A stretch of DNA of 28,095 nt from a virus: the IMG/VR virus record IMGVR_UViG_3300020202_000192, positions 1 through 28,095 of that record; one strand, written 5' to 3'. The notes beneath the pieces are model-generated. The model had not been told where the DNA came from and searched no databases. It saw only the letters and a program-made list of their open reading frames with translations. The position numbers were made by a program, and so were the translations under genes. Of the stretch, positions 1 to 28,095 are shown piece after piece (positions within the stretch are counted from its first letter, which is position 1; each line of letters opens with the position of its first letter).

Positions 1-149
1 CACATCTCCGCCACGATCTCCGCGATCACCTCGTCCTCGTCGCGGAAGTCCCGCGCGCAACCGGTGCCGCGACAGGCGAGGCAAACGCCTTCACCCGGCG
101 GCCCGTAGATCGACTCGCCGGAGCCGTCGCAGATTTCGCAGATGTCCAT
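1..149 (-). CDS. DnaJ-type zinc-finger mini-protein (partial)
   Basis: An ATG at 149 on the minus strand opens a frame that runs off the left edge of the window; 49 residues are visible and the C-terminus is missing. The N-terminus has two CxxCxGxG-like modules, CEICDGSG near residues 4-11 and CLACRGTG near residues 23-30. This is the zinc-binding pattern of the DnaJ central domain, which phages and bacteria often carry as stand-alone mini-proteins. An acidic stretch rich in D and E follows. No J domain is visible. It is transcribed away from the HTH regulator at 449, so the gap between them should hold divergent promoters. The zinc-finger pattern is clear, but the function (chaperone-like, nucleic-acid binding or other) is unknown. 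Confidence 0.7.
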   Translation of the reverse strand, partial: MDICEICDGSGESIYGPPGEGVCLACRGTGCARDFRDEDEVIAEIVAEM

Positions 150-343
150 GTCTCGACTCAGTGAAACGCGGGCGACGTTGCGCCGCGTGATGCGATGCGG
201 TAAAGACGCCGGCAGCAAGCACAGGGCAATGTGAACGCTACCGACGCCTGAGGTACGCCCCGAACTCCCGGGACGGATCCACCTGAGACGAGCCGCGCTG
301 CCACACGCGACTCAAAGCTCTGAACAAGCCGACAAAACCCGCT

Positions 344-398
344 GATCCATTTCCTGCCCGCGTCCTGCCAGGGACGCAGCCACCGCTGCTCAAGCGGT
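344..398. repeat. Intergenic motif copy 1: box plus hairpin
   Basis: GATCCATTTCC (344-354) is followed by CAGCC (377-381) and a hairpin with stem ACCGCT/AGCGGT (382-387 and 393-398) and loop GCTCA. The same two elements in the same order occur upstream of the next operon at 1331-1411. The hairpin ends about 50 bp before the HTH start codon at 449. It could be a shared regulatory element; the function is unknown. Confidence 0.5.
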
Positions 399-417
399 GC
401 GCAGCACATTGCCAGAC

Positions 418-434
418 TTAACCAGACTGGTCAA
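418..434. promoter_or_regulatory. Palindromic operator candidate
   Basis: TTAACCAGACTGGTCAA is a 17-bp odd-length palindrome with a perfect ACCAG/CTGGT core and 7 of 8 arm positions paired. A direct copy of CCAGACT sits 10 bp upstream (412-418). It lies 15 bp before the HTH start codon and overlaps a candidate minus-strand -35 box. This is where a phage repressor such as the adjacent HTH protein would be expected to bind. Binding is inferred. Confidence 0.45.
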
Positions 435-448
435 CGGGCATAACCAAT

Positions 449-838
449 ATGGCAAAAAGCTCAATGAATACGGCGTTAAAGACGAAGGACTGCTATAGCG
501 AGCCCCGGGTGTGGAGGGGGATCACGAGGCAGGCCAAAGAGAACTTCCTTGAAAATCTGAACAGGCTTTTCGACGGGACCGGTCTCAAGGACATTCGGCT
601 CGCCGAGGAGCTTGGCGTGGCGCCCGTTACTATCGGGCGATGGCGGCGCGGCGACCGGATCCCCAACTTCGAAAGCCTTGATAAGATTGCGGCCTACTTC
701 AAGTGCTCGGTCCAGGACCTCTTCTATGATCCGACCGACGCCAACACTAAATCCAAAGTTATTTCAATGGATCTAAACACCGCCCTGCGCGTCGTCGAAG
801 CGCACGCGCGCGCCGGCAAGGATTCCCTCAAGGACTAG
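449..838 (+). CDS. XRE-like HTH transcriptional regulator
   Basis: This 129-residue protein has a helix-turn-helix domain at roughly residues 48-92. The segment IRLAEELGVAPVTIGRWRRG is a typical XRE/Cro-CI recognition unit, followed by the expected helix ending in CSVQDLF. The N-terminal 45 residues are basic and the C-terminal 35 residues are short, with no LexA/CI-type peptidase domain. It could therefore be a Cro-like or compact repressor rather than a self-cleaving one. The ATG at 449 has no obvious Shine-Dalgarno sequence; a second in-frame ATG at 464 is possible. Codon use is less GC-rich than in the structural genes. Its position beside a palindromic operator candidate suggests autoregulation and control of the lysis/lysogeny decision, which is inferred. 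Confidence 0.75.
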   Translation: MAKSSMNTALKTKDCYSEPRVWRGITRQAKENFLENLNRLFDGTGLKDIRLAEELGVAPVTIGRWRRGDRIPNFESLDKIAAYFKCSVQDLFYDPTDANTKSKVISMDLNTALRVVEAHARAGKDSLKD

Positions 839-878
839 GCGACCCGTTCCGAAGCGGTCCCTAAACAGGGAGGACGCG

Positions 879-1283
879 ATGCGCGCAGCGGTGGTGGGTA
901 TGGCGATGGTGCTGGCGGCTTGCGGCGGGAAAGACGACAGCGACGACTCGTCGACACCGACCTATGATGTCTCCCGGATCAGCATGACGAGCGCCACGTG
1001 CTTCACGTTTAGCAGCACGTGCTCGATCATCCTTCGCGCGTCGTACTCCGACGGCAGCTCGGCCGCGCCAAGCGGATACGACCTCGTGCTGTCGGCGGCG
1101 CAGGGAACGGCGGCGCCGAAGGTGTGCGACGCCAGTAGCACGACGGCGCTCGCCCCCACCGGGCACCAGTACACCGAATTGCCGCTGTCGACGACATACG
1201 CTGTCCGCGCCTGCCTCTTCAATCGCGCGGCGAAGACGTACTCGGTTGGCGCAGAGACGACGTTCACCACGCCCGCGTCGTGA
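879..1283 (+). CDS. Small secreted lipoprotein
   Basis: The N-terminus is a short lipoprotein signal peptide: Arg2, a hydrophobic stretch, then the lipobox LAAC with the lipidated Cys at residue 15. GGKDDSDDSS follows, a flexible acidic linker. Gly at +2 would send it to the outer membrane under the E. coli rule. The remaining ~110 residues are Ser/Thr-rich and probably beta-rich, loosely fibronectin-like (a short TTYAVRACLFNRA segment and a terminal TFTTPAS); there is no firm family match. A Shine-Dalgarno GGGAGG precedes the start. A lipoprotein beside the regulator of a temperate phage could be a lysogenic conversion or superinfection-exclusion gene, but that is inference. A minus-strand frame covers the same bases and looks like a shadow. 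Confidence 0.65.
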   Translation: MRAAVVGMAMVLAACGGKDDSDDSSTPTYDVSRISMTSATCFTFSSTCSIILRASYSDGSSAAPSGYDLVLSAAQGTAAPKVCDASSTTALAPTGHQYTELPLSTTYAVRACLFNRAAKTYSVGAETTFTTPAS

Positions 1284-1330
1284 TGCGCCCTTGACTCGCC
1301 GCGCCGACCGGGCGTAGCGTCCGCGGTCGA

Positions 1331-1411
1331 GATCCATTTCCACACCCGACCCCGGCGTCCGCCTGCCACCGCGGCGACGGGGTTCCGCCCCAGCCTCCGC
1401 TGCTCGAGCGG
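1331..1411. repeat. Intergenic motif copy 2: box plus hairpin
   Basis: GATCCATTTCC (1331-1341) is repeated exactly from 344-354. CAGCC (1391-1395) and the hairpin CCGCT-GCTCG-AGCGG (1397-1411) follow, matching the copy at 377-398 except for a loop base and the outermost pair. The spacing between the two parts is 27 bp longer than in copy 1. It lies just upstream of the replication operon start at 1438. Function unknown. Confidence 0.5.
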
Positions 1412-1437
1412 CTTCACGCAATCGCGATGGAGCTGCG

Positions 1438-2337
1438 ATGGCAGGCATTAAGGCCGAGGACTCCCTATATAGCGATCCGCGCTTCCGCCTCCTCGTGCGC
1501 CGGCTTGGCGACGAGGAGAAGGCGGTGGGCAAGCTCGTCCAGTTCTGGTCACTCGCCCAAAAACACTGGGGCAACGAGAAGGAACTGGTGCCCGAGCACG
1601 AGTTCGCGCAGGGTGATTGGGAGATCCTCCTCGACGTTGGTTTGGCCGAACGCCGCCCCACCGGCATCTATGCCCGGGGCGCCGAGAAGCGCTTCAAGTG
1701 GTACCTCGACCTTTGTCGCAACAGCCGCAAGATCGCGGCGGCGCGACGCGAGCGGGCCGAACAGCGCCTGGACTCCGCGGGCGATCCAGATGGCAGTCCA
1801 GATGGACATCCATCCGGTCTCATAAAACGCGAGAAACACGCTCAGGAGCGTAAGGATCGAGTCCATACGGACTCCACACGGACTCCGGATGGAGATCCAA
1901 TTGGGGGTCCCTCCTTACTCCTTACTCCTTCTTCCTCTCTATCTAAGACACCACTAGTCGCCGATGTGTCCGACGACGAGGCCAAGCGCCTCCCCGTCCG
2001 CACGCTCGCCAAGCTCTGGAACGAGCTCAAGCACCCGACGATGCCCGTCGTGGACGTCGCCAAGCTCAGCTCGGCGTCGCCGCGCTACCGCTTCGCGCGC
2101 CAGCGGCTCGTCGAGAACCCCGACCTCGCCTACTGGCGGTCGGTGATCGAGCGCATCGCCAAGTCGCGCTTCTGTCGCGGCGAGAACCCGCGCGGGTGGA
2201 CGGCGGACTTCGCGTTCCTCGTCCGTGCGGAGACGCACGTGAAGGCGATGGAGGGCAAGTACGACGACCGGCCCGACCCGAAGGCAACACCGCGGGAGCA
2301 GCCGCTCTCGCTCGAGCAACTGGAGGCGATGTCGTGA
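1438..2337 (+). CDS. Phage replication initiation / replisome-organiser-like protein
   Basis: This 299-residue protein precedes and overlaps the helicase gene. Its N-terminal ~110 residues (starting MAGIKAEDSLYSDPRFRLL) have the alpha-helical, winged-helix-like character of phage primosomal and helicase-loader proteins. A low-complexity hydrophilic linker rich in Asp, Gly, Ser and Pro spans about residues 120-180. A C-terminal helical domain then ends in an ENPRGWTADFAFLV segment, typical of phage O/gp18/DnaT-like proteins near DnaB. By analogy it would bind the phage origin and load the helicase. The origin is often inside such genes, but I see no clear iterons. The function is inferred from the shape and the neighbour rather than from a catalytic motif. 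Confidence 0.65.
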   Translation: MAGIKAEDSLYSDPRFRLLVRRLGDEEKAVGKLVQFWSLAQKHWGNEKELVPEHEFAQGDWEILLDVGLAERRPTGIYARGAEKRFKWYLDLCRNSRKIAAARRERAEQRLDSAGDPDGSPDGHPSGLIKREKHAQERKDRVHTDSTRTPDGDPIGGPSLLLTPSSSLSKTPLVADVSDDEAKRLPVRTLAKLWNELKHPTMPVVDVAKLSSASPRYRFARQRLVENPDLAYWRSVIERIAKSRFCRGENPRGWTADFAFLVRAETHVKAMEGKYDDRPDPKATPREQPLSLEQLEAMS

Positions 2338-3638
2338 GGGAACCGATCGAACCAGCCGAGCGCATCGTGATCGGCATGTCGCTCACCGATCGCCGCGTCT
2401 TCGAGCAGGCGATCGCGGCGGGGATCAACGAGGCGTGCTTCACCGGCGAGCCGGCGACGCTCGTCTGGGCGGCGATGGTGGCGCTCGACCGCGCAGGCGT
2501 GAACCCCGACATGGTGACGGTGCGCGGCAAGCTCGCGACCTACGACGCCACGATGTGGCTCGTCACCGTCGTCGAGGAGGCGCCGGTCGCGATCAACCCG
2601 CAGATGTACATCGCGGCGCTCCTCAACGCGCGCTGGGCACGAAACGTCCATCGCGTGCTCGCGGAGATCGCGCCGAAGGTCAGCGTGCAGTTCGACCCGT
2701 TCCAGGACGTCGAGCCGCTGCGCGCCCTCGTCGGCCAGGTTCTCGAGGCGGTCATGAGCGGGCCGAAGCAGGCGGAAGAGCGCTTCACCGAAGAGCTCGT
2801 CCCGCGCGTGCTCGACTCGGTCGACAAGCGCATCGAGGACCGCCGCGACGGCAAGCGCCGCGGCATCACGACGGGGCTGAAGAACCTCGACCTGCTGCTC
2901 GGCGGCGGTCTGCGTCCCGGCGCGATGTACTGCGTCGCAGCACGCCCCGGGCAGGGCAAGACCACGTTCGCCGTCTCGGCGGCGATGGCCGCGGCAGCGG
3001 AGAAGGCGACCGTCGGTTTCTACTCGGTGGAGCAGCTGGACGAGGAGCTGACGCAAAAGCTGATCAGCAATGCCGCGCGCGTTCTCGGCACGCGTCTGGA
3101 CAGCGGCAACCTCGACGAGGCCGAGCTCGACCAGGTGATCGCCGGCGCGAAGGAGACGATCCGTCGGCGGATCTACATGGCGGAGGGCTTCAACGCGTCG
3201 ACCGAGCGCTTGGTTGCGTCGATGCGTCGCATGCGCCGTCGCGGGCAGCTCGACGTCGCGGTGGTGGACTACATCCAGCGCCTGACCCTCGCCGGCGAGA
3301 AGCACGAGAACCGCCAGGCGGCGATCGCGAACATCAGCCGGCAGCTGAAGCAGCTGGCGATGGAGCTTCACATCCCGATCCTCGTCTTGGCGCAGCTCAA
3401 CCGCGAGGCGGCGAAGCTTCCGGGCTCGGCCGACATCCAGCACATCAAAGACTCGGGCGCGATCGAGCAGGACGCCGACGTCGTCGTCGTGATCAACGTC
3501 GAGGGCGAGCAGTCGTTCCTCGACGTGCGAAAGAACCGCCACGGTCACACCGGCCGGCTGCTCGTGAAGCGCGAGCTCGCGGTGAACCTGTTCTCGGACG
3601 AGCACATCGCAGCGCCCTACGGCGTGGAGGACGTGTGA
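2334..3638 (+). CDS. DnaB-type replicative DNA helicase
   Basis: A 434-residue hexameric helicase of the DnaB/RecA-fold family. Visible motifs are: Walker A in ARPGQGKTTF with Lys209; the catalytic E-containing FYSVEQ segment; Walker B in VAVVDYIQRL with Asp312; the H4-like LAQLNRE; the H/R segment DSGAIEQDADVV; and a basic KNRHGHTG near the C-terminus that matches the arginine-finger region. The N-terminal ~150 residues correspond to the DnaB N-terminal domain. The start is the GTG at 2334, which overlaps the upstream stop as GTGA and has GGAGG at 2322-2326. An in-frame extension further upstream is only a shadow of the previous gene. It unwinds the replication fork and needs the upstream loader-like protein. 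Confidence 0.93.
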   Translation: MREPIEPAERIVIGMSLTDRRVFEQAIAAGINEACFTGEPATLVWAAMVALDRAGVNPDMVTVRGKLATYDATMWLVTVVEEAPVAINPQMYIAALLNARWARNVHRVLAEIAPKVSVQFDPFQDVEPLRALVGQVLEAVMSGPKQAEERFTEELVPRVLDSVDKRIEDRRDGKRRGITTGLKNLDLLLGGGLRPGAMYCVAARPGQGKTTFAVSAAMAAAAEKATVGFYSVEQLDEELTQKLISNAARVLGTRLDSGNLDEAELDQVIAGAKETIRRRIYMAEGFNASTERLVASMRRMRRRGQLDVAVVDYIQRLTLAGEKHENRQAAIANISRQLKQLAMELHIPILVLAQLNREAAKLPGSADIQHIKDSGAIEQDADVVVVINVEGEQSFLDVRKNRHGHTGRLLVKRELAVNLFSDEHIAAPYGVEDV

Positions 3639-3781
3639 ACCTCAAGTGGCTCATGGTGCTTTGCTGCGCCTGGAACATCTGCCTCGTCGCGGCCGCAACG
3701 CTGCTCATCATCGTGCGCAGCGAGCCGTGGTGGGTGCTGTTCCCGATCTTTTGCTCGACGTGGCCGGAGGGAAACTCGTGA
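3635..3781 (+). CDS. 48-aa single-pass membrane peptide
   Basis: A GTG at 3635 overlaps the helicase stop as GTGA and is preceded by GGAGG (3626-3630). The frame encodes 48 residues. A hydrophobic segment at about residues 4-27 includes CLVAAATLLIIV, followed by the aromatic-rich SEPWWVLFPIF. The next gene begins at its stop codon in the same overlapping way. The tight coupling and good Shine-Dalgarno support translation despite its size. I do not recognise the family. It sits in a replication operon, where small membrane proteins sometimes tether replication complexes or alter host membranes, but nothing here shows that. Confidence 0.65.
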   Translation: MNLKWLMVLCCAWNICLVAAATLLIIVRSEPWWVLFPIFCSTWPEGNS

Positions 3782-4131
3782 AGGTGAGCGAGAAGCAAAT
3801 CCAGGACGCGATCGTCGCGTGGCTCGAGGCCGAGGGCTACGTCGTGTGGCGTTGCAGCCTCGGCGGCGTGCTCGTGCGCAACAAGGGCGGGCGCGTCTTC
3901 GCGAAGAACCCGATGAAGGGCTACCCCGACCTCGGGACGACGCACCGCAAGCACCGCGGCCGGCTCGTCGCCATCGAGGTCAAGACACCCGACGGCGTGA
4001 TCTCGCCCGAGCAGCACGCGTGGCACGCGAAGCTACGCGCCGAAGGAGCCCTCGTCATCGTCGCGACGTCGGTCGAGGACGTCCGCAAGGCGCTCACTCC
4101 CCAGAACCACCCTGGCGAGGCGACGGGCTGA
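3778..4131 (+). CDS. VRR-NUC domain nuclease
   Basis: A 117-residue protein that is essentially one VRR-NUC (PD-(D/E)XK superfamily) domain. It has an N-terminal helix (SEKQIQDAIVAWLEAEGY), then KGYPDL with Asp51, then the IEVKTPDG strand carrying the Glu67-x-Lys69 pair, and the SPEQHAW motif typical of the family. Stand-alone phage VRR-NUC proteins are structure-specific nucleases, often proposed as Holliday-junction or flap resolvases in replication. The GTG start at 3778 overlaps the previous stop as GTGA and has GGAGGG at 3766-3771. This start is preferred over an upstream ATG inside the membrane-peptide gene. It closes the replication operon. Confidence 0.88.
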   Translation: MKVSEKQIQDAIVAWLEAEGYVVWRCSLGGVLVRNKGGRVFAKNPMKGYPDLGTTHRKHRGRLVAIEVKTPDGVISPEQHAWHAKLRAEGALVIVATSVEDVRKALTPQNHPGEATG

Positions 4132-4261
4132 CCCGATCTCGAAACGGGAGCGGCCCGCAGTCGAGCGGAAGGGGCGCCAGGAGCGCCGCAGACGGGGCGG
4201 GAAACCCGAGACACCGAACGGCACACGAAACGCAACAGCGAGCGCGAGAGGTGGCGTAAAA

Positions 4262-4579
4262 ATGAAAACTAACGCCGAATATCAATCGACAACCGAGAAT
4301 AACGCTGGCACCCTCGCCGAGTGCATCGACGCCTTGCGTCGCCAGATAGAGGCACTGACGGCCCGGGTCGATCGGCTCCTTGCCAATCGAACAGGCGAAG
4401 ATGCGGTCCTGACGCCCGAAGAGCTCGCGAAAGCGCTCGACGTCTCCCCGATGACGATCTGGCGTTGGAGCAAGCTCGGGATGCCGCGGCTCACGAAAGG
4501 TGGAGCCGTCGTCAGGTACCGCTACGGTGAAGTGCTCGCGTGGCTCCGGGTCAACAAACCCAGGAGAAAGCCACGATGA
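4262..4579 (+). CDS. Excisionase-like HTH protein
   Basis: A 105-residue protein. Residues ~1-45 are polar with a short heptad-like helix (LRRQIEALTARVDRLL) that could dimerise. Residues ~50-100 form a MerR-like HTH_17 domain: LTPEELAKALDVSPMTIWRW, then KLGMPRLTKGGAVVRY with the wing, then a final helix AWLRVNK. This is the usual fold of phage excisionases (Xis) and recombination directionality factors. It overlaps the integrase start as ATGA, so the two would be co-translated. The first ~60 bases are clearly AT-richer than the surroundings. Xis is the best guess from fold and position; a plain transcription factor is the alternative. Confidence 0.72.
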   Translation: MKTNAEYQSTTENNAGTLAECIDALRRQIEALTARVDRLLANRTGEDAVLTPEELAKALDVSPMTIWRWSKLGMPRLTKGGAVVRYRYGEVLAWLRVNKPRRKPR

Positions 4580-5760
4580 GCGTCAAGAAGATCAAGTCAG
4601 GAAAATGGCAGGTCCGCTGGCGAGACGCAGCGGGCGTGCAGAGAGCACGAAACCACGACACGAAAGACGCCGCGCTCGACTTCAACTCGAAGCTCGACGC
4701 GGCACGACGCGGCTTCGCACCGGAACCGGAAGCAGCGGTCGTCACCGGACGGCCGCAGACATTCAGGGAGGTGGTCGAGGCCTTCAAGCGGCGGCGCTAC
4801 CCGGCCGTTCAGGCCTCGACCGTCGAGCACTACGACAAGCTCTTCCGTCTGCACATCGAGCCGTCCCCGCTCATGCCACTTCGCATCACGGATGTCACGC
4901 CCGACTCCATCGACGACTGGCTCGACTGGCTCATCGCCAGGAAGGACGCGCACGGCAAGGGCGCCCTGAGGACGAGCTTCCGCCAGGAGATGCTCCTGCT
5001 CAGCGCCGTCCTCAACGACTACGCCGAGTACAACGAGAAGTGGACGTCGCCCATCAAGCGGCGCCACCGAAAGAGACTGCGCGTCGGACCCAAGCGCGCA
5101 CGCAGCCTCGACATGAGCCCCGAAGAGTTCGTCCTCATGGAGACCTGGCTGCGCCGGCTCGACTACCACCGCCGGGGGCACATCCTCGCAGCCCTTGCGA
5201 CCGTGCAGTTCCGGCAGAGCCTCCGTATCTCGGAGCCGGCGGCCCTCACCTGGAAGAACGTCCGGTTCGATTGGGCGAAGCCCGAGAAGAGCCGGCTCGT
5301 GTTCGACCAGCACGTGATCTACATGCGCAAGGCGCCGTCCTTCATCGCCCCGGGCGTGAAGAACGACGCCATGAAGGAGCAGCCGATGCTCCCCGAGACC
5401 TTCATGGCGCTTGCCGACCTCTGGTCACCAACCGCACGAGGCCTCGTCTTCCCCGACGACGACGGGCAGTTCTTCAAGTACCGCGAGGTCCAGCACGCCT
5501 ACGGCCTCGCCTTGAAGAGGGCCGGCCTCCCCTACTCGGCGACCCACTTCCTACGCCACGGCGGGACGAGGACGGTCTTCGAGGAGACCGGGGGCGACCG
5601 GGACATCGCCGCCCAGCAGCTCGGCAACCGCGACGACCGCTCCGTTGCCACCTACGCCGTCCGAAGCGCCGCCGCCTTCACGGCCTACGCCGCCGGCAAA
5701 TGGGACGAGAGTGCATCGCGGAGTGCATTCGAGAGGTGCAGGGTCAAGCTTCTGAAGTAG
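4576..5760 (+). CDS. int: Tyrosine recombinase / phage integrase
   Basis: A 394-residue integrase with an N-terminal arm-binding region (a GKWQVRWRDAAGVQR beta segment), a SAM-like core-binding domain at about residues 60-170, and a catalytic domain from about 180. Visible catalytic residues are Arg217 in SLRISEPAALTW, His324 and Arg327 in THFLRHGG, and the nucleophile Tyr360 in SVATYAV. The residue that is usually a second His/Trp (LGH) is Asn351 in LGNRD. The ATG at 4576 is chosen because of AGGAGA at 4562-4567 and the ATGA overlap with the Xis-like gene. A second ATG at 4540 would lie inside that gene. It would catalyse site-specific integration and excision, with attP expected nearby. Confidence 0.93.
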   Translation: MSVKKIKSGKWQVRWRDAAGVQRARNHDTKDAALDFNSKLDAARRGFAPEPEAAVVTGRPQTFREVVEAFKRRRYPAVQASTVEHYDKLFRLHIEPSPLMPLRITDVTPDSIDDWLDWLIARKDAHGKGALRTSFRQEMLLLSAVLNDYAEYNEKWTSPIKRRHRKRLRVGPKRARSLDMSPEEFVLMETWLRRLDYHRRGHILAALATVQFRQSLRISEPAALTWKNVRFDWAKPEKSRLVFDQHVIYMRKAPSFIAPGVKNDAMKEQPMLPETFMALADLWSPTARGLVFPDDDGQFFKYREVQHAYGLALKRAGLPYSATHFLRHGGTRTVFEETGGDRDIAAQQLGNRDDRSVATYAVRSAAAFTAYAAGKWDESASRSAFERCRVKLLK

Positions 5761-5937
5761 ATACGGGTGGTTACGGTGATTTGGTGGGGGTTGGGTGATT
5801 CGTTTGCGCCCAATCAGGAACCGACGCCGTTTCCAGCGGATACCTTGAGCCCCAACGACTCCACGCCACGCGAGCACTACCACCGGATACCAACGCATCC
5901 TTACCAACACCGTGGATGTGCATCGTCATGTGCATCG
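5711..5937 (+). repeat. GTGCATCG direct repeats (candidate integrase arm sites)
   Basis: GTGCATCGCG occurs exactly at 5711-5720 and 5930-5939. GTGCATCG is also at 5918-5925, and a GTGCATTCG variant is at 5723-5731. The 5916-5937 pair is a tandem ATGTGCATCG with a 12-bp period. Short directly repeated sites around the 3' end of int are typical arm-type binding sites for tyrosine recombinases. The first two lie inside the int coding end. Confidence 0.4.
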
Positions 5938-5943
5938 CGTTGA

Positions 5944-5973
5944 GGGGGGACAGATCGAACCGTTTGTCCCCCC
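5944..5973. terminator. Perfect 9-bp inverted repeat, possible terminator
   Basis: GGGGGGACA (5944-5952) and TGTCCCCCC (5965-5973) form a perfect nine-base-pair stem with a 12-nt loop. It lies 183 bp after the int stop and between convergent genes, where a two-way terminator would make sense. There is no T-run on either side, so it is not a classical intrinsic terminator. A recombination or protein-binding site is an equal alternative. Confidence 0.4.
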
Positions 5974-6022
5974 TAATCACTAGTCGGTTGGGACGGGTGA
6001 GTGTCCGGGGGTCCTAGAGTTT

Positions 6023-6041
6023 TTTGTACCCGTTTGTACCC
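6023..6041. repeat. Tandem TTTGTACCC
   Basis: TTTGTACCC is repeated at 6023-6031 and 6033-6041, a 10-bp period of about one helical turn, each copy holding a GTAC centre. It directly follows the T-run at 6020-6025. It could be a binding site for a dimeric or cooperative protein. Function unknown. Confidence 0.35.
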
Positions 6042-6285
6042 ATCGTCTATGGGGGGAATGCTCTCGCGTTGACGTCGCGCCTTGACCGTGCTCGAGCCGC
6101 TATCGCATGCTCGCAGAACGTTCCATGCGCACTGTTCAGAGTCCGAAACCGTCTTGGCCGTCGCCTCTACGGGGTGGCGGGTCTTTACGCGCTGTCGGAG
6201 CCGGGGCATGCTGGACGTACTCCAGATGCTTTGGGGAAAGCTTCATCAGCGACGCGCCGCCAGCCTCGCCGGGGATGGCGGAGTT

Positions 6286-6675
6286 TCAGCGCGGTAGCTG
6301 CCAGTGGACGTAGTCGCGCATCTTCCAGTCCCCGCCCCACTCGAGCTTCACGCCTAGATCAGCCGCGATCCCTCTCACCACCGCCGCCAGCCTCACGAAC
6401 CCCGCCGTGTCCTTCCAGTCGATGACGCGCTTGCCGGTCTTGGCGCTCACCTTGAGCGGGGCCGCGTCCACCGCGGTCGACGGGATCGTGTTGTGCCGCG
6501 ACTTCGGCCACGGCAATTGCGAGAGCTTCGCCTCGTAGTGGGCGGTCTGATCCGCCTGGCCTCGATGCCCGCAAATGATCTGCACGTCGGCCACTTCGGC
6601 GACCGCCGTCCAGACGCGAACCAGGTCGTCGTGACAGGTGGCCAGGCGCCTGCGGGAAATCTCTGACATCGACAC
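6286..6675 (-). CDS. M15-family peptidoglycan peptidase (endolysin)
   Basis: A 129-residue single-domain peptidase of the M15 (VanY/L-alanyl-D-glutamate peptidase-like) family used by phages as an endolysin. The zinc ligands are visible as His61 in SRHN, Asp70 in STAVDAAPL and His124 in DYVHWQL, with Asp121 as the likely catalytic residue. GHRGQADQTAHYE near residues 36-48 is the expected upstream segment. No signal peptide or wall-binding domain is seen, so it would need a holin to reach peptidoglycan. The GTG at 6675 is preferred over the ATG at 6669 because AGGAG (6687-6683) is 7 nt upstream of it. It is the only complete minus-strand gene in the window. Confidence 0.9.
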   Translation of the reverse strand: MSMSEISRRRLATCHDDLVRVWTAVAEVADVQIICGHRGQADQTAHYEAKLSQLPWPKSRHNTIPSTAVDAAPLKVSAKTGKRVIDWKDTAGFVRLAAVVRGIAADLGVKLEWGGDWKMRDYVHWQLPR

Positions 6676-6761
6676 GCGTCGACTCCTGCCGTTATGTTCA
6701 GAATTGAGACACTACCCCGAAGCGTACAGCACAAACCTTCCGCCAAGCGCGAGATCCCCGC

Positions 6762-7061
6762 ATGTCCTGGATCCTCCTTCTCATCCAACTGCTCCCGAGC
6801 ATCATCAAGATCATCGAGATGATCCGGGATGCGATCGACGACCTCCCCGAGCACAGGGCGCGGGTGGCGGCGCGGAAACAGATGCGGGTGCTAGCGCGCA
6901 GGCAGGTGCGACAGATCTCGACGTATGCAATGGCGTCGACCCCGGCCGTCGTCGCGGCCGACAAGTCCCAGATGGAGAGCGAAATCGAGCGCGAATGGCT
7001 CGAGATGCTCAACGGCATCCGCGGCGAGGTCCACGCGGCGCGCGCCGGAAAGCCCGCATGA
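6762..7061 (+). CDS. Small membrane-associated protein, unknown
   Basis: A 99-residue protein with a hydrophobic N-terminus (MSWILLLIQLLPSIIKIIEM, residues 1-20). A basic helical stretch rich in Arg follows, then a mixed helical C-terminus. It has one possible membrane helix and an otherwise charged body. There is no clear Shine-Dalgarno before the ATG. It lies divergently from the endolysin with 86 bp between starts and is followed by a 25-residue membrane peptide. By neighbourhood it could take part in lysis, as a holin-associated or spanin-like protein. No family is recognised, and the role is a guess. Confidence 0.5.
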   Translation: MSWILLLIQLLPSIIKIIEMIRDAIDDLPEHRARVAARKQMRVLARRQVRQISTYAMASTPAVVAADKSQMESEIEREWLEMLNGIRGEVHAARAGKPA

Positions 7062-7073
7062 CCGAGCCCGAGC

Positions 7074-7151
7074 GTGTCACAGGACCACGTCTTCACCATC
7101 GCGTTCTTCGCGATCGTCTGGTTCCTCGTCGTGTATGGGGGGCCGAAATAG
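7074..7151 (+). CDS. 25-aa transmembrane micro-protein
   Basis: A GTG at 7074 opens a 25-codon frame whose product is almost one membrane helix (FTIAFFAIVWFLVVYGG flanked by MSQDHV and PK). It ends one base before the methyltransferase ATG, and the GGGGGG inside its last codons serves that next gene. The overlapping +1-type frame that starts with ATG at 7058 is Arg-rich and unconvincing. The hydrophobic pattern is unlikely by chance in this GC-rich DNA, but the start has only a weak purine stretch upstream. Function unknown; a lysis role is possible. Confidence 0.4.
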   Translation: MSQDHVFTIAFFAIVWFLVVYGGPK

Positions 7152-7152
7152 G

Positions 7153-8229
7153 ATGACCTATCGCCTCGAGCACGGCGATTGCCTCAGCGTCCTGCGCACA
7201 CTCCCCGACTGTTCGCTCGACTCGCTCGTCACCGATCCGCCCGCCGGCATCGCCTTCATGGGCAAGGCGTGGGACCGCGACAAGGGCGGGCGCGCCGAGT
7301 GGGTCGCGTGGCTCACCGAGGTGATGCGCGAGTGCCTGCGCGTGCTGAAGCCTGGCGCGCACGGCCTCGTGTGGGCCCTGCCGCGCACGTCGCACTGGAC
7401 GGCGACGGCGCTGGAGGACGCGGGGTTCGAGGTGCGGGATGTGATCACGCACCTGTTCGGGACGGGGTTTCCGAAGTCGCTCGATGTGTCGAAGGCGATC
7501 GACGCGAAGGAGTTGCTCGGCTCATCAACCAAACAATCGGTTCGCAGATTGAATCAGGGCGAAAACTATACGCCACACGAATCGGTTGGAACGCCGGGCG
7601 CTGGCAAAGTCGGAATGTTTGAATACAGCATGCCATCCAACGGCGACGCCGCCCGCGCCGCCGCCAAGGCGATCGAGCCCCAGACCGACGCCGCCCGCCA
7701 GTGGCAAGGCTGGGGGACAGCGCTCAAGCCGGCCGCTGAATTCTGGTGGCTTGTGCGCAAGCCGCTCGCCGCGAAAACGGTGGCGGCGAATGTGCTCGAG
7801 TATGGGACGGGGGCGATCAATGTCGATGGGTGTCGGGTGGGAACGGCCAAGCGGCACCCGGGAAACTATGTCGACGGTGTCACCGGCGGTCGCACGACGG
7901 GTTTGTACGGAGCCACCGATCGCGCGGACTTCGATGCAAACCAAGGCCGCTTCCCCGCCAACGTCGTCCTGTCGCATTCGCCCGGCTGCGACGAGGCATG
8001 CGCTCCCGATTGCGCGGTGCGGATGCTGGATGAGCAGAGCGGAAATCTAAAGGGCCCGGGAAATACTCGCGACGCCTTTGGGACGGCGATTTACGGATCG
8101 AGCGTCAAAACGCGCGCACAAATCGGCGTGAACAACTATCCCGGCGAGCAGGGCGGCGCCTCCCGCTTCTTCTACTGCGCCAAAGCCTCCCGCTCCGACC
8201 GCAACCGAAAGGCCGGCGATGGACAATAA
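7153..8229 (+). CDS. DNA methyltransferase, N-terminal part (motif IV half)
   Basis: A 358-residue product matching the N-terminal part of a phage beta-class DNA (amino) methyltransferase. It has the start MTYRLEHGDCLSVLRTLPD, the motif IV region VTDPPAGIAFMGKAWD (DPPA at residues 28-31, usually DPPY), then VLKPGAHGLVWALPRTSHW and GTGFPKSLDVSKAID. The end FFYCAKASRSDRN is the segment that normally precedes HPTVKP. The SAM-binding motif I is missing here and is supplied by the next frame at 8219. The middle (about residues 120-160) is AT-richer and poorly conserved, consistent with a target-recognition region. The ATG at 7153 has GGGGGG upstream. Target base and site cannot be read from sequence. 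Confidence 0.82.
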   Translation: MTYRLEHGDCLSVLRTLPDCSLDSLVTDPPAGIAFMGKAWDRDKGGRAEWVAWLTEVMRECLRVLKPGAHGLVWALPRTSHWTATALEDAGFEVRDVITHLFGTGFPKSLDVSKAIDAKELLGSSTKQSVRRLNQGENYTPHESVGTPGAGKVGMFEYSMPSNGDAARAAAKAIEPQTDAARQWQGWGTALKPAAEFWWLVRKPLAAKTVAANVLEYGTGAINVDGCRVGTAKRHPGNYVDGVTGGRTTGLYGATDRADFDANQGRFPANVVLSHSPGCDEACAPDCAVRMLDEQSGNLKGPGNTRDAFGTAIYGSSVKTRAQIGVNNYPGEQGGASRFFYCAKASRSDRNRKAGDGQ

Positions 8230-8431
8230 GCATCCCACCGTGAAGTCCACGAAGCTGATGGCCTACCTGATCCGCCTCGTCACGCCGCCGGGCGGGACGG
8301 TGCTCGACCCCTTCATGGGGAGCGGCTCCACCGGCGTTGCCGCGCGCGACGAGGGGATGCAGTTCGTGGGGATCGAGCAGGAGCGCGAGTACTTCGAGGT
8401 GGCGCGTGAACGGCTTGGGGTAGGAGCATGA
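8219..8431 (+). CDS. DNA methyltransferase, C-terminal part (motif I half)
   Basis: A 70-residue product with HPTVK at residues 5-9 and LDPFMGSGSTGVAA (motif I, SAM binding, about residues 29-42). It ends in the QEREYFEVARERL helix typical of the C-terminus of beta-class methyltransferases. It is offset by +1 relative to the preceding frame and overlaps it by 11 bases. In related enzymes the two parts are one polypeptide. AAAGG at 8208-8212 lies 6 nt before the ATG, so separate translation is possible. This frame stays open upstream to about 8051, so ribosomal or sequencing frameshift are also possible. With the other half it would form a complete active site. Confidence 0.78.
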   Translation: MDNKHPTVKSTKLMAYLIRLVTPPGGTVLDPFMGSGSTGVAARDEGMQFVGIEQEREYFEVARERLGVGA

Positions 8432-8541
8432 GGCCGATCAACCGCATCCGCACCTACGCCCGCGCCGCGTGGTACTTCGCCGTCGTGGTCGTCGTCGAGG
8501 TGGCGGCGATCGTGTCGGATCGGATCAGGGGTAGAGCGTGA
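8428..8541 (+). CDS. 37-aa single-pass membrane peptide
   Basis: The ATG at 8428 overlaps the methyltransferase stop as ATGA. The 37-residue product has an Arg-rich N-terminus (RPINRIRTYARAA), one hydrophobic segment (WYFAVVVVVEVAAIV) and a basic tail. By charge the N-terminus would stay in the cytoplasm. It is too short for family assignment. The coupling to both neighbours supports translation. Confidence 0.45.
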   Translation: MRPINRIRTYARAAWYFAVVVVVEVAAIVSDRIRGRA

Positions 8542-8921
8542 TGGCCAAGATGGGACGACCGCCGATCGAGATCGACTGGCAGCTCGTCGACTCGCTATGC
8601 GAGATCCACTGCACCGAGGCCGAGATCGCGGCCATCCTCCGAGTCTCGATCGACACGCTCGCACGCCGCGCCAAATCCGAGTTTGGCAAGACATTCGCGG
8701 AGTATTTTAAAGAGAAGTCCGCGGGCGGCAAAAGTTCGCTGCGTCGTGCGCAGTACAAGAAGGCGATGGACGGCAACCCGGCGATGCTGATCTGGCTCGG
8801 CAAGCAATGGCTCGGTCAGGTAGACCATCACGTGCCCGACGATGAGGTGGTGCCCTTCATCATCCAGCGCGCCTCGGGCGAGCAGGTCTTGCTTGGGGTG
8901 AAGCAGAAGGAGGGGGCGTGA
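8541..8921 (+). CDS. Terminase small subunit-like HTH protein
   Basis: A 126-residue protein. An N-terminal GRPPIEIDW leads into an HTH (LCEIHCTEAEIAAILRVSID followed by TLARRAKSEFG). Then come FAEYFKEKSAGGKSSLRRAQ and NPAMLIWLGKQWLGQ. This combination (GRPP-like start, HTH, SLRR, AMLIWLGKQ) is seen in phage proteins encoded just upstream of the large terminase and treated as small terminase or packaging DNA-recognition subunits. Here a NeuB-like gene, a small gene and a nuclease gene separate it from TerL. The ATG at 8541 is chosen; a GTG directly before it (8538) is in frame. It would bind the packaging site on phage DNA. Confidence 0.75.
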   Translation: MAKMGRPPIEIDWQLVDSLCEIHCTEAEIAAILRVSIDTLARRAKSEFGKTFAEYFKEKSAGGKSSLRRAQYKKAMDGNPAMLIWLGKQWLGQVDHHVPDDEVVPFIIQRASGEQVLLGVKQKEGA

Positions 8922-9901
8922 CGAGGCTGTTCGAGGCTAAACCGTTCGTTATTGCGGAAGTGGGCAGCTCGTGGAGGACCCTCAACGACTGCATCCAGTC
9001 GATCGGGGTGGCGAAGGCGGTGGGCGCCGATGCGTGCAAGTTCCAGGCGTTCACGCACAACGACCTGTACGGCCTCGGGGAGAAGCCGTGGCCGCATGTT
9101 CCGGGCGAGTCGCCGTATCTGGACGTGTCCTGGCTCCCAGCCCTCAAGGAGAAGGCCGACGCCTGCGGCATCGAACTGATGTGTACCGCGTTCTCGCCCG
9201 AGCTGGTCGCGGCGGTGGATCCGTTCGTCACCGTGCATAAGGTGGCGTCGTCGGATCTGAGCTGGCCGCAGCTACTTCAGGCGGTGGCGAGGACGGGGAA
9301 GCCGGTGCTGCTCAGCACGGGGGCGTCGAGCGTTGGCGACATCCAGGCGGCGCTGCTGACCATGGCGCCGGCGATCTTCGACAAAGTGTTGCTCTATTGC
9401 GTCGCAGCCTATCCAGCGCTCCAGGTCGACCTGAGCGTGATGCACCAGCTGCAGAAGCTGGCCGGCGAGGGCATGGTCGTCGGATTCTCCGATCACACAC
9501 CAGGCATCACCGTGGCAGTTGAGGCATGCCGGCAAGGGGCGCGCGTTCTGGAGAAGCACTTCACCGCCTTCCCCGACCTCGAGAGTCCCGACCGAGGGCA
9601 CAGCCTCACGCCCGACGAGTTCAAGCTGATGGTCGATCACATCCGCGGCGTGAGGAAGCCCACGATCGGGCCGACGCCGGAGGAGCGGGACATGCTGCTC
9701 CGCCACAACCGCCGTCTCCTGGCCACGCGCGACGTGAAGGCTGGCGAGGTGCTCCGGTATGGGGAGAACTTCGGGGCGTACCGCAGCCTGGTCGACGACA
9801 CGCGGGGGCTGAGTCCGTTCGCGTGGGAGTCGGTGGAGGGTAGGACGGCGCGGGTGGACATCGGGCGCGGGACGGGGATTGGGCCGGGGGATTTCGGGTG
9901 A
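8918..9901 (+). CDS. NeuB-type nonulosonic acid synthase with SAF domain
   Basis: A 327-residue protein of the N-acetylneuraminate synthase family (NeuB/LegI/PseI), which condenses phosphoenolpyruvate with a six-carbon amino sugar to make a nine-carbon sialic acid-like sugar. Visible family residues are FVIAEVGSSW (Glu14), ACKFQAF (Lys41), FSDHTPG (His193) and LEKHFTAFPD (His214), the two His being the expected metal ligands. The usual GPDH motif is changed to SPDRGHSLTPDEF. A C-terminal SAF (antifreeze-like) domain begins near residue 262 (RHNRRLLATRDVKAGEVL). It has nearly full family length. GGAGG precedes the GTG start, which overlaps the upstream stop. Which sugar it makes (Neu, Leg, Pse or other) cannot be told. 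It is an unusual cargo inside a packaging operon. Confidence 0.9.
   Translation: MTRLFEAKPFVIAEVGSSWRTLNDCIQSIGVAKAVGADACKFQAFTHNDLYGLGEKPWPHVPGESPYLDVSWLPALKEKADACGIELMCTAFSPELVAAVDPFVTVHKVASSDLSWPQLLQAVARTGKPVLLSTGASSVGDIQAALLTMAPAIFDKVLLYCVAAYPALQVDLSVMHQLQKLAGEGMVVGFSDHTPGITVAVEACRQGARVLEKHFTAFPDLESPDRGHSLTPDEFKLMVDHIRGVRKPTIGPTPEERDMLLRHNRRLLATRDVKAGEVLRYGENFGAYRSLVDDTRGLSPFAWESVEGRTARVDIGRGTGIGPGDFG
9885..9901 (+). repeat. Duplicated translation-initiation segment, copy 1
   Basis: CGGGGGATTTCGGGTGA spans a G-rich Shine-Dalgarno, a 7-nt spacer and the GTG start of the 9898 gene, plus the NeuB-like stop. The same 17 bases recur exactly at 10102-10118. Confidence 0.8.
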
Positions 9902-10098
9902 AACGCAAGACCCCGCCCTACTACAAGGGCACGCGCGAGGACATCAAGCGTCTCATCGAGGCCGCAGAGAAGGCCGTCGAGACCGGGGCGTTCATCGAGA
10001 GCGGGTCCTTCTCCCCGAAGCAGCTGAAGGCGCACACCGAGGCGCTCTACGAGCTCAGGATTGCGCTGGCAGGGGCTGAGTTCGGGGATGATGTTTGA
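9898..10098 (+). CDS. Small hypothetical protein (66 aa)
   Basis: A 66-residue basic-to-acidic helical protein (KRKTPPYYKGTREDIKRLIE at the start, then SPKQLKAHTEALYELRIALA). The GTG at 9898 overlaps the NeuB-like stop as GTGA and has a G-rich Shine-Dalgarno. It probably folds as two helices. No family recognised. It lies in the packaging operon between the NeuB-like gene and the nuclease. Confidence 0.6.
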   Translation: MKRKTPPYYKGTREDIKRLIEAAEKAVETGAFIESGSFSPKQLKAHTEALYELRIALAGAEFGDDV

Positions 10099-10101
10099 CC
10101 T

Positions 10102-10118
10102 CGGGGGATTTCGGGTGA
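10102..10118 (+). repeat. Duplicated translation-initiation segment, copy 2
   Basis: An exact second copy of CGGGGGATTTCGGGTGA, 217 bp after the first. Its GTG (10115) is in frame with the SNase-like gene, and the duplicated Shine-Dalgarno and spacing argue that 10115 is that gene's real start rather than the ATGs at 10088/10091. Confidence 0.7.
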
Positions 10119-10483
10119 GCCTCTACACCTACCGCGCCGTCTGTGACCGAGTGATCGACGGCGATACCGTCGTCCTCGAGATCGACCTCGGCTTCTCGAT
10201 GACGGCCAAGGTCAAGGTGCGGCTGCTCGGGATCGACGCACCGGAGGCGGTTGGCGTCAGCGCGGAGGAGAGGGCGCGCGCCAAGGCGGCGGCGGAGTTC
10301 CTCGAAAGCCTGCTCTTCGCCATCCCGCAGATGCGCTACGAGGAGAGCCTGCTCGTCGAGACGAAGAAGACCGACGGCTTCGGCCGCTACCTCGCCAAGA
10401 TCACGCGTGAGCGCGACGAGCTCGACGTCTCGGCCGCGATGATCGAGGCGGGGCATGCCAGGCCGTATCGGGCCGCGGTGTGA
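10115..10483 (+). CDS. Thermonuclease (SNase)-like nuclease
   Basis: A 122-residue protein with the staphylococcal-nuclease fold. RVIDGDTVVLEIDLG carries Asp15 and Asp17, VRLLGIDAPE carries Arg36, Asp41 and Glu44, and DGFGRYLAKI carries Arg91. These correspond to the Asp21, Arg35, Asp40, Glu43 and Arg87 set of the S. aureus enzyme, so it should be an active calcium-dependent nuclease. There is no signal peptide. Start 10115 is chosen on the duplicated initiation segment; ATGs at 10088 and 10091 would add nine or eight residues. It overlaps the TerL start, and its place in the packaging operon suggests DNA processing or host DNA degradation, which is inferred. Confidence 0.85.
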   Translation: MSLYTYRAVCDRVIDGDTVVLEIDLGFSMTAKVKVRLLGIDAPEAVGVSAEERARAKAAAEFLESLLFAIPQMRYEESLLVETKKTDGFGRYLAKITRERDELDVSAAMIEAGHARPYRAAV

Positions 10484-11784
10484 CCTTCCAACCCCACGGC
10501 GAGAAGCAGGAGCGCGCCCTCTTCTTCGAGACGCCCGTGGGGCTGCTGGCGTGCGGCATCCAGTTCGGGAAGACGAAGGTCGGCTCCATCTGGATGAAGC
10601 TCCAGAACCACCGCTACACCGACCGCGGCGATAACTTCCTGATCGTGGCGCCGACGTACAAGATCCTCACGCAGTCCACGCTCCCGCCCTACCTCGCTGC
10701 CATGAAGGGGTGCGGGGACTTCAGCAAGGCCGACATGGTGTTCCGCATGCGCGGCGGCGGGACCGTCTACATGCGGACGAACACCGACCCCGATAGCGTC
10801 GTCGGCATCACCAACATCCGCGCCGTCTGGGGCGACGAGGCGGGCCTGTTCAGCCTCTACTTCGCGGAGAACCTGGCAGCGCGTGCTGCGTTCCGGGCGG
10901 CGCAGACGCTCTACACGACGTCGCCCTACACCTTGAACTGGCTCTACAAGGACATCATCCGCCCGAAGATGAAGGACCCGGCGGCGCGCCCGGACGTGAC
11001 GCTGATCCAGGCGGCGAGCTGGGAGAACCCGTACTTCCCGAAGGAGGTCATCGAGCGCAACAAGCTCTCGATGGACCAGCGCCGGTTCAACGCGCTCTTC
11101 GGCGGGCAGTGGGAGCGGCCGGCGGGCCTCGTCTACGACTGCTTCGACGAGGACGAGAACCAGCTGGCGCCCTTCGCCTTGCCTCCCGGGACGCGCTACG
11201 TCGGGGGGATCGACTGGGGCTACACCGAGCCGTTCGTCTTCAAGGTGCGCGCGATCACGCCCGAGGGGAACCACTACGGCGTGTCCGAATTCTACAAGTC
11301 GGGGCTCACGATCGTGGACATCGTCCGCGTGGTGAAGCAGCGCTGCCAGGTCTACGGCGTAGGACCCGTCTACTGCGGGCCGGATCAGCCGGGCTACATC
11401 GAGGAGCTTTGTCGCAACGGCGTGCGCGCGATCGGCGCCGACAACGACGTGCGCCTTGGGATCGACCGGCATTACGAGCTGCTGAAGACGCGTCAGCTCA
11501 AGTACTTCCGGGGTCAGAACCCGCACACCATGGACGAGATCGAGAGCTACCACTACCCTGAACCTGAAGAGCTCGACCCCGACGACAACGCCAAGGACGC
11601 GAAGCCGGTGTTCCAGAACGACCACGCCCTGGATGCGGACCGCTACATCTCGATCATGACGTTCCGCGTCGGTGAGAAGCGCGTGCCGACCGTCCCCGGC
11701 GAGCCGAAGCAGGAAGACCAGTTCGCGCGCATAGAACGCCTCAAGCGCCGCCCGCGGGCGCCGTCGGAGAATTGGAGCGCCTAG
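10480..11784 (+). CDS. terL: Terminase large subunit
   Basis: A 434-residue packaging motor with both domains. The ATPase has a variant Walker A, GIQFGKTKVG (Lys31), and Walker B RAVWGDEAG (Asp119, Glu120). The RNase H-like nuclease has acidic residues at GIDWGY (Asp245), CGPDQPG (Asp302) and HALDADRY (Asp385, Asp387). The GTG start overlaps the SNase-like stop as GTGA. It pumps DNA into the procapsid through the portal and cuts concatemers. Normal length for the family. The packaging strategy (headful or cos) cannot be told from the sequence. Confidence 0.95.
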   Translation: MTFQPHGEKQERALFFETPVGLLACGIQFGKTKVGSIWMKLQNHRYTDRGDNFLIVAPTYKILTQSTLPPYLAAMKGCGDFSKADMVFRMRGGGTVYMRTNTDPDSVVGITNIRAVWGDEAGLFSLYFAENLAARAAFRAAQTLYTTSPYTLNWLYKDIIRPKMKDPAARPDVTLIQAASWENPYFPKEVIERNKLSMDQRRFNALFGGQWERPAGLVYDCFDEDENQLAPFALPPGTRYVGGIDWGYTEPFVFKVRAITPEGNHYGVSEFYKSGLTIVDIVRVVKQRCQVYGVGPVYCGPDQPGYIEELCRNGVRAIGADNDVRLGIDRHYELLKTRQLKYFRGQNPHTMDEIESYHYPEPEELDPDDNAKDAKPVFQNDHALDADRYISIMTFRVGEKRVPTVPGEPKQEDQFARIERLKRRPRAPSENWSA

Positions 11785-12146
11785 TGCCGCTTTACGAGTA
11801 CCAATGCCGGATGTGCGCTGCCGACTTCGACGTCGCCTGCCCGATCTCGGCGATCGACGACCCCGTCGTCTGCCCCGCCTGCGCTGCGACCAACGGCAAG
11901 GCTCAGCGCCAGCTCACCCGCACGCACTTCTACGGCGCCAAGGTGGAGGACGCGTCCTTCAGCCCCGCGCTCGGCAAGGTCGTGAAGAGCAGCAAGGAGC
12001 TGCGCGAGGAGGCGAAGCGGCGTGGGATGATCGAGGTGGGGAACGAGAAGGTGGAGACGATCCATCGCCATTTCGAGCGGCAGCGTGAGGACACGCGGCA
12101 GCAGCGTTGGGATGAGGCGATGCGTGAGAAGGTGTACGGTGATTGA
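11784..12146 (+). CDS. FmdB-like zinc-ribbon protein
   Basis: A 120-residue protein beginning MPLYEYQCRMC, the signature start of FmdB-type zinc ribbons, with Cys pairs at 8/11 and 30/33 (VCPAC). The ~90-residue charged helical tail includes SFSPALGKVVKSSKELREEA. Phages often encode such a protein between terL and portal. The GTG at 11784 shares its first base with the TerL stop and has GGAG at 11774-11777; a TTG at 11772 would add four residues inside TerL. Role unknown; a packaging accessory or regulator is possible. Confidence 0.8.
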   Translation: MPLYEYQCRMCAADFDVACPISAIDDPVVCPACAATNGKAQRQLTRTHFYGAKVEDASFSPALGKVVKSSKELREEAKRRGMIEVGNEKVETIHRHFERQREDTRQQRWDEAMREKVYGD

Positions 12147-12223
12147 TGCGGGCATGGAGCAACGGCGGCTCGTCAGGCTCATAACCTGAATATCGGCGGG
12201 TTCGACTCCCGCGCCCGCGACCA
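12147..12223 (+). tRNA. tRNA with CAT anticodon (Met, or Ile2)
   Basis: A 77-nt cloverleaf starts directly after the upstream stop. The acceptor stem is TGCGGGC with GCCCGCG (one T-G pair). The D stem is GAGC/GCTC. The anticodon stem is TCAGG/CCTGA with loop CTCATAA. The T stem is GCGGG/CCCGC with loop TTCGACT. It has discriminator A and an encoded CCA. The anticodon stem lacks the three G-C pairs of initiator tRNA. Three bases (ATG) rather than two lie between acceptor and D stem, which is slightly odd. Elongator Met is the default; lysidine-type Ile cannot be excluded. Confidence 0.85.
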
Positions 12224-12238
12224 ACCTCGGAGACGAAC

Positions 12239-14146
12239 GTGAGCGAGACCCTGACCACCAGCCTCATGGACGAGCACGCCCCGCGTGACATGAACGTCAA
12301 CGGGCCGACCGAGTACGAGCCGTCGCCCGAGGACAGGAAGCTGATCAAGATGGTGGAGCGCCTGTTCGAGAAGGCGAAGCGCCACCGCAACCTCTACGAC
12401 AATGACTGGCTCGATCACTACCACCTGTTTCGCGGCAAGCAGTGGAAGGAGTCGCGCCCGTCGTATCGGCACTCGGAGGTGATCAACTTCATCTTCCGGA
12501 CGATCCAGTCCACGGTGCCGATGCAGGTGGACGCGAGACCGCGCTTCGAGTTCCTGCCGGAAGAGCCTTCCGACTACGAGTTCAGCCAAATTCTGAACGA
12601 GGTCGCCGAGGCGGACTGGCAGAAGAAGAACTGGCAGGAGCAGCTGCTCGAGGTCGTGTACGACGCCAACTTCTACGGCACGGGTCTGAGCGAAGTTTGC
12701 CACGATGAGAAGGCAAATCTCGGGGTCGGCGAGGTGAAATACCTCTCGGAGGACCCGTTCTATTGCTTCCCCGACCCCGAGGCGCGCGACGTGAACACCG
12801 CATGCGGGTTCTTCATCGTCGCGAAGCCGGTCGAAGTCCACAAACTCAAGAAAAAGTACCCCGACAAGAAGGATTTCATCCGCGCCGACCTGCTCGACCT
12901 GATGAAAGGGTCGAAAACGGACTTCGCGCCGCTGAAATTCCGCTCTCCGGTCGACCGGAAGGTGCTCGACACCGGCTCGCAGACGATGGACCTCGTCGAC
13001 AAGGAGAAGTGCCTCGAAATCACCTGCTACATGACCCCCGAATTCTGCGAGGACGACTACGAGGAGGTCGAAAAGAGCCTCCGCGACCCCGATAGCGGCG
13101 AGGAGAAGGCCGTCTACGAGCAGCGGGCGCGCTGGCCCAACGGCAGGAAGGTCGTCATCGCCAACGGCGTGCTGCTGGAGGCCGACAAGCCGCTCTACGA
13201 CGACGGCAAGGTGCCGCTGCAGCGCTACGTGAACTACCTTTTGCCGCGCGAGTTCTGGGGCATCTCGGAGATCGAGCAGCTGAAGGGCCCGCAGCGGATG
13301 TTCAACAAGGTGTTCTGCTTCGCCTTGGACGTCCTGACGCTGATGGGGAACCCGATCTGGAAGGTGCCGTCGACTTCGGGCGTCGACCCGGAGAATCTGA
13401 CGAACCGCCCGGGTCTCGTCGTCGAGTACGACGGCGACAACCCGCCGATGCGCGAGGAGGGCGTCCAACTCCAGCCCTACGTGCTCCAGATCGCAGAGCG
13501 CCTGGCGGAGTATGTCGACAGCATCTCGGGCAGCCAGGACGTGACGCGCGGCATCCAGCCCACGGGTGTCACCGCAGCGTCTGCCATCACCGCCCTCCAG
13601 GAGGCCGCGAACACCCGGGTGCGCCTCAAGTCGAAGCTCCTCGACGGGTATCTCCAGCAGGTCGGCCAGGCGTGGCTCTCTCGCACGCTCCAGTACCGGA
13701 CGGCGCCGGAGATCTTCCGGCTGACGAACGCCGAGGGCGCGAACAAGTACTTCCGGATGCACGTCGAGCCCAACGGGTACGAGAAGACGGGCCCCGACGG
13801 GCAGCCGACCGGCGAGATGGGGACGAGGGTCCACTATCAGCCGCTCGAGCCTGGCGGCGGCATCGACCCCGAGAAGGGGAAGGTCTACGAGCTCGCCGGC
13901 AAGTTCGACGTGCGCGTCTCGACCGGCTCCTCGCTGCCGTTCAACAAGGCCGAGAAGGAGCAGCGCCTGACGAAGCTCTTCGAGCTCGGGATCGTGGACG
14001 CCGAAGAGGTGCTGAAGGGCACCGAGTATCCCAACTGGCAGGCCGTGCTCCAGCGCATGGAGCAGAAGAAGATGCAGGAGCAGCAGGCGCAGATGGAGGC
14101 CGACGCGGCGGCCAAGGGCGCGCCTCCGCCGCCGCCGGCAGCATGA
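12239..14146 (+). CDS. Portal protein
   Basis: A 635-residue protein in the portal position directly after the terminase block, of the size of podovirus-type portals. It has an N-terminal charged helical region, NFIFRTIQSTVPMQV and ARPRFEFLPE, a central wing-like region with PFYCFPDPEARDV, then the stem/clip region ending in the helical ISGSQDVTRGIQPTGVTAAS segment common to P22/SPP1-like portals. A Gln/Pro/Ala-rich tail closes it. The GTG at 12239 has CGGAGA before it. It forms the dodecameric DNA entry ring at one capsid vertex and docks the terminase and the adaptor. Confidence 0.9.
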   Translation: MSETLTTSLMDEHAPRDMNVNGPTEYEPSPEDRKLIKMVERLFEKAKRHRNLYDNDWLDHYHLFRGKQWKESRPSYRHSEVINFIFRTIQSTVPMQVDARPRFEFLPEEPSDYEFSQILNEVAEADWQKKNWQEQLLEVVYDANFYGTGLSEVCHDEKANLGVGEVKYLSEDPFYCFPDPEARDVNTACGFFIVAKPVEVHKLKKKYPDKKDFIRADLLDLMKGSKTDFAPLKFRSPVDRKVLDTGSQTMDLVDKEKCLEITCYMTPEFCEDDYEEVEKSLRDPDSGEEKAVYEQRARWPNGRKVVIANGVLLEADKPLYDDGKVPLQRYVNYLLPREFWGISEIEQLKGPQRMFNKVFCFALDVLTLMGNPIWKVPSTSGVDPENLTNRPGLVVEYDGDNPPMREEGVQLQPYVLQIAERLAEYVDSISGSQDVTRGIQPTGVTAASAITALQEAANTRVRLKSKLLDGYLQQVGQAWLSRTLQYRTAPEIFRLTNAEGANKYFRMHVEPNGYEKTGPDGQPTGEMGTRVHYQPLEPGGGIDPEKGKVYELAGKFDVRVSTGSSLPFNKAEKEQRLTKLFELGIVDAEEVLKGTEYPNWQAVLQRMEQKKMQEQQAQMEADAAAKGAPPPPPAA

Positions 14147-14154
14147 TAGACTCC

Positions 14155-14173
14155 GTGCCCGATCCTAGGGCAC
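14155..14173. other. Short hairpin after portal
   Basis: GTGCCC (14155-14160) and GGGCAC (14168-14173) make a perfect 6-bp stem with a 7-nt loop, nine bases after the portal stop. There is no T-run. It may be an attenuator or RNA-processing site; weak. Confidence 0.3.
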
Positions 14174-14198
14174 ACTGACCAAGACAAGCCTCTCGACT

Positions 14199-14246
14199 CA
14201 TCTCCCGACGCATCACCCGCCCCATCACCCGTCACATCGCTCATCC
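14199..14246. repeat. Four 12-bp phased CATC repeats
   Basis: CATCTCCCG at 14199, CATCACCCG at 14211 and 14223, and the degenerate CATCGCTCA at 14235 lie exactly 12 bp apart in the gap between portal and the next gene. The rest of each unit varies. It could be a protein-binding array or a remnant of repetitive coding sequence. Function unknown. Confidence 0.45.
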
Positions 14247-14271
14247 AACCCGATCCCCGGGGTCGATACCC

Positions 14272-14574
14272 ATGGAACAAGCTCCTCCTGCCCAACAGGG
14301 CGGCGGCGGCGGCGTGACCGAGGCGCTCGTCGAGACCGACAAGAACCTCGCGGCGATCGCCGCGGTGATGGCGAAGAACCCGAAGGTCCCCGACGAGGTG
14401 AAGGCCGCGTTCCAAGCGGCGACCGAGTCGTTCCGCCAAGGCCTCGCTGCGGTCTCCGAGATGGCCGGCGGCGGCCAGGAGCCCGCTCCCGGCGGCCCCG
14501 GCGCCGTAGCCCCCGAAGCGGGCGGCAGCGCGGGTGCGGTCCCGATGACTCCTGCGGGGGTCAAGCGTGGCTGA
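14272..14574 (+). CDS. Small hypothetical head-region protein
   Basis: A 100-residue protein. A Gln/Pro/Gly-rich N-terminus is followed by a helical hairpin (about residues 15-65, with TEALVETDKNLAAIAAVMAK and VKAAFQAATESFRQGL). A Gly/Pro/Ala-rich tail closes it. No family is recognised. It lies between portal and the scaffold candidate and overlaps the latter by 8 bases, so it is likely co-translated. A minor head or scaffold-associated protein would fit. Confidence 0.6.
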   Translation: MEQAPPAQQGGGGGVTEALVETDKNLAAIAAVMAKNPKVPDEVKAAFQAATESFRQGLAAVSEMAGGGQEPAPGGPGAVAPEAGGSAGAVPMTPAGVKRG

Positions 14575-15439
14575 TCAGGACATCAACGTCGATGAGCTGA
14601 TGGAAGGGATCGAGCAGCCGGCCGCGCCGCGCGCGGAGGGTGGTGCCGAAGCAGCACCAGGAGCCGAAACGGCACCGGCGCAGACCGCCGCGGACTGGCG
14701 GCAGAGCTTCGACTGGAAGTTCGCCGCCAACGGCCAGGAGGTGACGCCCGACACCGCCGACAAGGCGAAGACGTGGCTCTCTCTCGGCTACAACGCAAGT
14801 CAGACGCTCGCCGAGGTGAAGCGCGAGCGCGCGCAGTGGGCGAAAGAGCGGGAAGAGCTCCAGAGCAAGTACAAGGGCTACGACCGCTTCGCCGAGCTCG
14901 ACCAGTACGCGCGGCAGAACCCGGACTGGTGGAAGCACGTGCAAGGCCAGTGGGAGCAGCGCAGCGCCTACGGCCAGGATCCGAACCTCGCTCCGATCCT
15001 CCAGCGCCTCCAGCAGACCGAAGGGGTCTTGCAGGAGTGGCAGCAGCGCGAGGCGGAGCGCAAGCAGGCAGAGCAGGACCAGGCGCTCGAGGCCGAGATC
15101 GAGTCGATTCGGAAGCAGTACCCGAAGATCGACTTGGGATCGGTAGACGAGAGTGGTCGGTCGCTGGAATGGCGCGTTCTGAAGCATGCCAACGACAACG
15201 GCATCCAGACCTTCCGCGCCGCGTTCCGCGACTACCTCCACGATCGTCTCGTGCAGGAAGCCCAAGCGCAGGGTCGTGAAGCCATAGCCAAGGACACGCA
15301 GGCGAAGGTCAAGCAGGGAGTACTGGGCACGACCCAAGTTCCCACGAAAGGCCTGAGCCAAGCGCAAAACGTCCGCGGCAAGTCCTACGACCAGCTGACC
15401 CAGGAGGCGCTGGCGGAGTTCGGCATCACGTCTCACTAA
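14567..15439 (+). CDS. Putative scaffolding protein
   Basis: A 290-residue acidic, Gln/Glu/Ala-rich protein. A disordered N-terminus contains EQPAAPRAEGGAEAAPGAE. Long helices follow in the middle (ERAQWAKEREELQSKYKG and LQEWQQREAERKQAEQDQAL, coiled-coil-like), with a basic C-terminal helical region (about residues 245-290). Position directly before the major capsid gene, size, charge and helix content all match phage scaffolds, which bind capsid protein through a C-terminal helix. No catalytic motif. The GTG at 14567 follows GGGGG with a 6-nt spacer. Assigned by context; moderate certainty. Confidence 0.7.
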   Translation: MADQDINVDELMEGIEQPAAPRAEGGAEAAPGAETAPAQTAADWRQSFDWKFAANGQEVTPDTADKAKTWLSLGYNASQTLAEVKRERAQWAKEREELQSKYKGYDRFAELDQYARQNPDWWKHVQGQWEQRSAYGQDPNLAPILQRLQQTEGVLQEWQQREAERKQAEQDQALEAEIESIRKQYPKIDLGSVDESGRSLEWRVLKHANDNGIQTFRAAFRDYLHDRLVQEAQAQGREAIAKDTQAKVKQGVLGTTQVPTKGLSQAQNVRGKSYDQLTQEALAEFGITSH

Positions 15440-15451
15440 AGGAGCACGCCC

Positions 15452-16372
15452 ATGGCGTTGAGCTATGACCAGATCTCGGCGATCACCGAGAAGAAGTTCC
15501 TCCCGAAGCTCGTCGACAACGTGTTCGACAGCGATCCCTTGCTGCAACGCGGCAAGAAGAAGTTCAAGCAGCTGATCGACGGCGGCACGTCGATCGTCCA
15601 GCCGCTGAACTATGCGCAGACGACCGCGTCTGGCTGGTATCAGGGCGCCGACACGCTGTCGACGACCGACAACGAGCAGATCACCTCCGCTCAGTACGAG
15701 TGGAAGCAGATCTACGCCAACATCACCATCTCGCGCCGTGACGAGCTGGTGAATAGCGGCGAAGCGCAGATCGTGAACTTCGTGAAAGCGAAGACGCAGA
15801 TCGCCGAGAAGACGCTGATCGACAAGCTGGGCGACGGCCTCTACTCGGCCGGCACCGAGGCGAAGGCGATCGGGGGTCTGCGGCTCATCGTCGACAGCGG
15901 CAACACCGTCGGCGGGATCGCACAGGGCTCGTACTCCTGGTGGCAGAGCCAGGAGAACAGCTCGACCACCGTCACGACGATGGCGGCGCTCCAGTCGATG
16001 TTCAACACGCTGTGCATCAACAACGAGCACCCGTCGGTCATCATGACGACGCGCTCGATCTACAACTTCTACTACGCGCTCCTCCAGCCGCAGCAGCGCT
16101 TCATGGACTCGGAGACCGCCAAGGGCGGCTTCCAGAGCCTGATGTTCAACGGCACGCCGTTCATCGCCGGGAGCAAGGTGCCGAGCTCGCACCTCTTCAT
16201 GCTGAACGAGGCGTACCTGCACCTGTGGGTCCACAAGGACGAGGACATGCGCTTCGAGCCGTTCCAGAAGCCCATCAACCAGAACGTCCGCGTGGCGAAA
16301 ATTTTCAGCATGTTGGCCTTCGGCTCGTCCAACAACCGCATGCACGGCAAGTTCACCGCGCTCGCGTCCTAA
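15452..16372 (+). CDS. Major capsid protein
   Basis: A 306-residue protein in the canonical place after scaffold, with AGGAG-like Shine-Dalgarno (aaaggagc) before the ATG. The helical N-terminus has ITEKKFLPKLVDNVFDSDPL. The middle has QPLNYAQTT, SAQYEWKQIYANITISRRDE and FVKAKTQIAEKTLIDKLGDG. The C-terminal half has GTPFIAGSKVPSSHLFMLNE and the terminal SSNNRMHGKFTAL, features of the HK97-like fold of short-tailed phage capsids. Neither the N-arm nor a cleaved delta domain is obvious. It forms the icosahedral shell; the next gene looks like its decoration protein. Confidence 0.88.
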   Translation: MALSYDQISAITEKKFLPKLVDNVFDSDPLLQRGKKKFKQLIDGGTSIVQPLNYAQTTASGWYQGADTLSTTDNEQITSAQYEWKQIYANITISRRDELVNSGEAQIVNFVKAKTQIAEKTLIDKLGDGLYSAGTEAKAIGGLRLIVDSGNTVGGIAQGSYSWWQSQENSSTTVTTMAALQSMFNTLCINNEHPSVIMTTRSIYNFYYALLQPQQRFMDSETAKGGFQSLMFNGTPFIAGSKVPSSHLFMLNEAYLHLWVHKDEDMRFEPFQKPINQNVRVAKIFSMLAFGSSNNRMHGKFTALAS

Positions 16373-16384
16373 GGGGGGACCACC

Positions 16385-16891
16385 ATGACCGTCTATAACG
16401 TCGGACCGGTTCGCTTCGGCGGCGCGGATGGCGCCACGCCGCAATCCATGGTGACCACCTCGCTCGGTCCCAACGACCCCGAGATCGGCACCGTCTACCG
16501 CGACGGCAACAAGGAGTACGTCTTCGTCTACAACGCCGGCGGCGCGTCGGCGGCAGTGGGACACGGCGTGATCATCTCGGCCGTCTCCGGCTACTCGGTG
16601 ACCGTCAGCTCGGTGACGGACATCAACGGCTGGTGCATCGGGGTCGTGCAGAACGCGACCTTCACCACCGCGGCTTACGGCTGGGTGCAGACCCGCGGCT
16701 TCGGCCAGGTGCAGATGCACGCGAACCAGTCGGCGGCTGCGGGCGAGCGCCTCGTCCTCAGCACCGACGGCGGGTTCGGGCGCCTCGCGTCGGCGAACAC
16801 CGACGTCCTGCGCGCGACCCCGGTCGCCATCGCCGTGTCGGCGATCGCCTCGGGCGCCTCGGGCACGGCGTACATCCGGACGTTCTTCTGA
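16385..16891 (+). CDS. Capsid decoration (cement)-like protein
   Basis: A 168-residue beta-rich protein directly after the capsid gene with GGGGGG upstream. It has repeated Gly/Ala/Thr/Val stretches such as GHGVIISAVSGYSVTV, then INGWCIGVVQNATFTTAAYG and RGFGQVQMHANQSAAAG, and a terminal SGTAYIRTFF. The alternation of short beta-strands with GV, VG and AAG turns resembles DUF2190-type cement proteins. It could stabilise the shell from outside. It is Ser/Thr-rich and therefore a possible acceptor for the Maf-like enzyme encoded next. Confidence 0.65.
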   Translation: MTVYNVGPVRFGGADGATPQSMVTTSLGPNDPEIGTVYRDGNKEYVFVYNAGGASAAVGHGVIISAVSGYSVTVSSVTDINGWCIGVVQNATFTTAAYGWVQTRGFGQVQMHANQSAAAGERLVLSTDGGFGRLASANTDVLRATPVAIAVSAIASGASGTAYIRTFF

Positions 16892-16902
16892 GAGGGGAAG
16901 GG

Positions 16903-17916
16903 ATGTCGAAGCGGCGCGAGATCATCTGCGAGTACCAGCCCTACATGGACCGCCCGCCGGTTCCTCGGCAGGCGCTCTACGGGCAGGCGTGCTCCAACGA
17001 CGGGCCGACGGTGAACACCTGGCGCCCGACCTGGATCGCGAACGCGCAGAAGAACCACGCCCGCTTCGGCTCCTTCGCGGACCGGGGCCTCGGCAAGCTG
17101 TGGGGCAAGCACTCGCTACGACCCGCAATCGTCGTCGGCTCCGGGCCGTCCCTCAAAGAGAACGCCGCGGTGCTCAGGGATAACCCCGGCATCCCGGTGC
17201 TCTCGTGTCTGCACAACTTCCACTACCTGGAAGACCTCGGCGTCCACGTCGACTACTACGTCTCGCTCGACGCGGGACCGGTCGTCGTCGAGGAGGTATC
17301 CGAGGGCGGGACGAAGAGCGCCGAGGAGTACTGGGCCGCGTCGAAGGGCAAGACGCTCCTCTGCTACATCGCGACGGACCCGAAGCTCCTCGAGTTGTGG
17401 CAGGGGGACGTCTACTTCTTCAGCTGCCCGGTCCCCGATCCCGAGGTGATCAAGGCGCAGGAGGAGCTGGAGCGCTTCGTCACCGACATCAGCTCGGGCG
17501 GGAACGTGCTCGGCGCGTGCGTCTACATCGCCAAGGCGATCCTCGGGGCGAACCCGATCGCGTTCGTCGGTGCGGATTTCTCCTTCAGCTACACCGACAA
17601 GTTCCACGGCTGGGACAGCAAGTACGACAAGGACATCGGCCAGTACCTCCGGATGACCGACGTCTACGGCAACTCCGTCAAGACGTGGCAGTCCTACGCC
17701 AACTTCAAGGCGTTCTTCGACTGGCTCGCCGAGACGGTGCCCGGGATCTACTTCAACTGCACGGAGGGCGGCACACTCGGCGCCTATCCGGGCGGCAACA
17801 TCCGATCGATCCGGCAGATGGACCTCGCAGACTTCCTCCGCATGTACCGCTTGCACGAGGAAGTGCGCGAGCAGTGCGAAGCGCCGGCGACCGCCGCGCG
17901 CAAGATCCTCTACTAA
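16903..17916 (+). CDS. Maf/DUF115-type glycosyltransferase-like protein
   Basis: A 337-residue protein with the core of the DUF115 (MptE-like, Maf flagellin glycosyltransferase) family. It has VVGSGPSLKEN with GSGPSL at residues 79-84, VPVLSCLHNFHYLEDLG-like sensing strands, YYVSLDAG (Asp123), SSGGNVLGACVYIAKAILG (Gly199-Gly200-Asn201) and AFVGADFSFS (Asp225). The pattern GxGPSL, then GGNV, then a (V/L)(G/A)xD strand is the hallmark of the sugar-nucleotide-binding domain. In Maf enzymes this domain handles CMP-nonulosonic acids for transfer to Ser/Thr of flagellin. GAGGGG precedes the ATG. It sits directly behind capsid and decoration genes, with a NeuB-type gene about 8 kb upstream. Virion glycosylation is inferred. 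Confidence 0.78.
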   Translation: MSKRREIICEYQPYMDRPPVPRQALYGQACSNDGPTVNTWRPTWIANAQKNHARFGSFADRGLGKLWGKHSLRPAIVVGSGPSLKENAAVLRDNPGIPVLSCLHNFHYLEDLGVHVDYYVSLDAGPVVVEEVSEGGTKSAEEYWAASKGKTLLCYIATDPKLLELWQGDVYFFSCPVPDPEVIKAQEELERFVTDISSGGNVLGACVYIAKAILGANPIAFVGADFSFSYTDKFHGWDSKYDKDIGQYLRMTDVYGNSVKTWQSYANFKAFFDWLAETVPGIYFNCTEGGTLGAYPGGNIRSIRQMDLADFLRMYRLHEEVREQCEAPATAARKILY

Positions 17917-17926
17917 GGAGCAGGCC

Positions 17927-18196
17927 ATGGCCTTCACCTGGACCGTGAACGAGAAGACGACGTTCGGCAACATGCACGTGCAGATGGGCGTCGTCACGGC
18001 CGACGCGGCGACGGGCACCTTCGACACCGGGCTCGGCAACGTGCGCCACGTCACGGTCGCGCCGAAGAGCGTGACGACCGCGGCGTACAAGGTCGCGCGC
18101 AACGCGGGCGTCTCGGGCACCTCGACCGTCGGCACGGTCGCGATCACTGGCGTCGTGTCGGGCGACGAGTTCTTCGTCACCGTCTTCGGGAGCTGA
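17927..18196 (+). CDS. Small hypothetical virion protein
   Basis: An 89-residue, Thr/Val/Gly-rich, probably all-beta protein (FTWTVNEKTTFGNMHVQMGV at the start; TSTVGTVAITGVVSGDEFFV near the end). There is a good Shine-Dalgarno (aggagcag) before the ATG. No family is recognised. It lies between the Maf-like gene and other small structural-type genes. The composition fits a minor head or cement protein. Confidence 0.55.
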   Translation: MAFTWTVNEKTTFGNMHVQMGVVTADAATGTFDTGLGNVRHVTVAPKSVTTAAYKVARNAGVSGTSTVGTVAITGVVSGDEFFVTVFGS

Positions 18197-18198
18197 CG

Positions 18199-18564
18199 AT
18201 GACTCGCCAAGGCTATCCGCCGCTCGGGCAGGCGACGAGCCTCACGATCGCGTCCGCGGCCTCGACTTCGAGCTCGCTCGACCTCGGGGCGGCCGGCTGG
18301 TCGCGCCTCGTCGTCACCTACGCGACGATGTCGACGAATGCTGCGCTGCAGGTGCAGGGCTCGGCGGACGACTCGACGTACAAGAACGTCCACGTGCTCG
18401 TCCCGAACAGCTCGACCGCGCAGTTCCAGCCGCTCACCGTCGCCACGTCGGTGTCCGGTACGGGCTACGCGGTGTTCCAGGCGCCGCCCTTCCGCTACGT
18501 CCGCTTCGTCGCGTCGGCCGCGATCGACAACGGCGGGATCATCTCTGTCTACGGAGCCGATTGA
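18199..18564 (+). CDS. Small hypothetical structural protein
   Basis: A 121-residue protein rich in Ser, Thr, Ala and Gly. LTIASAASTSSSLDLGAAGW at the start and VYGAD at the end flank a beta-sandwich-like middle. It begins two bases after the previous stop. No family is recognised. The sequence SADDSTYKNVHVLVPNSSTA looks like a domain seen in virion surface proteins; this is a weak resemblance. Probably a head or tail decoration protein. Confidence 0.5.
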   Translation: MTRQGYPPLGQATSLTIASAASTSSSLDLGAAGWSRLVVTYATMSTNAALQVQGSADDSTYKNVHVLVPNSSTAQFQPLTVATSVSGTGYAVFQAPPFRYVRFVASAAIDNGGIISVYGAD

Positions 18565-18566
18565 AC

Positions 18567-19019
18567 ATGGCGAAGACGAAACTCTGGAACGACAACGACC
18601 ACGAGCATCGCGAGAAGTTCAAGGGCGCCGAGGTCGTGATCCCCGCCAAGGGCTTCATCGAGATGGACTTCGAGGAGGCGTGCGAGCTGAAAGGCCAGTT
18701 CACGCCGATCGTGATGCTCGCCGAGGGCGTGCCCGACCCGAAGAGCTTCAAGAAGCTGCGCGTCGAATGGCCGAAAGAGCCGACCGCGAAGGTCGACCCG
18801 CTCGTCTGCCACGCCGACGGCAGCTCTGCGGGGTCGGCGCAGGAGCTGGCGGCGAAGCTGCTCCAGTTCGCGCCGCTCCTCGTCAAGGACGAGGCGGCCG
18901 AGGCCGAGGCGAGGCGCAAGGCGGACGCCGGCGAGCAGCGGGTGGCCGCGCTCGAGGCGCAGATCGCCGAGCTGAAGGCGCTCATCGAAGGCCAGGCGAA
19001 GACGAAGGCGCGGGCATGA
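18567..19019 (+). CDS. Hypothetical protein with C-terminal coiled coil
   Basis: A 150-residue protein. The N-terminal half is basic to acidic (starting MAKTKLWNDNDHEHREKFKG; KGFIEMDFEEACELKGQF follows). The C-terminus is a clear coiled coil (AEAEARRKADAGEQRVAALE followed by AQIAELKALIEGQ). The ATG at 18567 is listed. A TTG at 18561, which overlaps the upstream stop and has better GGAG spacing, is the alternative and would add two residues. It overlaps the next gene as ATGA. No family recognised; a virion assembly role is likely by location. Confidence 0.55.
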   Translation: MAKTKLWNDNDHEHREKFKGAEVVIPAKGFIEMDFEEACELKGQFTPIVMLAEGVPDPKSFKKLRVEWPKEPTAKVDPLVCHADGSSAGSAQELAAKLLQFAPLLVKDEAAEAEARRKADAGEQRVAALEAQIAELKALIEGQAKTKARA

Positions 19020-19462
19020 GCACGGTCGAGCTCAAGGGGCACTACTGGGCGCGCCTCTACGGGGCGCCGGGTGAGCTCAAGCAGGAGGTCCGCGGCGAGA
19101 ACGTCGTGACGACCGTCGGCAAGGAGTTCATCGCGAGCTTCCTGCGCTCGGCGGCGGCCGCGGCTGCGACCTTCACGGCGCGCTACATCGCGATCGGCAC
19201 CGATTCGACCGCGGAGGCCGTCGGCAACACGGCGCTAGGGACCGAGGCGGCGCGGCAGACGGGGACGGCGTCCTACACCTCGGGCGGCATCTACAACGTG
19301 GTGGCGACGTTCGCCAGCGGCAGCGGGACGGGGGCGATCACGGAGTACGGCCTCTTCAGCTCCAGCACCGGCGGGACGCTGATCAGCAGGGATACCGAGA
19401 GCGTGATCAACAAGGGCGCGAACGACGTTTTAACGGTTGGCTACGAACTGACATTCAGCTGA
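19016..19462 (+). CDS. Hypothetical virion protein (beta-rich)
   Basis: A 148-residue protein with an N-terminus STVELKGHYWARLYGAPGEL, a short helix (EFIASFLRSAAAAAATF), then ARYIAIGTDSTAEAVGNTAL, a pattern (AIGTxS/T...TALGTE) frequent in phage tail or head-completion proteins. A beta-rich end contains EYGLFSSSTGGTLISRD. The upstream overlap as ATGA and the 16-bp gap to the next gene suggest a coupled unit. Exact structural role unknown. Confidence 0.6.
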   Translation: MSTVELKGHYWARLYGAPGELKQEVRGENVVTTVGKEFIASFLRSAAAAAATFTARYIAIGTDSTAEAVGNTALGTEAARQTGTASYTSGGIYNVVATFASGSGTGAITEYGLFSSSTGGTLISRDTESVINKGANDVLTVGYELTFS

Positions 19463-19477
19463 GGCGCGGGGTATGGC

Positions 19478-19870
19478 GTGGCCAATCTCTCGCAGACGAT
19501 CACCAACCAGGTCCGCTGCTTCGGCGCCGGGCCTTCGTCGCTTTGGAACAGCCACAATTGGGGGTCGTTTCGATGGGGCGAGGGCACGCGCGACATCCGC
19601 ACCGACGTCCTGAAGGGGATCAGCAACACGCTGACCCCTACGAGCACCATCCCCGGGTTCCAAATTCGCAAGGGCATCTCCGAGACGATCACCGTGGTCG
19701 GCGACATGGGGTCCGAGGAGCTGTCGGACTCTGCGGGCTACGAGTACGTCTTCCCCGATCGCACCACCGAGGCCGAGGACCGGAGCTTCGCGACCTGGTC
19801 GACGGCGTCGTCGGCCGCTGGCAGCTGGACGGCGGCTTCGGCCGCGTCGTCGGCGTGGAGTGAGTCTTGA
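19478..19870 (+). CDS. Hypothetical tail/head protein with Trp-Ser-rich end
   Basis: A 130-residue protein. Near the N-terminus it has SLWNSHNWGSFRWGEGTRD, which resembles the WGSFNWGAANWDAGRGQRD segment near the C-terminus of the nozzle-like protein at 20514. The C-terminus is a Ser/Ala/Trp-rich tract with Trp spaced every 10 residues (three Trp in the last 24). The GTG at 19478 has a G-rich stretch upstream. No family is recognised. The Ser-rich tail is the most obvious candidate acceptor for O-glycosylation in the window, which is only a guess. Confidence 0.5.
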   Translation: MANLSQTITNQVRCFGAGPSSLWNSHNWGSFRWGEGTRDIRTDVLKGISNTLTPTSTIPGFQIRKGISETITVVGDMGSEELSDSAGYEYVFPDRTTEAEDRSFATWSTASSAAGSWTAASAASSAWSES

Positions 19871-20514
19871 CACCTACCCAAATCGAAGACCTGGCGCGCC
19901 AGCAGACCAACGCGGTCGGCGACACGTTCTATTCGCAATCGGAGATCCTCCAGCACATCTTCCAGGCGCAGATGGAGCTGGCGATGGAGACGCGTTGCAT
20001 CCGCAACGTCTACACCGCCTCCACCGTCGCCTCGACGCAGGAGTACTCCCGGCCGACGCGCAGCCTCGAGATCAAGCGCATCACCTACGACGGCGCGAAG
20101 CTCTCGCCGATCACGATGCGCGAGGACGACGCGCTGACGTTCATGAACCAGGCGACGACCGCGACGGGAACGCCCAACTTCTACTTCGAGTGGGGCGACA
20201 GCATCTTCCTGCGCCCCGTCCCCTCTGCTGTCGGGACGCTCAAGATCTTCAGCGTCGACAAGCCGCAGACGGTGACGACCTCGAGCACGCTCGACGTCCC
20301 GGATCGCTACCACGTCCTCATCGCCACGACCTACATCCCGGCTTGGTTCGCGCTGAAGGACAAGAACTTCGCGCTCTACGAGCGCTACCTCGACGCGTGG
20401 CGGAAGGGCGTGATGCAGGCGAAGTCCTACGAGCGGCGCCGTCTGCGCGGCGATAGCTTCACGGGCATCCAGGATAACGAAACGCTCAACGAGACCGTGA
20501 TCGGAGCCATCTAA
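19867..20514 (+). CDS. Head-tail adaptor-like protein
   Basis: A 215-residue helical protein placed between small virion genes and the nozzle. The start helix (TPTQIEDLARQQTNAVGDTF) and the YVDSEILQ-like segment SQSEILQHIFQAQMELAMET match phage adaptor proteins (gp6/gp4/tubular-A-like) that bind the portal ring. The C-terminal helix is basic (YERYLDAWRKGVMQAKSYER). The start is the TTG at 19867, which overlaps the previous stop (TTGA) and has GGAG six bases upstream. It would join portal to the tail nozzle. Confidence 0.65.
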   Translation: MTPTQIEDLARQQTNAVGDTFYSQSEILQHIFQAQMELAMETRCIRNVYTASTVASTQEYSRPTRSLEIKRITYDGAKLSPITMREDDALTFMNQATTATGTPNFYFEWGDSIFLRPVPSAVGTLKIFSVDKPQTVTTSSTLDVPDRYHVLIATTYIPAWFALKDKNFALYERYLDAWRKGVMQAKSYERRRLRGDSFTGIQDNETLNETVIGAI

Positions 20515-22415
20515 TGGCACGCGACCACGACATCGTCTACCCCGCGAAAGGTCGAATTACTTTCGACGGGGGCGTCAATTCGAAGTTCGAGAGATCCATA
20601 ATTCCGGACAACGAGTCGCCGAGCTGCTTCAACGTCGTCTTCAGCAACGGCGCTGTCGAGACGCGCTCGGGCAGCTCGAAGCTCAACACGACCGCGATCG
20701 GCAGCTTCGCCGGCGACGGCATCTACACCCGCCGCGCCAACGACGGCTCCGAGACGATGATCGTCTTCGCCGGCGGCACGGCCTGGGCGCTCACTGGGGC
20801 GTCCACCTTCTCGACGATCGCCTCGGCGCAGAGCGTCTTCACCGCGGGTGTTCGGGTCGGCACGGCGCAGTACGAGAACCACATCTTCGTCGGCAACGGC
20901 GGGGTGACGCCCTACAAGTGGAACGGCGTCGCCTGGACGCGCCACGGCGTCCCGCAGGCGACGGGCGCTGTCACGGTCGCCTCGCAGGCAGTCGGCGTCC
21001 TGACGGGGCAGTACAACTACAAGATCGCCTACCTCAACAGCCAGTCGGTTCTGGGCGACGTCGGGACGGCGACGGTCACGTTCAACGCCGCGGGCGCGAC
21101 GCTGCGCCTCACCGGCATCCCGACCGCCCCGCAGAGTCACGGCGTCTCGGCGCGCCGGATCTACCGGACCGAAGCGGGCGGGACGACCTACAAGCAGCTG
21201 ACGACGATCAACGACAACACGACGACGACCTACGACGACAACACCGCGGACGCGTCGCTCGGGGCGACGGCGCCGACCGACCAGGGCGAGCCCCCGAAGT
21301 ACTCGGTGATCGCGCAGCATCAGAACCGGCTCTTCTGCAACGACGCGGCGAACCCGAACTACATCTGGTACTCGGAGGCGCTGGAGCCCTACACGTTCAA
21401 GACGACGAACTTCCTGCCGATCGGCGACGCCAGCTTCGACCTGATCAAGGGGATCGACGTCTACGACAACTCGGTGGTCGTGCGCTGCGAGCGCGCGTCC
21501 TACATGATCTACATGCCGTCGACCGACCCGAGCGACTGGCGCACGATCAAGATCCGCTCGCCGTATGGCTCGCGCTCGCCGTTCGGCTCCTTCCCCTACA
21601 ACAACAAGCTCATGTACCCGGCGATGGAGTCGGGCAAGTTCGTCGGCTTCGCTGCGATCGGCGGATCCACGATCGACCCCGACTCGACGAGCCTCGACTT
21701 CAGCCGCGCGGGCTCGGATCTGAAGAGCAACCGGATCGAGCCGGACATGTTCGAAGTGCAGGAGGCCTACGTCGGGAACATCTCGGCGCAGGTCTTCAAG
21801 AACAAGGCCTACATCGCGGTGACGTCGGGCGACGGCACGACGACGAACAACCGGATCTGGGTCTACGACTTCTCGATCAGCAACCTGAAGAAGCAGGAAG
21901 CGAGCTGGGTGCCGATCTCGGGCCTCGCGGCGGCGCAGTTCACCGTCTACGACGGCAAGCTCTACTACGTCTCCTCGACGGCGACGGGCTTCGTCTACCG
22001 GCTCGAGACGACGACCTACAACGACAACTCCGCGGCGATCGACAGCTACTTCTGGACGAAGGAGTTCTCGGGTCTGAAGGGCCACGAGACCTACGAGAAG
22101 GACTTCCGCTTCGCCAACATCCTCGTGGAGCTCGTCGGCTCCTACTTCATGAAGCTCAACATCCGCGTGGACTCGGATACGGGCGAGGGCACGTCGAAGA
22201 CGATCAGCCTCGACCCGGGCGGGACGACCTGGGGGAGCTTCAACTGGGGGGCGGCGAATTGGGATGCGGGGAGGGGCCAGAGGGACGTGAGGGTGCCTCT
22301 GGGACCGGCGAGGGGCAAGAGGATCCAGTTCCGCTTCGGGAACCAGAATGCGGTGAACCAGGCCTTCAAGGTCCACTCGATGCAGTTCACCTACAACCTC
22401 AAGGGGAAGAGGTGA
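20514..22415 (+). CDS. Tail nozzle / tubular B-like protein
   Basis: A 633-residue protein of the size and type of podovirus nozzle/stabilisation proteins (P22 gp10, T7 gp12-like beta-propeller). It opens YPAKGRITFDGGVNSKFERS, has many short beta-hairpins and repeated FAGGTAWALTG/VGNGGVTPYKWNG-like turns, then IWYSEALEPYTF, and ends in FRFGNQNAVNQAFKVHSMQF. Its ATG shares a base with the adaptor stop. It would form the channel tip below the adaptor and hold tail fibres. Confidence 0.8.
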   Translation: MARDHDIVYPAKGRITFDGGVNSKFERSIIPDNESPSCFNVVFSNGAVETRSGSSKLNTTAIGSFAGDGIYTRRANDGSETMIVFAGGTAWALTGASTFSTIASAQSVFTAGVRVGTAQYENHIFVGNGGVTPYKWNGVAWTRHGVPQATGAVTVASQAVGVLTGQYNYKIAYLNSQSVLGDVGTATVTFNAAGATLRLTGIPTAPQSHGVSARRIYRTEAGGTTYKQLTTINDNTTTTYDDNTADASLGATAPTDQGEPPKYSVIAQHQNRLFCNDAANPNYIWYSEALEPYTFKTTNFLPIGDASFDLIKGIDVYDNSVVVRCERASYMIYMPSTDPSDWRTIKIRSPYGSRSPFGSFPYNNKLMYPAMESGKFVGFAAIGGSTIDPDSTSLDFSRAGSDLKSNRIEPDMFEVQEAYVGNISAQVFKNKAYIAVTSGDGTTTNNRIWVYDFSISNLKKQEASWVPISGLAAAQFTVYDGKLYYVSSTATGFVYRLETTTYNDNSAAIDSYFWTKEFSGLKGHETYEKDFRFANILVELVGSYFMKLNIRVDSDTGEGTSKTISLDPGGTTWGSFNWGAANWDAGRGQRDVRVPLGPARGKRIQFRFGNQNAVNQAFKVHSMQFTYNLKGKR

Positions 22416-23467
22416 TGGCGACTCTCGGTGCCAACAACGAGTTCGACTACGCGAGGAAACGGGCGCAGCAGCGCGAGCAGACGAACCTCCAGACGCAGCG
22501 CGACGCGCTCCAGCGTCGGCAGGCGCAGACCGGGGGCGGCGTCTCCGGGGCGCTGATCAAGCAGGAGAGCATCGCCGCCAACGAGAGCGCGCAGCGCCTC
22601 GCCTCCGAGAACGAGGGGATCGACGCGGCGGAGCGTGCGGAAGCGCGCCGTCTGCGCGAGATCGAGGAGGGGCGGCAGTTCGCCCGCTCCGAGCGGGAGG
22701 CGTCGCAGGGCTTCAGCCGCGAGGAGCGGCTCGGCTCGCAGGGCTTCGGTGCCGAGCAGTCGGCGATCCAACGGCGCTTCCAGTCCGGCGAGCGCGAGGC
22801 GACGCAGGGCTGGCAGTCGGGCGAGTCCGCCATCCAGAGGCGCTTCCAGACTGGCGAGCGCGTCGCATCCGAGCACAACGCCTCCGGCGAGGCGGCGAGG
22901 ATCCGCGACTTCCAGACTGCCGAGCGTATCGCAGCGGAGCGCAACGCGTCTGGGGAGGCCGCGCGGATCCGCGACTTCCAGAAAGAGCTGCAAACGGGCC
23001 AGCAGGCTTGGGCTACGGGTGAGCGGACCGCCGCGGAGCAGAACGCCTCCGGTGAGGCGGCGCGCATCCGTGATTTCCAGCAGCAACTGGCCACCGATCA
23101 GCGCCAGTGGACGACGGCGGAGCGCATCGCGGCGGAGCAGAACGCCTCCGGTGAGGCGGCGCGACAGCGCGACCTCGCGTATGCGCAGCTGACCCAGCAG
23201 GCGGCGCAATTCACCGAGCAGATGGGTCTGTCGCGCGCCGAATTCGAGCAACAGAAGGCCGTCGATGCGGTCAACGAGGAGATCGCGCGCAAGATGCTCG
23301 ACCAGAAGGGGCCGCTCGAGCAGCTCTTCTCCGGCTTCGGCGCGCTCAACATCTTCAATCCGGATACGCAGGCCAACAAGGGGCTCACGGGCGGGCTCGG
23401 CGGGGGACTCGGTAAGCTCAACCCCGGCAACCCTGAAAGCTACTTCGGCCGCGGGGGTATCATCTAA
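22415..23467 (+). CDS. Hendecad-repeat internal/ejection-type virion protein
   Basis: A 350-residue protein with three parts: a basic, Gln/Arg-rich N-terminus (residues 1-88), 15 consecutive 11-residue repeats (89-253), and a C-terminus with a helical segment (EQMGLSRAEFEQQKAVDAVN) and a Gly-rich end. The repeats begin with Phe, Trp or Asn and share a pattern like (Q/A)(S/T)GERxAxxx; ASGEAARIRD appears three times with one variant. Eleven residues equal three helical turns, so it should form a long amphipathic helix or coiled coil. It starts at the ATG overlapping the nozzle stop. It lies in the block typical of ejection proteins. Family not recognised. Confidence 0.7.
   Translation: MATLGANNEFDYARKRAQQREQTNLQTQRDALQRRQAQTGGGVSGALIKQESIAANESAQRLASENEGIDAAERAEARRLREIEEGRQFARSEREASQGFSREERLGSQGFGAEQSAIQRRFQSGEREATQGWQSGESAIQRRFQTGERVASEHNASGEAARIRDFQTAERIAAERNASGEAARIRDFQKELQTGQQAWATGERTAAEQNASGEAARIRDFQQQLATDQRQWTTAERIAAEQNASGEAARQRDLAYAQLTQQAAQFTEQMGLSRAEFEQQKAVDAVNEEIARKMLDQKGPLEQLFSGFGALNIFNPDTQANKGLTGGLGGGLGKLNPGNPESYFGRGGII
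22679..23173 (+). repeat. 33-bp coding repeat, 15 units
   Basis: Fifteen 33-bp units encode 11-residue repeats without a gap. Asn-starting units with ASGEAARIRD or its variant begin at codons 155, 177, 210 and 243, spaced 22, 33 and 33 residues. DNA copies have drifted, so protein-level selection is likely. Confidence 0.85.
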
Positions 23468-23985
23468 TGGGCCGTCGAGTCGTCATGCCGGGTCGTAGGA
23501 ACCACGACGCGGAGCTGTTCAAGGAAGGCGGCACGATCGTCGGTGGCGTCGTCGGCGGCCTCATCGGCGCCGCCGAGGGCGGCGTCGGCGCCCCCGCTGG
23601 TGCGGCAGGCGGCGCGGCGCTCGGACGAGGGATCGGTGCCTCTGCGGGCCAGATCCTCTCGCCGGATCGTCCGACGCCGTCCGTCCAACGTGGGCAAGGC
23701 GTCGCCGCCCCTGGCCAGTCGCAGCAGCCGGGCGCGATGGACACCGCCTTCGCGGCCTACGGCGCCTACGAGGGCGCGGGCAGCTTCAACGCCAAGGCGG
23801 GCGGTGGACAGACGGCAGCACAACCGTCGGCGATGCAGCGCCGGATGGACACGCAAAGCGACGCCGTCGCGCTCGCCGAGGCGGACGCGGCACTCGACCA
23901 GATGCCGCCCGAGTACAAGCAGCGCTACGGCCCGTCGATCAAGCAAGCGCGCTACCTCGACGCGCAGAAGCGGGGGATGGCATGA
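23467..23985 (+). CDS. Glycine-zipper virion protein, membrane-active candidate
   Basis: A 172-residue protein. Residues ~21-62 form a glycine-zipper membrane segment (GGTIVGGVVGGLIGAAEGGV then AGAAGGAALGRGIGASAG), the pattern of proteins that insert in membranes or make pores. The rest is Gln/Ala/Pro-rich and disordered, then a short charged helix. Its ATG shares a base with the previous stop. Its place between the hendecad protein and other ejection-type proteins suggests it is released into the host envelope during DNA injection, which is inferred. Confidence 0.65.
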   Translation: MGRRVVMPGRRNHDAELFKEGGTIVGGVVGGLIGAAEGGVGAPAGAAGGAALGRGIGASAGQILSPDRPTPSVQRGQGVAAPGQSQQPGAMDTAFAAYGAYEGAGSFNAKAGGGQTAAQPSAMQRRMDTQSDAVALAEADAALDQMPPEYKQRYGPSIKQARYLDAQKRGMA

Positions 23986-25109
23986 GCCGGATCATGAACC
24001 CCGGTCGCCGCGACGGGGATCAGCTGCTCGACACCGTGTTCAAGGGGCTGAAGATCGCCGAGTCGGTCTACGGCCTGAAGACGAACATGGAGGAGAAGGA
24101 GAAGAAGGACCTCGAGCGCACCGAGCTGAAGATGGAGAAGGAGCGCCTCAAGCACAATCGCCTAAACAAGGGTGAGCAGCGCCAACTCCACGAAAAGGGC
24201 TTCGTGCCGGTTAAGGAGGGCACGGCGGGCGCCTTCCAATTCGAGGACGCCGACACCGGCGTCGTCAGCTGGGTCGCCAAGCAAAACAAGCCGGCGATCA
24301 TGACGCCGTATCAGCAGAAGCAGCTCGAGCTAGAGCAGCAGAAGCTCGACCTTCTGAAGCAGAAGGCTGCGGGCAAGGGCGGAGGTGGCGGCAAACCCTG
24401 GGAGTACACCGACGACGAGGGCAACGTCCGGGTCGGGAGCATCGTCAACGGGCGGCCGACGAAGTCGCCCGATGACGTCGTGAAGACGCCATCGAAGCCA
24501 CCGAAGGACATCACGGTCCAGGAACGCAATACGCTCCAGTCCGCGTTCGACAAAGACCCGGAGGTCCGCAAGGCCAAGACGGTCATGCAGAGCTGGAGCG
24601 ACGCGAGTGCGATCATCGCCGAGCCGTCGCCGGCGGCGGATCTCTCGCTCGTCTATGCGTACATGAAGGCGCTCGATCCTGGCTCGGTCGTTCGCGAGAG
24701 CGAGGCCGAGACAGCACAGGCGCTCGGTGGCGTCCTCGAGCGTGCGAAGGGCAAACTCCAGGACATGGTCGGCGACGGACGCCTGACACCAGACCAACGA
24801 GCCGGGCTGGCGCGCGAGATCGAGAAACTCGCGGAGAACGCCGCCTCCGGCCTCGACCAGATCGAAGCGCAGTTCAAAGAGCACGCGACTCGTCGCAATG
24901 TCGACGTGCAGGATCTGCGCTTCTCGACGCGTCCCAAGTTCAAACCGAAGGAGCAGGCGCCGGGCGCTCCCGCTGCTTCGGCGGGGCCTGCCAGCGGGCC
25001 AGCACCGAGCGCCGGCGCCGGCAAGTTGCCGCCCGGAACCGTCGTGACGAAGGGCGGCAAGCGCTACCAGGTTGGAGCCGACGGTGAGAGCGTCGAGGAG
25101 ATCCGATGA
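23982..25109 (+). CDS. Internal virion / ejection-type protein
   Basis: A 375-residue protein. The N-terminal ~140 residues are charged coiled-coil (EEKEKKDLERTELKMEKERL and QQKQLELEQQKLDLLKQKAA). A Gly/Pro-linker and a compact helical domain follow (about residues 175-300, with SLVYAYMKALDPGSVVRESE). That last segment is a recurring module in phage internal virion proteins. The C-terminus is Pro/Ala-rich, ending in KRYQVGADGESVEEIR. It is coupled to the genes on both sides by ATGA-type overlaps. No lytic transglycosylase motif is seen. It is probably packaged in the head and ejected with DNA. Confidence 0.7.
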   Translation: MSRIMNPGRRDGDQLLDTVFKGLKIAESVYGLKTNMEEKEKKDLERTELKMEKERLKHNRLNKGEQRQLHEKGFVPVKEGTAGAFQFEDADTGVVSWVAKQNKPAIMTPYQQKQLELEQQKLDLLKQKAAGKGGGGGKPWEYTDDEGNVRVGSIVNGRPTKSPDDVVKTPSKPPKDITVQERNTLQSAFDKDPEVRKAKTVMQSWSDASAIIAEPSPAADLSLVYAYMKALDPGSVVRESEAETAQALGGVLERAKGKLQDMVGDGRLTPDQRAGLAREIEKLAENAASGLDQIEAQFKEHATRRNVDVQDLRFSTRPKFKPKEQAPGAPAASAGPASGPAPSAGAGKLPPGTVVTKGGKRYQVGADGESVEEIR

Positions 25110-26878
25110 AGCTCGCGGACCTCGGCGACTACAAGGTCGAGTCGAAACCGGAGCCACCGAATGGCTCCGGAAAGTCGATGAAGCTTTCGGATCTCGGCGA
25201 ATTCAAGATCGAGTCTTCGCCCGCCGCCACCGCCGATCAAAAGGGGCGCAGCGGCCTCGGGCGCGTCGCCGCCGCCGTCGCTACGAACACGCTGCTGCCG
25301 GGCTTAGGTGGCGCCGTCCTGGGCGCGACTACGAACCAGAAGGAGAAGGAGGCATTCACCCGCGGCGCAGCTCAGACCGCGAGCTTCGGCCTCATCGACG
25401 AGGCCACGGCCGGACTGGGTGCGGCTATCGACGTCGGCGCCGCCGCGCTTGGCAAACGAGGGGACATCTCTTTCGGCGACGCTTACCGCACCCGCCGCGA
25501 CGCGATCCGCAAGGCGGACGACAAGTCCGCGGCGGAAGACTCGGGGCTCTACGGTGCCGGCACCGTCGGCGGTGCAGCCCTTGGCGTCCTCGCGCCCGGC
25601 CTGAAGAGCCTGCAAGGGGCTCGCGCGGCGACCGAGGTCGGCGGCTTCGCCGCGAAGGCGCTCCCCCCTGTCGTCGGTAGCGCTCTCGTCCGGCGGATGG
25701 GGAAGGAGGGCCTGGGACGCGCAGTGATCGCTTCCGGCCAGGGCGCCGTGGCCGGCGCGGGTATGAGCAAGGCGGATGTCACGAAAGGCGACGTCGCCGG
25801 CGTCGCAAAGGACGCGCTCTTCGGCTCGGCGATCGCGACCGGCGCGCAGGTCGGCGCGGACAGGCTCGGGGCTGCGCTCGGCGGCGTCGCAAAGTCCGCA
25901 TCCGGTTGGCTCGACGACGTTGCTGCCAACCGCGCCTTCAAGGCCGCGACGGGAAATCAGGGCAAGGTCTATCAGGACGCGGTCAAGCAGGGGCGCGTCA
26001 CGCAGGTAGGCAATGAGATCCTGGACAGCAACACGCTGCGCCCGATCGACGTCGTCAACCCGCTGCGGACGCCGGCCAAGGCCATCGCGGAGCGGGCGGA
26101 AGAGAAGGCCGGCCGGGCGTGGACGAACATCGAGAAGACGTTCGCGGATATCGACCAGCGCGTCCCGAATGCCGTGGACACGACGCCGGTACGTGACGCG
26201 GCACTCAAACGCGCCTTGCAGATCGAGTCGCCGAATACCGAGGCGGAGGTCGCCAACCTGCTCAGGCAGGGCGGCGCCTTCGAGAAGAAGGGCGCCGTCT
26301 CGCTCGCTGAGACGCAGCGGCTCAAGAACACCTACCCGTTCAATCCCCAGGACCCGTTCAACGTCTCGGGGACGATGAAGCGCGGTCTAATGGAGGCGCA
26401 GGAGAAGGCCGTCGAGAGGCACGCCGGGGCCGAGGCTCTCGCGCAGTACAAGCGCGACAAGCAGCTCTACGGCTCGCTCGTCGGCGCCGAGAAGGCGGCC
26501 GAAGGACTGGCGACGCGCGAGGCGAAAAATCGGACGTTCAGCCTCACCGACAACATCCTGGGCGCGGCGCAGCTCAAGCTCGACCCCTCTTCCTGGCCAA
26601 AGGCGCTGGCGACGGCGGTTGGCAACAAGGCGCTGCGCGAGCGCGGATCGGCGGCGGCGGCAATCACGGCCGATGGGCTCGCCAGTGTTCTGAAATCCGC
26701 CCCGCAGACCTTCGGCAAGTTCGCCCCCGAGCTGCAACGCGCCGCTGCGCGCAGCCCGGAGGCGCTCGAGATGACCCATACGATCCTGCTCGAAAGCGAG
26801 CCAGCCTACCGCGCGATCCTCGGGCTGGATCCTGGGGATAGCGCCGTCAAACGTCGACTGCAAAAGCAAGCCGAGTAA
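25106..26878 (+). CDS. Large internal virion / ejection-type protein
   Basis: A 590-residue Ala/Gly-rich helical protein, the last of the block. Its N-terminus has a duplicated short motif: MKLADLGDYKVES (residues 1-13) and MKLSDLGEFKIES (25-37). A hydrophobic, Gly/Ala-rich central part follows (GLGGAVLGATT, then DEATAGLGAAIDVGAAAL, then SGLYGAGTVGGAALGVLAP), compatible with membrane insertion, and then long charged helices up to the end (LQRAAARSPEALEMTHTIL). This order of features resembles large podovirus ejection proteins. No peptidase or transglycosylase motif is seen. The second motif copy begins with Met25, an internal start candidate. Confidence 0.68.
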   Translation: MKLADLGDYKVESKPEPPNGSGKSMKLSDLGEFKIESSPAATADQKGRSGLGRVAAAVATNTLLPGLGGAVLGATTNQKEKEAFTRGAAQTASFGLIDEATAGLGAAIDVGAAALGKRGDISFGDAYRTRRDAIRKADDKSAAEDSGLYGAGTVGGAALGVLAPGLKSLQGARAATEVGGFAAKALPPVVGSALVRRMGKEGLGRAVIASGQGAVAGAGMSKADVTKGDVAGVAKDALFGSAIATGAQVGADRLGAALGGVAKSASGWLDDVAANRAFKAATGNQGKVYQDAVKQGRVTQVGNEILDSNTLRPIDVVNPLRTPAKAIAERAEEKAGRAWTNIEKTFADIDQRVPNAVDTTPVRDAALKRALQIESPNTEAEVANLLRQGGAFEKKGAVSLAETQRLKNTYPFNPQDPFNVSGTMKRGLMEAQEKAVERHAGAEALAQYKRDKQLYGSLVGAEKAAEGLATREAKNRTFSLTDNILGAAQLKLDPSSWPKALATAVGNKALRERGSAAAAITADGLASVLKSAPQTFGKFAPELQRAAARSPEALEMTHTILLESEPAYRAILGLDPGDSAVKRRLQKQAE

Positions 26879-26884
26879 GGCTTT

Positions 26885-26890
26885 GGGAGG
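26885..26890 (+). promoter_or_regulatory. Shine-Dalgarno for an ATA start
   Basis: GGGAGG lies six bases before the ATA at 26897, the ideal distance, and no ATG, GTG or TTG is available in that frame between the previous stop (26876-26878) and 27208. A GTG out of frame (26892) reads only GTG-TCA-TAG and stops over the ATA. Confidence 0.65.
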
Positions 26891-26896
26891 TGTGTC

Positions 26897-28095
26897 ATAG
26901 CTGCGCCCTCGTATACGTACACGCTAACTAACGGGACGACCGCGGACGCTTCGCAGGTCCAACAGAACTTCACCGACATCCTCAACGGCGTCACCGACGG
27001 GACGAAGGACCTGTCGATCGCCGCCCTCACCTGCGCCGGCACCGTCGCACTCAACGGCAACATCGGCCTCGGCAACGCTTCCGGCGACGACCTGACCGTC
27101 ACCGCGTCGCTCGCCTCGTCGATCCCGATCAAGACGACGGCGAGCTACGACATCGGCAGCTCGACGCTCGGTCTGCGCGCGGCCTACTTCGGCGCCAACA
27201 GCCAGACGGTGAACATCCGCGGCTCGGGCTCCATGTCGGCGACGTGGACGCTCACGCTCCCGGTGACGGCGGGCACGGCGAACTACATCCTGATCACCGA
27301 CGGCAGCGGGGTCTCGTCGTGGTCGGCGATCACCAACAGCAACTGGTTCGCCACGGCATCGGTGGCGGGCACCGTCTCGACGGCCTCGCAGACCCTTGCC
27401 GGCGCCAAGACGTTTTCCGACAGCCTCACGGTCGGCACGGACACGACGACGTCGAGCCGGGCGATCGAGCTCAGGGTCGACGACACGGCAAACAACGAGC
27501 AGCCGACGTTCGACATCTACCGGGACGGGACGGTCCGGGCGACGCTTGGCGTCGCGGGTGCCGCGAACGCGCTCGGACCCGGCAGCGGCAACACCGCCGA
27601 GAACGACTTCGTCATGCGCCTCAACAGCCAGGCGCTCGTCGTCACCTGCGACAACGCGTCGACGCTCCACGGCAAATGCACATCTGCCGGCGAATGGAGC
27701 TTCCCGGTGCAGCCGTCGGCGAGCGTCTACCTCAGCGCCGATCAGACCGGCATCGCGGACGCGACGCCGACGAAGATCACGTTCAACACCGAAGAGTTCG
27801 ACGCGAACGCCGACTTCGACTCGTCAACCAACAACCGCTTCACCGCGCCCGTCGCGGGCAAGTACCTGGTCGCGGCTACGGCGAGCGTCAACCGCACGGG
27901 CGGCACCGGCATCTCGCGGATCAAGCTGATGCTCTATAAGAACGGCTCCGAGTTCAAGGTGCTCTCGGACATCAATTTCAGCACCGCGACGACCAACGAT
28001 CAGACCGCGAACGGCGCGATCACCGTCGAACTGGCTGCGACGGACTACCTCGAGATCTGGGTGCGGATCTCGGGCACCGGCACGCTCGTCACGAA
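26897..28095 (+). CDS. Tail fibre with C1q-like C-terminus (partial, ATA start)
   Basis: The frame is open from just after the previous stop to the right window edge; 399 codons are visible and the end is missing. The N-terminus AAPSYTYTLTNGTTADASQV, followed by QQNFTDILNGVTDGTKDLSI, is the usual opening of podovirus tail fibres and appendages, which normally start with Met where the codon here is ATA (26897). The middle is Thr/Ser/Gly-rich with short beta-strands (TASYDIGSSTLGLRAAYFG). From about residue 275 a C1q/TNF-like domain is visible (NRFTAPVAGKYLVAATASV, then YLEIWVRISGTG), suited to receptor binding. If ATA is not used, the first standard start is the GTG at 27209, which would lose the conserved N-terminus. 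Confidence 0.8.
   Translation, partial: MAAPSYTYTLTNGTTADASQVQQNFTDILNGVTDGTKDLSIAALTCAGTVALNGNIGLGNASGDDLTVTASLASSIPIKTTASYDIGSSTLGLRAAYFGANSQTVNIRGSGSMSATWTLTLPVTAGTANYILITDGSGVSSWSAITNSNWFATASVAGTVSTASQTLAGAKTFSDSLTVGTDTTTSSRAIELRVDDTANNEQPTFDIYRDGTVRATLGVAGAANALGPGSGNTAENDFVMRLNSQALVVTCDNASTLHGKCTSAGEWSFPVQPSASVYLSADQTGIADATPTKITFNTEEFDANADFDSSTNNRFTAPVAGKYLVAATASVNRTGGTGISRIKLMLYKNGSEFKVLSDINFSTATTNDQTANGAITVELAATDYLEIWVRISGTGTLVT

Follow-up and report, generated by a model that had tools for sequence, protein, structure and literature searches.

The DNA analysed here, a metagenomic viral record of 28,095 nucleotides (IMG/VR IMGVR_UViG_3300020202_000192; hereafter the window), ends inside a gene whose product, judged by its sequence, is a relative of tail-fibre proteins (Table 1). 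The window's fibre protein matches two PHROGs, both of unknown function, and 5 of the 11 N-termini in our fibre alignment (A1) match a 'tail fiber protein' PHROG, the window's own member not being among them. Read from position 26876, the fibre frame runs TAA GGC TTT GGG AGG TGT GTC ATA GCT GCG CCC TCG, and the residues that follow the ATA at 26897 are A-A-P-S. The initial annotation had noted that this ATA is preceded by no ATG, GTG or TTG in frame, and the interval from the TAA at 26876-26878 to the GTG at 27209 is indeed free of canonical starts. Its placement of the motif GGGAGG (26885-26890) exactly six bases before the ATA also holds, the intervening bases being TGTGTC; the full Shine-Dalgarno (SD) match, GGGAGGTG, ends four bases 5' of the ATA. 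As a codon ATA is rare in the window, accounting for 5 of the 6961 codons counted, the fibre start included. No special RNA fold was found at the fibre start, where the folding z score was an ordinary -0.24. The upstream gene of 590 residues had no PHROG or Pfam match.

Table 1. Features of the window referred to in the text
Feature	Position	Strand	Basis or remark
M15-type peptidase, possibly endolysin	6286-6675	-	amid plus-strand genes
N6/N4 DNA methyltransferase in two frames	N-terminal part 7147-8229, C-terminal part 8219-8431	+	
NeuB-family gene (sialic-acid synthase type, SAF domain)	8918-9901	+	just upstream of terminase region
tRNA-Met(CAU), initiator-like	12147-12223	+	ARAGORN and family search; between zinc-ribbon gene and portal gene
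Upstream gene, 590 aa	25106-26878	+	homologues in G002 and G005
TAA, stop of the upstream gene, same frame as fibre	26876-26878	+	reading frames
GGGAGGTG, 8-nt SD match with one G-U	26885-26892	+	RNAduplex -14.1 kcal/mol, 12-nt 16S tail
GTG-TCA-TAG mini-frame, overlapping SD and ATA, considered incidental	26892-26900	+	sequence
ATA, putative initiation codon of the tail-fibre gene	26897-26899	+	opposite ATG/GTG/TTG in 32/32 informative relatives
Tail-fibre coding frame, 399 codons, incomplete, running to record end	26897-28093	+	translation
GTG, earliest in-frame canonical start	27209-27211	+	104 codons inside fibre

Elsewhere in the record, the DNA methyltransferase is divided between two frames, while it is one open frame in both of the two reference phages compared. 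The division could be an error, decay or a real split, and a sequence error or real decay may therefore exist in the record away from the fibre start. Homologues of the NeuB-family gene were seen in six related genomes (G001, G002, G004, G005, G006 and G007). The D stem and anticodon arm of the tRNA align with E. coli metY and not with metT or ileX. In this molecule U1 pairs weakly with G72, the D loop has 7 nt and one additional base precedes the D stem; we take the metY-like features and the U1-G72 pair to be of initiator type. Phage contig L022 carries a close variant of this tRNA and L090 the same core. Viral contigs commonly contain phage-encoded tRNAs of this initiator-like type whose D loop has 7 nt (92 stretches, at least 80 loci), and one CcrSC phage tRNA is annotated as tRNA-fMet. 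An Rfam scan of the window at gathering thresholds gave no match, missing this tRNA as well, and a scan of genomes with the tRNA core returned one cyanobacterial contig and no clue to the host. The initiator-like tRNA was absent from the first 10 relatives, which include three (G001, G003 and G004) with other non-canonical start sites, and it was rejected as the cause of non-canonical starts because these three lack it.

Start codons in fibre relatives and in other conserved virion genes

Viral contigs were scanned with the first 168 fibre codons, which yielded 16 loci; 10 of these covered residue 1 and the 6 others, not reaching it, were excluded. The ten (L001-L010), whose fibres are 48-82% identical to that of the window over the matched N-terminal part, all have a canonical codon at the ATA column (9 ATG, 1 GTG). 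A profile scan found 36 loci, of which 31 were examined; L069, L070 and L073-L075 had internal matches only and were left out, and L067, L068 and L071 were set aside for want of an alignment at the start. All 28 informative loci were again canonical (26 ATG, 1 GTG, 1 TTG). When paired patterns were scanned, [AGT]TG was matched at the start codon 29 times and AT[ACT] once, and 4 extra contigs were gained; the single AT[ACT] match is not a fibre, because a stop comes three codons later. United by contig name, the searches give 32 relatives, with 29 ATG, 2 GTG and 1 TTG and with ATA in none; the closest relative, G001, has ATG. The earlier proposal that ATA 26897 stands where the methionine belongs is thus borne out, since it aligns with the Met codon in every informative relative. 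Among the relatives examined, the fibre ATA is private to one metagenomic record. A search of viral contigs for near-identical DNA at the fibre start gave 0 matches and so no second copy of the ATA site, although near-identical records may lie outside what this search covered, and neither tblastn of the fibre against the phage and plasmid collections nor a search of genome contigs with alignment A1 returned a match.

The same comparison bears on whether ribosomes could enter the frame by another route, namely readthrough of the in-frame TAA, reinitiation after GTG-TCA-TAG, or initiation at GTC 26894 or GTG 27209. The upstream gene does share the fibre frame, and Streptomyces sigR is reported to begin at GTC (PMC5472188). 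However, the relatives start at the ATA column and their upstream in-frame stops lie at varied distances, and on the latter ground TAA readthrough was rejected. GTC 26894 would be just three bases past GGAGG, and a start at GTG 27209 would delete 104 residues, including the conserved fibre N-terminus. The mini-frame does end across the ATA with its stop overlapping that codon, as originally described, but the suggestion that it aids reinitiation found no support, because GTG 26892 overlaps the SD, sharing its last base one base from GGAGG, and a ribosome cannot use both; the mini-frame is unlikely to matter. Taken together, we regard these other modes of entry as very improbable.

We then asked how often conserved virion genes lack a canonical start. 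An orthologue was counted when it had no ATG, GTG or TTG as far as the tenth codon beyond the homologous start, SD being ignored; one best match was taken per gene and record, and the alignment had to begin no more than 25 residues from the query start. The census of the window's phage group covered 31 records (367 rows counted, 32 skipped), and a T7-like control built on phiKMV genes comprised 480 counted rows (222 isolate, 258 metagenome; 198 skipped), from which rows more than 80% identical to phiKMV had been removed before counting. Isolates and metagenomes were separated by record-name prefixes, L297 and L301 being counted as metagenome. Seven of the 367 group rows were without a canonical start: 4 of 21 for terL (G001, G003, G014, G016), 2 of 22 for the zinc-ribbon gene (G004, G025), 1 of 14 for the portal gene (G022) and 0 of 29 for the fibre. 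The control gave 4 of 480, one among the isolate rows and three among the metagenome rows, and two of these three (L266 and L275) are near-identical and probably artefacts. We dropped the idea that such starts are a trait of the group, given Fisher values (approximate, the rows being related) of 0.22 for 7/367 against 4/480 and 0.54 against the 3/258 metagenome rows. The excess in terL (4/21 against 3/346 in the other genes, p 0.00025) is a post hoc comparison. CTG or ATA was seen at plausible positions of terL starts (loci L023, L027, L210-L211 and L213). An earlier all-against-all screen, in which 82 of 316 genes 'lacked' a start, was discarded; its smallest-alignment-start criterion was too noisy. 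Orthologues of conserved virion genes without a nearby ATG, GTG or TTG are uncommon but real.

These frequencies also bear on whether the final A is a miscalled G of an ATG (or of another canonical start), or comes from a minority allele that was assembled, so that the virus itself would have a canonical start. The site occurs in a single metagenomic record, about 1.2 kb from the contig end and one transition away from the ATG of most relatives, all 32 of which are canonical, and the methyltransferase frame is split in the same record. On the other side, if consensus errors occurred at 1e-5 to 1e-4 per base (our own estimate), only about 0.003-0.03% of genes would be hit at the start, and control rows without a canonical start are commoner than that (1/222 in isolates, 3/258 in metagenomes). 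Nor would an error predict that the site has the strongest SD of the window. The concern about a base error, already raised in the initial annotation, is fair, and the recurrence of the pattern in other phages lessens it without dispelling it; we consider a miscall unlikely, though it deserves to be kept in mind.

Shine-Dalgarno strength at the ATA and at probable AUC and AUU starts in other phages

The SD duplex of the fibre ranked first of the 28 start sites in the window, two of which (2196 and 10061) are uncertain; the other 27 ranged from -2.7 to -12.2 kcal/mol. It also ranked first of 29 orthologous fibre starts, the others lying between -5.6 and -12.9, and its energy was reached by 0.23% of the 20-mers in the window. 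Since the fibre SDs of two relatives (L001 and L064) are already at -12.9, the strong SD may predate the ATA. With AGGTGT the fibre start also matches the staphylococcal 'extended SD' motif of PMC13009471 (AGGNAT, AGGNGT, GGGNAT or GGGNGT within 20 nt upstream). As a marker this motif was rejected as not specific, being present at 8 of 28 window starts, one of them that of the fibre, and at 7 of 28 orthologues.

The combination of an AUA, AUC or AUU codon with a very strong SD recurs in virion genes of other phages. In the metagenomic locus L285, ATC stands at the ATG column behind AGGAGGTG with an SD of -14.2; all 5 orthologues compared have ATG, two of the seven loci, L285 itself and L270 (no motif match), having been set aside. 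The sole control isolate row without a canonical start (L325) is Klebsiella phage vB_KpnP_KpV48, in which tail tubular protein A has ATC behind GGGGGTGG with an SD of -14.1, against ATG with an SD of -6.0 in its six relatives in the control set. An 81-base query across this Klebsiella site matched 14 records, 9 of them with at least 99% identity. Of seven such phages read at this site, six have the ATC (KpV48, ZX22, SRD2021, cmc20192, BUCT822 and cmc20191, all with an SD of -14.1) and one, BUCT86, the ATT, where the SD is -13.2. The loci with AUC or AUU at this gene (L325, L328-L334) are Klebsiella Drulisvirus isolates, in which the gene lies beside an HNH endonuclease. The annotated endonuclease gene ends past the ATC, thereby overlapping the start of tail tubular protein A. 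Of five annotated Klebsiella records examined, four place the start of tail tubular protein A 19 codons downstream and one, BUCT822, omits the gene; the two cmc records are without any annotation.

An SD of -13.2 kcal/mol or stronger was present at 11 of the 695 canonical starts located with the alignments and in 3 of 3 AUA, AUC or AUU lineages with the codon exactly at the start column (Fisher 6e-6), a class that was defined after the sites had been seen. Among all candidate non-canonical sites the figure was 3 of 10 (Fisher 7e-4), which is the safer value because the exact-column class is post hoc and the rows are related; this relatedness makes both Fisher values approximate. The CTG and doubtful sites had ordinary SDs of -4.4 to -10.7 and therefore do not fit a universal strong-SD rule. 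Among the open-licence PMC papers listed by our literature searches, none was seen to describe a phage structural gene beginning at AUA, AUC or AUU.

A tentative generalization, about which our doubts slightly outweigh our confidence, is that starts at AUA, AUC or AUU, made workable by a near-complete SD duplex, recur among phage virion genes and are missed by gene callers. Some of these starts may have arisen through the arrival of a selfish HNH gene or of new upstream sequence at the start codon, whereby a strong SD was gained and the G lost. If the class is true, gene callers that accept only ATG, GTG and TTG truncate or drop AUH-started virion genes; start-codon rules are built into phage gene callers, and proteins would be mis-annotated wherever AUH starts with a strong SD are used. 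Such phages would also provide natural examples in which to study to what extent an SD makes up for a poor start codon.

Probable initiation at AUA and its likeness to known systems

AUA is named in PMC4611024 as a rare U-centred triplet serving as a bacterial initiation codon, subject to discrimination by IF3. In Staphylococcus aureus, AUA starts are described for infC, ccpN and citZ, and an extended SD is predicted for infC and ccpN (PMC13009471). In poor medium, the non-canonical sites tested in that report reached about 10% of the output of AUG; in rich medium the ccpN start reached up to 30%. A strain with a spontaneous rpoS ATG>ATA change had RpoS lowered up to 5-fold (PMC12864459), and the same paper quotes Hecht 2017 for an ATA output in E. 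coli of up to 1% of that of ATG.

We think it probable, from the comparisons above, that ATA 26897 is a genuine base and the start of the fibre gene, where the SD would hold the 30S subunit and an fMet initiator tRNA would start at AUA. Initiation at AUA is the best explanation in our analysis, given the known AUA starts (PMC13009471) and the comparable AUC and AUU starts in isolate phages. We infer that the virus itself carries the ATA, that this codon is translated and that residue 1 is fMet. An ancestral ATG (or GTG or TTG) would have changed to ATA in the lineage of the window, and the 8-base-pair SD duplex would keep the 30S subunit in register. The ordinary fMet initiator tRNA (anticodon CAU) would then initiate at AUA through a third-position mismatch, giving a product that begins fMet-Ala-Ala-Pro-Ser. 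From the strong fibre SD together with the AUA starts reported for infC, ccpN and rpoS we infer fMet initiation at AUA, with the SD holding the register. That the phage's own initiator-like tRNA helps AUA initiation would be a bolder and speculative addition. Against initiation at AUA stand the occurrence of the ATA in a single metagenomic record and the presence of a very strong SD at only 3 of the 10 non-canonical candidate sites.

A real ATA could also be damaging, in which case this genome would be a defective or sub-optimal variant that makes little fibre or none. Output from ATA starts is reduced in the cases cited above (PMC13009471, PMC12864459), poor translation is suspected for ralp3 of emm4 streptococci, which has an ATA start (PMC11238559), and the codon is private to the window record. 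Nevertheless, the fibre has a conserved N-terminus and a frame that continues without a stop for 399 codons, as far as the record goes, its SD is exceptionally strong, and Klebsiella phage isolates carry AUC or AUU at the start of a virion gene, so we judge a damaging ATA to be quite unlikely. The initial annotation had gone further in suggesting that the ATA sets a low dose of fibre. This was not supported, because an SD that is the strongest of the 28 window starts could offset a weak codon.

E. coli infC and pcnB have AUU starts, near-cognate AUH codons that are discriminated by IF3. The fibre resembles them in its near-cognate AUH start codon; they differ in using AUU, and infC takes part in the autoregulation of IF3. 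The fibre gene shows no sign of a loop of this kind, as it neither encodes IF3 nor shows feedback on initiation fidelity. Closer in codon are S. aureus infC, ccpN and citZ as described in PMC13009471, which share the AUA start and, by prediction for infC and ccpN, a strong SD extending towards the codon. Those genes are cellular and the fibre is viral; conservation of the AUA reaches from S. aureus to B. subtilis for ccpN and is seen within a strain lineage for citZ, whereas the fibre ATA is private to one phage record. The rpoS strain of PMC12864459 is alike in its single ATG-to-ATA change at the start, after which residual expression was retained, but that mutation was acquired in the laboratory in a bacterial gene, and the fibre ATA is found in a phage record. 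Tail tubular protein A of the Klebsiella Drulisvirus isolates shares with the fibre that it is a virion gene with an AUH start, a very strong SD and ATG in relatives; it differs in having AUC or AUU, in coming from isolates and in having an HNH gene that overlaps the start, whereas the fibre has AUA and lies on a metagenomic contig.
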